Source of the DNA: Elusimicrobia bacterium GWC2_61_19
GTDB lineage: Bacteria > Elusimicrobiota > Elusimicrobia > Elusimicrobiales > UBA9959
Length of the DNA: 54,283 bases
Direction of reading: 5' to 3'
Assembly (NCBI GenBank): GCA_001799795.1
Contig: MGUD01000019.1
Location: 1-54,283 of the forward strand
Position numbers and translations under genes: made by a program. The notes beneath the pieces are model-generated. The model was given only the letters and a program-made list of their open reading frames with translations, was not told the DNA's origin and did not search any database. Of the stretch, positions 1 to 54,283 are shown in pieces; within the stretch, counting starts at the first letter, position 1; every line of letters starts with the position of its first letter.

Positions 1-1
1 C

Positions 2-214
2 ACGGTGGGTTCCTACAACTTCCACCCCAAGAGCATCCGCCACGAGCGCGAAGTTAACCTGCACGTGCTGGACCGCCAGTTCACCTCCAAAATGGAGGCG
101 ACTTTTCAGAACGACCTGCGCTCCGCCACTCCCGTGACCGGCGCCGCCCAGCTGGGCGTGGTCCCCAACCCACTCAGCTTCCTCACCCGCCGCTACATGT
201 TCGACCAGCTGTGA
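2..214 (+). CDS. C-terminal fragment of a phospholipase D/cardiolipin synthase-like protein (5' end outside window)
   Basis: GSYNFHPKSIRHEREVNLHVLD resembles the end of a PLD-family active-site region; ORF is open at the left edge. Confidence 0.6.
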   Translation, partial: TVGSYNFHPKSIRHEREVNLHVLDRQFTSKMEATFQNDLRSATPVTGAAQLGVVPNPLSFLTRRYMFDQL

Positions 215-233
215 GCCGAAGCGGCTTATTTCG

Positions 234-274
234 GGGCCCGGTTGCGCGCTGACGCAGCCGGGCCCTGGCTTTTC
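234..274 (+). terminator. Rho-independent terminator after the PLD-like gene
   Basis: GGGCCCGG...CCGGGCCC stem followed by tggctttt. Confidence 0.6.
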
Positions 275-288
275 TCCCAACCTTTCCA

Positions 289-327
289 CCCCGACAGACC
301 GCTGTCGGGGCGGCCTGCTAAGCTATT
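289..327 (+). repeat. REP-like palindrome with conserved flank (copy A; copy B at 45352)
   Basis: CCCCGACAG-accg-CTGTCGGGG followed by cggCCTGCTAAGCTATT. Confidence 0.5.
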
Positions 328-347
328 TATGCTGCAGGGGATGTACT

Positions 348-850
348 ATGCTTTATCTATATCTGGACGAAAGCGGGGACCTCGGCTTTGACTTCATAAA
401 TAAGAAGCCCGGCCATTTCTTTACCATCTGCGTTCTGTCGGTTCGCGGCCGCGACAATGACCGCGCGCTGGCAAAAAGCGTAAAAGAAGCCGTAAGGCGC
501 AAGCTCCCGGCTTCCTCATTGCAGAACTTAAAGGGAATGTGCTGCCTCAGGAATTGAAGGAGTATTTCTTCCGGAAAGTCGGGAAGACCGACTTCAGTGT
601 CTATTCCGCAACGCTCGACAAGATATCCGTCTGCAGGGGCTTCTCTCCGGAAAAAAGGCAGGATATATAATTACATGGCCAACCTGGCCCTTGCCAGCGT
701 AAGCCTGGAGGACGCGGCTGTGAGGGTGATAATGACGGTGGGTAAAAGCAAGCGCAACAGCGGCATAGCCGAGTTCAACGCTTATGTCCTGAATCAGATA
801 AAGGTCCGCCTGGACCCGCTTGTCCCTTTGAATTTCGCATTATCGTAAGT
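348..850 (+). pseudogene. Degraded DUF3800-family protein
   Basis: MLYLYLDESGDLGFDF N-terminus in one frame; YNYMANLALASVSLEDA...VLNQIKVRLDPLVPLN continues in another frame; downstream part missing. Confidence 0.65.
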
Positions 851-1109
851 TGCCCTTTCCCCGGCGTATTGTTCGTCCTGCGCCCGCTCCGTTCCGGATA
901 AATTTAAGGAGGCGGCGGGCTTGGGGTATACATAACATCTTATGTTCCCTACAATTCCGGCGGTCATAGGTCTTCCGGGCCTATGACTGGTGGGTCAAAT
1001 GCCTTCCCGTTCAAGGGTCTTTGGACTCTTATATAAATATTAATTCTCTCCTATACTATGGTAAGGCCTGGTGCCGCTTTATGCACAGGGTCCGTCTAGG
1101 AGGGAATTA

Positions 1110-2111
1110 ATGAATAATAAACTTATCGCGGCGTTAGTTTGTCTCGGTATGACGGGGGCCGCCAGTGCGGCTGATGTCGACTTCGACAAGGGTACGGACG
1201 TTTCCAAGGCCATAGAGCAGGCCGTTACGCTGGACATGCCCTACCCGGGCCAGATCGGCTACGACCACAACCCCGGCCAGTGGGATAACGGTAACTTCTA
1301 CAACTACCCCGGCCAATCGCCTCATCATATAAGGTATAGCCGTGACTGCCACAACTTCTCCTTCGGCCCTTCTGCCGGCTCGATGCTGTCCGACAGAGTT
1401 CGGCTTGAAAGCGTCGAATATGTAGAGGAATGTCATTATGTGCCCGACCCTCCTCCGCCTCCCCAGCCCGGCCACCCCGGTCATCCCCCCAAGCTTAATG
1501 AGAAAGGGATGCAGTGCATGGAGCGCCCCCACGATGTGTTCCGCCGCACCGTGCAGCTCAGCATGGCGCCGCGCCAGCTGCTGCCCTGGGAGAACGACTC
1601 GTTCGAGGTCTGCATAGAGGGCCCCCGCGTCGACATGCGCACCCGCGAGGCCGCCTACTCTTATGACATCAGCGAGATGGGCCAGTATGACGTGCGCTAT
1701 GAGCTGACTCCCAGGTACAAAGTCCCTACCGCCCCCGACCGTAACGGTCTGTCGGCGGGCGCGTTCTCCTTCGCCGACGGCAGGTTCACCTTCAAGGTTG
1801 CCGAGCGCTGGGCGCAGGAATACGCCGGCGAGAAGGTCGCCATAAAGGTGGAGCTGTACAAGGACGGGTTCCTGTTCTTCAACAGCTTAAAAGGCGAGAA
1901 AGAGTTCACCTTCGACACGGCCGCCGGCTATGAACTTAACTTCTCCGAGGGGGAACTGGACAAAACCCATGTCGTACAGCCCGCCGATCCCTTCCCGCTT
2001 AATCGCGGCCCCAAGAAGTATTACCTGCACTGGAGCTTCCACCGCATCGGCGGCACCTCCACCGGGGAGAAAGTTAAGAAGGACTCTACGGATAAGATAG
2101 AAGTGAAATAA
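1110..2111 (+). CDS. Secreted hypothetical protein
   Basis: Signal peptide MNNKLIAALVCLGMTGAASAA; AGGAGGG RBS just upstream of ATG 1110; the 1071 start in the ORF track is less likely. Confidence 0.7.
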   Translation: MNNKLIAALVCLGMTGAASAADVDFDKGTDVSKAIEQAVTLDMPYPGQIGYDHNPGQWDNGNFYNYPGQSPHHIRYSRDCHNFSFGPSAGSMLSDRVRLESVEYVEECHYVPDPPPPPQPGHPGHPPKLNEKGMQCMERPHDVFRRTVQLSMAPRQLLPWENDSFEVCIEGPRVDMRTREAAYSYDISEMGQYDVRYELTPRYKVPTAPDRNGLSAGAFSFADGRFTFKVAERWAQEYAGEKVAIKVELYKDGFLFFNSLKGEKEFTFDTAAGYELNFSEGELDKTHVVQPADPFPLNRGPKKYYLHWSFHRIGGTSTGEKVKKDSTDKIEVK

Positions 2112-2131
2112 ACAGCAACTCGGCGCAATAA

Positions 2132-2168
2132 AAGAGAGGCCGGCTTAATAAAGCCGGCCTCTCTTATT
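2132..2168. terminator. Bidirectional terminator between convergent genes
   Basis: agagaggccggctt-aata-aagccggcctctct palindrome. Confidence 0.75.
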
Positions 2169-2183
2169 TGCGGGTTAAACTGT

Positions 2184-3749
2184 CTAGTTGTTGGGCAGGG
2201 CCAGGGTGAAAGCGGAGCCCTTCTGCAGCTGAGACTTGGCGAAGACGCGTCCGCCGTGCACTTCGGCTATCTTCTTTACCAGCGCGAGGCCGAGGCCCCA
2301 GCCTTCCACCTGACCGGTGAAAGCCGCCTCAACCTGGTAGAACTTGTGGAAAATGTTCTCCAGCTCTTCGCCGGGGATGCCGGGGCCGTTGTCCCCGACC
2401 GAGAGCAGCGCGTGGCTGTCGCGCGCCTGCGCGGAGAGGATGACCAGCTTGTCCTGCGCCGGGTTGAACTTCACGGCGTTCTCTATCAGGCTGCGCATGG
2501 CTCCCGCCAGCAGCTTGCGGTCGGCCTTTACCCTGACCTGCTCCGGCGCGGCTATCTTGATGCTCAGGCCCGCGGTGCCCTTGAGGCGTTCTTTCATGTC
2601 CTCGGCTATTTCGTTGAGGAAATCCGCGGCGTCGAAATCTATTTTTTCCAGGGAAGAGGCGTCCAGGCTGTCTGTGGTGACGAAGTCCAGGAGGCTTTCC
2701 ACCAGCGCGTTCAGTTTCAGGCCCTGCCCGTAGATGGTGTCCGAGGACTTCGTTATCAGCTCCGGCATTTCCTTGGAGGCGGCCTCGTCCTTGAGGATCT
2801 GTGCGTAGCCGTTGATGCAGGCCAGCGGGGTTTTGAATTTGTGGGAGATCAGCGACAGGAAGTTGCGGGCCATGCGTTCTTCGATGCGCTGGGCGGTCAC
2901 GTCCGTGAGTATCCAGAGGCGGCCTTCCGCGGTGGAGTTGCCGTCCTTGTCTTCCTTGAAAAGTCTTATGGCGGAGCAGTCCAGGAAGAACTTCTTGGGC
3001 TTCTCCCTGTACAGTTCGAAGCGGCAGACCGGGTCCTCGTTGGCCAGCACCGCCTCCACGCCCGGCTTGGCCACATAATCGGCGAAGGCGTTCTTGATGT
3101 TGTCGAATTTGTATTTTTCGTGCTCGAGGTAAACCTTGGCCGAGCTGTTGAGGATTATGATCTCGCCGGCTACGTCGGTAAGGATGGCCCCTTCCTTGAT
3201 GCGCTTGAAAACTATCTCCATCTTGCGCTTCTCTTCCTTGACGGAGGAGAACAGCCGGGAGTTCTCTATGGCGATGGCGGCCTGTGAGGCGAAAGCTTCG
3301 AAAGAGTTCTTGTCGGTTTCCGAGAAATCGCCGTCGGTCTTGTTGATGGCCTGTACCACGCCGATGGCCTTGCCCTTTATGATCATGGGGCAGGTCAGGA
3401 GCGAGCGCGTGACGTAGCCGCTCTTGGAATCGGCTTTTTTGGAATGACGGGGGTCGGAGGCCACGTCATTGATTATGATGGAACGGCTTTCTTTGGCGCA
3501 GGTACCCGCGATGCCTTCGCCCAGTTTGAAACGCATCTTCTGCACGTCTTCGGGCAGGCCCAGGGCCACGTCGAAGTAGAGCTCCTGGGTTTTCTCGTCG
3601 AGCAAATACAGGGAGGCGCGCTCCGCCCCCACCACGCGCGAAGCCAGGCGCATGATGGTGGTCAGCAGCTCTGAAATGTCGAGTTTTGAGGAAAGCAGCC
3701 GTGATACCATCACCAGCATTTCAAGGCTTTCCTGCGACTGCGTTATCAT
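2184..3749 (-). CDS. GAF-domain sensor histidine kinase (orphan)
   Basis: GAF region (MRLASRVVGAERASLYLLDE), HisKA (FLSLISHKFKTPLACINGYAQIL), HATPase (VGDNGPGIP...GWGLGLALVKKIAEVHGG). Confidence 0.9.
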   Translation of the reverse strand: MITQSQESLEMLVMVSRLLSSKLDISELLTTIMRLASRVVGAERASLYLLDEKTQELYFDVALGLPEDVQKMRFKLGEGIAGTCAKESRSIIINDVASDPRHSKKADSKSGYVTRSLLTCPMIIKGKAIGVVQAINKTDGDFSETDKNSFEAFASQAAIAIENSRLFSSVKEEKRKMEIVFKRIKEGAILTDVAGEIIILNSSAKVYLEHEKYKFDNIKNAFADYVAKPGVEAVLANEDPVCRFELYREKPKKFFLDCSAIRLFKEDKDGNSTAEGRLWILTDVTAQRIEERMARNFLSLISHKFKTPLACINGYAQILKDEAASKEMPELITKSSDTIYGQGLKLNALVESLLDFVTTDSLDASSLEKIDFDAADFLNEIAEDMKERLKGTAGLSIKIAAPEQVRVKADRKLLAGAMRSLIENAVKFNPAQDKLVILSAQARDSHALLSVGDNGPGIPGEELENIFHKFYQVEAAFTGQVEGWGLGLALVKKIAEVHGGRVFAKSQLQKGSAFTLALPNN

Positions 3750-3761
3750 CTTGTCCCCGTG

Positions 3762-4622
3762 TTAGAAAAATACTTGCAGAAGTATTTTATAATAATTTTT
3801 CCACACCGAGCCTTCCTCTTTGTAGAGGTTGTAGGCCAAATCCAGCGTCGACCTTTCGGTGAGGCCCAGTTTCAGGCCCGCGATACCGGAGTTGGCCGCC
3901 CTCGCGCTTCTGTAGGATATTTTACTATATCCCGCGTAAATGTGGCTGTCAAAATCGGGCTTCATGTTGCGCGCCACCTGCGCGGACAGGGTCCATTCGG
4001 GTAGGGCGGTCACGGTACGGAAGGTGCCCAGGTAGGCCAGCTCGGAATGGTCCAGCGCAGGCGTCACCAGGGTGGCGTTGGATACGCCGTTCGGCTTTAT
4101 GAAGCCAGCGCCGGATAGCTGAAAAAAGAACTGGCCGAAATATGATTTCTCCACCTGAAGCTCAAGGGCAGTTTCCGAGAACGTCTTCTTATCCATGACG
4201 CCGTTCTCGAGCGTGCGGGCGCGCTGGCTGGCCCAGGCCCCGGACAGGACCAGGTGCAGGTAGCTTTCATCCTCCCGGGCTTTGGCCGAGGTGAGTAGGT
4301 AAAATTTTCCGCCGGCCGCTCCGGAGCGGGTCTGCTCCTGGACCGGGTAGATAAAGGGCTTCAGCGATATGAAAAACGTGTCGCCGGAATACATCAGGGG
4401 CAGGCGAAAAGAGTAGACCTTGTCGCGGTAGGCGGCGGTGTCCCGGTAGAACGCGGCATTCATGCCCAGCACCGCGTGCGGGGTCACATTTGTGAACACG
4501 GTGAGGGAGTCCTTTTTTAGGCCGTTGGAACCGGTGGTGTAGTCGTTTTCCGCCCACCAGCCCGCTGAGGAGTCGGCCGCAAAAAAAGCGGAAAAGAACG
4601 CCGCCAGTAGGATATGCTTCAT
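3762..4622 (-). CDS. Secreted/outer-membrane hypothetical protein
   Basis: Signal peptide MKHILLAAFFSAFFAADSSAG; alternating beta-rich sequence ending in aromatic FF. Confidence 0.6.
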   Translation of the reverse strand: MKHILLAAFFSAFFAADSSAGWWAENDYTTGSNGLKKDSLTVFTNVTPHAVLGMNAAFYRDTAAYRDKVYSFRLPLMYSGDTFFISLKPFIYPVQEQTRSGAAGGKFYLLTSAKAREDESYLHLVLSGAWASQRARTLENGVMDKKTFSETALELQVEKSYFGQFFFQLSGAGFIKPNGVSNATLVTPALDHSELAYLGTFRTVTALPEWTLSAQVARNMKPDFDSHIYAGYSKISYRSARAANSGIAGLKLGLTERSTLDLAYNLYKEEGSVWKNYYKILLQVFF

Positions 4623-4678
4623 AGTAACTACATTATATATTATTAATCGGAATTCCAATGGCCGCCGCGGGAAACAAA

Positions 4679-4710
4679 TAAAAAGCCCCCGGAGGCCGGG
4701 GGCTTTTTTG
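4679..4710. terminator. Rho-independent terminator
   Basis: aaaaagcccccggaggccgggggctttttt. Confidence 0.8.
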
Positions 4711-4725
4711 CCGTATAAAGCGGGC

Positions 4726-5169
4726 TTAGTTGTTCAGGCCGAAGAGCGCGTTGTGCACTTTCCGGCTGACTTGGACCTCGGTTATGTAGTAATAACGGGC
4801 CAGGCCTACGGCGTAATCGGCTGCGTTCAGGCCGGCCACGTCCACCATTACCATGTAGCCGCCAAGGTTGTCCTGGAAAGGCGCGGCTTTAAAGCCGTTG
4901 TCGTTCAGTTCTTTCACGACCTTTTCGATGTCCTGGCCGTGTTCCACCAGGCCCATAAGGGTGTCGTCCATATCGGGCTGGGCGGTGTTGACGGTGATCT
5001 TGCGCAGCGTCAGCCACTGGTTGTTCTTCGGGGTTTTGGGAGAGGGGGTTTCTATGCCGGAGAGCGAAAGGCCCGCGTTCGACAGGGCAAGGTTGTCCGC
5101 GGCTATGGCGGAAACGGCGCCCGTAAACGAGAGTAGCGCGGCAGCGGCTATATTGGTTATCTTTTTCAT
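4726..5169 (-). CDS. Secreted hypothetical protein
   Basis: Signal peptide MKKITNIAAAALLSFTGAVSAIA; plausible RBS and downstream terminator. Confidence 0.65.
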   Translation of the reverse strand: MKKITNIAAAALLSFTGAVSAIAADNLALSNAGLSLSGIETPSPKTPKNNQWLTLRKITVNTAQPDMDDTLMGLVEHGQDIEKVVKELNDNGFKAAPFQDNLGGYMVMVDVAGLNAADYAVGLARYYYITEVQVSRKVHNALFGLNN

Positions 5170-5314
5170 TCGGTATTACCTCCGGCTGATTAGCTATCTA
5201 TATTCTGCCACAAAACCCGGGGGACCACAACGGACGCAGGGCCCCTTTGTTCCGCGGCTTTGGGCCTACGGGGCCTGGGCCCTTTGGGCCGGGTCTTGAA
5301 AAATCGGCTGGCCC

Positions 5315-5342
5315 TTGACATGTCAACCGGGTCTGCTATAAT
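5315..5342 (+). promoter_or_regulatory. Sigma70-type promoter of the clostripain-family gene
   Basis: TTGACA-16 nt-TATAAT. Confidence 0.7.
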
Positions 5343-5371
5343 ATTTTCGTGATCGACACCCCGGAGGTTCT

Positions 5372-6781
5372 ATGCTGAAGATCTTACTCTCTCTCCTGCT
5401 GCTGGCGGCCCCCTGGTCCGCCTACGAGGCCTCGGCGCTCAGCGTTGATTTCGCCGGCGACACGTATAGCGCCGACTCGCAGGCCGTGCCGGCGCCTGCC
5501 GCCGATAAGTCCATCTTCCCCGTCTTGTTCCCTTTTTTTAACGGCAGCGACACCAGGGCTCAAAAAAAGAAATGGACCGTGATGGTCTTTGTGAACGGCA
5601 AGAACGACCTGGAGTCCGCCGGCCTGCTGAACCTGAACATGATGGAAATGGTCGGGTCCGGCAAAGACATAAATATCGTGGCCGAACTGGGCCGCATGAA
5701 GGGGCAGCTCAGCGACGACACCGCCGACGGAGATTGGACGGGTTCGCGCCGCATTTACGTAAAAAAAGACGCCGACATGGAGAAGATCAAGTCGCCGGTG
5801 GTGATGACCACGGAGAAAGTGGACATGGGCGACTATAAGCGCGCGGTGGATTTCGTCAAGTGGGCCAAGAAAAATTACCCGGCCCAGAAATACCTGCTGA
5901 TACTTTGGGACCACGGCAGCGGCTGGATGGACCCGCGTATGGACCCCAAGCCCGCCGGCCAAAAAGGCATCTCTTTCGACGACGAGACCGGCAACTACAT
6001 CCGCACCCGCGAGATCGGCGCCATAGTTAAAGAGGCCGGCGGGGTGGACGTCCTGGCTTTCGACGCCTGCCTGATGGAAATGGGCGAGGTCTTGAGCGAG
6101 GTGAAGGGGAACGCCAGCGTGATGGTGGGGTCCGAGGAGACCATCCCCGGGGTGGGCTACCCGTACCATGTGTTCCTCGCGGCCCTGGTGAAAGAGCCCG
6201 GCATGGGCGCCGAGAAACTGGGCGGCGTGATGGTGGAGGCCTACAAGATGTTCTATGAGGTGGCCGTAAAGCGCGGGGCGCAGCTCTCCGCGGTGCGCGT
6301 CGCCAAGGCGGCCGAGCTTGAAACCCGCCTGAAGGCGGTGGCCGCCGCCGCAAAGGAAGTCAACGACACGGCCGCGCTGAAAGCCGCCCGCGCCGGCGTG
6401 ATGCGCTTCGACATGATAGGGGAGACGAGCGATCCCCAGAAGCAGATCTCCTTCTACGGCGACCTGTACAACTACCTGGAGCTGCTGGAGGGCGCCATGA
6501 CGGCCACCGGCCCCGCCGCGGAAGACCTTAAGGCCAAATCGGCCGCGCTGCGCGCTTTCATCGCCAAGGACCTGGTGATCCGCAATAATTACTTCGACAA
6601 GGACCGGACCGGGCGCGACTTCAAGGATACGCACGGTATCTCGGTGTACCTGCCGCCGGTCATAGATAAGATAGACCAGGCCAAGCTGGAGGGGATCTTC
6701 GAGAATAAGTATCAGGACTTCGAGTTCTCCAAAGCTACCGGCTGGCACGACTTCGTGACCTATCTTTACGGCGTAAAGTAG
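5372..6781 (+). CDS. Clostripain-like (C11 family) cysteine peptidase, secreted
   Basis: Signal peptide; WTVMVFVNGKNDLE, LILWDHGSGW and FDACLMEMGEV catalytic motifs. Confidence 0.9.
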   Translation: MLKILLSLLLLAAPWSAYEASALSVDFAGDTYSADSQAVPAPAADKSIFPVLFPFFNGSDTRAQKKKWTVMVFVNGKNDLESAGLLNLNMMEMVGSGKDINIVAELGRMKGQLSDDTADGDWTGSRRIYVKKDADMEKIKSPVVMTTEKVDMGDYKRAVDFVKWAKKNYPAQKYLLILWDHGSGWMDPRMDPKPAGQKGISFDDETGNYIRTREIGAIVKEAGGVDVLAFDACLMEMGEVLSEVKGNASVMVGSEETIPGVGYPYHVFLAALVKEPGMGAEKLGGVMVEAYKMFYEVAVKRGAQLSAVRVAKAAELETRLKAVAAAAKEVNDTAALKAARAGVMRFDMIGETSDPQKQISFYGDLYNYLELLEGAMTATGPAAEDLKAKSAALRAFIAKDLVIRNNYFDKDRTGRDFKDTHGISVYLPPVIDKIDQAKLEGIFENKYQDFEFSKATGWHDFVTYLYGVK

Positions 6782-6803
6782 CGCTGCTCAGGCGCGCGCG
6801 GTA

Positions 6804-6840
6804 AGGCCGGGCCTCGTTGCGGGGCCCGGCCTCCTCTTTT
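6804..6840 (+). terminator. Terminator after peptidase gene
   Basis: aggccgggcc-tcgttgcg-gggcccggcct followed by cctctttta. Confidence 0.6.
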
Positions 6841-6856
6841 ATTGTAAAATTTCAGG

Positions 6857-7882
6857 ATGAAGCGCCTGCTGCTGGTCAATTTCGCCGAGTGTCCCGAAAA
6901 CCTGCATTTCGAACGGGCCTTCGTGCGCGCCCTGGCGCGCCGGCGCGGTACTGCGCTGGACATAGTTCACGACTTCGACTTCGCTTATGATTTTATCGGA
7001 GCCCCTGTGCCGCCCGGGGGGCGGCGCTGGCGTTATGCGGGGCTGGAAGCTCTCAAGAAGGCCTGCGGCCGTTACGATAAAATAGTGCTGCTGGATTTTC
7101 CTAAAAGGGCGCGCTGCGCGCCGGCTTTCCTCTGGCTGGCGCGGCAGGCGCCGGCGGCGGAAAAGTTATTTATCGCCAACCACCTTATCCCCATGCTGGG
7201 CCATAATTTTACGGCGGACCTGGCGCGCAGGTACCGCGCGCTGGGCGGGCTGAGCGCGGGCTATATGCTGGAGTCCGACGACCGCGGCCTTTGGGCGGAG
7301 ATGGGGCTGGCCGGCGGCCGGCTGCTCGAACGCGGCTACGCCTCCGATTGCGTTTATTACAGCCCGTCCGGCGCGCCCGCGGGCGGCTACGCTTTTTCGG
7401 CCGGTTCGGCCGGGCGCGATTATGCGGCGCTGGCCGCCGGCGCCAAGAGCGCCGGTTTCGGCGTAAAGATATTCAGCGACGCCAAGCCGGGCCGCCTGCC
7501 GCGCGCTTGCGAGTATCTGCCGCTGGCGAAGAACCTGCATAATCTGAAAGACGCCGTGGAAAGGGCGCGCGCGGTGGTCATCCCGGTGAGCGACGCGCAT
7601 ATCAACGGGTCGGCCGGTAATTCCATCGCTTTCCTCAGCATGGCCATGGGCCGCCCGGTGCTGACCCGCCGCACGCCGTACATGCGGCGTTTTATTAGGG
7701 ACGGGGTCAACGGTTTCTTCTACGTGAAACTCACGCCCGCCTCGGTGGCCTCCGGGCTCAGGCGCATAGCGGCGCTATCCCCCGCGCGGCTGAAAAAAAT
7801 AGGCGCGGCCGCCCGCCGCACGGTGCAGGCAAAGGCCAGTCTGGACAGGTTTTGCGCCGCCTTCCTGCGCCGCTTCGCCTGA
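6857..7882 (+). CDS. Glycosyltransferase-like protein
   Basis: C-terminal NSIAFLSMAMGRPVLTRRTPYMRRFIRDGVNGFFY, typical of the GT-B C-terminal domain. Confidence 0.55.
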   Translation: MKRLLLVNFAECPENLHFERAFVRALARRRGTALDIVHDFDFAYDFIGAPVPPGGRRWRYAGLEALKKACGRYDKIVLLDFPKRARCAPAFLWLARQAPAAEKLFIANHLIPMLGHNFTADLARRYRALGGLSAGYMLESDDRGLWAEMGLAGGRLLERGYASDCVYYSPSGAPAGGYAFSAGSAGRDYAALAAGAKSAGFGVKIFSDAKPGRLPRACEYLPLAKNLHNLKDAVERARAVVIPVSDAHINGSAGNSIAFLSMAMGRPVLTRRTPYMRRFIRDGVNGFFYVKLTPASVASGLRRIAALSPARLKKIGAAARRTVQAKASLDRFCAAFLRRFA

Positions 7883-7892
7883 TAAACAATTT

Positions 7893-9425
7893 ATGGATAA
7901 AATTCTTATTCTGGATTTCGGCAGCCAGTATACGCAGCTGATAGCGCGGCGGTTGAGAAGCGCGCGGGTTTACTGCGAGATACTGCCCTTCAACGCGCCG
8001 GTGGAGGAGATCCTTTCGCGCAGCCCGCGCGGGCTCATACTTTCCGGCGGGCCGTCCAGCGTTTACGACAAGGCCGCGCCCAGGCCCGATCCCGCCGTCT
8101 TCAGCCTGGGACTCCCCGTGCTGGGGGTCTGCTACGGCATGCAGTTGCTGGCGCATGAGTACGGCGGAAAAGTCGCCAAGGCGGCCGCCCGCGAATACGG
8201 GCTCAGCGGTCTTAAGATACTGAAGGGGTCCCGCCTGTTCAAAGGCATTAACGGGAGCGTCAGCGTCTGGATGAGCCACGGGGACGAGGTTAAAAAAGTT
8301 CCGGCCGGTTTCCATGTGACGGCCAGGGCGGGCGGTTCCGATATCTCCGCCATGGAGAACCCGGAGCTGGGCCTTTACGCCCTGCAGTTCCACCCGGAAG
8401 TGCACCATACCGAACAAGGCGCCAAAATGCTGGAGAATTTCGCGCGCGGCATCTGCAATTATAAGGAACGCTGGACGCCCGCCTCTTTCCTTTCTGAAAG
8501 CATAGCCGGAATTAAGAAGGCCGCGGGCGGCCATTCCGTCATCTGCGGGCTTTCCGGCGGGGTGGATTCCTCGGTGGCCGCGGTGCTGGCGCATAAAGCC
8601 ATAGGAAAAAAACTGCGCTGCATTTTTGTGGACACCGGGCTGCTGCGCCACGGCGACCGCGAGCGGATGCTGGCCGTGTTCCGCGATAAGTTCGGCTACG
8701 GCCTTAAGATAGCCGACGCCTCGGCCCTGTTCCTGGGGCGGCTCAAAGGCGTGACCTCGCCCGAAAGGAAAAGGAAAATAATCGGCCACACTTTTATAGA
8801 GGTGTTCGATAAGGAAGCCAAAAAGATACCGGACGCCGCCTTTCTGCTGCAGGGCACGCTTTATCCCGACGTGATAGAGTCGGTTTCAGTGAAAGGCCCC
8901 TCGGCCGTTATAAAGAGCCACCATAATGTGGGCGGCCTGCCGGCTAAAATGAAGATGGGGCTTATCGAGCCGCTGAGATATTTCTTTAAGGACGAGGTGC
9001 GCGAGCTGGGCCGCAGCCTGAAAATGCCGGAGGCGGTGCTGATGCAGCATCCTTTCCCCGGGCCGGGGCTGGCCATCAGGGTGCTGGGAGAAGTGACGCC
9101 TGAACGGCTTAAGATCCTGCGTTCGGCCGACCGCGTCATGCGCGAAGAAATACAGGCGGCCGGCTGGTACGCCAGGATCTGGCAGGCTTTCTGCGTGCTG
9201 CTGCCGGTGCGGTCGGTGGGCGTAATGGGCGACGAGCGTTCCTACGAGTACACCATCGCCCTGCGCTGCGTAAGCTCCGTGGACGGCATGACGGCGGACT
9301 GGTCCAAGCTGCCGCACGGCCTGCTGCACAAGATCTCCTCGCGCATAGTCAGCGAGGTGCGCGGCGTCAACCGCGTGGTCTACGACATCACCTCCAAACC
9401 CCCAGCCACTATAGAGTGGGAATAG
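7893..9425 (+). CDS. guaA: GMP synthase (glutamine-hydrolysing)
   Basis: ILDFGSQYTQLIARRLR, GVCYGMQLLAHE, CGLSGGVDSSVAAVL; C-terminal VVYDITSKPPATIEWE. Confidence 0.97.
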   Translation: MDKILILDFGSQYTQLIARRLRSARVYCEILPFNAPVEEILSRSPRGLILSGGPSSVYDKAAPRPDPAVFSLGLPVLGVCYGMQLLAHEYGGKVAKAAAREYGLSGLKILKGSRLFKGINGSVSVWMSHGDEVKKVPAGFHVTARAGGSDISAMENPELGLYALQFHPEVHHTEQGAKMLENFARGICNYKERWTPASFLSESIAGIKKAAGGHSVICGLSGGVDSSVAAVLAHKAIGKKLRCIFVDTGLLRHGDRERMLAVFRDKFGYGLKIADASALFLGRLKGVTSPERKRKIIGHTFIEVFDKEAKKIPDAAFLLQGTLYPDVIESVSVKGPSAVIKSHHNVGGLPAKMKMGLIEPLRYFFKDEVRELGRSLKMPEAVLMQHPFPGPGLAIRVLGEVTPERLKILRSADRVMREEIQAAGWYARIWQAFCVLLPVRSVGVMGDERSYEYTIALRCVSSVDGMTADWSKLPHGLLHKISSRIVSEVRGVNRVVYDITSKPPATIEWE

Positions 9426-9456
9426 CGATAGAACCGGTTCCTAAAAGAGGTATCAA

Positions 9457-10587
9457 ATGCTTCAGGATAATATTCGGTCGGGGTTAACTTTCGACGACGT
9501 GCTGCTGCTGCCGGCCAAGTCTTCGGTGCTGCCGGGGGAGACCGGGGTGCGGGCCAGGCTGACCGCCAAAATAACTCTTAACATCCCCCTCATTTCCGCA
9601 GCCATGGACACCGTCACCGGCAGCACGCTGGCCATAGCCATGGCGCGCGAGGGGGGCATAGGCATAATACACCGCGCCATGCCCGCGCACCTGCAGGCGC
9701 TGGAAGTCGCCAGAGTGAAAAAAGCCGACGCAAAAAAATATCCCAATGCCTGCAAAGACAAGGCCGGCCGCCTGCGGGTGGGAGCGGCGATAGGCGCCGG
9801 CAGCGACGCCGTGGAGCGCGCCGCCGAACTTGTGGCCGCCGGTGCCGACGTGATAGCGCTGGACACGGCGCACGGGCATTCTGCGGCCGTCCTGAAAACT
9901 CTTAAGGCCGTAAAGCGCCGTTTTAAAGTGGAAGTGATCGCCGGTAATGTGGCCACTTACCAGGGCGCGCTGGACCTGGTAAAGGCCGGCGCCGACGCCA
10001 TAAAGGTCGGCATAGGCCCGGGCTCCATCTGCACCACCCGCATAATTTCGGGCGTAGGCGTGCCGCAGCTGACCGCCATAAAGGACTGCGCCCGGGCCGC
10101 CGCCCGGCGCCGCATTCCCGTGATAGCCGACGGCGGTATAAAGTTTTCCGGTGACATCACCAAAGCCGTCGCCGCCGGCGCAAGCTGCGTCATGCTGGGC
10201 ACGCTGCTGGCCGGCACAGACGAAGCCCCCGGGGATGTTATCGTCCTCCAGGGACGCAAATATAAATCTTACCGCGGCATGGGCTCGGTGGGCGCCATGG
10301 AGGCCGGGTCCAAGGACCGCTACGGCCAGCAGGGCGTGGAAAAGCGGAAGCTGGTGCCCGAGGGCGTAGAGGGGCGGGTGCCGTACAAGGGCGCTGTCGC
10401 CGGCATCCTGCACCAGCTCACCGGCGGGTTGCGCGCCGGGCTGGGCTACTGCGGCTGTAAAGACCTGGCGCAGCTCGCCAAAAAAGCGCGCTTCATCCGC
10501 ATCTCCAACGCCGGCCTGCGCGAAAGCCACGTCCATGACGTCAGGATCTCCAAAGAAACCTCTAATTACGCCTGCGATAAACAATAA
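9457..10587 (+). CDS. guaB: IMP dehydrogenase lacking the CBS-domain pair
   Basis: [43 protein letters not shown] flap; only 376 aa, with RVKK joined almost directly to [16 protein letters not shown]. Confidence 0.93.
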
Positions 10588-10598
10588 AGCCGCGGCAT

Positions 10599-10727
10599 AA
10601 AAAAGCGGGGCGGGCCTTATGGCCCGCCCTCTGTTGGTCTCAACCGCACCACGACCGCGCCGCAACTGCGCTGCCACCGCACTGCATTACCCCTCGCCGA
10701 CCGCTACCCGGAGGAGACCCTCTCCGC
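10599..10727 (-). ncRNA. Putative small RNA 1 with its own promoter and terminator
   Basis: Minus-strand promoter TTGATA (10757-10762)-17 nt-TATAGT (10734-10739); minus-strand terminator GGGCGGGCC-ataa-GGCCCGCCC then gcTTTTTT (10629 to 10599); no minus-strand CDS. Confidence 0.45.
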
Positions 10728-10733
10728 TAATAT

Positions 10734-10762
10734 ACTATAGCTCCCAAAACGCAAAATATCAA
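10734..10762 (-). promoter_or_regulatory. Sigma70-type promoter for putative sRNA 1
   Basis: TTGATA-17-TATAGT on minus strand, preceded by AAGGGCCC. Confidence 0.55.
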
Positions 10763-10802
10763 GGGCCCTTTGGGTAGTCTTTTTACGGGCGGCCTTCCGG
10801 AT

Positions 10803-10888
10803 AAAAAAAGGAGGGCAGGTCGCGTTCGGCCCGCCCTTACCGGGTCCCGCTCTGCAAGTTGTTTATACTTGGGCGGGGCTCATGGTTC
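10803..10888 (-). ncRNA. Putative small RNA 2 with its own promoter and terminator
   Basis: Minus-strand promoter TTGAAA-17-TACAGT; minus-strand terminator AGGGCGGG-ccgaacgcga-CCTGCCCT then ccTTTTTTT. Confidence 0.45.
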
Positions 10889-10894
10889 AGTAAT

Positions 10895-10923
10895 ACTGTA
10901 GCCCCTGAAAGGGAATATTTCAA
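10895..10923 (-). promoter_or_regulatory. Sigma70-type promoter for putative sRNA 2
   Basis: TTGAAA (10918-10923)-17-TACAGT (10895-10900) on minus strand. Confidence 0.5.
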
Positions 10924-10936
10924 GGGCCCTTCGGCC

Positions 10937-11389
10937 CTATTTCTCTTCGTCGAAGCGGTTCATCAGGATGGAGTTGTAATAGGTGTCCTTGCCAACCTGC
11001 TTTACGGTGTTGAAAAAGCCGCAGACCGTGGCGTGCGCTCCCTTTCCGAAGGTCGGCAGGCGCAGGGAGATGACGTTTATAAAGTCGTAGCTGCCGTCGG
11101 GCGACGTTTCCTTCAGACTGAAAACGGTGTATGGGCGCACCAGCCTGTTGTCCTCTATCCGCAGGTCCAGCACTTCGCCGGTCACGCAGACCGACCGCGC
11201 TTCGTATTTGCCGGGGACCCTGTTCAGTTCCATCACGGAAACCGGCATGTTATGGCGTTTGGAGGAGGGCAGCCTGCAAAGCCCCAGCAGGAAGCCCAGC
11301 AGGCACAGCCCGGCCAGCACGCCCGCGCACTGGCCCCAGAAGTGCCCGAAGAACCAGGCTAAAAGGTCTCGTTTGGTTTCGCTTATCAT
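10937..11389 (-). CDS. Single-TM hypothetical protein, paralogue of the neighbouring gene
   Basis: TM segment; FSLKETSPDGSYDFINVISLR...CGFFNTVKQVGKDTYYNSILMNRF shared with the adjacent ORF. Confidence 0.7.
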   Translation of the reverse strand: MISETKRDLLAWFFGHFWGQCAGVLAGLCLLGFLLGLCRLPSSKRHNMPVSVMELNRVPGKYEARSVCVTGEVLDLRIEDNRLVRPYTVFSLKETSPDGSYDFINVISLRLPTFGKGAHATVCGFFNTVKQVGKDTYYNSILMNRFDEEK

Positions 11390-11395
11390 GGCGGT

Positions 11396-11947
11396 TTAAA
11401 AAGCCCTGCTCCTGCGCGGCCCGCGCAGCGGCCCCTGCAGTTTCCCGCTCTCCTGGCTCTGGAAGCGGTTCAGGAAGAGCACGTTGTGGTAGGTATCTTT
11501 GCCCACCTGTTTCAGCTCGCTGAAAACACCGCAGGCCAGCACCAGGCCGGAGGGCGCTGCCTCCCGCTCTTTGAACGAGATGATGTTCACGAAGTCGTAG
11601 TCCCCGGCGGTTCTGGTTTCCTTAAGGCTGAAGATGGCGTAGGGCAGGTCCGACGGCTCGGCGCCGGCGTCCTTCAGGTTAAGTATGGTGCCCCTGACGC
11701 AGATGTTGCGGGTATTATACCTGGCCGGGGCGGCGTTCAGATCGAAAACCGACACCAGGGCGTTATTGGACACGTGCGTCTTGCTGAAGCAGCCGAAGGC
11801 GTAGCCGGCCGCCAGCGCGCCGGCCGCGGCAAGCAGCAGCTGGGCCCGGAATTCCTTCAGGACCCAGAGAACAAGCTTCTTCGTATTGTAGTCGAACATG
11901 CCGCCGCCCGCATATGTACGGGCACCCATACCCCTTTCCTGCAACAT
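11396..11947 (-). CDS. Single-TM hypothetical protein, paralogue of the neighbouring gene
   Basis: FSLKETRTAGDYDFVNIISFK...CGVFSELKQVGKDTYHNVLFLNRF; start may be internal. Confidence 0.7.
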   Translation of the reverse strand: MLQERGMGARTYAGGGMFDYNTKKLVLWVLKEFRAQLLLAAAGALAAGYAFGCFSKTHVSNNALVSVFDLNAAPARYNTRNICVRGTILNLKDAGAEPSDLPYAIFSLKETRTAGDYDFVNIISFKEREAAPSGLVLACGVFSELKQVGKDTYHNVLFLNRFQSQESGKLQGPLRGPRRSRAF

Positions 11948-12028
11948 TCTGTCAGCCGGCCCCTCGGCCGTCTGACAAATATACTAAATTTAAATAAGTT
12001 CTGAACCGCATCTTGCCCAAAGTTACTC

Positions 12029-12808
12029 TTAATCGCCTTTAAAGCGCGGCTTGCGTTTTTCCATGAAGGCCTTTATGCCTTCCTCGTAGTCGCCGCTGTT
12101 ATAGACTTTGCGGCGCAGCGCCTGTATGCGCTCGAAGGCCTCCGGGCTTATGGGGTGGGCTTCGGAAAGTATCCTGAACTGCTCTTTAACCACGGACACG
12201 GCCAGGGGCGAGTTGCCGGCAATGGTGCGGGCCAGGCCAAAAGTGAACTCCTCTATTTCCCTGGAGCTTATCAGGTGGTTGAGTATGCCGAAATGGTACG
12301 CCCTTTCCGCCTTTACCGGTTCGGCCGTAAAGAACATCTCCTTGGCGATGTTGCTGCCCACGCGGTTGATGAAGTGCATGATGCCGGAGGCGTTGTACGG
12401 CAGGCCCATTTTTACCGGCGTGATGGCGAAGGTGGACGTCTCGTCGCCGACAGCCAGGTCGCAGGTGACGGCCAGGTCGGTGGCGCCGCCCCAGACGCTG
12501 CCCTGGATCATGGCGATGACCGGGCCCGGATAGGACTGGATGGCGCGGAAAGCCACTTCCATCGGGCTGTCGTAGGCCAGCGGGTCGTGGTGCACTTTGG
12601 GCAGTTGGGTTATGTCGTGCCCGGCCGACCACACCCTGGCGTTCTTTTCGGCGCGTAGGATTATAACGGGTATTTTTTTGGCCTTGAAATCTTCCAGCGC
12701 GCTTGAGATCTCGCCGCAGAGCTCCAGGCTGAGGGCGTTGCGCCTGGCCGGGTTGTTTAGCGTCAGTACGCCGATACCGTCTTTTACTTCTTTCAGTACA
12801 AGGTCCAT
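12029..12808 (-). CDS. scpB: Enoyl-CoA hydratase family, most like methylmalonyl-CoA decarboxylase
   Basis: VWSAGHDITQLP...DPLAYDSPM, IQGSVWGGATDLAVTCDL, EAFERIQALRRKVYNSGDYEEGIKAFMEKRKPRFKG closely match the ScpB pattern as I recall it. Confidence 0.8.
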   Translation of the reverse strand: MDLVLKEVKDGIGVLTLNNPARRNALSLELCGEISSALEDFKAKKIPVIILRAEKNARVWSAGHDITQLPKVHHDPLAYDSPMEVAFRAIQSYPGPVIAMIQGSVWGGATDLAVTCDLAVGDETSTFAITPVKMGLPYNASGIMHFINRVGSNIAKEMFFTAEPVKAERAYHFGILNHLISSREIEEFTFGLARTIAGNSPLAVSVVKEQFRILSEAHPISPEAFERIQALRRKVYNSGDYEEGIKAFMEKRKPRFKGD

Positions 12809-12877
12809 GTGCCCTCCTGCCGCGAATTGAGTAATTGTATAATTTAGCGGGCTGGTTTGCGCGTCATGGAGCTACTT

Positions 12878-14128
12878 ATGAAATTTATCGTTCTGTCTCT
12901 CGTTCTCTTGCTTTCACGGGCGCCGGCCTTTGCCGCGGCCGCCGGCGGCCTGGAGAAGGCCGCCGCCGAGGTCGCCGCCGGCATCGCCGGAAAACCGGCC
13001 GGCCTGGAGGAGACCTATGACAAAAGCCTATTTCGCCATATCTCCGCGGAAAAACTGGCGGAAGTGCTCTCCGGGATCTACAAGGCCGACGGCCGGGTCA
13101 CGGCGGAGCTGCTGGTAAGTTCGGACACGGCTTTCTCCGGGCATTTCCTGTTCGAGACCGAAAAAGGTTACAGGCTGCCCGCCGCGATTTCCGTAAACCC
13201 GGCGACGGGCCGCGTGGACGGTATCTTTTTCGGTGTCGCCTACAAAAAGGACGTGCCCATCGCCGAGACCCGCCGGGCCCTGGCGGCGCTGCCCGGCAAA
13301 ACCGGGCTGCTGGTCCTGCGCTACGGCGAGAAACCGGAAACGCTGGAGGCCTTGAACGAGAACGCCTATTTCGCCGTCGGTTCCGCCTTTAAGCTTTACG
13401 TGCTCGGCGCGCTGCTGGAAAACAAAGTGCCCTGGACAAAGGTCTTCCGGCTGAAAGAAGAGGAAAAATCCCTGCCTTCCGGCCGCCTGCAGGAGTGGCC
13501 CGACGGCTCCCCTTTGACGGCGCACACGCTGGCCGCCATGATGATCTCCGCCAGCGACAATACGGCCTCGGACACGCTGATCGCCGGAGTGGGGCGCCGC
13601 AATATAGAAGCCGCGCTGCCGGCGCTGGGGCACTCCAGCCCCGCCCTGCTGCGGCCCTTCCTGAAAACCTCGGAGGTGTTCCGCCTTAAGGCCGACAGCG
13701 GGACCGCCTTGAAATATATGAACCTGCCGGCCGATGAGAAATACGGCTTTCTGGAGGACCTGCGCGCGGCGCCTCTTTCGGCCGCGGCCGTCAGGGCCAG
13801 CCCTTTCGGGATAGATAAAATAGAATGGCCGGCCTCCCCGGCCGACCTGTGCCGCGTGATGAAATATTTCGCCGACAAGGACGACAAGGCCGCCCTGGAT
13901 ATACTGGCCATGAACCCCGGCCTGCAGCTGCCCGAAGGCGGCTTCCTCTACGCCGGCTATAAAGGCGGCAGCGAGCCGGGCGTGCTGGCCATGACCTGGC
14001 TGCTCAAGAATAAAAAAGGCGAGTGGTATTGCCTGGCCGGCGCCTGGAACGACGAGAAGAACAACCTGGAAAAGGATAAGTTCTTCGAAATAATGCAGGC
14101 CGCCGTGAACGCTCTGAGCGGGCAGTAG
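12878..14128 (+). CDS. Secreted class A beta-lactamase-fold serine hydrolase with extra N-terminal domain (ORF12-like)
   Basis: Signal peptide MKFIVLSLVLLLSRAPAFA; SAFK (SxxK), SDN, and KGG motifs; N-terminal SGHFLFETEKGYRLPAAISVNPATGRVDGIFF domain. Confidence 0.8.
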   Translation: MKFIVLSLVLLLSRAPAFAAAAGGLEKAAAEVAAGIAGKPAGLEETYDKSLFRHISAEKLAEVLSGIYKADGRVTAELLVSSDTAFSGHFLFETEKGYRLPAAISVNPATGRVDGIFFGVAYKKDVPIAETRRALAALPGKTGLLVLRYGEKPETLEALNENAYFAVGSAFKLYVLGALLENKVPWTKVFRLKEEEKSLPSGRLQEWPDGSPLTAHTLAAMMISASDNTASDTLIAGVGRRNIEAALPALGHSSPALLRPFLKTSEVFRLKADSGTALKYMNLPADEKYGFLEDLRAAPLSAAAVRASPFGIDKIEWPASPADLCRVMKYFADKDDKAALDILAMNPGLQLPEGGFLYAGYKGGSEPGVLAMTWLLKNKKGEWYCLAGAWNDEKNNLEKDKFFEIMQAAVNALSGQ

Positions 14129-14196
14129 TCCGGCGGCAGCGGAGGGAGAAGTTTTCAGGTAACTAGTGATAACTGCGCTTATGTTCCCTGCAATTG

Positions 14197-14610
14197 TTAA
14201 TCCTCTATCATTGACCGCGCCCACTCGCGGTAGCGGAGAAGATGTTTCCATAGCATATCGACATCTTTGCGCGTATAAATCTCGCCTTCGTATGAGACGC
14301 GGTTCTTCTCGTTTATTATCCGCTCCAAATGCCGCGCCCCGGCAAGGCCTTTTTCATCAAGGGCTACCACCTGCCGCAGAAGTTCTGCCGCGGCCATGTG
14401 GTCTTCGCCTTTGCTTTTGACGCCACCGAATTTTATGGTTACCGCATCGGTATACGCTATGGCGGCGTGCACTATAAGCACTCCGGCGGCATTGTGGTAT
14501 TCAAATTCCCTGGCCACCTCGGCGCCCTTGTAAAAATTGTCCCCGACCATGGCGTAGTCGGATCTCTTCGATTTAGGCACGGAGATCTTTTTTGTAAGTC
14601 TTGGCGTCAT
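14197..14610 (-). CDS. HEPN-like all-helical protein, partner of upstream MNT gene
   Basis: Small helical protein with INEKNRVSYEGEIYTRKDVDMLWKHLLRYREWA; 4-nt overlap with nucleotidyltransferase ORF. Confidence 0.6.
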   Translation of the reverse strand: MTPRLTKKISVPKSKRSDYAMVGDNFYKGAEVAREFEYHNAAGVLIVHAAIAYTDAVTIKFGGVKSKGEDHMAAAELLRQVVALDEKGLAGARHLERIINEKNRVSYEGEIYTRKDVDMLWKHLLRYREWARSMIED

Positions 14611-15233
14611 AAGATCACATCCTTTAGTTTTTCGCCAAGGAGGTCTATGCCGTGCGAAAGAATGTTTTTCAGCAAAGGGTCGCCATTGCGGTATTTCGCC
14701 CTTGCCTCCGAGGTTGAATAGGTGATGGGGGAAAGTCTTATCCCGTATTTCTTTGTAAAGCCGCGGCCGAATTCCAGGGCTTTATCCGACAGGGGGGATT
14801 TTGTGGCGCTGTCAGTTACCAGTAGCAGGTCGATATCGCTGCCTGGCCGGTCTTCTTTCCTGGCGGCGCTGCCGAAAAGCGTGGCTGTTCTGGCATCTTT
14901 TCCCAGGCTGTGGCTTATGCTATTGCGCAGTAGCGCCTGAAAGTTTTTTTCGGCCCGGAACAGCGGCAACAGCGCGTCTTTGACCAGAGCATGGTCGAAA
15001 TTGAGGCGAACCAACTGTGTATGGCCGGAACCCTGCCTTATTAAAATGCCTATAGCTTCCAGCCTGTCCAGCGCCTGGCGGCATGCCTGGTGGTTTATTC
15101 CCGCCGCGCGCGCGGCGGCCCTGCCGCTCATACCTTCCGCGCTGTCCTTAAGCGCCCGCAGCAGCGCCACATGGCTAGGCGTCGAAAACACCCAGTCCAG
15201 CGGATACGCAATAAACGCTTTCTTCTTTCCCAT
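14607..15233 (-). CDS. Winged-HTH fused to minimal nucleotidyltransferase (MNT-like)
   Basis: TLFGSAARKEDRPGSDIDLLLVT motif; N-terminal HTH (HVALLRALKDSAEGMSGRAAARAAGINHQACRQALDRLEAIGILIRQ). Confidence 0.85.
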   Translation of the reverse strand: MGKKKAFIAYPLDWVFSTPSHVALLRALKDSAEGMSGRAAARAAGINHQACRQALDRLEAIGILIRQGSGHTQLVRLNFDHALVKDALLPLFRAEKNFQALLRNSISHSLGKDARTATLFGSAARKEDRPGSDIDLLLVTDSATKSPLSDKALEFGRGFTKKYGIRLSPITYSTSEARAKYRNGDPLLKNILSHGIDLLGEKLKDVIL

Positions 15234-15239
15234 ATGTCT

Positions 15240-15268
15240 ATTATAACAGCCAGTTGACTGCTTTTCAA
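15240..15268 (-). promoter_or_regulatory. Sigma70-type promoter for MNT/HEPN operon
   Basis: TTGAAA-17-TATAAT on minus strand; ATG begins about 7 nt after the -10. Confidence 0.65.
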
Positions 15269-15371
15269 GCCTTATTTGGGCTTAGGTACGCAGGCCGGTC
15301 CCCTCCGCTTCATCCGACGCGCATTGCGTTTCTTTCGTCAGCGGTCCCGCGGCTGCCGGCGACGTAAAATA

Positions 15372-15402
15372 AAAAACCCCGGCTCACCGGGGTTTTTTTA
15401 TC
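15372..15402. terminator. Rho-independent terminator
   Basis: aaaaaaccccggctcaccggggttttttt. Confidence 0.75.
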
Positions 15403-15413
15403 GGTCCTTTCTC

Positions 15414-16532
15414 TTACAGGGCCGGCGCCGGGGCCGCCGGCGTGGGCAGCGGCAGGTACTGCCGGTAATTTCCGTTGTCTATGGTGAAGGCTTTGGGCCC
15501 CAGCACGCCTTTGCGGCCCAGGTAGCCGGGCACCATGGGCGGCGTGGTGGCGTAAAAATTGTAGATCAGGTTGGGGATGGTCCACATCTTCACCCGGCGG
15601 TCCGCGCTCAGACCGTGGTTGATCATCATTACCAGGTTGTTGGTGCAGTTGTTGCGGGTGGAGTGGTACCACTCGCCGTCGCGGTTTACCGTGGCCTGCT
15701 CTACCGTGTCGCGGACCATTTTTTGCAGGCCGGTCTTGTCGGCGAGCAGCGGGTAGAAATTCATCCAGTCTTTGCCGAAAGCCGCGCTGTCCATAGCGTA
15801 GTCCTCGAAATTCGTCAGCAGCCAGATTATGTTGTAGGTCTTCTTGAAGCCGGCTAGCAGCGAGTAGGCCTGGCCTTCGCGGGCGTAGGCCTCCACCGAC
15901 AGGAAGAAACCCTTTGAACGCCGTCCGTCCGCGGCCGTGAATCCGCCGTCCCCGAATTCGTAGAAGAGCAGCGAATGGCCCGCTATGCCGGGCGGCTGGA
16001 CTTTGGTGACGAAATAGACGTTCTTGATGAGTTCCGGGCGGATGGAGGCCTCTACCCAGGAGAAATCGTGGGCGGCCGCCGTCGGTTCCAGCCAGCGGAG
16101 GTCGGCCACTTCCAGAGCCCCGTCATCCACGCCCAGGAACCGCGCCGGGCGGAACTTGCTTTTATGAGGAGGCGGCTCGGCGGCGGCGGGGTCCGGGGTA
16201 TACTCCTGTATGCTTGAAACTTTTATCGTGTCCACGTCGTCGGAGGCCTCGGCCTTGCCCCAGATCTCAACGGTGCGGTCGTCGAACTGCGCGGCCTGTT
16301 CTTTGGAGAGTTCCAGGATAAAGACCCGCCCGTCCTCGGTATTGAGGACGGTTCTCTCCGGGTGCACGGTCACAAGGCCGCGCAGGAAGTAGACCACGGC
16401 GTGTTTGTCCGCCGGTGCGGCCGCTTCCGGCCTGGGCAGCGGCGAGGTGTAGAGGTCGCTGAAATCATCGGCCTTGGCCGCGCCGGTCAGCGTCAGGGAA
16501 ATTAAAAAAGGCAGCATGAGTTTCGCGTTCAT
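15414..16532 (-). CDS. Secreted DUF4105-like protein
   Basis: Signal peptide MNAKLMLPFLISLTLTGAAKA; EWYHSTRNNCTNNLVMMINHGL resembles the DUF4105/Lnb N-terminal pattern. Confidence 0.55.
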   Translation of the reverse strand: MNAKLMLPFLISLTLTGAAKADDFSDLYTSPLPRPEAAAPADKHAVVYFLRGLVTVHPERTVLNTEDGRVFILELSKEQAAQFDDRTVEIWGKAEASDDVDTIKVSSIQEYTPDPAAAEPPPHKSKFRPARFLGVDDGALEVADLRWLEPTAAAHDFSWVEASIRPELIKNVYFVTKVQPPGIAGHSLLFYEFGDGGFTAADGRRSKGFFLSVEAYAREGQAYSLLAGFKKTYNIIWLLTNFEDYAMDSAAFGKDWMNFYPLLADKTGLQKMVRDTVEQATVNRDGEWYHSTRNNCTNNLVMMINHGLSADRRVKMWTIPNLIYNFYATTPPMVPGYLGRKGVLGPKAFTIDNGNYRQYLPLPTPAAPAPAL

Positions 16533-16616
16533 ATTATAATGGTAACTTTTAGGCCGCGCCGGCCATAGAGGCAAAGGGCCCAGGCCGGCGGGGTTATATT
16601 TCCCAGGCCTGCCTGG

Positions 16617-16704
16617 GCACTGCGGCCCCGCGCCTATTACTGCACGTGCATAGCATTGGCCGTCTGAGACGCATAGCGCCTATTACGGCACCTGCATAGC
16701 ATTG
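16617..16704. repeat. Intergenic hairpin repeat with two 29-bp direct copies
   Basis: gcgcctattacNgcacNtgcatagcattg at 16630-16658 and 16676-16704; hairpin GCCGT...ACGGC 16659-16689. Confidence 0.55.
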
Positions 16705-16718
16705 TATAATTAGGCTAT

Positions 16719-18179
16719 ATGCCGCTTAAGAATACGGAAAAGGAAGCCGCCGCCCTGAAACCCCAGCCGGAAGCCCCGCTGCGGGCGCTTTATAAAAAGA
16801 CTTTCGGCCTCGAGCCCGAGGTGTTCGAGCCGCTCAAGGCCGACGGTTCCGCCCGCCGGCTGTTCCGCATGAAGGACGCCGGCCGTTCCGTTATAGGGGC
16901 TTTCGGCCCCGACAAACTGGAGAACAGGGCTTTCCTGGAGTTCTCGCGGCATTTCCGCGCCGAGAAACTTCCCGTCCCGGAAATTTACGCCGCGGACCAG
17001 CCGCAGGGCGTGTACCTGGAAGAGGACCTGGGCAGCACCACGCTTTTTGAATACCTCGGCGCCGAGAGAAAGGGAGCGGAGCTGCCCGCGCAGGTCATGG
17101 CGGCGTATAAGAAGGTCCTTGAGTGGCTGCCGCGTTTTCAGGCGCAGGCGGGCCGCGGTCTCGACTTCTCGTTCTGCTATCCGCGCGCCAGTTTCGACCG
17201 CCAGTCCATAATGTGGGACCTGAATTATTTCAAATATTATTTTCTGAAGCTGGCCAAGATCCCGTTCAACGAGGCTAAACTCGAGGACGACTTCGTCCGC
17301 TTCACCGATTTCCTGCTGGAGGCCCCGGCCGATTATTTCCTTTACCGCGACTTCCAGAGCCGCAATATCATGCTGCGGGACGGCGAACCCTGGTTCATCG
17401 ATTATCAGGGCGGGCGTAAGGGCGCCCCTCATTACGACCTGGCCTCGCTGCTCTACGACGCCAAGGCGGACCTGTCGCCCGAGACGCGTTCCGCCCTGCG
17501 CAAGCATTACCTGGAAGCCTCCGGCCTGAAGGCCGCGGCCTTCATGCGGCATTACCACGCCTTCGTCTACATCCGCATCATGCAGGCCATGGGCGCCTAT
17601 GGCCTGCGCGGTTTTTACGAGGGAAAAACCCATTTCCTCAACAGCGTGCCCTATGCGGTGCGCAACATAGAGTGGCTGCTGCGCAACACCGAGCTGGAAG
17701 TGAAAGTGCCGGAACTGACGGCGGCCTTCAAGCGCATAGCCGCCTCCTCTTATCTTAGGCAGTTCGGCAAGACCAAGCTGGGGCTGACAGTACGTGTTAC
17801 CAGCTTTTCTTTTAAGAACGGACTGCCGCTGGACGAGAAAGGCCACGGCGGCGGCTTTGTGTTCGACTGCCGCGCGTTGCCGAACCCCGGGCGGTACGAG
17901 GCTTACGCTAACCTCACCGGCCTGGATAAACCGGTAATAGATTTTCTGAAGAAAGAGCCGGAGGTGGCCAGGTATCTCGACAGCGTCTTCGCCATAACCG
18001 ATATGAGCGTCGAGAATTATCTCTCGCGCAACTTTACTTCGCTGATGGTGAACTTCGGCTGCACCGGCGGCAGACATCGCTCCGTCTATTGCGCCGAGGC
18101 GCTGGCCGCCCGCGTTAAGGCCAAATACGGCGCCCGCGTGGAGCTGACCCACCGGGAATTCCCAGGGCTGGCCAAGTGA
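16719..18179 (+). CDS. AmgK-like sugar kinase (APH fold) fused to RapZ C-terminal domain
   Basis: [41 protein letters not shown] (APH kinase) and [11 protein letters not shown]...[27 protein letters not shown]...[16 protein letters not shown] (RapZ-C). Confidence 0.85.
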
Positions 18180-18877
18180 AAGCCATGATCTTTGCCGCGG
18201 GGCTGGGCACGCGCCTGCGCCCGCTCACCTACGAGCTCCCCAAGGCGCTGCTGGACGTGAACGGCGCGCCCCTGCTGGAGCTGGTTATGCGGCGCCTGGC
18301 CGCCGCCGGGGTGAAAGAATTCGTGGTGAACACCCACCATTTCCACGAAAAGATAGAGGCCTTCCTGCGCGCGAAGGATAATTTCGGGCTGAAGGTGGAA
18401 ATTTCCCGCGAGGCGGCTTTCCCGCTGGAGACCGGCGGCGGGCTGAAAAAAGCGGCGGCTTTTTTCAGCGACGGGACGCCTTTTTTCGCCTATAACGCCG
18501 ACGTCTATTCCGAAATGGACCTGGGCGCGCTTTACGCGGCGCATCTGGCCTCGGGCGCGCTGGTTACGCTAGCCGTGCGCGAGCGCCCGTCGAAGCGGCG
18601 TTTGCTTTTCGACGCGCGGATGGACCTGAAGGGGCGGGAAGGGGAAACGGCCGCCGCCGGGCTCAAGCCCTTCGCTTTCAGCGGCATCCAGGTCATCTCG
18701 CCAAGTATCTTTTCCGAGATCAGCGAGGAGGGGGTGTTCTCCGTCACCGGTGTCTACCTGCGCCTGGCCGCCGCGGGCAGGAAAATAAAAGGTTTCGAGG
18801 ACAGGTCCCCGTACTGGAGCGATATCGGCGACCCCGAGCGGCTCGAGGCCGTGCGTAAGCGGGCAAAACAATTATGA
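18176..18877 (+). CDS. Sugar-phosphate nucleotidyltransferase, MurU-like
   Basis: [35 protein letters not shown] start overlapping upstream stop. Confidence 0.85.
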
Positions 18878-19287
18878 AACTTAAAGAACTGATGCGGGTG
18901 CTGATAAACGAAGAAATGCTGGACGTCAACGTCTACGCCGAGGAGGCGGAGCTCTTTGGCGCCGACCCGAAGCACGGCAAGGAAATAAAGGCGCTGTTCT
19001 CCGGCCTTGCCGAGGAGAAAAAAGCCCGCCTGAAAGAGATCGGGCGCATCTCCAAAGGCGGCACCGGTTTCCGCCAGCGCAAGACGGAAACGTCCCGCTC
19101 GGTAGAGGCCGCCCTGCGCCTGCACATTACGCGCGCCCAGACCGGCATCCGTCTCTACACGGAGCTGATAATCCTCCTGAAAAAACCGGAATTCAAGGAG
19201 AACATAGCCGCCATGTGCACGGCCGAACGCCGCACGCTCGCCGCGCTGAAAAAACTTCAGCTAAGCATAAAGGGCGGAAAAGCGTAA
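18874..19287 (+). CDS. Hypothetical four-helix/ferritin-like protein
   Basis: All-helical 137 aa; overlaps MurU-like gene. Confidence 0.5.
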
Positions 19288-19290
19288 CGC

Positions 19291-19749
19291 ATGATCGCTT
19301 CCGACCTCGAAACTGTCGGCCGGCAGGCCGTGCCGTCGCCCGGTATCGAAAAGGCCCTGGCATTTCTGCGCCGGCCGGACGTGCGGGCCCTGCCCGACGG
19401 GAAATATGAGATAGACGGGGAGCGCGTCTTCGCCATCGTGCAGCGCTATGAGACCGCGGCGCCGGCCCGGCCCCGCTACGAAGCGCACAGGAAATATATA
19501 GACCTGCAGTTCATCGCCGCCGGCGCCGAAGTTATCGGCTGGGCGCCGCTGGGCCTGCTGGCCGTCACGGAGCCCTACGACGCGGCTAAGGATATCTGTT
19601 TCGGCGCGGTCCCCGCGGGTAAGGACGCCGCCGTCCGCCTGGGGGCCGGCCAGCTGGCGGTGCTCTATCCGGAAGACGCCCACGCGCCCAGGCTGGCCGC
19701 GGGGGCGCCCGGCCCGGTCACAAAGATAGTGGTTAAAGTTCTGGTGTAG
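19291..19749 (+). CDS. YhcH/YjgK/YiaL-family (NanQ anomerase-like) protein
   Basis: AHRKYIDLQFIAAGAEVIGWAPL; CFGAVPAGKDAAVRLGAGQLAVLYPEDAHAP. Confidence 0.8.
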   Translation: MIASDLETVGRQAVPSPGIEKALAFLRRPDVRALPDGKYEIDGERVFAIVQRYETAAPARPRYEAHRKYIDLQFIAAGAEVIGWAPLGLLAVTEPYDAAKDICFGAVPAGKDAAVRLGAGQLAVLYPEDAHAPRLAAGAPGPVTKIVVKVLV

Positions 19750-19769
19750 GTCCGCCCGCGCGAAATTTT

Positions 19770-20546
19770 ATGGCAAAACAAAAAATAGCCGACGGCTCCG
19801 AGGTTTACTGGGACGGAGCCCAGTATGACGCCTTCAACCAGCCCTACGCGGACGACATGAAGTTCCTGCTGGCCGAGGCGAAAAAGGCCCGCGGGCCCGT
19901 GCTGGAGCTGGCCTGCGGCACCGGCCGCCTGACTATTCCTTTAAAGAGGGCCGGTATAGATATCACCGGTTTGGACCTCGCGGCCCCGATGCTCGCACAG
20001 GCCAGGGGCAAGGCCGCCGAGGCCGGTGTGAAAGTGAATTTTGTGCGCGGGGACGCCCGCAATTTCCGGCTCGGGCGGCGGTTCAAGCTGATATTCATGG
20101 CTTTCAACTCCCTGCAGCATATCGGCCGCCGCCAGGACCTTGAGGCCCTTTTTTTCTGCGTTTCCAGGCATCTGGCCCCGGGGGGGCGGTTCATTTTCGA
20201 CGTTTTCAACCCGAATCCGCACTGCCTGGTGCGCGACTGCGACGAACTGCTGCCGGTGGCTTATTATCAGGACCCCGCCGGCGGGGGCAAAATGCTCGTC
20301 AACGAACAATATTCCTATGACAGGGCGGCCCAGGTTTCGCGCCTGACCTGGCATTACAGGCGTGAAAAAGACGGGAAAACGCTTAAAAAAAGCCTTAATC
20401 TGCGGTGTTTTTACCCAGAGGAGCTGAGAGCGCTGGTCCATTACAACGGTTTTAAGGTCCTGGCCAGGTACGGGGACTTTGAGCGGGGGGCGTTCAGCGG
20501 TGATTCCCTGAAACAGGTGCTGGTTTGCGCCCCGCGGGCTAAATAG
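19770..20546 (+). CDS. Class I SAM-dependent methyltransferase
   Basis: VLELACGTGRLTIPLKRAGIDITGLDLAAPMLAQAR. Confidence 0.9.
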   Translation: MAKQKIADGSEVYWDGAQYDAFNQPYADDMKFLLAEAKKARGPVLELACGTGRLTIPLKRAGIDITGLDLAAPMLAQARGKAAEAGVKVNFVRGDARNFRLGRRFKLIFMAFNSLQHIGRRQDLEALFFCVSRHLAPGGRFIFDVFNPNPHCLVRDCDELLPVAYYQDPAGGGKMLVNEQYSYDRAAQVSRLTWHYRREKDGKTLKKSLNLRCFYPEELRALVHYNGFKVLARYGDFERGAFSGDSLKQVLVCAPRAK

Positions 20547-20584
20547 TTGAAACTCCGGCCTAAATTTGGTATCCTAAACCTACT

Positions 20585-20893
20585 ATGAACACTTATGAGT
20601 TAATGTTGATCATCAACCCCCAGCTTTCAGACGCCGAGATCGCTGAGGCCGTGGAAAAGGCCAAGAAGATCCTGACCGACGAGAAAGCGGAAGTCCTTGC
20701 CGAAGACAGGCTGGGCCGCAAAAAATTCTCTCACGCCGTGGGCAAGAACCGCGACGGCTTCTACATTTACATGAAGGTCAAAGCCGCTCCCGAGAGCGTG
20801 AAGGCCATAAACCACAGCCTGAACCTGCAGGAAACCGTCCTGCGCGCCATGATGATGAAGGCGTCGGCGGAGCAGCCCGTTAAGAAAGCCTAA
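20585..20893 (+). CDS. rpsF: 30S ribosomal protein S6
   Basis: MNTYELMLIINPQLSDAE; gene order with ssb, rpsR, rplI. Confidence 0.95.
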   Translation: MNTYELMLIINPQLSDAEIAEAVEKAKKILTDEKAEVLAEDRLGRKKFSHAVGKNRDGFYIYMKVKAAPESVKAINHSLNLQETVLRAMMMKASAEQPVKKA

Positions 20894-20910
20894 GGGCCCG
20901 CGAGGGGATC

Positions 20911-21357
20911 ATGGATATCCGTATTCCCGAGCTCAACCAGGTCCTTATCGCCGGCAGGCTGACGCGCGATCCCGAACTGCGCTTCACCCAGAAAGGCCTT
21001 GGAGTAGCTTCCTTTTCGCTGGCCGCCAACCGGCCGCACAAAGATCCGGTCTCCGGGGAATGGAAAGACGACACGACTTTCATTTCCGTGAACGTTTGGG
21101 GCGAGGCCGCCGAGCGCTGCAAGGATAAGTTGAAGAAAGGCAGCCCGGTCATGGTGGAAGGCCGCCTGGTTAATTCGGAGTATACCGATAGATCCGGCCA
21201 GAAGCGCAAAGAGATAAAGATAAACGCCCGCAGGGTCCAGTCCCTGGCCAAAAGCGGGACCGACGCAGGCGAAGCGCCCCCGCCCCGAGAGGCGGAGGAG
21301 AAACCCGAAGCGGAGCCGCGAAGCGACGCCAACGGCATAGAAGAAGTACCGTTTTAA
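20911..21357 (+). CDS. ssb: Single-stranded DNA-binding protein
   Basis: NQVLIAGRLTRDPELRFTQKGLGVASFSLAANR; acidic tail EEVPF. Confidence 0.95.
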   Translation: MDIRIPELNQVLIAGRLTRDPELRFTQKGLGVASFSLAANRPHKDPVSGEWKDDTTFISVNVWGEAAERCKDKLKKGSPVMVEGRLVNSEYTDRSGQKRKEIKINARRVQSLAKSGTDAGEAPPPREAEEKPEAEPRSDANGIEEVPF

Positions 21358-21379
21358 AACTAGCGCAGGAGCAAAAACT

Positions 21380-21706
21380 ATGGAGAACAAAGAAACAACC
21401 CCCGCCGTTCAGCCCGCAGCCGCACCCCGGCCCATGGGCGCACCCCCCATGCACCGCGACTCGGCCGGCCCCCGCCGCCCCGGCGGTCCCCGCAGGTTCG
21501 CCCCGCGCCGCAAGGTGTGCAGGCTCTGCGCCGAGCACATAGACCTGGTGGACTACAAACAGGCGCAGATCGTAAAGACCTTCTGCACCGACACCGGCAA
21601 GATCCTTTCCCGCCGCATCACCGGCGCCTGCGCCAAGCATCAGCGCCAGATAATGAGGGCGGTAAAGATCAACCGCAACCTGTCCCTCATGTCCTACAGC
21701 GGCTGA
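21380..21706 (+). CDS. rpsR: 30S ribosomal protein S18 with N-terminal Pro-rich extension
   Basis: RRKVCRLCAEHIDLVDYKQAQIVKTFCTDTGKILSRRITGACAKHQRQIMRAVKINRNLSLMSY. Confidence 0.95.
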   Translation: MENKETTPAVQPAAAPRPMGAPPMHRDSAGPRRPGGPRRFAPRRKVCRLCAEHIDLVDYKQAQIVKTFCTDTGKILSRRITGACAKHQRQIMRAVKINRNLSLMSYSG

Positions 21707-21740
21707 TCGCCGTCCCATAAACCAGTACTGGAGCTTTAAA

Positions 21741-22190
21741 ATGAAAGTCATACTTAAGAAAGACATCCTTAACCTCGGCCGTTCCGGCGAAATAAAGACC
21801 GTGAAAGACGGCTATGCCCGCAACTTCCTGATGCCCCGCGGCCTGGTGGAAACCGCCACCGGCGGCTCCCTGAAGGCCTGGAAGAACAGCGCCGAAAAGC
21901 GCGCCAAGCGCGTGGCCGCCGAGGACGGCGCCACCAACGAGCTGGCCAAACGCCTTTCCGCCATCACCCTTTCCTTCTCGCGCCCCGTCTCCGAAGACGG
22001 CGTGATGTTCGGATCGGTGGCCAAGAGCGACATCATAAAGAACCTGGCCGCCGCCGACATCGAGATCAACAAGGACATGATACGCCTGCCGGCCTCCCTG
22101 AAAGCCGTGGGCACCTTCGAAGTCGAGATCGCCCTGAAGCCGCATATAGCGGCCAAGGTGAAAGTGGCGGTTTCGGCCCAGAGCAAGTAA
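21741..22190 (+). CDS. rplI: 50S ribosomal protein L9
   Basis: MKVILKKDILNLGRSGEIKTVKDGYARNFLMPRGLV. Confidence 0.96.
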   Translation: MKVILKKDILNLGRSGEIKTVKDGYARNFLMPRGLVETATGGSLKAWKNSAEKRAKRVAAEDGATNELAKRLSAITLSFSRPVSEDGVMFGSVAKSDIIKNLAAADIEINKDMIRLPASLKAVGTFEVEIALKPHIAAKVKVAVSAQSK

Positions 22191-22258
22191 TAGTCTTCCT
22201 TAATTAACGCCCGGGTCCGGCTTCCAATGCCCGGCCCGGGTTTAACTTAGCAGGGGGC

Positions 22259-23647
22259 GTGGTTATGGCCTACAACAAAGTTCCTCCAAATTCACTCGAG
22301 GCCGAAATGGCCGTTCTCGGGGCCATGCTCATCGAGAAAGAAGTCATAGAGAGCGTCACGGAGACGCTCCTGCCCAAGAATTTCTACAGCGGCGTCCACA
22401 GCCAGATCTACGAGGCCATCCTGGACCTGCGCGCCCGCAACCTGCCGGTGGACGTGGTCACCCTGTCCGAAGAATTGAAGAAAACCGGCCGCCTGGAAGA
22501 GCTTGGCGGCCAGAAATACCTGGCCGACCTGATGGAAAAAGTTTCCACCGCGGCCCATACCCAGGCTTACGCCCAGATAGTAAAGGAAAAGTCCGTCCTG
22601 CGCGACCTCATCCGTGTCTCCACCGCCGTGGTGGAGAAGTCTTTCGAGGGGTCCGAGGAAGTGGACCGCATCCTGGATTTCGCGCAGGAGCAGGTGCTGG
22701 GCGTGGCGCAGAAGAACACGGACCACGGCTTCTCCGCGGCCTCCGACCTGGCCAAGGAAGTGCTGGACCGGATAGAAAAATATTATTCCAACCATTCCGC
22801 CATCACCGGTGTGCCCACGGGATTTAGCCGCCTCGACGACATGACCGGCGGCCTGCAGAAGTCCGACCTGATCATCCTGGCGGCCCGCCCCAGCCAGGGC
22901 AAGACCGCCATGGCCCTTAACATGGCCTACCACGCCTGCGTCGAGAAAAAGATCCCCACCGCTTTCTTTTCGCTGGAAATGAACAAGCATTCCATCATGC
23001 AGCGTATGATCTGCTCGGCCGCGCGCGCCAACCTCAGCGGCGTCAGGAACGGCCGCCTGCCCCGCGAGATCTGGCCCAGCCTCACCCGCCACACGGCGGA
23101 GGTGTCGGAATCCCCGCTTTACATCGACGACTCTCCCGGCCTGAACATCCTGGAGATCCGCAACCGCACCCGCAAGCTGATGCACCAGCTTAAGGCCGAA
23201 GGCAAGCAGCTGGGCCTGATCATCATCGACTACCTCCAGCTGATCCGCGGCGCCGGCAAGACCGAAAGCCGCCAGCAGGAAGTCTCGGAGATCTCCCGCC
23301 TGCTCAAGGACCTGGCGCGTTCGCTGGAAGTGCCGGTCATGGCGCTCTCGCAGCTTAACCGCCGCAGCGAGGACAAGGGCCGCGAGGGCAACCGCCCGCA
23401 GCTTTCCGACCTGCGCGACTCGGGCTCCATAGAGCAGGACGCCGATGTGGTGGGCCTGATCCACCGCCCCGAATATTACAACCGCACCGACCCGACCCTT
23501 AAGAATCAGGCCATCCTTATAATAGCCAAGCAGCGCAACGGCCCCGTCGGCGACGTCGAGCTGGCTTTCTTCCACGAATACACCAAGTTCGAGAACCCGG
23601 CCATGCCCGGCATTGAATCCGCGGTGCCGGAAGAGGCAGTTTTTTAA
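22259..23647 (+). CDS. dnaB: Replicative DNA helicase
   Basis: PPNSLEAEMAVLGAMLIE; DLIILAARPSQGKTAMALNMA; QLNRRSEDKGREGNRPQLSDLRDSGSIEQDADVVGLI. Confidence 0.97.
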   Translation: MVMAYNKVPPNSLEAEMAVLGAMLIEKEVIESVTETLLPKNFYSGVHSQIYEAILDLRARNLPVDVVTLSEELKKTGRLEELGGQKYLADLMEKVSTAAHTQAYAQIVKEKSVLRDLIRVSTAVVEKSFEGSEEVDRILDFAQEQVLGVAQKNTDHGFSAASDLAKEVLDRIEKYYSNHSAITGVPTGFSRLDDMTGGLQKSDLIILAARPSQGKTAMALNMAYHACVEKKIPTAFFSLEMNKHSIMQRMICSAARANLSGVRNGRLPREIWPSLTRHTAEVSESPLYIDDSPGLNILEIRNRTRKLMHQLKAEGKQLGLIIIDYLQLIRGAGKTESRQQEVSEISRLLKDLARSLEVPVMALSQLNRRSEDKGREGNRPQLSDLRDSGSIEQDADVVGLIHRPEYYNRTDPTLKNQAILIIAKQRNGPVGDVELAFFHEYTKFENPAMPGIESAVPEEAVF

Positions 23648-23657
23648 CCAGGGAGAC

Positions 23658-24758
23658 ATGGCCATAACCCTCAGGCCGACCATCGCCGAAATACGGCTTT
23701 CCGCCGTACGCAGGAACCTGCAAAAACTCAAGAAAACAGCCGCGCCCGCGCGCGTGCTTTTTGTGGTGAAGGCCAACGCCTACGGCCACGGCGCGGCCGC
23801 GCTCGCCCGGCTGGCGGAGCGCGAGGACCTCGCCTGGGGCTTCGGCGTCTCTTCGGTGGAAGAGGGGCTGGCGCTGCGCGCGGGCGGCATTATAAGCCCC
23901 GTGCTGGTGCTGGGCAGTCTTTACCCTTTTGAAAGCTTCGTGGAGGCCATCAACGCCGACCTGATGATGACCATCGCGAGCCAGGACGCCGCGCGCCAGG
24001 TGATAGAGGCCGCCCGCCGCCTGGGCAAGAAGGCCGTCTGCCATATAAAGCTGGAAACCGGCATGGGCCGCATCGGCGCGCGCAAGCCCGCCGCCCTTAA
24101 GATCTACGACGAGCTTTCCGCCTCCGGCGCGGTTTCCGTGGCCGGGGTCTATACCCATCTCTCCAGCGCCGACACCGACCCGGCCTATACGGCCGGGCAG
24201 CTCGGCTTTCTCACCGAAACGGTTTCCGCGCTGGCCGAGCGCGGGGCGCGCGGCCTCACTTTTCACGCGGCCAATTCCTGCGCCGCCGTCAACCTGCCGG
24301 CCAGCCGCCTGAACATGGTGCGCTGCGGCATAGCCGCGTACGGGCTGGCGGAAGGTTTCGAACCCGCCATGACGCTGAAGACCAGGATCGTTTTCATCAA
24401 GAACGTGCGCGAGGGCGCCTTCATCAGTTATAACAAGTCCTTCCGGGCCGACCGCCCCATGAAGATAGCCACCATTCCGGCCGGTTACGGCGACGGCTAT
24501 ATCCGCAGGTTCTCCAACAAGGCGGACGTGCTGATAGGCGGCCGGCGCTGCCGCGTGCTGGGCAACGTTACCATGGACATGACCATGGTGGACGTTACCC
24601 ATGTGAAGGACGCGGCGGTCGGGTCGGAAGCGGTGCTGCTGGGCCGCCAGGGCCGCGAGGAAATAACCGCGGCCGAACTGGCCGCCATGGCCGACACCAT
24701 CACCTATGAAATAGTCACCCTGGTCTCGGGCCGGGTGCCGAGGGTGTACGTGGAATGA
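23658..24758 (+). CDS. alr: Alanine racemase
   Basis: VLFVVKANAYGHGAAALAR; ATIPAGYGDGYIRRFSNKADVLIGGRRCRVLGNVTMDMTMVDVT. Confidence 0.95.
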   Translation: MAITLRPTIAEIRLSAVRRNLQKLKKTAAPARVLFVVKANAYGHGAAALARLAEREDLAWGFGVSSVEEGLALRAGGIISPVLVLGSLYPFESFVEAINADLMMTIASQDAARQVIEAARRLGKKAVCHIKLETGMGRIGARKPAALKIYDELSASGAVSVAGVYTHLSSADTDPAYTAGQLGFLTETVSALAERGARGLTFHAANSCAAVNLPASRLNMVRCGIAAYGLAEGFEPAMTLKTRIVFIKNVREGAFISYNKSFRADRPMKIATIPAGYGDGYIRRFSNKADVLIGGRRCRVLGNVTMDMTMVDVTHVKDAAVGSEAVLLGRQGREEITAAELAAMADTITYEIVTLVSGRVPRVYVE

Positions 24759-25543
24759 AATTTTCATTTACCGAAAAAGTAGGGCATGAGTTCATGAACC
24801 TGGCGGAAGCGCTGGGCGGCGCGGCGCTCATGCTGAAGTCCGTGGCGTTCTGGATGTTCCGGTCCAAGTTCGAGGCGAAAGAGACCGTAAAGCAGGCCGT
24901 CAAGATAGGCGTTGATTCTTTTACCGTGGTGGCGCTGACCAGCTTTTTTACCGGCATGGTGCTGGCGCTGCAGATGGGCCATTCCATGAAGAATCTTTTC
25001 AACGAGCCGATGTATATCGGCACCATGGTGGCCTTCTCGATGCTGAAAGAGCTCGGGCCGGTGCTCACTTCCATAGTGGTGGCGGGCCGCGCCGGCGCGG
25101 TGGTCACGGCGGAAATAGGCACCATGCAGGTGACCGAACAGATCGACGCGCTCTATACGCTGGGTACCAACCCGACGCGCTACCTGCTGGTGCCGCGTTA
25201 TATAGCGTTCATGATCACCCTGCCGCTGCTCACGGTGTTCGCCGATTTTATCGGCGTGCTGGGCGGCTGCATCGTGGGCATGGTAAAGCTGGGCGTCCCC
25301 ACTTCCGTCTACTACGACGATATCTTCACCTACCTCGAGGTGGGGGACTTTCTGCACGGTTTTCTCAAGACTTATTTCTTCGCTTTCATGATCGCCACGG
25401 TGTCCTGCTACAAAGGCCTTAACACCAAAGGCGGCGCGGAAGGCGTGGGCAAGTCCACCACGGAGGCGGTGGTGGTCAGCATGGTGCTGGTGATGGTGCT
25501 GGATTATTTCATAAGCGCGCTGCTGGTGGCGGTGGGGATATGA
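24755..25543 (+). CDS. mlaE: MlaE-family ABC transporter permease
   Basis: TGMVLALQMG; ELGPVLTSIVVAGRAGAVVTAEIGTMQVTEQIDALYTLGTNPTRYL. Confidence 0.93.
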   Translation: MKFSFTEKVGHEFMNLAEALGGAALMLKSVAFWMFRSKFEAKETVKQAVKIGVDSFTVVALTSFFTGMVLALQMGHSMKNLFNEPMYIGTMVAFSMLKELGPVLTSIVVAGRAGAVVTAEIGTMQVTEQIDALYTLGTNPTRYLLVPRYIAFMITLPLLTVFADFIGVLGGCIVGMVKLGVPTSVYYDDIFTYLEVGDFLHGFLKTYFFAFMIATVSCYKGLNTKGGAEGVGKSTTEAVVVSMVLVMVLDYFISALLVAVGI

Positions 25544-26280
25544 TAGAGATCAGGAACCTCGTGAAGAATTTTCCGGACCGCAAGGTTCTCGACGGGATCA
25601 GCGCCGAAATAAAGGACGGGGAGCTGTTCAGCGTTATCGGGCCTTCGGGCACCGGCAAGAGCACGTTCATAAAGTGCCTCATCCGCCTTATCAAACCCGA
25701 GGGCGGGCAGATCATCGTGGACGGGCAGGACATCGCCTCCACGTCCAGTGAATTTACCCTGGCCAAGGTGCGGCGCAGTTTCGGCTACCTGTTCCAGGAG
25801 GGGGCGCTGTTCGATTCCCTGACGGTGCTGGAGAACGTGGCGTTCGGCCTGAAATATCTTACCGACACGCCCAAAAGCGACTATCCGCGCATAGTCAAAG
25901 AAAAGCTGGCGCTGGTGGGCTTGAAGGACGTCGAGCACCTTAAACCCGCGGAGCTTTCGGTGGGCATGAAGAAACGCGTGTCTCTGGCGCGCTCGATAGC
26001 GGCCGAGCCGAAGTATATGCTTTACGACGAGCCCACCACGGGCCTGGACCCGGTCACTACCGGCATGGTCAAAGACCTGATAACCGGCATGCACGAGAAG
26101 CTGGGCATAACCACCGTGGTGGTCACGCACGACCTTAACCTGGCGCTGGAGATCTCCAGCCGGGTGGCTATGCTGACCGGCGGCAAATTCGCCGAGGTCG
26201 GGGAACCGGCCAAATTCCGCCGGTCGGAGAACGCCGCCGTAAAGGAATTCATGGAGATCTCCCACCTGTCGCGCGAGTAA
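25540..26280 (+). CDS. mlaF: MlaF-family ABC transporter ATPase
   Basis: GPSGTGKST; ELSVGMKKRVSLARSIAAEPKYMLYDEPTTGLDP. Confidence 0.93.
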   Translation: MIEIRNLVKNFPDRKVLDGISAEIKDGELFSVIGPSGTGKSTFIKCLIRLIKPEGGQIIVDGQDIASTSSEFTLAKVRRSFGYLFQEGALFDSLTVLENVAFGLKYLTDTPKSDYPRIVKEKLALVGLKDVEHLKPAELSVGMKKRVSLARSIAAEPKYMLYDEPTTGLDPVTTGMVKDLITGMHEKLGITTVVVTHDLNLALEISSRVAMLTGGKFAEVGEPAKFRRSENAAVKEFMEISHLSRE

Positions 26281-26353
26281 CCGCAAAATCACCTCCGAAT
26301 CCGCCAATCCGCGCTTTTTCTTTTAGTATAATGGATATCGTATATAGATATCA

Positions 26354-27673
26354 TTGGGTTTCGGTGTTTTAAAGGATCTCATGAACGGCGAGATGAAAGT
26401 CGGGTTATTCGTGCTGGTCGGCTCCGTCCTTTTCGGAGCGGCCCTTTTCCTGCTGGGGGATTATTCCTTCCAGAGCTATTACACCATTAAAGCCGAGTTC
26501 GCGGACGTGGCCGGCCTGCCGGATAAGGCCACCGTCAAACTGTCCGGCGTGGAAGTGGGCAAGATAAAGACCATTTACCTGAAAGACGACAAAGTGGTGG
26601 TGCAGCTCGCCATCCGCGAGGGCGTCAAGATCTACCGCGGCGCCAGGTTCGCGGTGGGCTCCACCAGCGTTATCGGCTCCAAGTTCCTGCAGGTGGACCA
26701 GGGGACGCCGGCGCTGGGCCATGTGGAAGCCGGTGAGACCGTGCGCGGCGAGGAGATAGTCCCTCTGGACAGGGCGGTGGCGCGCGCCGTGGCCAGCATG
26801 GAAGCCCTGGTCTCCGACATCCGGGGCGAGGGAAAGCTCGCCAAGAGCATGCAGGAGATCCTGGATAACCTGCGCGATATTACGGCCAACGTCAACGACC
26901 TGGTGGCCAACGGCCAGCCGCACGCCCAAAAAGCCATGGAGCGCATGGATTCCATCACCGCCAAGCTGGACGCCCTGCTCACCAAGACCGACGAGGTGGT
27001 GGGCAAGATCAACCGCGGGGACGGCGTGGCGGGAGCCCTGGTGTCGGACACCCAGATGAAGGATAACGTCAGCGCCGCCATCACCAACATGCGCGACGCC
27101 AGCGCCTCGGTAAAGGAAGCCATGGGCCGCGTGACGGGCTTCCACACCTACCTGAAGTGGGATTATAAGTACGAGCCGCTGGCCCGTTCCTCCAAGAATA
27201 ATTTCGGCCTGAAGATCTATCCCCGCGCCGGCCGCTATTACTATATCGGCGCGGCCAACCTGACGAACGTTAAGGACAGGGTGGAAGGCGTCGACTACGA
27301 GACGCTGAACACCGTGGACGCCCAGCTCGGCTGGGACGTGGGGGGCTTCGACCTCTACGCCGGCGTGCTGCACGGCTCCGGCGGCGCCGGTCTGCGCTGG
27401 AAACCTTTCTTTAATTCCAAGTGGGACCGCCTCAGCGTGATCGTGGAAGGCTCGGAATTCGGCCGCGACCGCCGCATAAAGGGCAGGAATTTCAACGATC
27501 CGCGTTACGACGCGGGTGTGGACGTGGCTATCAATAAATATGTTTCGGCGGGCGTGCGCCTTAACGACATGCTGGAGACCAAGCGCGTAAATTACACCAC
27601 GCGGCTGATCTTCGAGGATAAGGACATCTCCTATCTTTTCGGTTTCGCCACGCTCGGCTCGCTTAAAAAATGA
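26354..27673 (+). CDS. mlaD: MlaD/MCE-domain protein
   Basis: EMKVGLFVLVGSVLF...YYTIKAEFADVAGLPDKATVKLSGVEVGKIKTIYL; gene order with mlaEF. Confidence 0.88.
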   Translation: MGFGVLKDLMNGEMKVGLFVLVGSVLFGAALFLLGDYSFQSYYTIKAEFADVAGLPDKATVKLSGVEVGKIKTIYLKDDKVVVQLAIREGVKIYRGARFAVGSTSVIGSKFLQVDQGTPALGHVEAGETVRGEEIVPLDRAVARAVASMEALVSDIRGEGKLAKSMQEILDNLRDITANVNDLVANGQPHAQKAMERMDSITAKLDALLTKTDEVVGKINRGDGVAGALVSDTQMKDNVSAAITNMRDASASVKEAMGRVTGFHTYLKWDYKYEPLARSSKNNFGLKIYPRAGRYYYIGAANLTNVKDRVEGVDYETLNTVDAQLGWDVGGFDLYAGVLHGSGGAGLRWKPFFNSKWDRLSVIVEGSEFGRDRRIKGRNFNDPRYDAGVDVAINKYVSAGVRLNDMLETKRVNYTTRLIFEDKDISYLFGFATLGSLKK

Positions 27674-29091
27674 AGCTTAAAACCGTCTACCGCTGCCAAC
27701 AGTGCGGCCAAACCTCCCCCAAGTGGGCCGGGCAGTGCAACGCCTGCTCAGGCTGGAACACGCTGGTAGAGGAAGCGGAGGAAGTGCTTACGAAAGCGGC
27801 GGCCAAGGCCCGCGGCCTCACCGATTTCTCCGAACCGCCGGTAAAGCTTTCCGACGCCCGCGCCATTAAGGCGGAACACGCCTGCACCGGGCTGTCCGAG
27901 CTGGACCGGGCGCTGGGCGGCGGGCTGGTAAAAGGCCAGGTGGTGCTGCTGGCCGGCCCTCCCGGCATCGGCAAGAGCACGCTTACCATGGAAACCTGTT
28001 CGGCGCTGGCCGACGGGGCTTACGTCGGTGGAAAAATACTTTATGTGTCGGGCGAGGAATCCATCTCGCAGGTGGGGTCGCGCGCGGAGCGCCTGGGCGC
28101 CAGGTCCGAGAACGTCTACCTGATGTCGGAGACGAACCTGGCGCGCATCATAGAGGAGTTCCGCAACCTTAAGCCCGCCTTCCTCGTCATAGATTCCATC
28201 CAGACCGTCTACCATCCGGAGTTCGTCGGCAGCCCCGGTTCCGTGGGGCAGATCAGAGAATGCGCTTCCGAGCTGCTTAAGACCGTCAAGGCCGCCGGCG
28301 TCCCGCTTTTCCTTCTGGGCCATGTCACCAAGGAAGGTTCCCTGGCCGGCCCCAAGGTGCTGGAACATATAGTGGATACGGTGCTTTATTTCGACGCCGA
28401 GAAGAATAACGTTTACCGCGTGCTGCGGCCGCACAAGAACCGCTTCGGCCCGGTGGACGAGACCGGGATCTTCGAGATGACCGCGCGCGGCCTGCGCTCC
28501 GTGGAGGACGCGGGGCTGCTGTTCGCCGATTCCGACCGGGAGCGGGAGCTGGCCGGCCGCGCTTTCGCGGTGGCTTTCGAAGGCGCGCGCCCCGTGCTGG
28601 CCGAGATCCAGGCGCTGGCCTCGCGCTCCTACCTGCCGTACCCGCGCCGCACCGTGACCGGCATGGACCTGAACCGAGCGCAGATGCTGATAGCCGCGCT
28701 GGAGAAGAACCTGGGGCTGCGCTTCGACGAGATGGACGTGTTCGCGTCGCTGCAGGGCGGCATCCGCCTGAAGGATTCCGCGCTGGACCTGGCTTTCTGC
28801 GCGGCCCTGGTCAGCTCGGCCAAAGATATCCCGCTGCCCCCGGACGTGGTGTTCCTGGGCGAGGTGGGGATACTCGCGCAGGTGTCCAGCCCGGGTTTTC
28901 TGGACCGGCGCCTGGCCGAAGCCGAACGGCTCGGCTTCAAAACAGCTTTTGTCCCCCGGCTGCCTAAAAAAGACGAAGGGCGTTTCAAGACCCTGCGGCT
29001 TGAGGTGGTAAGGGACATGGGCGGGCTTTACGCCGCCCTGGGCCGTCTGAAGGGCAAAGCCCTCGGCCGTACTGAGGAGCATAGCTCTTAA
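27670..29091 (+). CDS. radA: DNA repair protein RadA
   Basis: YRCQQCGQTSPKWAGQCNACSGWNTL zinc finger; GPPGIGKSTL; KNRFGPVDETGIFEM. Confidence 0.96.
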   Translation: MKLKTVYRCQQCGQTSPKWAGQCNACSGWNTLVEEAEEVLTKAAAKARGLTDFSEPPVKLSDARAIKAEHACTGLSELDRALGGGLVKGQVVLLAGPPGIGKSTLTMETCSALADGAYVGGKILYVSGEESISQVGSRAERLGARSENVYLMSETNLARIIEEFRNLKPAFLVIDSIQTVYHPEFVGSPGSVGQIRECASELLKTVKAAGVPLFLLGHVTKEGSLAGPKVLEHIVDTVLYFDAEKNNVYRVLRPHKNRFGPVDETGIFEMTARGLRSVEDAGLLFADSDRERELAGRAFAVAFEGARPVLAEIQALASRSYLPYPRRTVTGMDLNRAQMLIAALEKNLGLRFDEMDVFASLQGGIRLKDSALDLAFCAALVSSAKDIPLPPDVVFLGEVGILAQVSSPGFLDRRLAEAERLGFKTAFVPRLPKKDEGRFKTLRLEVVRDMGGLYAALGRLKGKALGRTEEHSS

Positions 29092-29130
29092 TACGGCATG
29101 ACCATAGGTCTAATACGGCACGGCCATAGG
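29066..29130. repeat. Hairpin repeat related to the 16617-16704 element, plus two 20-bp direct repeats
   Basis: GCCGTA...AGGAGC-ATA-GCTCTT...TACGGC hairpin 29066-29097; taatacggcaYgRccatagg at 29089-29108 and 29111-29130. Confidence 0.5.
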
Positions 29131-29186
29131 CCAGCAAAATTAACCCCGCCGTTAAAGCGGGCAAGCAGAAAGTATAAGGAGCGATC

Positions 29187-30194
29187 ATGATAGTATGGAT
29201 CTTCAGGGCGGTAGCCCTTCTCGGCACCCCGGTGCTGACATGGCTTATGGTTTCGAAAGACCTCAAAGGCGTGGCCTTCGGCGCGCTCATCGGCCTGGTC
29301 ATAATCGGGATAGAGTATGTTTTTGAGAACGTCAGTCTTTTCTCCCTCATCATCGGCATCATCGGGGCGGTGGTGGGTCTTATCCTGGCGAAACTGCTGG
29401 ACTACAGCGTGTTCCAGGTCGGCAACGCGGCGCTCAACGATGTGTGGTCCACTTATAACCCCATAATCCGCTACGCGCTGGTGCTGCTGGGCGTTATGGT
29501 GAGTATAAAAAAGATACCCGAGCTGGACGACCTGGATAAGAATATCCTCTCCATGGGAAAGCGCGGCGGCAAGAACATGAAGGTGCTGGACCTGTCCGCC
29601 ATCGTGGACGGCCGCGTGCTGGACATCTGCGATACGCACTTCGTTACCGGCGGTATAATCACGCCGCGCTTCGTGGTGCAGGAACTGCACGCCCTGGCCG
29701 AATCCAGCGAGCCGATCAACCGCGCCAAGGGCCGCCGCGGCCTGGACATCCTGGCGCGCCTGCAGGAATCGCGCGAGATCCCGTTCCGGGTGATAGACCG
29801 CGACATCAAGGAAGTGGCCGATAACCAGATGAAGCTGGTGGTCATCGCCAAGGAACTGGGCGCGGCCATCATCACCATAGACTTCAATATAAACAAGCTG
29901 GCCGCCCTTGAGAACGTGACCGTCCTCAATATAAACGACCTGACCATAGCCCTGAAACCCGTGGTCCTGCCCGGCGAGGACATGTCCGTCTTCGTCATGA
30001 AGGAAGGCAAGGAGAAGGAGCAGGGCGTGGGTTACCTCGACGACGGCACGATGATCGTCATCGAGGACGGCCGCGATTTCGTCGGCAAGAAGGTGGACGC
30101 GGTGGTGCAGTCCATCCTGCAGACTTCGCAGGGCCGGATAATCTTCACGCGGGTAAAGGGCAAGTCCGCCCAGCAGGGGCCCAAGCAGCCCTGA
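29187..30194 (+). CDS. PIN/TRAM-domain membrane protein (YacL-like)
   Basis: N-terminal TM segments; KVLDLSAIVDGRVLDICDTHFVTG...VQELHALAESSEPINRAKGRRGLDIL; C-terminal TRAM-like region. Confidence 0.9.
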   Translation: MIVWIFRAVALLGTPVLTWLMVSKDLKGVAFGALIGLVIIGIEYVFENVSLFSLIIGIIGAVVGLILAKLLDYSVFQVGNAALNDVWSTYNPIIRYALVLLGVMVSIKKIPELDDLDKNILSMGKRGGKNMKVLDLSAIVDGRVLDICDTHFVTGGIITPRFVVQELHALAESSEPINRAKGRRGLDILARLQESREIPFRVIDRDIKEVADNQMKLVVIAKELGAAIITIDFNINKLAALENVTVLNINDLTIALKPVVLPGEDMSVFVMKEGKEKEQGVGYLDDGTMIVIEDGRDFVGKKVDAVVQSILQTSQGRIIFTRVKGKSAQQGPKQP

Positions 30195-30201
30195 GGTTAA
30201 A

Positions 30202-31389
30202 GTGGCTATCAGAAAAAAAACAGGCGGCGCCGAGGCCATAATACTGGCCGGCGGTTCCGGCACCCGCATGGGGGCCGAGAAGCAGTATCTGCGGCTGGCC
30301 GGCCGCCCCATGATAGAGTGGACGGTGGAGGCCTTTACCGCCAGCGGGCTGTTCTCTAAAGTCATACTCGCCCTGGGCCCGGAAAACCTGGCCAAGCACG
30401 GGCCGGCGTGGGAAAAAGCCGGAGTGGTCACGGCCGCGGCCGGCGCCACGCGCACGGAGTCGCTGCGCAGCGCGTTCAGGCTGGTGAGCCCCGGCGCGCG
30501 GCTGGTGGCGGTGCACGACGGGGCCAGGCCCCTGGTGGACGCGGCCCTGATAGGCGCCTGCCTCGACAAAGCCGAAGAGTGCGGCGCCGCGGTGCCGGCC
30601 GTGCCGCTGAAAGACACGGTAAAAAAGGTGGACGCGTCCGGCGAGACCTTTGAAAGCACCCCCGAGCGCGCCGCGCTCATGGCCGTGCAGACGCCGCAGT
30701 GCTACCGCAGGGACGTGCTCGAGAGCATATTGGGGCGCGCGGCCTCTAAAAAAGATTACAGCGACGAATCCCAGGTGCTGGAGCAGCTGGGGATTAAAGC
30801 CGCGGTGGTGCTTTCCACCTACCGCAATATTAAAGTCACCACACCCGAAGATCTTGTTATAGCGGAGGCGTTCATGAAAGAAGAGAAATCGGTTTCTACC
30901 CGTTCTAAAATGCCGGTGTCCAGGGCCGGCTTCGGCTACGACATCCACCGCCTGGTGGAGGGGCGGCCCCTCATCCTGGGCGGCATAAAGATAGAGCACA
31001 CCAAGGGCCTGCTTGGGCATTCCGACGGGGACGTGGTGCTGCACTCCGTCTGCGACGCGCTGCTCGGCTCCATCTCCGCGGGCGAAATAGGCGTCTACTT
31101 CCCGCCCACGGACCTTACCATCATGGGCATCTCCAGCATCGAGATCGCGGCCAAAACCCTGGAGATCCTCACCTCTAAAAAAGCCAGGATCATTAACCTG
31201 GACGTGACCATACTGGCCGAGGAACCCAAACTTAAACCCCATTACGAGGCCATCCGCGACTCGGTGACCAGGATCTTCAAGATGGACCGGGCCGACGTCA
31301 GCGTTAAAGCCAAGAGCCGCGAGGGCCTGGGCGATATCGGCCATGGCGAAGCCATCGTCTGTTACGCCATCGCCAGCGTTATAAAGTGA
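30202..31389 (+). CDS. ispDF: Bifunctional IspD/IspF
   Basis: IspD: AIILAGGSGTRMGAEKQYL; IspF: GFGYDIHRLVEGRPLILGG...LLGHSDGDVVLHSVCDALLG. Confidence 0.95.
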   Translation: MAIRKKTGGAEAIILAGGSGTRMGAEKQYLRLAGRPMIEWTVEAFTASGLFSKVILALGPENLAKHGPAWEKAGVVTAAAGATRTESLRSAFRLVSPGARLVAVHDGARPLVDAALIGACLDKAEECGAAVPAVPLKDTVKKVDASGETFESTPERAALMAVQTPQCYRRDVLESILGRAASKKDYSDESQVLEQLGIKAAVVLSTYRNIKVTTPEDLVIAEAFMKEEKSVSTRSKMPVSRAGFGYDIHRLVEGRPLILGGIKIEHTKGLLGHSDGDVVLHSVCDALLGSISAGEIGVYFPPTDLTIMGISSIEIAAKTLEILTSKKARIINLDVTILAEEPKLKPHYEAIRDSVTRIFKMDRADVSVKAKSREGLGDIGHGEAIVCYAIASVIK

Positions 31390-31784
31390 AGCCCCGCGTC
31401 CTGCTCGTTCTGTTCGCGGCCGCCCTGGCCAGCGCCTGCTCCGGGACCCTCGGCCCCGGCGGCAACGGCGGCGCGGTGGTCCTGCAGAAACAGACCTTTA
31501 AGCTTTTGAAGACCCCGGACCCGGAGTTCGAGGCGTCGCTGGCGGACCTGCTTTCCGGCAGCTACGACACGGCGGCCAAAAACCACGCCGGGGACCGCCC
31601 GATGGACATAGGTTTCACTTATTCCATGTCCCCGAAAGGCGCGGTCAACCCTTATTCGGAGATAGAGGTCTCCTGTATCGTCCGGGAGAAGCACGCCGGG
31701 CGCGCCGCCCGCGCGCTTTGCAGGGACCTTTTCCGGGACCTCGGCGTTAAACTGCGGCGCGCGCTCGCGGCCAGACAAGAGTAA
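31386..31784 (+). CDS. Putative lipoprotein
   Basis: Lipobox LASAC after hydrophobic signal; overlaps ispDF stop. Confidence 0.65.
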   Translation: MKPRVLLVLFAAALASACSGTLGPGGNGGAVVLQKQTFKLLKTPDPEFEASLADLLSGSYDTAAKNHAGDRPMDIGFTYSMSPKGAVNPYSEIEVSCIVREKHAGRAARALCRDLFRDLGVKLRRALAARQE

Positions 31785-31796
31785 AGGAACAGCGTC

Positions 31797-33218
31797 ATGG
31801 ACTCCAATGTTTTCCACGTTTACAACACCCTTACCAGGCAGAAGGAGATCTTCAAGCCGATAAAGGAGGGCGAGGCCGGCATCTACACCTGCGGCCCCAC
31901 CGTTTACAACTACGCCCATATAGGCAACCTGCGCACCTATATTTCCGAGGACACGTTCGTGCGCGCCCTGAAATTCTTCGGCTATAAGCTCAAGCGCGTG
32001 ATGAACATCACCGACGTGGGGCACCTTACCTCCGACGCCGACAGCGGCGAGGACAAGATGGAACTCGGCGCCCGGCGGGAGGGCAAGTCCGCCTGGGATG
32101 TGGCCAAGTTCTACACCGAGGCTTTCTTCAAGGATTATAATTCGCTGAACTGCCTGCCTCCGGACGTCCTCTGCCCGGCCACGGACTACATCAAAGAGAT
32201 GATAGACCTGGGCCTGGTCCTGGAATGTAAGGGTTACACCTACAATATCGCCGGCGACGGCGTATATTTCGACACCGCCAAGCTGCCGGACTACGGCAAG
32301 CTCGTCGGCAAAAGTCATATTGAAGGCATCAGGGAAGGGGCGCGTATCGAGGCCAACGCCGGCAAACGCAACCCCACCGATTTCGCCGTCTGGAAATTCT
32401 CCGCGCCCGGGGAAAAGCGCCAGATGGAATGGGAGTCCCCGTGGGGTAAGGGTTTCCCCGGCTGGCACATGGAGTGTTCGGCCATGGCCATGAAGCACCT
32501 GGGCGAGACCATCGATGTCCACTGGGGTGGAGAAGACCACATCGCCATACACCACACCAACGAGATCGCCCAGTCCGAGGGCGCTACCGGCAAGCCTTTC
32601 TCCAATTACTGGATGCACACCCGCTTCATGGTGATGGGCAGCTCCGGCAAGATGTCCAAGTCGGCCGGGGGGTTCCTCACCACGTCCTCGCTGCCGGAGA
32701 AGGGTTACGACCCGCTGGCTTACCGCTATTACTGCCTGCTGACGCATTACCGCAAGCAGCTGGAATTCACCTGGGAAGGCGTAGAGGCGGCCGCCCGCGG
32801 CCTGGACGGCCTGCGCGCGCTGGCCGCCAGGGTGAAGGCCGAGGCCAACGGCGCCGAAGCCGCCGCCGACAGGGACGCCAAATATTTCAAGGACTTCGCG
32901 GCCGCGCTGGCCGACGACGTGAACATGCCGGCGGCCCTGGCCGTGTTGTGGGAGACGCTGAAGGACGCGTCCATCCCTGCCGCTAAACGCCTGGCCTTTG
33001 CCGCGGCGGCGGAGCAGGTGACGGCGCTGGACCTTTTTAAAGCGGAGACCGGGCAGCAGCTGCCCGCCGAACTGGCGGCGCTCATAGCCGAGCGCGAAGC
33101 CGCCCGCAAGGCCAGGGATTTTAAACGCTCCGACGAACTGCGCAAGGCGCTTCTGGACAAAGGCGTAAGCATAGAAGACACCCCGAAAGGCACCAAGTGG
33201 AAACTTACACGCGGATGA
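31797..33218 (+). CDS. cysS: Cysteinyl-tRNA synthetase
   Basis: YTCGPTVYNYAHIGNLRTY; GWHMECSAM; GKMSKS. Confidence 0.97.
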   Translation: MDSNVFHVYNTLTRQKEIFKPIKEGEAGIYTCGPTVYNYAHIGNLRTYISEDTFVRALKFFGYKLKRVMNITDVGHLTSDADSGEDKMELGARREGKSAWDVAKFYTEAFFKDYNSLNCLPPDVLCPATDYIKEMIDLGLVLECKGYTYNIAGDGVYFDTAKLPDYGKLVGKSHIEGIREGARIEANAGKRNPTDFAVWKFSAPGEKRQMEWESPWGKGFPGWHMECSAMAMKHLGETIDVHWGGEDHIAIHHTNEIAQSEGATGKPFSNYWMHTRFMVMGSSGKMSKSAGGFLTTSSLPEKGYDPLAYRYYCLLTHYRKQLEFTWEGVEAAARGLDGLRALAARVKAEANGAEAAADRDAKYFKDFAAALADDVNMPAALAVLWETLKDASIPAAKRLAFAAAAEQVTALDLFKAETGQQLPAELAALIAEREAARKARDFKRSDELRKALLDKGVSIEDTPKGTKWKLTRG

Positions 33219-34177
33219 AGAACCTGTTCGCCTCGCTGCTCCTGTTGTTTGTTCTCTGTGTCCCCGTCCTTCAGGCCCAGGAGGCGTCGTCGCGTATCTA
33301 CACCCTTAAAGACGGCTCCACTATGACCTACGCCAGGCCCGGCCTATGGCGGACCATCGGCGCCGGGCCCTCCGACTGGGGGCTGTTCGTAAAAGAAAGT
33401 TTTAAAAAAGAAAGCCTGCCCTGGCTGGCGGCCATCGGCGCCTCTACCCTGATCCTTATCGAGTACGACCAGAAGATCTACGACAATACGCAGCGGCTGG
33501 GTAAAAAGCTCAACATCTCCCGGGAAGATAAAACCAAGACCTACCTCAAGATCGGCGGGGTATCCATTTTCCGCGGCCCCAGCGACCTGGGCTCGGCTAT
33601 GTATTTCCTCGGCGACGGCTGGGTGAACCTGGGGCTGTTCGGTTACTTCGAGACCTACGGCCTGGTAAAGAAAGACTGGCGCGCGGCGCAGACCGGCCAC
33701 CAGCTGGCCGAGGGTCTGCTGGTCACCGGTTTTACCACGCAGGTGATGAAACGCATGACCGGCCGCGAGACGCCGCGGGCGGCTACGGCGCCGCGCGGTG
33801 TGTGGCGGATGTTCCCGTCATTCAAGGATTTTCAGGCGCACCGCACCCGTTACGACGCTTTCCCTTCCGGCCACCTGGCCACCTGCATGATGACGGTTAC
33901 GGTGATAGCCGAGAATTACCCGGAAAAGAAATATGTAAAGCCGGTGGGCTACGCGCTGGTGGGAGCGTTAAGTTTTCAGATGGTCAATAACGGCGTGCAC
34001 TGGGCCAGCGACTACCCCCTGGGCCTGGCTGTGGGCTACGGCATAGGCAAGGCCATCGCCTCCGGGGGGCGCACGGCGGCCAGGCTTACCGGCCCGGTCA
34101 CGGCCTCCGCTGTCAGGTTCGCTCCTTATCTCTCTCCTGATGGGGCAGTAGGCGCCGGAATGACTTACCGGTTTTAA
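33215..34177 (+). CDS. Membrane PAP2-superfamily phosphatase-like protein
   Basis: RMTGRETPR, FPSGHLATCMM, GVHWASDYPLGLAVGYGIG motifs; ATGA overlap with cysS stop. Confidence 0.8.
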   Translation: MKNLFASLLLLFVLCVPVLQAQEASSRIYTLKDGSTMTYARPGLWRTIGAGPSDWGLFVKESFKKESLPWLAAIGASTLILIEYDQKIYDNTQRLGKKLNISREDKTKTYLKIGGVSIFRGPSDLGSAMYFLGDGWVNLGLFGYFETYGLVKKDWRAAQTGHQLAEGLLVTGFTTQVMKRMTGRETPRAATAPRGVWRMFPSFKDFQAHRTRYDAFPSGHLATCMMTVTVIAENYPEKKYVKPVGYALVGALSFQMVNNGVHWASDYPLGLAVGYGIGKAIASGGRTAARLTGPVTASAVRFAPYLSPDGAVGAGMTYRF

Positions 34178-34216
34178 AAAAGCGTAATTTTTGGTAAAAT
34201 ATTCATAACGGCAAAT

Positions 34217-34290
34217 GCGGGCGTGGTTCAGTGGTAGAACGCGACCTTGCCAAGGTTGAGATGTGGGTTCGATTCCCATCGCCCGCTCCA
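34217..34290 (+). tRNA. tRNA-Gly(GCC), CCA encoded
   Basis: Cloverleaf GCGGGCG...CGACC-TTGCCAA-GGTTG...GGGTTCGATTCCC...CGCCCGCTCCA. Confidence 0.95.
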
Positions 34291-34303
34291 AATTTAAATG
34301 TGT

Positions 34304-34330
34304 AGGCCATCCTTTCAGGATGGCCTTTTC
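34304..34330 (+). terminator. Rho-independent terminator after tRNA-Gly
   Basis: AGGCCATCCtttcaGGATGGCCTTTTC. Confidence 0.8.
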
Positions 34331-34449
34331 CATATGCGGGCGATGGGAATATGTTCCTTATGGGGAGAGCTCGCTGCCGCTCGCATGTCGCCCGCTCGCT
34401 AAAAAACAAGCCATAACCGCGCAGATGTTCCCTGCGGACCTTTGTGGGG

Positions 34450-34478
34450 TTGCCATGTATATGTCGGTCTGCTATACT
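34450..34478 (+). promoter_or_regulatory. Promoter of the putative RiPP cassette
   Basis: TTGCCA-17 nt-TATACT. Confidence 0.6.
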
Positions 34479-34520
34479 CTATTTGGGTTTCAGCGAAATA
34501 CTGATTACATAGGGGTTCCA

Positions 34521-35336
34521 ATGAAAGATATTTTTAAAATAGCGGGTATGGTGGCAGCCTTACAACTGTTTGGTAACATGGTCGTTGCTGCAACGGAAGC
34601 TACGGCCCAACCAAATGCCGGCAAATCCGCGGCGGTGACCACTCCCATTGAGAGCGAAACGGAATCGGCTTTCGCCTCCGATCTTAGCGCTGTCCAGGAC
34701 TTGCTTAAAGGGATCTCGCGTGAAAGAAAAATGACTCCCGGCCAGAGCAAAGAGTATATCGCAAAAGAGATGGAAAAAGCCCGGAAGTTTAGCGAGTTCG
34801 CAAAAACCACCCTGATCCCGCATAGCCTTGAGATAACGAAGAAGATGAAGGAGCCGGACACCCTTTTAGCGGAAGGGAAAGCCATGGTCGAAAAGGACGG
34901 TTCTTCATGGCAGGGCTATGACTATATGGCCAGCGGAAGCGTATTAAAAAACGACCTGGACGGGGCCATGGCTAATTTCAAGAAAGCCGCCAAGTACGCT
35001 CCCGACCTTCAAAAAGATTGGTATAACTATATGCTGGGGGCCTGCTATGCGGGGAAGAAGGACGACAAGAAGGCTCTGGGCTATTATGAGCGGGTAATTA
35101 GCAGGAACGATAACTGGATGGCAGTAAAAGGTGCTTATTTGGCCGCCAGTATGACGCTTGTCGGAAAGGACCCGGAAAAATCTGTTGCTTATTTTGACAA
35201 AGGCTATTCGCTACATACCCAGAGCGAGCAGGCCGTTCTTCTGAAGGCCGGTGTTTGCTCCAAATTTCAGGGCCTCGCAAAAGGTCCGGAAGCTTGCGGC
35301 AACCAACCTTTGAAAGACAGCTCAAAAGTGAATTAG
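34521..35336 (+). CDS. Secreted TPR-like protein, first gene of RiPP cassette
   Basis: Signal peptide MKDIFKIAGMVAALQLFGNMVVAA; TPR-like A(N/L)xxY repeats; stop 12 nt before the precursor ATG. Confidence 0.7.
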   Translation: MKDIFKIAGMVAALQLFGNMVVAATEATAQPNAGKSAAVTTPIESETESAFASDLSAVQDLLKGISRERKMTPGQSKEYIAKEMEKARKFSEFAKTTLIPHSLEITKKMKEPDTLLAEGKAMVEKDGSSWQGYDYMASGSVLKNDLDGAMANFKKAAKYAPDLQKDWYNYMLGACYAGKKDDKKALGYYERVISRNDNWMAVKGAYLAASMTLVGKDPEKSVAYFDKGYSLHTQSEQAVLLKAGVCSKFQGLAKGPEACGNQPLKDSSKVN

Positions 35337-35348
35337 TAAGGAGATCAT

Positions 35349-35495
35349 ATGTCTAATCCGATGATAATTGAAACTAAGGGCTCCGGTTGTGCGGCCTGCG
35401 ACGATTGCGCCATGTGTGCGGCATGTATTCCCGGCATGAATATTGTCGGCCTTCTGGCCGGTATCGCTGGAGCCGGTACGATATCTAATTTCTAG
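35349..35495 (+). CDS. Putative RiPP precursor peptide, 48 aa, CxxCxxCxxCxxC core
   Basis: Translated by hand: MSNPMIIETKGSGCAACDDCAMCAACIPGMNIVGLLAGIAGAGTISNF*; RBS AAGGAG upstream; immediately upstream of radical SAM and ABC transporter genes; below size cutoff of supplied track. Confidence 0.8.
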   Translation: MSNPMIIETKGSGCAACDDCAMCAACIPGMNIVGLLAGIAGAGTISNF

Positions 35496-35557
35496 AAAAG
35501 AAATGGCCTCTTGTTGAAGCCGCTGTGGAGCGACTATTCCCCAAGTGCGCTAAACGA

Positions 35558-35594
35558 GAGGCGCGGGCTTCGCGATACGCGATACCTGCGCCTC
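35558..35594 (+). promoter_or_regulatory. Hairpin between precursor and radical SAM gene (possible read-through attenuator or mRNA stabiliser)
   Basis: GAGGCGC...TCGCG-ATA-CGCGA...GCGCCTC. Confidence 0.5.
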
Positions 35595-35649
35595 GGTCGC
35601 GGCGTTGCCGGGTTTAGAACCTGTGCAGCCTTCCTGATAAAAAAACCTT

Positions 35650-37026
35650 ATGAGAAAATATATCGCGCTGACGGAGGGGCTGACCTTCCAGAGGCATCCC
35701 ACCGGCGCTACTTTGTTCAAGGTCGTGAAGGGCAGCGAAGGCCGGACGAACAAGTTCCGTAAAACCGTGAACATGGACGCCGCCAGGATACTTGAGCTCT
35801 GCGACGGAATTGCGCTAAATGACCTGCTTGAAAAGCACAACAGATCATATCCTGCGAGCCAATTGACCGAAGAAGTAGCTAACGCATTCTTCGCCGCTGC
35901 AGAAAAAGAAGAAATGATCTTCGTAAGTTCGGAGAAAACCGCCTGCGCTGTGCGGTTCGCGGGGTCGTACGATCACTATTTCCCGCAGCACAGTTCCATA
36001 GAGCTTACCGATCAGTGCAATTACCGCTGTAAACACTGTTACCGTGAAAGTTCTCCGGAGCGGAACAACCGCCTTGATTTCGGAAAGGTCAAGGAGTATA
36101 TAGAAGCACTTTGGGCGAATGGCGGTTCGGTGCTGGAGTTAACGGGCGGTGAGCCGCTGTTGTACGAGCATTTTTTTGAGGTCGTGGATTTCGCATATCC
36201 GAAGATGGGGATGGTATGCATCCTGACGAACGGCTATTACCTTCAGGAAGACGCAGTAAAGCGGTTGCTGAAGTATAAAGACAAGCTCGTCTTTAACATC
36301 AGCCTGGACAGCCATAAACCGGAGTTCCACAACGCGTTCCGCGGCAAGAGCGACGCCTACGAAAAAACCCTGAACGCAATGCGGCTGCTCGGTGAAAACG
36401 GATTCGTATACCGCGTGGCCATGTCGGTTTCCAGCGAGAACAATTACGATATCGCCGAAACCATACAGTTGGCCAGAAAATGCGGGGCAAAACTGTTCGC
36501 TTATACGCATGTCACCAATGTCGGAAGAGGCGGGGATGTTCTGGCCGCCGGCCGGCAGATGACGGAGGCGGATGTGAGAAAGATGGTAGATTATGAACTC
36601 CGGGTGAGGGAAGAAAACAAGGATATAATGCATTTTCTCACCGTGACGCAGGTCAACGAACTGAAGGCGACCAACTGCGGAATTATCCACCGGTCGGTCA
36701 CGCTCGGGCCTGACGGGGTAATAAGGCCTTGCATAATGTTCGGGGGCGACGTTATAGAGATCGGCAACATAAACAGGCAATCGTACAGGGAAATATTCGA
36801 GGGCGGCATAGGAAAAGCTTTCGCTCACATGAGCGGGCCTAAAGCCGAGGTCTGCGGTGATTGCAAGCACCTGTTCTACTGCGGAAATTGTATTTTGAGG
36901 GGCATACAGAAGGGGATGGAGCTTAACGGCTGCAAATGGCTGGAAAAGACCGGAGTGCTGAAGTATATTAAAGGGGCGCCCCAGCGCAGAGTCTGCGGAA
37001 ACGCCCAGGAGCCTTGTAATGGATAA
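35650..37026 (+). CDS. Radical SAM/SPASM peptide-modifying enzyme with N-terminal PqqD-like (RRE) domain
   Basis: ELTDQCNYRCKHCYRE; LELTGGEPLL; SPASM-type CysX cluster (TNCG...GPDGVIRPCIMFG...EVCGDCKHLFYCGNCILRG...LNGCKW); N-terminal AARILELCDGIALNDLLEKH. Confidence 0.88.
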   Translation: MRKYIALTEGLTFQRHPTGATLFKVVKGSEGRTNKFRKTVNMDAARILELCDGIALNDLLEKHNRSYPASQLTEEVANAFFAAAEKEEMIFVSSEKTACAVRFAGSYDHYFPQHSSIELTDQCNYRCKHCYRESSPERNNRLDFGKVKEYIEALWANGGSVLELTGGEPLLYEHFFEVVDFAYPKMGMVCILTNGYYLQEDAVKRLLKYKDKLVFNISLDSHKPEFHNAFRGKSDAYEKTLNAMRLLGENGFVYRVAMSVSSENNYDIAETIQLARKCGAKLFAYTHVTNVGRGGDVLAAGRQMTEADVRKMVDYELRVREENKDIMHFLTVTQVNELKATNCGIIHRSVTLGPDGVIRPCIMFGGDVIEIGNINRQSYREIFEGGIGKAFAHMSGPKAEVCGDCKHLFYCGNCILRGIQKGMELNGCKWLEKTGVLKYIKGAPQRRVCGNAQEPCNG

Positions 37027-37972
37027 TATCCTGGAAGTCGAAGGCTTGGTAAAGAAATACACGGCCGATAGCGGCGTGCTGGGAGTTAGTTTTTCTTTAA
37101 AGCCTGGCCGCATACTGGCTTACCTCGGTCATAACGGCGCGGGGAAGACCACAACCGTTAGGGCCCTGCTCGGGTTGCTGAGAATGGACTCGGGCCGCGT
37201 TTTATACGCCGGCAGGGAGTATGATACGTTTTCGCAGGAATATGACGGTGTTCGCCGGGACTACGGGGTGGCAATGGATTCCCCGGGCTTTTATCAGAAC
37301 ATGTCCGCGCTGAAGAATCTTGAGCTATTCTCAGGGTTCTATATGCTGACGGGGCCGGAATTTACGCAAAGGGCAGAGGTTCTTCTTAAAAAAATGGGGC
37401 TGTATGAGGTCCGGTCCAACCCTGTTAAGACATATTCAAAGGGTATGGCTCAAAAACTGGCTCTGGTCCGTGCCCTGCTGCACCGTCCCAAAGTGCTGTT
37501 CCTCGATGAGCCGATGAGCGGCCTGGACCCCGAGGCCAGGATCCTCGTGCGCGAGCTGCTCAGGGAGCTTGCGGAGAAGGATAATGTGGCGGTTTTGCTG
37601 ACATCTCACGACCTTAACGAGGTGGAACAAATTGCCGACGATATCGTTATATTAGAGAAGGGCCGCGTCATGCTTTCGGGAGGATTGGAGACTCTTAAGG
37701 CCTCGTTCCTGAAGGCTTTCGTTTATCTGCTGGTCCTGCCGGGCCGGCCTTCCGCCGAGGCGGTAGCCGCCATAGCCGCGGACCTTAAAGCTGATAAATA
37801 TTTATTCGAAGGGGATGCGCTGCGCGTAGAGCGTGCGGACGCGCTTGAGCTTACGGACGCCGCGGCCGCATGCGCCAAAGCCGGCCTGAAACTCGCGGAG
37901 TTCAAGCGGGCTACGGCCGGGCTTGAACAGATATATTTTGAATCCATCAACCGCAATGAGCATAAAGATTGA
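37019..37972 (+). CDS. ABC transporter ATP-binding protein
   Basis: GHNGAGKTTTVRALLGLL; YSKGMAQKLALVRALLHRPKVLFLDEPMSGLDP. Confidence 0.93.
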   Translation: MDNILEVEGLVKKYTADSGVLGVSFSLKPGRILAYLGHNGAGKTTTVRALLGLLRMDSGRVLYAGREYDTFSQEYDGVRRDYGVAMDSPGFYQNMSALKNLELFSGFYMLTGPEFTQRAEVLLKKMGLYEVRSNPVKTYSKGMAQKLALVRALLHRPKVLFLDEPMSGLDPEARILVRELLRELAEKDNVAVLLTSHDLNEVEQIADDIVILEKGRVMLSGGLETLKASFLKAFVYLLVLPGRPSAEAVAAIAADLKADKYLFEGDALRVERADALELTDAAAACAKAGLKLAEFKRATAGLEQIYFESINRNEHKD

Positions 37973-38630
37973 TCCCGCGCTTTTCCGCTTCGAGCTGGAG
38001 CAGCTTTTTGCGAGCAGGCAGGGCTGGTATCTGATGGCGCTCGTCCAGTTCGTGCTCTGGATGTCCGCGCACAAATCCTCTGCCGGCCTTTACGTGGGGC
38101 TTCCTGATTATTGGTCCAACTATATACTGATAAACGGCTTTTGCCAGAGCCTTATTCTTAACCTGCTAGTGGCCGGCGAACTTTTGATAAAACCAAAAAA
38201 CGAGAAGACGATAGAAATGATGCTGGCTTCCGGCGTAAGCCTGCAAACGATAGCCGCGACCAACGTGGCGGTATGTGCCTCTTACAACGCGTTCTCGCTG
38301 CTGCTGGCGTTCTGGATACTGGGTCATTTTACGATAAAGCCTTCGTTCACGGCCGTTCACGCCCTCTCTTTCTTGGTGGTTATGGCGCTCAATCTTGTCA
38401 CCTTGGTTTGTGCCGGCTTTATCGCGCTGCAGACCAGGTACGGTTCGCGGTTATCCGGTTTCTTTCTGCTCTTATCGGTTGCGGTCAGCATCGCTGCCGC
38501 CGTCTTCGGTTTTTCTCTTAATACGTCTCCGTCCTTCCAGTTCGGGTTGCTTTTCGCGGCCTGTATTCTGGCAGGTCTGTCCCTTCTCCTGTTCCGTAAA
38601 TTAGACAGGGAGAAGGTGATTCTTTCATGA
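37956..38630 (+). CDS. ABC-2-type transporter permease subunit
   Basis: Multi-TM protein, translationally coupled to ATPase. Confidence 0.7.
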   Translation: MSIKIDPALFRFELEQLFASRQGWYLMALVQFVLWMSAHKSSAGLYVGLPDYWSNYILINGFCQSLILNLLVAGELLIKPKNEKTIEMMLASGVSLQTIAATNVAVCASYNAFSLLLAFWILGHFTIKPSFTAVHALSFLVVMALNLVTLVCAGFIALQTRYGSRLSGFFLLLSVAVSIAAAVFGFSLNTSPSFQFGLLFAACILAGLSLLLFRKLDREKVILS

Positions 38631-39319
38631 AATACACGGGCACTTTTTTCCGGCTGACAGTGAAGGAACTGGGTTCTTCTTACCAGTTGTATTTATCCGT
38701 TGCGCTGCTCTCGGGCATCTTTTATCTGTTGCTGTCCAAAATAGGACCCGCATTGGCCGATCCAAAAGCGGCAGGCTTGGCGGCCGGACAACTTGTTTAT
38801 AGCACGCTTTCGAGCGGAATTGTTCTGGTTTTCTTGTTTTTGCAGCCGGTATTTCTTTCTGAGAAGCGGGAAGGAACGATAATTCCGCTATTATGCTCTC
38901 CCGCGGGCGCGAATGACCTTTTGTTCGGCAAATGCGCCGGCGTGACCGCGGTCGCCATGGCCGGGTCCTTGCTCTCCCTGGCTTTTCCTTTGGCGTTTTC
39001 CCCGGTCATTTTCAAAGCGATGCTCGCCCCCGGGGCTGTCGCTGCCGTATTTATAGTTTCCGGAATAGTGTTTTCGTATGTGGCAATTACAGGCATGCTG
39101 CTGCTGTGCCTATCGAACGTGAAAGTGGTTTATCCGGCGCTTTTCTTTATGAATTACGTCCCGGTAGCGCTTAACCGGTACAGTAAAGGCTATATGCAAG
39201 CTCATGGTTTAGGCGGCGCTAATTGGCTCCATCTCCTTAGCCTTGCAATCTTTCTGCTTTTCGCCGCAAGCATGCACAGGTTCTACTTCACGAAACAGCG
39301 AATAGTAAGATCCGCGTAA
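38627..39319 (+). CDS. ABC-2-type transporter permease subunit
   Basis: Multi-TM protein; EKREGTIIPLLCSPAGANDLLFGK typical of ABC-2 membrane proteins; 4-nt overlap. Confidence 0.75.
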   Translation: MKYTGTFFRLTVKELGSSYQLYLSVALLSGIFYLLLSKIGPALADPKAAGLAAGQLVYSTLSSGIVLVFLFLQPVFLSEKREGTIIPLLCSPAGANDLLFGKCAGVTAVAMAGSLLSLAFPLAFSPVIFKAMLAPGAVAAVFIVSGIVFSYVAITGMLLLCLSNVKVVYPALFFMNYVPVALNRYSKGYMQAHGLGGANWLHLLSLAIFLLFAASMHRFYFTKQRIVRSA

Positions 39320-39332
39320 AGCGGACCCCAGA

Positions 39333-40394
39333 CTATTTTATTTTGCCGTCCACGCCGAAGATGTAGGCGAGGAGGGCGGCGCGGGCCCACATGCCGTTGC
39401 GCTCCTGGCGCCAGAAGACGGCGCGGGGGTCGTCGTCCACGGAGACCTCTATTTCGTGGCGGCGCGGCAGCGGGTGCAGGATCACGCAGGTCTTTTTAAT
39501 GAGCTTAAGGTGTTCCTGTTTGAAGTAGAAGGGGGAATAGTCCACGGCTTTGGATTCTCCGGACTTGTCGTGCTCGTCCTGGATGCGGGTCATGTAGATG
39601 GCGTCGGCGGTCTTCATCACGCCTTTGAAGTCCTCCGTTTCCTGGAACGGGATGTTGTGGCGCTTGAGGAAGTCCAGGATATCGGTTTCCATGCGGAATT
39701 CTTTGGGCGAGACGAAGGAGAGGGAGACGCCCTTGTAGTTCTTCATCAGGTAGCTGAGGGAACGCACCGTGCGGCCGCGTTTCAGGTCGCCCACCATCAC
39801 AATGTGCTTGTTATCCAGTTCACCGTCGAAGCTGCGGTACAGGGTGTAGGCGTCGAGCAGGGCCTGGGTGGGGTGCTGGTCCTTGCCGGAGCCGCCGTTT
39901 ACTATGGGCACGGGCCGGCCGGTGCGGTTCATCAGCCAGGCGGTCTTTTCCACAAAGCCGGGCGCGGGGTGGCGCATGATTATCATGTCGACGTAGCTGG
40001 AGAAGGTGCGGACGGTGTCTTCCGGGGTTTCGCCTTTTACTTCGGAGGAGGTGGAGGTGTCGCGGATCTCGGAGGTCTTGATGCCCAGGATGTGGCACGC
40101 GTTGAGGAACGACATGAACGTGCGGGTGGAGGGCTGGACGAAGTAGAGCATGGCGCGCTTGTCGGAGAGAAGGTTGCCCACGTGGTCGGCGCCGTCCTTT
40201 TTGCGCGTGATGGCCTTTAGCGCGGTGGCGGTTTTGAAGAGATGTTCGAGGAGCTCGCGGTTGAGCTGCTGGGCGAAGAGGCAGTCGTAGAGGCGGCCGT
40301 CGCGGGAGAAGTAGGGGATCTTTTCGGAGATGGGGCGGGGGTGGAAGTTCTCCCAGTCGGGCTGCACGCTGGTCATGGCCTGTGTTCTTTGCAT
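39333..40394 (-). CDS. pyrB: Aspartate carbamoyltransferase catalytic subunit
   Basis: YFVQPSTRTFMSF; GGSGKDQHPTQALLDAYTL; ILHPLPRRHEI. Confidence 0.9.
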   Translation of the reverse strand: MQRTQAMTSVQPDWENFHPRPISEKIPYFSRDGRLYDCLFAQQLNRELLEHLFKTATALKAITRKKDGADHVGNLLSDKRAMLYFVQPSTRTFMSFLNACHILGIKTSEIRDTSTSSEVKGETPEDTVRTFSSYVDMIIMRHPAPGFVEKTAWLMNRTGRPVPIVNGGSGKDQHPTQALLDAYTLYRSFDGELDNKHIVMVGDLKRGRTVRSLSYLMKNYKGVSLSFVSPKEFRMETDILDFLKRHNIPFQETEDFKGVMKTADAIYMTRIQDEHDKSGESKAVDYSPFYFKQEHLKLIKKTCVILHPLPRRHEIEVSVDDDPRAVFWRQERNGMWARAALLAYIFGVDGKIK

Positions 40395-40418
40395 GAGGGG
40401 CTCCTTGGGCGGCGAGTT

Positions 40419-40925
40419 TTAGATCTTTTTAACCAGGTCGAGCAGGACCAGCTGATTGCGGCGGTCTATTTTTACTTTGGCTATAACGGAACCGCTGCGG
40501 GCGTCTTTAAGCGGGTTGTCCTCGTTCAGGAAGAAGCGCTCTATGCCGTAGCGGGCGCCTGGTCCGCGCCAGCTGGGCTGCAGGGTGGCGCGGACCCAAT
40601 TGGGGCCCTGGGCTTCTTCGGAGCAGTCGGTGGCTTCGTACACGGGCACGGGGCCTTGCGGGGTTATGGCGGTCCGGCCAATATTCTCCAACTTCACAAA
40701 AAAGGCGCTGTTGTTTGCGACTATGCCCCGGCAGGCGCCGGCCTGAGGGTTGGATATTGTGTAGGTGAGGGCCACAAAGGTGCCGCTGAGCAGGTCGCGC
40801 GGGTCCACCGGCACCGTCTCAAGGTAGAACTCCGTGGAGTTGGCGGTCTTTGAGGAGAGCAGCCAGCCGCCCCAGGCGGCGAAGACTAATATCTGCAGAC
40901 CGAGCACTACGCGTAATTTATTCAT
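40419..40925 (-). CDS. GDYXXLXY-domain protein
   Basis: PVDPRDLLSGTFVALTYTIS; partnered with DUF2157 gene. Confidence 0.8.
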   Translation of the reverse strand: MNKLRVVLGLQILVFAAWGGWLLSSKTANSTEFYLETVPVDPRDLLSGTFVALTYTISNPQAGACRGIVANNSAFFVKLENIGRTAITPQGPVPVYEATDCSEEAQGPNWVRATLQPSWRGPGARYGIERFFLNEDNPLKDARSGSVIAKVKIDRRNQLVLLDLVKKI

Positions 40926-42241
40926 TTCTTCACCGAATCTATCAGGGCTTTGCGGCCCCGGTTCACGAAATAGGCCAGCGCCGCGAAGGCGAGGCCGGTT
41001 ATGATGAAGGCCACGCCGCTCTTTAGCAGGCCGCCGAAAATATCCACGAAGCGCGTAATGGCGGTAAGCGTTATCACCAGGACGCCGCGGTTTATGAGCT
41101 TCTCGTTGGAGTTCCTGGCGCCGCTGATTATGCAGCCGGCGCCGAAAGCGGCCAGTATGATGTTCGCCAGGACGGCCAGGACCTTGGCGGAACCTTCGTT
41201 GGCGTCGAACAGCAGGAAGGCGGCCAGCATCGACGCGGCCAGCAGGCCTTTGGCCAGGTGATCTTCCATTTTTCCTTCGGGCAGCAGGCGCTGCTTGCGC
41301 AGGGCCAGGGTTATAAGCGCCCCGACGAATATGGTCCAGGTTATTACGGCGCCCAAAACGGTATCGGTTCCGCCGTAGAAGTGGTGGATGTCGGGCCTGT
41401 AGTGCCAGAAGAACGTCATCGCGTAGACGGCGCCGGTCCAGGCCGTCAGCGGCAGGCCGGGCCGTTCGCCGCCCTCTTCACCGCCCCAGGTCAGCCACAG
41501 CACGGCCAGCGACATGCCCGCCAGCAGTACCAGCGCTTCGGAGCGGACCCTGATAGCCGTGTCGGCGATCATCATGAAGAAAAGCCAGACGATGCCGGCG
41601 CCCAGGGGTTTGGCTAAGTTCTTGCCCGGGTAAACGGCGAAGCCGCCGGCCAGAACGGCCAGGGCCAGCGCCCAGTGCTGCAGCGGCTGGGCCGTATGGC
41701 TGTAGCCGGCCGTGAGGGCCAGTATGTTGGACGAGCCCAGCGTGCCCCAGTAAAGCACGGCGAAAAGCAGGATGGCGGTGAGATAGGCGGCCAGCGGGCG
41801 TTTAGAGAACAGTGCCAGCGGGGCGGAGAGCACGGCCCAGACGAGGTAGGGTTTAACCGGGTCGCCGCTGAGGTTGAAGATCTGCGCGTAGAGGCCTATG
41901 CCCAGCACCGGCATGAAGAACCAGATGGTTTCCAGCGGTATGGCGGCGGCGGGTTTTTCTTCCAGCCGCAGGCCGGCTTCGGCCACACCGGCGAACAGCA
42001 GCAGAAAAGCGCCCATCTTGGCTATGGCGCCTATCTTGTCCCAGTTATGGGCCGCAACCAGTATGACGCCCAGGGCGATGAAGAGCCCGGCGGCCGCGGC
42101 TATCCAGTGGGCGGCCTTGAAAGAGGCGAATGTCCGCGAGGAGTAAGCGTGTTCCCAGGCCTTATCCGCCTGCCCGGGCGTTATGATGCCGGCGGCCGCG
42201 GCGGCCAGCAGATCGGTTTTTAGCTTTTTGTAATAGGCCAT
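40922..42241 (-). CDS. DUF2157-domain polytopic membrane protein
   Basis: Many TM helices; adjacency to GDYXXLXY gene. Confidence 0.75.
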   Translation of the reverse strand: MAYYKKLKTDLLAAAAAGIITPGQADKAWEHAYSSRTFASFKAAHWIAAAAGLFIALGVILVAAHNWDKIGAIAKMGAFLLLFAGVAEAGLRLEEKPAAAIPLETIWFFMPVLGIGLYAQIFNLSGDPVKPYLVWAVLSAPLALFSKRPLAAYLTAILLFAVLYWGTLGSSNILALTAGYSHTAQPLQHWALALAVLAGGFAVYPGKNLAKPLGAGIVWLFFMMIADTAIRVRSEALVLLAGMSLAVLWLTWGGEEGGERPGLPLTAWTGAVYAMTFFWHYRPDIHHFYGGTDTVLGAVITWTIFVGALITLALRKQRLLPEGKMEDHLAKGLLAASMLAAFLLFDANEGSAKVLAVLANIILAAFGAGCIISGARNSNEKLINRGVLVITLTAITRFVDIFGGLLKSGVAFIITGLAFAALAYFVNRGRKALIDSVKK

Positions 42242-42301
42242 GGTTTTCCCCGAATCAATTATATTAAAAAACGGACGCGTCTATTTTTATAGAATTGATT
42301 C

Positions 42302-44065
42302 ATGCATGACCGCGACAGGATAGTGAGCATACTGGGCTGGGGCGCCTTCGCCTTCGCGGCCAGCGTGTTTTTTCTGCCGGTCATAAACCCCGATATTTTC
42401 TGGCACCTTTCCGCCGGCAAATACACGCTGGCGCATTTTGGCCCGCCGCGCGCCGACTTCCTGTCCTGGCCGCTGGCCGGCGCCCAGTGGGTGGATTTCG
42501 AGTGGCTGCCGCAGGTTTTCTATTACCTGCTCTACCGCGCGGGCGGCTTCTGGGCGCTGCTGTTCTTCAAGGCGGGCCTGTTGACGCTGACCATGCTGGT
42601 GTTCCGGTCCATAGCGTTGCTTTACGGCCGAGCGCGCGCGCTGCCGCTGGTGCTGCCTTTTTTCGCCGCCGCCATCATAACCAACAGCGACCTGCGCCCG
42701 GAGAATTTCACCCTGCTTTTCTTTACCATAACCCTTTATTACGCGGAGAAAAGCCGCCTGGCGGGGCTGCCGGGCGGGTGGCGGTTCAAGGCGGCGGTCT
42801 TCGCTTTCTTCGCGCTCTGGACCAACCTGCACGCCGGGTATCTTTACGGCCTGGCGCTGACCGGGCTCTACGCCGCCGGTGAATTCTTCAGGGAAGAACT
42901 GCCTTTTATCTACGGGAAGGCTCCGTTCGCCCGCCCAACCAAAAGCCTGGATTACCTTGCGCTGTTCTTTGTCGGCCTGGCGGCCAGCCTGGTCAATCCC
43001 TACGGCTGGAAGATCTATTCCGTCATCGCCAACCACCAGCAGTACCTGAACACCCTGCAGGAATATATCCAGGAGTGGAGCACCTTCGACCTGATGAACG
43101 CCTACCAGTGGCCTTACGTGCTGGCGCTGGCCGGGGTGATGGGCAGCTTCGTATATTTTCTGCTGCGCCGGCGGCATACGGTGTATACGCATTTCGCCTG
43201 CCTGCTCTATTTCCTGTGGGCGTCGGCCAACCACGCCCGGCATATCCCTTTCTTCATTATCGTCGGCCTGGTCTTTACGCTGGCCCTGCCCTGGGGGGAA
43301 CTGCCGGAGAAGAAAATGAAGCGGGCCGCGGTCTTCGGCGCGGCCGCCGTCTGGCTGCTGGTCAACATCTGGTTCTATAACGGTTTTATCTGGAACCAGT
43401 ACACCGGCAAGCCGGCGCTGATGAAATGGGGCTCGGAAGGGCTGGCCGATTTTCTGCGTTCCAATAAGAAAGAATTGTCCGGGCTGAAGCTTTACAACCC
43501 CTGGGGCTGGGGCGGCTGGCTGGGCTGGGAACTGGCGCCCGACTATAAGGTCTTCATAGACGGCCGCTATCTTTTCCACGACAAGATCTCCGAGGTGGTG
43601 GAGGTCCGCAACGGCCCGCAGAACTGGCGCGACCTGGTGGCCAAATATAAATTCGACCTGATGCTGATAACCCTCGACGAGCCCAAGGTGCCGCTGCGGC
43701 ATAAACTGGCCGACGGCCGCGCTACCATCTTCTGGCGCCCGGCCTACCTGTTCTACCTGCCCAAGGCCGACTGGGCCGTGATCTACTGGGACTACTCCGT
43801 GGCGGCGCTGGTGCGGCGCGCGGCGGTGCCGCCCGGCTGGCTGGCGGCGCGCGAGTTCCGCTACCTGCGCCCGGACGATATCCCCAACCTGGTGGCCCCG
43901 GTACTGGCGGGCGAGGTGCCGCTGTCCGGCGTCAGGCGCGACATGCTTACCTACTTGAAGAACCGGCCGCCGGCCGGAGAGGCTTCGCCGGCGGCGGATA
44001 TCATAAGTTTCATGGGTACGCTTGAAAAGATCTGCGCGGGGAAGGGGGGCCGGTGCAGGCGATAA
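42302..44065 (+). CDS. Polytopic membrane protein, GT-C glycosyltransferase-like
   Basis: INPDIFWHLSAGKYTLAHFGPPRADFLSW; multiple TM helices; C-terminal soluble region. Confidence 0.65.
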   Translation: MHDRDRIVSILGWGAFAFAASVFFLPVINPDIFWHLSAGKYTLAHFGPPRADFLSWPLAGAQWVDFEWLPQVFYYLLYRAGGFWALLFFKAGLLTLTMLVFRSIALLYGRARALPLVLPFFAAAIITNSDLRPENFTLLFFTITLYYAEKSRLAGLPGGWRFKAAVFAFFALWTNLHAGYLYGLALTGLYAAGEFFREELPFIYGKAPFARPTKSLDYLALFFVGLAASLVNPYGWKIYSVIANHQQYLNTLQEYIQEWSTFDLMNAYQWPYVLALAGVMGSFVYFLLRRRHTVYTHFACLLYFLWASANHARHIPFFIIVGLVFTLALPWGELPEKKMKRAAVFGAAAVWLLVNIWFYNGFIWNQYTGKPALMKWGSEGLADFLRSNKKELSGLKLYNPWGWGGWLGWELAPDYKVFIDGRYLFHDKISEVVEVRNGPQNWRDLVAKYKFDLMLITLDEPKVPLRHKLADGRATIFWRPAYLFYLPKADWAVIYWDYSVAALVRRAAVPPGWLAAREFRYLRPDDIPNLVAPVLAGEVPLSGVRRDMLTYLKNRPPAGEASPAADIISFMGTLEKICAGKGGRCRR

Positions 44066-45300
44066 TATCCGAGGTCAGGGCGCACCCGCTGGCGCTGTTC
44101 GCGGACTTCCGCCGGCTTTTCGCCGGGCGGGTGATCTCCGCCGTGGGCGACAAGTTCTTCGCTATCGCCATCGCCTGGTGGGTGTTGACCGAGGCCGGCG
44201 CTAATTCCAAGTTCCACCTGGGCCTGATCATGGCCGTGAACGTGCTGCCGGTGGTGGTGTTCGGGCCGCTGCTGGGCACGCTGTCAGACCGGTCCGATAA
44301 AAGGCGCGTGATGCTGGCCGCCGACGCCGCGCGGGCCCTGCTGGTGCTGGCGCTGGCCGTCCTGCTCTGGAACGGCCGTCTCAATCTTTACTGGCTCTAC
44401 TCCATTTGTTTTCTTATCTCGGGTTTCGGGCCGCTGTTCGAATCCGCCGTGGCGGCCTCCATCCTGCGCCTGACCTCGCCGGAAAAAATGCCGCAGGCCG
44501 TAGCCGCCGATTCCTCGGTGCTGCAGTTGTCCAATGTGATAGGCTCGGCGCTGGGCAGCGTGCTGATGGCGGCGGCCGGCGTGGCCGGCGCCTTTCTCTT
44601 CAATGCCGCCGGTTACATGGCCTCTTTCGCCGCCGTGTTCGGGATAAAGACCGGGCTTCAGCCGGAGGAGAAAGTGGAGAGTTCCTTCGTGGCGGAGTTC
44701 AAGGAGGGGCTGGCTTATACTTTCGGCAATAAACCGCTGCTGGCTTTGATCCTGTCTTTCGCTACCTTTAATTTCTTCGTTTCGCCGATACTTATTCTTA
44801 TCCCCATGATAGTGAAGTTCACGCTGAAAGAGTCCGTCACCTGGCTGGCGGTCTTCGAGGCTTTCTTCGCGCTGGGGTCGGCCGCGCTGGCCGTGGGGCT
44901 GAGTTTTAAGAAGTCTTACGGCAATATTTACGGCTGGCTGTTCGGTTCGCTGCTGCTGGTGGGGCTGTCTTTCGGCGGGCTATATTTTACGGCCGATAAA
45001 TACGCGGCCTGCGCGCTGCTCTTTGCCGCGGGGGCGGCGCTGGGCGGCGGCAATACCGTCGCCATTACGCTGTTCCAGGCCACGGTGCCGGACGCTATGA
45101 AGGGGCGGTTCTTTTCGGTGCTGACCACGCTGGCTTACGCGGTGATGCCGCTCTCCTTTATGGCGAACGGGCTGCTGGCGGAGAAATTCTCGGTCGGTTT
45201 CTGCCTGGCGTTCAACGCGCTGGCCGTGCTGGCGCTTTCCTGCGTGGTGCTGGTGATCCCGCGAGTGGGAGGGGACGCTGATTCCTTGATTCCTAATTAA
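44053..45300 (+). CDS. MFS transporter
   Basis: 12-TM pattern; LLGTLSDRSDKRRVMLAADAARALLVL. Confidence 0.88.
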   Translation: MQAIISEVRAHPLALFADFRRLFAGRVISAVGDKFFAIAIAWWVLTEAGANSKFHLGLIMAVNVLPVVVFGPLLGTLSDRSDKRRVMLAADAARALLVLALAVLLWNGRLNLYWLYSICFLISGFGPLFESAVAASILRLTSPEKMPQAVAADSSVLQLSNVIGSALGSVLMAAAGVAGAFLFNAAGYMASFAAVFGIKTGLQPEEKVESSFVAEFKEGLAYTFGNKPLLALILSFATFNFFVSPILILIPMIVKFTLKESVTWLAVFEAFFALGSAALAVGLSFKKSYGNIYGWLFGSLLLVGLSFGGLYFTADKYAACALLFAAGAALGGGNTVAITLFQATVPDAMKGRFFSVLTTLAYAVMPLSFMANGLLAEKFSVGFCLAFNALAVLALSCVVLVIPRVGGDADSLIPN

Positions 45301-45351
45301 GAGTTGTTTGCTTTAGTTGAGGGGGAAAGACATGAAAAAAGGGTAAAAATA

Positions 45352-45391
45352 CCCCGACACAAGGGTGTCGGGATCGTCTGCTATGCTATTC
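45352..45391 (+). repeat. REP-like palindrome next to RAYT gene (copy B)
   Basis: CCCGACAC-aagg-GTGTCGGG followed by atcgtCTGCTATGCTATT; same layout as 289-327. Confidence 0.6.
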
Positions 45392-45412
45392 TCGAGAGAA
45401 AAAGGGGGGCTT

Positions 45413-46384
45413 ATGCCAAGGCAAGCGAGAATAGATGTTCCGGGCCGGATGTATCACGTAATGTCGCGCGGTATTGAGCGGCGCGCAATATTTCTTGACG
45501 AACAGGATTATGCCGATTTCCGGGAGCGTATCACCGTATGGCTGAATAAATCCGGCGGAAAATGCCTGGCTTGGTGCCTGATGCCGAATCATTTTCATCT
45601 CTTGGTGTTAAGGGGCGCGCGCCCGCTTTCCGAAATGATGCACCACGCGATGACCGGCTACGCGGTCAATTTCAACTTGAGGCACCGCCGCGCCGGGCAC
45701 CTGTTCCAAAATAGATATAAGTCTATAATCTGCGACTTGGAGGAATATCTTTTGGAGTTGGTCCCCTACATACATCTTAATCCCCTGCGTGCCAAACTTG
45801 TCAAAGATCTGGCTGACCTTAAAAATTATAAATGGTGCGGGCATTCCGCCGTGGTCTCTGGCTTCCCGGACGGGATATTAGACCGAAGAGAACTCCTGGG
45901 CCACTTCGGGGAAGCGGAAGCGCGTGCGCTTGATAAATACAACGAGGTAATGGCGGAGAAGGCCGCTGAAACTGCGCGGGATCTTTCCGGGGGTGGGCTG
46001 GCGCGCAGTTTTGGTGGGGTAAGCACCGCCATAGGATCATTCCCGGCGGATGAAAAAGTGTTTTCCGATCTGCGGGTTCTCGGTGGAAGCGGTTTTGTGG
46101 AGGCTGTGTTGAAAGCCGCCGGAGAAGTTATGGAGATAGGGGAGAAAAACCGCGCCGAAATCATGGGGGAAGTCGAAAATATGACAGGGATAGCAAGGGC
46201 TGATATTCTCAGGCGTAGCCGTGAAAGAGGGCCTGCGGGTGCCCGCGCTGTGTACTGCTATCGGTGTAAAGAGGAGGCCGGGGCTTCTGGCAGTGAATTG
46301 AAGAGGGAGCTGAAAATTAGTCAGGGCGCGGTTTCAAAACTGGTGGCAAAAGGAAGAACCCTGATGGAAGGATATGAAAATTAG
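45413..46384 (+). mobile_element. REP-associated tyrosine transposase (RAYT, Y1/HUH) with C-terminal HTH
   Basis: PRQARIDVPGRMYHVMSRGIERRAIF; CLMPNHFHLLV; HLFQNRYKSIICD; YIHLNPLRAKLV; C-terminal KISQGAVSKLVAKGRTL. Confidence 0.9.
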
Positions 46385-46405
46385 GAAACAATTCATCAGC
46401 GTCCC

Positions 46406-47608
46406 CTAGATCTTAACGATGCGCGTGCCGGCGATGATGTCGTGCCAGGTGCGCTTGTCCTTTTCCCAGAGGGCCCAGGCGTAGCCCAGCCCGGCCGCCC
46501 CGAACGAAACCAGCGAGAAGAAAGAGCGCAGGAAGGCCTTGTCGGCCGGGACAGGCATCCCGGCGGCGTCTTCTACCGCCTTGAGCTTCAGTACCATCAT
46601 GCCGGGGGTGGCTCCGAAGCGCCAGATCATTATGGCGCAATAGAGCGCCCAGATGAACATCTTCAGCGGTACGCGTTTCTTATCCGTGTCGCCGGTGGCA
46701 AAGCCGACCGAGGTCCGCTTTGAATATTTACCGTCCGGCCGGCCGGGCTCGTTCACTTTGACGCCGTTCTTGTCTATGGAGACCACTTCCCCGTTGTCGC
46801 CCTTTATGGTTATGGAGCCGGATTTTATATCCACCTTGCCCGCGGGGATGTTCCTGACTTCAGGCTTATCGGACGCTTCCAGCTTGGTTTCTACCTTAGC
46901 GTTGGGGCCGCAGGCCTGCAGCCCGAGGATGTTCATCGCTATCGCGAAAATGCAGATATCCACCAGCAGCGAGGTGAAGCGGCGCCAGAACCCGGCGCGC
47001 GTTCGGCCCGGCAGCGTTTGTCCGGCGGCGGGCGCCGCCGCGGTCTGCTCTGCGGCCACGGCGGCAACGCCCGCGGGCTGGGCGCCTACGGGGGTTTCGC
47101 GCAGCACGCGGAAGACCTTGATCTTTTCGGGGATGCCTTTGAACTGGCGGTAGCCGATCTCGCTGGACGGCACCTCTTTCTTGTTCATCGCCAGGTAGAC
47201 CGATTCGGTAAAGAAGACCTCGCCCGGTTCGGCGATGCTCTCCAGGCGGGAGGTTATATTGACGGCGTCGCCGTAGATGTCGCCGTCGTCGTGGATGGCG
47301 ACCTCGCCGGCGTTGATAGCGATGCGGATCTCGATCTTTTCGTCCTGGGGCTTGTCGGCGTTATGGCTTCTCAGGACGGTCTGGACCTCCACGCCGCAGA
47401 GCACGGCGTCGGTGGGGCTGTTGAAGGCCACCAGGAAGGCGTCGCCAATGGTCTTAACGAGGCGGCCGTGGAATTTTTCAATTACGGGCAGCACCAGTTC
47501 GCGGTGCTTGGTCAGCAGCTCCTGGGTTTCGGCCCGCGAGAAGCTGGCGGTCTTCGACGTGAAGCCCTTTATGTCCGTGAGCATTATTGTGATGTGTCTG
47601 GTTTCCAT
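46406..47608 (-). CDS. Class III nucleotide cyclase domain fused to RDD membrane domain
   Basis: MLTDIKGFTSKTASFS...LVKTIGDAFLVAFNSPTDAVLCG...IAINAGEVAIHDDGDIYGDAVNITSRLE; C-terminal RRFTSLLVDICIFAI...GATPGMMVLKLKAVE. Confidence 0.88.
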   Translation of the reverse strand: METRHITIMLTDIKGFTSKTASFSRAETQELLTKHRELVLPVIEKFHGRLVKTIGDAFLVAFNSPTDAVLCGVEVQTVLRSHNADKPQDEKIEIRIAINAGEVAIHDDGDIYGDAVNITSRLESIAEPGEVFFTESVYLAMNKKEVPSSEIGYRQFKGIPEKIKVFRVLRETPVGAQPAGVAAVAAEQTAAAPAAGQTLPGRTRAGFWRRFTSLLVDICIFAIAMNILGLQACGPNAKVETKLEASDKPEVRNIPAGKVDIKSGSITIKGDNGEVVSIDKNGVKVNEPGRPDGKYSKRTSVGFATGDTDKKRVPLKMFIWALYCAIMIWRFGATPGMMVLKLKAVEDAAGMPVPADKAFLRSFFSLVSFGAAGLGYAWALWEKDKRTWHDIIAGTRIVKI

Positions 47609-47638
47609 GTTCCTGGATCCTTTAGCGGTCCGTTCTCT

Positions 47639-48394
47639 CTACGCCGGGTTGGGTATATCTATGAATTCGGTTTTAACTTTGAATTTCTTCTCAAGGAGGC
47701 CGGCCAGGGCCAGTACGCCCGGTTTCTCCGTGTTGTAATGCCCGGCGGCTATGAAGTTGGCGCGGCTTTCGCGGGCGTACTCCTGCGCGGGTTCGGAGAC
47801 CTCGCCGGTGATATAGAGGTCCAGGCCGGCGGCCACCGCCTGGTCGAACATGCGCGCCGCGCCGCCGCTGACCACGCCGGCTGTCCTGATCTTTTCCTTG
47901 CCGAAGCGGAAGCAGAGCGGTTCGGCGTCCAGCTTTATCGCCAGCGCCGCGGCGATATCGCCGATCGTCAGCGCCTTGGGGAAGGTGCCGGAGAAGCCTA
48001 TGGTTTCTCCGTCGTAAGTGCCGAAGGGCTTAAGGTTCTTCGCTCCCAGCATCCCGAGGAGCCGGGCGTTGTTGCCGCAGACCGGGTGCTTGTCCAGGGG
48101 CAGGTGCCAGGCGCAGAGCGAGAGGCCGCCCTTCATCAGGGCTTCCAGTTTGCGTTTGAAGGGGCCCGTGAAGGGCTGGGACCGGCCCCAGAGCAGGCCG
48201 TGGTGGACTATGAGCATGTCGGCGCCGCAGGCTGCGGCGCGTTTAATGCACTCCAGTGAGGCGGAGACCCCGAAGGTGATCTTTTTTACTTCGGCGGCCC
48301 CTTCGTACTGCAGACCGTTCTGAGAGGAGTCTTTTGTCCTGTCAGATCCCAGATATGAATTGATGAAAGCGACCAGCTTATCTCTGTCCGCCAT
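47639..48394 (-). CDS. Nif3-like dinuclear metal center protein
   Basis: KDSSQNGLQYEG; ADMLIVHHGLLWG; FIAAGHYNTEKPGV. Confidence 0.9.
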   Translation of the reverse strand: MADRDKLVAFINSYLGSDRTKDSSQNGLQYEGAAEVKKITFGVSASLECIKRAAACGADMLIVHHGLLWGRSQPFTGPFKRKLEALMKGGLSLCAWHLPLDKHPVCGNNARLLGMLGAKNLKPFGTYDGETIGFSGTFPKALTIGDIAAALAIKLDAEPLCFRFGKEKIRTAGVVSGGAARMFDQAVAAGLDLYITGEVSEPAQEYARESRANFIAAGHYNTEKPGVLALAGLLEKKFKVKTEFIDIPNPA

Positions 48395-48414
48395 AGTGCC
48401 CCCTGTCGCCGCGA

Positions 48415-50094
48415 TTATTTTCTGCCCGGCCGCACGGCGTAGATATAGCCGTTGGAAATGTCGGCCGCGATGTAGTCGGTGATGGTGAAAGTCTTCGCGT
48501 CCTGCGGCGCCAGCAGCAGCGCCGCGTAACCCCACAGGAGCGGGTTGCCTTTCAGGACCGTCCGCGGTACGGTTACGGTGATGGCGCCGCCCTCGGTCCT
48601 GGGTTTGAAAGTGCCGGCAGGCAGTGGGCCTTTGGCCGTAACGTTATAAAGGACGGCCCGTTCCGGGGTTATCTCGAGGGCGTATTCCCAGGCGTTGTCC
48701 GGGAAAAGCCGCAGGGGCCTGCCCTCCAGCGGGCGCGACATGCCGGCGCGCGGACGGTGATTGATGTCGATATAAAGGTCCAGCCTTATGTGGCCGAAGC
48801 CCGACGGATTGCGGCCGAGGTTCTCCAGTTCGGCGGGGGAGAAGCTGAAAGCTATATTTTCCGGGTCGGCCGCCACCCGCATGGAGGCGAGCTTCCAGAT
48901 CTTGTACGGGTCGGCGTTCTTCGACAGCCGTATCGCCGCGGACGGCACTTCCGGTTTGCGCGTGACGTTGGTTATTTTGAAACCGCCGTCGCCGACGGTG
49001 ACCGCCAGTTTGTCCGTGGTTTCGGCCACGGCGGCCGCTTCGGCCAGGCTCGAGAAGATCCAGGGCGGCGGGGTCTTCTGCATCAGCCGGTAGGCGTTGC
49101 CGAGCGAATTCTGTATTTCTATCTCGGTTTCACCGGCCTGGTCGGCGCCGGCGGCGCCCAGGCCTTTCAGCTTGCCGCCCTCTTCGGCGGAGAAGTATTC
49201 TTCAAAGGCGGCGGCGGCGGGCTTGTAATTGCCCTGGAAAGAGTTCAGGTGCAGCATCAGGTCCGCCCTGGTCTTGGTAAAGGCCGCCAGCGCGCCGGCC
49301 TGCGCCGGTGCGGACGCCCAGGCCGTATAGTCGCCGCTCCAGGGCGCCGCCAGGGCGGAGATCTCGGCGGGGGCCGCCTGCGTGGAGAAGACCAGCTTCA
49401 GGGCCTCGGACACCGTGAGCCTTTTTTGCGGGGCGGCGGCGGCCAGTTCCGCCGCCAGCGCGGCGCGCAGCGCGGCGGGGTCCTCTTCGGCGGTCTCGTC
49501 GAAGACCGTAAAGACCGGGCCCTGCCCCGCGGGCGCGGCCGTGGAGAACCTGACAAAAGGTACGGCGTAAACCCCGTTCGCTTCAAGGACCGCGGCGGCC
49601 GTGGAGGCCAGCGGGCCGGTGGCCAGCCACTTCAGGCCCATGGCGCGGGCCAGCGGGAAATAGTCGGCGGCCAGGCCCCCCGGCGGGTTAACGAAGCCGG
49701 CCGGGATCTTTTTTGTGCTTTTAAGGGCTTCCTCCCTGGCAAGGCCCAGGCGCAGGGTGAGGAAATAGGGGTCGTTGGTCAGCGTCGCGGTGGAGGGTTT
49801 GCCGGCCCACTTTACGTCTACGGAGGCGGGCGAATAGAGCAGCGGCAGCGGCGGGTCCCCGGCGGGCCGCAGGGCCAGCTCCAGGCGGCCGTCCGCCGCC
49901 AGCTTGGAGACGCGCGCTTCTATATCTTTTGGCAGTTCGGTGAAAGCCGCCGTGAGCCGCAGGTCGGGGTTGTTCTCCAGAAGGATTATTATTTCGGAGG
50001 CCGCCTGCCTGCCGGCGGGTATCCAGAGGATGGCCTGCTGCGCCGACAGATTGACCGAGAGGGCGAGCAGTAACGCGGCTGTGAATTTAAACAT
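48415..50094 (-). CDS. Secreted protein: GH57-like N-terminal region plus glucodextranase-type C-terminal module
   Basis: Signal peptide; C-terminal FGHIRLDLYIDINHRPRAGMSRPLEGR...AWEYALEITPERA resembles the glucodextranase C-terminal module. Confidence 0.55.
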   Translation of the reverse strand: MFKFTAALLLALSVNLSAQQAILWIPAGRQAASEIIILLENNPDLRLTAAFTELPKDIEARVSKLAADGRLELALRPAGDPPLPLLYSPASVDVKWAGKPSTATLTNDPYFLTLRLGLAREEALKSTKKIPAGFVNPPGGLAADYFPLARAMGLKWLATGPLASTAAAVLEANGVYAVPFVRFSTAAPAGQGPVFTVFDETAEEDPAALRAALAAELAAAAPQKRLTVSEALKLVFSTQAAPAEISALAAPWSGDYTAWASAPAQAGALAAFTKTRADLMLHLNSFQGNYKPAAAAFEEYFSAEEGGKLKGLGAAGADQAGETEIEIQNSLGNAYRLMQKTPPPWIFSSLAEAAAVAETTDKLAVTVGDGGFKITNVTRKPEVPSAAIRLSKNADPYKIWKLASMRVAADPENIAFSFSPAELENLGRNPSGFGHIRLDLYIDINHRPRAGMSRPLEGRPLRLFPDNAWEYALEITPERAVLYNVTAKGPLPAGTFKPRTEGGAITVTVPRTVLKGNPLLWGYAALLLAPQDAKTFTITDYIAADISNGYIYAVRPGRK

Positions 50095-50095
50095 G

Positions 50096-50560
50096 TTATT
50101 TCACCGTCAGCAGGGAAACCTTGCGGCCCGCTTCCAGGTCGGTGTCGGGGTTAAGCGGGTCCAGCACATCCTGCCCGTCGATGCGGCAGATGTACCTGTA
50201 TTTTCCCGGCGGCAGCGGTATCATGGCTTCCCAGCGGTTGCCTTCTTTTTTCTTCAGGACCAGCGCTTCGGGGTTCCATTTATTGAAGTCGCCGGCCACT
50301 TTCACTTCTTTGGCGCCGGCCACCTTTACAGAGAATTTAACGAAGCGCAGTTCCGGCTGCGGCATTTCTCCGGGCCGCCCGCCGCGCTGGCGGGTGGGGG
50401 GGAGCACGCCGGAGCGCGTCGGTTTCACCACCGCCACGTTCCAATGGCCCACGAAACCGAAATAGGTCTTAATGGCGTTATTGAACAGCACGCTGGGGAC
50501 GCTTACCAGCGCGAAAGCGACGAAAGCAAGCGCCATGAGGACGGCTTTGCGCTCTATCAC
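50096..50560 (-). CDS. TM-anchored CBM48/AMPK-beta-like glycogen-binding domain protein
   Basis: N-terminal TM; VAGAKEVKVAGDFNKWNPEALVLKKKEGNRWEAMIPLPPGKYRYICRIDGQ. Confidence 0.85.
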   Translation of the reverse strand: MIERKAVLMALAFVAFALVSVPSVLFNNAIKTYFGFVGHWNVAVVKPTRSGVLPPTRQRGGRPGEMPQPELRFVKFSVKVAGAKEVKVAGDFNKWNPEALVLKKKEGNRWEAMIPLPPGKYRYICRIDGQDVLDPLNPDTDLEAGRKVSLLTVK

Positions 50561-51210
50561 CCGGCCTCCTCTTCGTCGAGGCGCGGCCGCACGCGCGGTT
50601 CGGCGCCGAGTTTTTCCGCCAGGGTCTTAAAATTCCCTATGTCCACGCCGTTGCCTTCCACCGCGGTCGCGTAAGCTTCCGGCAGCAGGAGGGAGGCCTC
50701 CCTGATGAATTCTTTTACCTTTTCGAAGCCGGTGGCGGCCCAGGGCGCCATAGGACGCATAAGTTCGGCCCACTGGGCCGGGTCGGAGGTGTTGAGGCTG
50801 ACGTGCACGGAGTCTATAAGACCCTTCATCTCCGGCACCACGTTGCGGCCCCAGACGGCGTTGGCCAGCCCGTTGGTATTCAGGCGCACGCGCATGGAGG
50901 GCGGGATCGGCGCGGCTTTGCCGTGTTTTATCAGGCGCGCCGTCGCCAGCAGCGCCTCCAGCCGCATGGTGGGTTCCCCGTAGCCGCAGAAAACGAATTC
51001 TTCGAAAGGCGCCGCCGTCCATTCCTTCCTGGCCAGGGCGATTATTTCGGCCGGCGAAGGTTCCGTGCCGGCGAGGTTCAGGTTGCTGCCGCGGTAATCC
51101 ATCTTCCACGAGTTCTTTACGCAGAAAACGCAGGCCGTCGGGCAGCGGTTGGTGAGGTTGACGTAGAGCCCGCTTTTGTAGCGGTAAACTATGGTTGGGG
51201 AGGCGTCCAT
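50557..51210 (-). CDS. TatD-linked-type radical SAM protein
   Basis: LYVNLTNRCPTACVFCVKNSWKMDYRGSNLNL; FVFCGYGEPTMRLEALL. Confidence 0.85.
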   Translation of the reverse strand: MDASPTIVYRYKSGLYVNLTNRCPTACVFCVKNSWKMDYRGSNLNLAGTEPSPAEIIALARKEWTAAPFEEFVFCGYGEPTMRLEALLATARLIKHGKAAPIPPSMRVRLNTNGLANAVWGRNVVPEMKGLIDSVHVSLNTSDPAQWAELMRPMAPWAATGFEKVKEFIREASLLLPEAYATAVEGNGVDIGNFKTLAEKLGAEPRVRPRLDEEEAG

Positions 51211-51277
51211 GGAGATAAAGACTGTCCTTTCTGTATCCGACCTCGCAATCGTTCCTTCTTTATTCTATCATTTAGGG

Positions 51278-52390
51278 ATGAAGATTTTGATAGCCCCCAA
51301 CGCTTTCAAGGGCACGCTTACGGCCGCCGGCGCCGCCCTGGCCGCGGCGCGCGGCGCGCGCAAAGCCGCGCCGGGGGCCGGCATAAGGACGCTGCCCATC
51401 GCCGACGGGGGCGACGGCCTGCTGGACGCGCTGCGCCCCGCGCTGGGCGGGACGCTGGTGAGAAGCCGCGTGGAAGGGCCGCTCGGCGCGCGCGTTACGG
51501 CGCGGTGGCTGCTGGCGGGCCGGGTCGCCGTTATAGAGATGGCCGAGGCCTCCGGCCTTAAGCTTTTGCCCGTTTCCCGGCTGCGCCCGCTGGACGCCTC
51601 CACCCGCGGCGTCGGGCAGCTCATAGCTTTAGCCGCGGCGCGCGGCGCCCGTGAAATAATAGTGGGGCTCGGCGGCAGCGCCTCCAACGACGGTGGGGCC
51701 GGCTGCGCGGCGGCTTTCGGGTTTCTGCTTAACGATAAAAAAGGAACGGCCGTCGCCCGCGGGGCCCGCGGCCTGGCCGCCGTCCGTGAAATCCTCCCCG
51801 GCGCCGGGGCGGGCCGCCTTAAGGGGCTGCGGGTGGAGGGACTGGCCGACGTGAAGAATCCCCTGCTGGGGCGCGACGGCTCGGCGCGGGTCTTCGGCCC
51901 GCAGAAAGGCGCCGGTCCGGCCGAGGTCAGGTTCATGGAGGCCGCCCTGCGCAATTACGCCGCGGCGGTAAAGAAGTTCTCGGGCAGGGACGTCGCGCGG
52001 CTCCCGGGCGGGGCCGCGGCGGGCGGGTTAGGGGCCGGGCTGGCGGCTTTTTTCGGCGCCGAACTGCGCGACGGCTCGGCTTTTGTCCTGGAGCGGCTTG
52101 GTTTCGAGCGGGAATTGGCCCGGGCCGACCTGCTTATCACGGGGGAAGGTTGTTTCGACCGGCAGACATTTTACGGCAAGGCGCCCGGAGCGGCCATCGC
52201 CGCCGCCCGCCGGCTGGGCAAGCCGGTTATCGTGGTCTGCGGCCGGTCCCTGCTGAAGGACCAAAGAGCTTTGACCCGTCTGGGGGTGGCGGGTGTGATA
52301 GAGACCGGGGCCGCCCCCTCCCCGGCCGCGGCCGTCAGGCTGGCCGTGGAACGCGCGCTGCCGGCCATTCTCCAGCGGCTGATCATTTGA
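51278..52390 (+). CDS. Glycerate kinase
   Basis: MKILIAPNAFKGTLTAAGAALA; IADGGDGLLDALRPALGG; IVGLGGSASNDGGAGCAAAFG; LITGEGCFDRQTFYGKAPGA. Confidence 0.95.
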   Translation: MKILIAPNAFKGTLTAAGAALAAARGARKAAPGAGIRTLPIADGGDGLLDALRPALGGTLVRSRVEGPLGARVTARWLLAGRVAVIEMAEASGLKLLPVSRLRPLDASTRGVGQLIALAAARGAREIIVGLGGSASNDGGAGCAAAFGFLLNDKKGTAVARGARGLAAVREILPGAGAGRLKGLRVEGLADVKNPLLGRDGSARVFGPQKGAGPAEVRFMEAALRNYAAAVKKFSGRDVARLPGGAAAGGLGAGLAAFFGAELRDGSAFVLERLGFERELARADLLITGEGCFDRQTFYGKAPGAAIAAARRLGKPVIVVCGRSLLKDQRALTRLGVAGVIETGAAPSPAAAVRLAVERALPAILQRLII

Positions 52391-52430
52391 GTTGCCTCTT
52401 TAATTTTAATAATATATATATTCTTGATGG

Positions 52431-52468
52431 AAAGGCGGCGAAAGCCGCCGCCACGGTTTTGGCTTTTT
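52431..52468 (+). promoter_or_regulatory. 5'-leader hairpin upstream of phosphohexomutase gene
   Basis: GGCGGC-GAAA-GCCGCC (GNRA loop) followed by GCCAcggttttGGCTTTTT. Confidence 0.35.
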
Positions 52469-52481
52469 AAGAGAGGTACAA

Positions 52482-53894
52482 ATGAGTTCCCACCAGGCAA
52501 ACCATATTTCGTTCGGCACTGACGGGTTCCGCGGCATTGTCGCCAGGGACTTTACCTATGACGTGGTGAGGAAGACCGCCCAGGGCATGGCCGACTATAT
52601 CGCTTACAAGTACATGCGCACCGAAAAACCCTCCGTGGCCGTCGGCTACGACAGGCGCTTCATGTCGGACCGCTTCGCCCGCACGCTGGCCGACGTCCTG
52701 GCCGCCAACGGCCTGGAAGTCGCGCTCAGCGCCACCCCGCTGCCCACCCCGGCCATAAGCCTGCTCACCACCAAGGGCTACGGCCTGGGCGTCATAATAA
52801 CGGCCAGCCATAACCACCATTATTACAACGGCATTAAAGTGAAACAGAACGGCCGCTCCGCCCCGCCCTCCGTGACCGCGGAGATAGAGAATTACGTGGC
52901 CAAAGCCGTGCCGATGAAGCCGTCCGGCGCCCCGGTGGCCGTGAAGGATTTTCGGCCGGTCTACGCGGAGTACCTCAATTCCAAAGTGCCCGCCGCCAAG
53001 GTGCTGCCCAAGCTGCCCGGCACGGTGGTCATAGACTTCATGCACGGCGTGGGCGCCGAGACCGCCGCCTCCCTGTTCAACGCCAAGAACGTCGTCAGGC
53101 TGCGCGAGCGGCACGACCCGCTTTTCGGCGGGATGGCGCCGGAGCCGGTGGAGAAAAATCTGCAGGAACTGGTGGCCGCGGTGAAGAAGCACAAGGCGCT
53201 CTTCGGCGTGGCGCTGGACGGGGACGCGGACCGCTTCGCCCTGGTGTCCGACAAGGGCCAGTATATGACGCCCTGCCAGACCGCGCCGCTGCTGCTGGAC
53301 TACCTGCTTTCGAAAGGCAAGTACAAGGGCAAGGTGGTCCAGGCGGTGTCCATGGGCTACCTGACCAAGCGCATCGCCCGCGCCGCCGGGCTGCCCTTCG
53401 ACGAGGTCCCCGTGGGCTTCAAATATATAGCGGAAAAAATGCTCTCCGAAGACGTGACTTTCGGCGTGGAGGAGTCCGGCGGGTACGCCTGGAAAGGCAA
53501 CCTCCCCGAGCGCGACGGCGCCCTGACGGCCCTGTTCTTCATGGAGATGGCGGTAAAGACCGGCAAATCCGTCTCCGCCCTTTACGCGGAGATAGAAAAG
53601 AAGCACGGCAAGTCCTGCTTCATCCGCCGCGACTTCGATCTGGAGAAGGCCATCCCCAATAAGCACTCTTTCGCGGTCAAGATAAAGAAAAAACTGCCGA
53701 AAATCCTGCTGGGCCACAAGATAACGGAGACCAACACCATAGACGGCCTCAAGATCATACTGGACAACGACTGGTGGGTGCTGATGCGCCCCTCCGGCAC
53801 CGAACCGCTGCTGCGCACCTACGCGGAAACCGACAGCCAGGAGAACACCAAGAAGTTCCTGGACCTGGCCTTCAAGCTGGTAGAGCACAAGTAG
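52482..53894 (+). CDS. Phosphoglucomutase/phosphomannomutase
   Basis: ISFGTDGFRGIVARDFTYDVV; IITASHNHHYYNGIKVK; ALDGDADRFALV; MRPSGTEPLLRTYAET. Confidence 0.93.
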   Translation: MSSHQANHISFGTDGFRGIVARDFTYDVVRKTAQGMADYIAYKYMRTEKPSVAVGYDRRFMSDRFARTLADVLAANGLEVALSATPLPTPAISLLTTKGYGLGVIITASHNHHYYNGIKVKQNGRSAPPSVTAEIENYVAKAVPMKPSGAPVAVKDFRPVYAEYLNSKVPAAKVLPKLPGTVVIDFMHGVGAETAASLFNAKNVVRLRERHDPLFGGMAPEPVEKNLQELVAAVKKHKALFGVALDGDADRFALVSDKGQYMTPCQTAPLLLDYLLSKGKYKGKVVQAVSMGYLTKRIARAAGLPFDEVPVGFKYIAEKMLSEDVTFGVEESGGYAWKGNLPERDGALTALFFMEMAVKTGKSVSALYAEIEKKHGKSCFIRRDFDLEKAIPNKHSFAVKIKKKLPKILLGHKITETNTIDGLKIILDNDWWVLMRPSGTEPLLRTYAETDSQENTKKFLDLAFKLVEHK

Positions 53895-53903
53895 GGGGCG
53901 CTT

Positions 53904-54034
53904 GGGCGGCAGCCGGGGGGGTGCCCTTGAGCACCCTTTGCGGAAGGGGGCCCCGCCATCAAAGTAAGGCGGGGGGAACCGACGCAAGGGTTCCCTCTTC
54001 CAGGGTGCGCAAGGGCACCCCCCGGCTGCCGCCC
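53904..54034. repeat. 131-bp near-perfect palindromic element with predicted three-way junction
   Basis: Arms 53904-53937 and 54002-54034 complementary except for one extra G and one mismatch; inner hairpins CCCCGCC/GGCGGGG and GGGAACC/GGTTCCC. Confidence 0.7.
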
Positions 54035-54092
54035 GGGCGGGAGATGCGGAGAAATTTGTATAATTTAGTAATAATACAGGGAGGAAGATAAC

Positions 54093-54283
54093 ATGAACTT
54101 CAAAGGCAAAAGATACGTCAGCTCGGAGTCGGTGACCGAAGGGCACCCCGACAAAGTTTGCGACCAGATTTCGGACGCGGTGCTGGACGAGATAATGAAG
54201 AAGGACCCCGCCGGCCGCGTCGCCTGCGAGACCTTCATCACCCGCGGCATGGTGGTCGTGGGCGGCGAGATCACCACCAAGAC
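54093..54283 (+). CDS. metK: S-adenosylmethionine synthetase (N-terminal part; runs off window)
   Basis: [55 protein letters not shown]. Confidence 0.96.

What the first reader, a model, noticed from the sequence alone, without database searches (positions are those of the whole stretch)
35349..35495. Unannotated 48-aa peptide with a perfect five-cysteine CxxCxxCxxCxxC array and a Gly-rich hydrophobic tail
MSNPMIIETKGSGCAACDDCAMCAACIPGMNIVGLLAGIAGAGTISNF has Cys at 14, 17, 20, 23 and 26, each separated by exactly two residues. A short 13-residue leader and a hydrophobic 22-residue tail flank the array. It is missing from the supplied ORF track because it is below the length cutoff. Subtilosin A-like sactipeptides also place clustered Cys before a hydrophobic acceptor region. 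Inference: five Cys donors may crosslink to residues in IPGMNIVGLLAGIAGAGTISNF. GSG is a possible leader-core boundary, although no classical GG protease site is obvious.
Basis: partly seen in the sequence, partly recalled or inferred. Interest (0 to 1): 0.9.

Follow-up and report, generated by a model that had tools for sequence, protein, structure and literature searches.

The report
Five-cysteine sactipeptide precursor in Elusimicrobiota
A bacterium from a little-studied uncultured group carries a tiny gene for a peptide with five evenly spaced cysteines, next to the enzyme that probably cross-links it into a hairpin-shaped antibiotic-like molecule; it is a distant relative of thurincin H and estercticin A with one more cysteine than thurincin H.

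Summary
The 48-aa ORF with the CxxCxxCxxCxxC array is real. It has a ribosome-binding site (AAGGAG) and lies 154 bp upstream of an AlbA-like radical SAM/SPASM enzyme, followed by an ABC ATPase and two permeases. The window is Elusimicrobiota. A profile search of 342 genomes of the phylum found strong family members (E<=3.4e-11) in only eight genomes, every one directly upstream of an orthologous radical SAM gene; none stood alone. The AlbA model (E<=1e-45) picks out the same eight of 59 family genomes. The array also occurs upstream of AlbA-like enzymes on a Nanoarchaeota contig and a Clostridium estertheticum plasmid. That last peptide is published: estercticin A, a sactipeptide detected by mass spectrometry (PMC8792950). 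Its enzyme is the sister of the thurincin H maturase. Thurincin H has CxxCxxCxxC and four nested S-C-alpha bridges, spaced by three residues on both strands.

Best reading: a sactipeptide precursor of the thurincin H/estercticin A kind with a fifth donor cysteine, on a low-GC island beside tRNA-Gly. Bond chemistry, leader cut and activity are inferred. New member of a known kind; a dedicated secreted TPR protein and the taxonomic spread are new.

The parts
34217..34290 (+). tRNA-Gly (GCC), left border of the low-GC island that holds the cluster
   Evidence: ARAGORN; GC falls from about 0.60-0.63 to 0.50-0.55 between roughly 34.3 and 39.3 kb
34521..35336 (+). Secreted TPR protein (271 aa; N-terminal hydrophobic stretch looks like a signal peptide); dedicated partner of the cluster, role unknown
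   Evidence: PF07719 TPR_2 4.4e-7; homologues 29-55% identical in five other clusters; in 151 phylum genomes found only in cluster-bearing ones
35349..35495 (+). Precursor peptide, 48 aa, CxxCxxCxxCxxC
   Evidence: ORF and ribosome-binding site; conserved family
35349..35378 (+). Predicted leader (residues 1-10, MSNPMIIETK)
   Evidence: Inference: thurincin H and estercticin A mature peptides both start three residues before the first Cys
35379..35492 (+). Predicted core (residues 11-48): donors C14, C17, C20, C23, C26; predicted acceptors five of V33, L36, I39, A42, I45, F48
   Evidence: Inference from thurincin H connectivity C4-S28, C7-T25, C10-T22, C13-N19 (PMC8172795) and the period-3 tail pattern
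35496..35649 (+). Intergenic stretch with a strong GC-rich hairpin, possible partial terminator between precursor and enzyme
   Evidence: RNA fold -62.5 kcal/mol, z -3.56; function inferred
35650..37026 (+). AlbA-like radical SAM/SPASM maturase (458 aa) with N-terminal RRE-like fold, CxxxCxxC at 123/127/130 and seven SPASM cysteines
   Evidence: NF012164 AlbA 212 bits; PF04055 and PF13186; structure matches SkfB, SuiB, CteB; Cys conservation 10/10
37019..37972 (+). ABC transporter ATPase (DrrA-like)
   Evidence: TIGR01188 4e-61; conserved in most clusters
37956..38630 (+). ABC transporter membrane protein 1
   Evidence: Homologue next to the ATPase in four other clusters
38627..39319 (+). ABC transporter membrane protein 2 (ABC2-type)
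   Evidence: PF12730 4.5e-4, below cut-off; synteny

Best explanation
The peptide is the precursor of a radical-SAM-made thioether peptide (sactipeptide) of the thurincin H/estercticin A kind. The leader (about residues 1-10) binds the RRE-like N-terminal domain of the AlbA-like enzyme. The enzyme uses SAM and its SPASM clusters to join Cys thiols to alpha-carbons of tail residues spaced three apart, giving a nested hairpin ladder with up to five rungs. An unlinked protease removes the leader, and the DrrA-like ABC system exports the product and/or protects the producer. Shown here: gene, conservation, invariant enzyme linkage, enzyme family and fold, homology to estercticin A. Inferred: S-C-alpha chemistry, bridge positions, leader cut, export role and antibacterial activity.
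For: All strong family members in 342 phylum genomes (12 matches, 8 genomes, E<=3.4e-11) lie directly upstream of the radical SAM gene; the next match is E 7.8e-4 and partial. The AlbA HMM at E<=1e-45 finds exactly these 8 of 59 family genomes. AlbA is the top curated family for all eight orthologues, about 100 bits above the next for the window enzyme. The enzyme model matches SkfB 1.8e-20, SuiB and CteB, all RiPP maturases. Radical SAM and SPASM cysteines are conserved in 10 of 10. Estercticin A precursor MSNPVIKPMELNCWACLGCVGCAACVFTLALASAMSALTGSNR aligns to the family profile at E 1.2e-6 over leader and array; its mass was reported as the core minus 6 H (PMC8792950), and my recalculation agrees within 4 ppm. 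Its enzyme is sister to the thurincin H maturase (100/99). Thurincin H: C4-S28, C7-T25, C10-T22, C13-N19, all sums 32. In the window, sums of 59 or 62 give V33/L36/I39/A42/I45/F48, free of Gly; the Nanoarchaeota peptide ends FxxFxxFxxW.
Against: No product has been seen from any Elusimicrobiota member. No leader peptidase lies in the cluster. Estercticin A was reported with three crosslinks and no MS/MS, so five rungs are not established; disulfides could account for part of the mass loss. The tail periodicity test is weak (p 0.09 on all, 0.015 on representatives, several tests made). One member (CG08) has only four Cys. G181 has an orthologous enzyme but no array peptide was found nearby. The direct profile match to thurincin H is not significant (prob 11.8).
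Confidence: 0.82

Rival explanations
1. The enzyme makes a different radical crosslink: beta/gamma thioethers (ranthipeptide), epimers, or a mix of thioethers and disulfides.
For: All AlbA-model scores are far below the equivalog cut-off of 850 bits, so transfer of exact chemistry is not secured. Estercticin A's three crosslinks with five Cys leave room for disulfides.
Against: AlbA, SkfB and StsB (alpha-thioether makers) score at or near the top; the ranthipeptide maturase PapB is not among the best 25 for the window enzyme. The maturase of the thurincin H/thuricin 17 cluster, whose product has S-C-alpha bonds, aligns over most of its length at 25% identity.
Confidence: 0.12
2. The peptide is a small Fe-S or metal-binding protein (ferredoxin-like array).
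For: CxxCxxCxxC resembles ferredoxin ligation; weak profile hits to 4Fe-4S proteins in the PDB (E 0.5-7).
Against: No match in Pfam or NCBIfam; no occurrence away from the radical SAM gene in 342 genomes; Gly/Ala-rich hydrophobic tail; homology to estercticin A.
Confidence: 0.03
3. The product is a modified peptide with a non-antibiotic role (signal, cofactor or surface peptide) for which the secreted TPR protein is the receptor or carrier.
For: The TPR protein is specific to the clusters; no immunity gene other than the ABC system is evident.
Against: The closest relatives are bacteriocin clusters on plasmids; patchy distribution, tandem precursor copies and island location fit antagonism.
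Confidence: 0.2
4. Chance ORF, not translated.
For: Short; no Ribo-seq.
Against: Conserved array and leader across ten loci, ribosome-binding sites, third-position substitutions, zero hits in Markov controls.
Confidence: 0.01

Closest known systems
Estercticin A (Clostridium estertheticum CF004, BBGC7 of PMC8792950; precursor WP_259472665.1, enzyme WP_220713904.1)
   Same: MSNPxI leader start; CxxCxxCxxCxxC at nearly the same distance from the N terminus; AlbA-like enzyme downstream; ABC transporter
   Different: 28% identity between enzymes over 71% of the length; different tail; a single long ABC ATP-binding protein rather than DrrA-like ATPase plus two permeases; no TPR protein listed; plasmid-borne in Bacillota
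Thurincin H / thuricin 17 (tucA/thnA and its radical SAM enzyme, Bacillus thuringiensis)
   Same: Short leader, CxxCxxCxxC, hydrophobic acceptor tail, tandem precursor copies, radical SAM maturase of the same AlbA-like group, ABC genes
   Different: Four Cys instead of five; enzymes 25% identical; no significant precursor-precursor profile match
Subtilosin A / AlbA
   Same: AlbA is the best curated model for the enzyme; short leader; nested hairpin logic
   Different: Three Cys in another spacing; PF11420 and direct comparison do not match; no AlbE/F-type peptidases found in the cluster
SkfB / sporulation killing factor
   Same: Best structural match of the enzyme (6efn)
   Different: One thioether plus one disulfide in a 26-residue peptide (PMC8172795); different precursor
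SCIFF/ranthipeptides (CteB, PapB)
   Same: Cys-rich precursor plus SPASM enzyme
   Different: Those enzyme families score far lower; other precursor layout

Membership tests
Sactipeptides | Cys S to alpha-carbon thioether in the product | not testable with these tools
   Needs MS/MS or NMR
Sactipeptides | Short precursor with Cys donors, leader N-terminal, acceptor region C-terminal | tested here: met
Sactipeptides | Adjacent radical SAM/SPASM maturase of the sactisynthase group | tested here: met
   AlbA top model in 8/8; SkfB, SuiB, CteB folds; invariant linkage
Sactipeptides | RRE domain in the maturase | tested here: inconclusive
   Model shows three strands and three helices at residues 12-93, most of it at high confidence, in line with an RRE; no Pfam PqqD hit
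Sactipeptides | Transporter and protease genes | tested here: inconclusive
   ABC ATPase and two permeases present; no protease in the cluster
Estercticin A group | MSNPxI leader plus CxxCxxCxxCxxC upstream of an AlbA-like enzyme | tested here: met
   hhalign E 1.2e-6, prob 90.8
Thurincin H | Significant precursor homology | tested here: not met
   hhalign prob 11.8, E 0.0025; the works-like claim rests on spacing and related enzymes
Subtilosin A (PF11420) | Pfam Subtilosin_A model match | tested here: not met
   Window peptide not among matches at E<=10
AlbA equivalog NF012164 | Score above 850 bits | tested here: not met
   212 bits: AlbA-like, not AlbA

The most novel reading that the evidence does not exclude
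A distinct clade of sactipeptides with a five-rung nested thioether ladder, shared by Elusimicrobiota, a Nanoarchaeota lineage and Clostridium, in which the Elusimicrobiota branch has recruited a dedicated secreted TPR protein for export, maturation or self-protection.
Probability: 0.35. Interest if true: 0.65.

Novelty: new member of a known kind. Interest (0 to 1): 0.5.

Why it matters
In the open-access papers searched I found no description of sactipeptides in Elusimicrobiota or in DPANN archaea, and no structurally characterised one with five donor cysteines. The perfect i, i+3 array, with varied tails in a dozen natural sequences, gives a clean test set for how an AlbA-like enzyme chooses acceptors and counts rungs. 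It also ties estercticin A to a wider family and offers a new place to look for bacteriocins in uncultured bacteria.

Tried and rejected
Subtilosin A homology: tested by Pfam PF11420 and by direct profile comparison, not met. Ferredoxin-like peptide: only weak PDB hits. A single-sequence scan of genome contigs found nothing; the alignment scan succeeded. Profile searches of 392 genomes of the class of a Clostridium and 380 genomes of the archaeal phylum gave no further members except the known Nanoarchaeota one, so the family looks rare; the Clostridium search had no positive control. Viral contigs gave only distant enzymes. Tail periodicity of three was tested against 2, 4 and 5: suggestive, not decisive. 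An attachment-site duplicate of the tRNA-Gly 3' end was sought in the window and not found. Papers on Elusimicrobia sactipeptides: none on the subject found.

Full report
Observation. The ORF 35349-35495 (+) encodes the 48-residue peptide as written, with five cysteines exactly three apart. It starts with ATG behind AAGGAG. Markov windows of the same composition never produced such an ORF (0 in 100).

Surroundings. Reading along the + strand: tRNA-Gly (34217-34290), a secreted TPR protein (34521-35336), the peptide, a 154-base gap with a strong hairpin (z -3.56), a radical SAM/SPASM enzyme (35650-37026), a DrrA-like ABC ATPase (37019-37972) and two membrane proteins (37956-38630, 38627-39319), then an aspartate carbamoyltransferase gene on the other strand. 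GC content drops from about 0.60-0.63 to 0.50-0.55 over this block only, which suggests a horizontally gained island beside a tRNA. In two relatives (GWA2_61_42 and GWB2_63_22) the cluster lies close to tRNA-Met.

The enzyme. Its best curated match is AlbA, the subtilosin maturase (212 bits; next 111), though far under the 850-bit equivalog cut-off. AlbA is also the top family across all eight orthologues. Radical SAM cysteines 123/127/130 and seven SPASM cysteines are conserved in ten of ten homologues, including the archaeal and clostridial ones. An AlphaFold2 model (mean pLDDT 76) has an N-terminal three-strand, three-helix unit of the RRE type (my reading of the secondary structure) and best matches SkfB (1.8e-20), SuiB and CteB in the PDB.

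The family. The window belongs to Elusimicrobiota: relatives are named. Related peptides were found in G014 (two copies), G022 (three), G004, G027, G008 (two), G073 and G082, always immediately upstream of the radical SAM gene. A profile of them searched against 342 genomes of the phylum gave 12 matches at E<=3.4e-11 in exactly these genomes plus the window's; the next best was 7.8e-4 and partial. The AlbA model at E<=1e-45 independently picked the same eight of 59 genomes in the family. Cys14/17/20/23 are invariant; Cys26 is missing only in CG08, which has four. The ATPase is kept in most clusters and both permeases in several. The TPR protein is conserved (29-55%) and, in a sample of 151 genomes, found only where the cluster is.

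Beyond the phylum. A Nanoarchaeota contig (L052) carries MPLWCVGCAACAICTLCNWWDPNANAAGFVGFVAFTAW upstream of an AlbA-like enzyme (30% identity) and an ABC pair. A Clostridium estertheticum plasmid carries MSNPVIKPMELNCWACLGCVGCAACVFTLALASAMSALTGSNR upstream of an AlbA-like enzyme. The latter is the estercticin A precursor of PMC8792950, for which high-resolution MS of the culture indicated the core ELNC...SNR with three crosslinks; no MS/MS was possible. The reported formula is the linear core minus 6 H, and the stated ion agrees within 4 ppm. The family profile matches this precursor at E 1.2e-6, over leader and array, but does not match subtilosin or, significantly, thurincin H.

Mechanism. 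The estercticin enzyme is sister to the enzyme of the thurincin H/thuricin 17 cluster (100/99), and the Elusimicrobiota and archaeal enzymes form a neighbouring group (89/96) in a small tree with long branches. Thurincin H has CxxCxxCxxC and bridges C4-S28, C7-T25, C10-T22, C13-N19 (PMC8172795): donors and acceptors both step by three, so each pair sums to 32. Applying the same rule to the window peptide puts acceptors in one register of the tail, V33, L36, I39, A42, I45, F48, with no glycine among them; the archaeal tail reads FxxFxxFxxW in the matching register. A permutation test of the period-3 pattern is only suggestive. I therefore propose a nested hairpin ladder of up to five rungs; the donors and the enzyme class are well supported, the acceptors are a prediction.

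Leader and export. Both thurincin H and estercticin A mature peptides begin three residues before the first Cys, so the window core would begin at G11 (GSGC...). No protease lies in the cluster; one divergent relative (G181) has a subtilase next to its enzyme but no array peptide that I could find. The DrrA-like ABC system may export the product or protect the producer, and the TPR protein may assist; both are inference.

Verdict. The peptide is a precursor of a sactipeptide of a known kind, in a phylum where I found none described in the papers searched, with one donor more than thurincin H and a new dedicated partner gene. The five-Cys array itself has a published precedent in estercticin A.

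Noticed in passing
34217-39319: Cluster sits on a low-GC block directly after tRNA-Gly, suggesting an island; no attachment-site repeat of the tRNA end found elsewhere in the window.
   Followed up: partly
34336-34349: GCGGGCGATGGGAA is an exact inverted copy of 14 bases of the tRNA-Gly 3' part (34273-34286), just downstream of the tRNA.
   Followed up: no
35496-35649: Very stable hairpin between precursor and enzyme genes (z -3.56), a candidate attenuator setting the precursor to enzyme ratio; the gap is shorter in relatives.
   Followed up: no
L052:3616-4737: A second radical SAM gene lies on the opposite strand just after the ABC genes of the Nanoarchaeota cluster.
   Followed up: no
L042:7077-8267: In G181 the orthologous enzyme is followed by a subtilase (PF00082) and has no visible Cys-array peptide; its substrate is unknown.
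   Followed up: partly
L022:3552-9955: GWB2_63_22 has three tandem precursors (one interrupted by a run of N) and, in place of the DrrA-like ABC genes, a 548-aa protein without Pfam match after the enzyme and an exporter-type ABC protein upstream.
   Followed up: no
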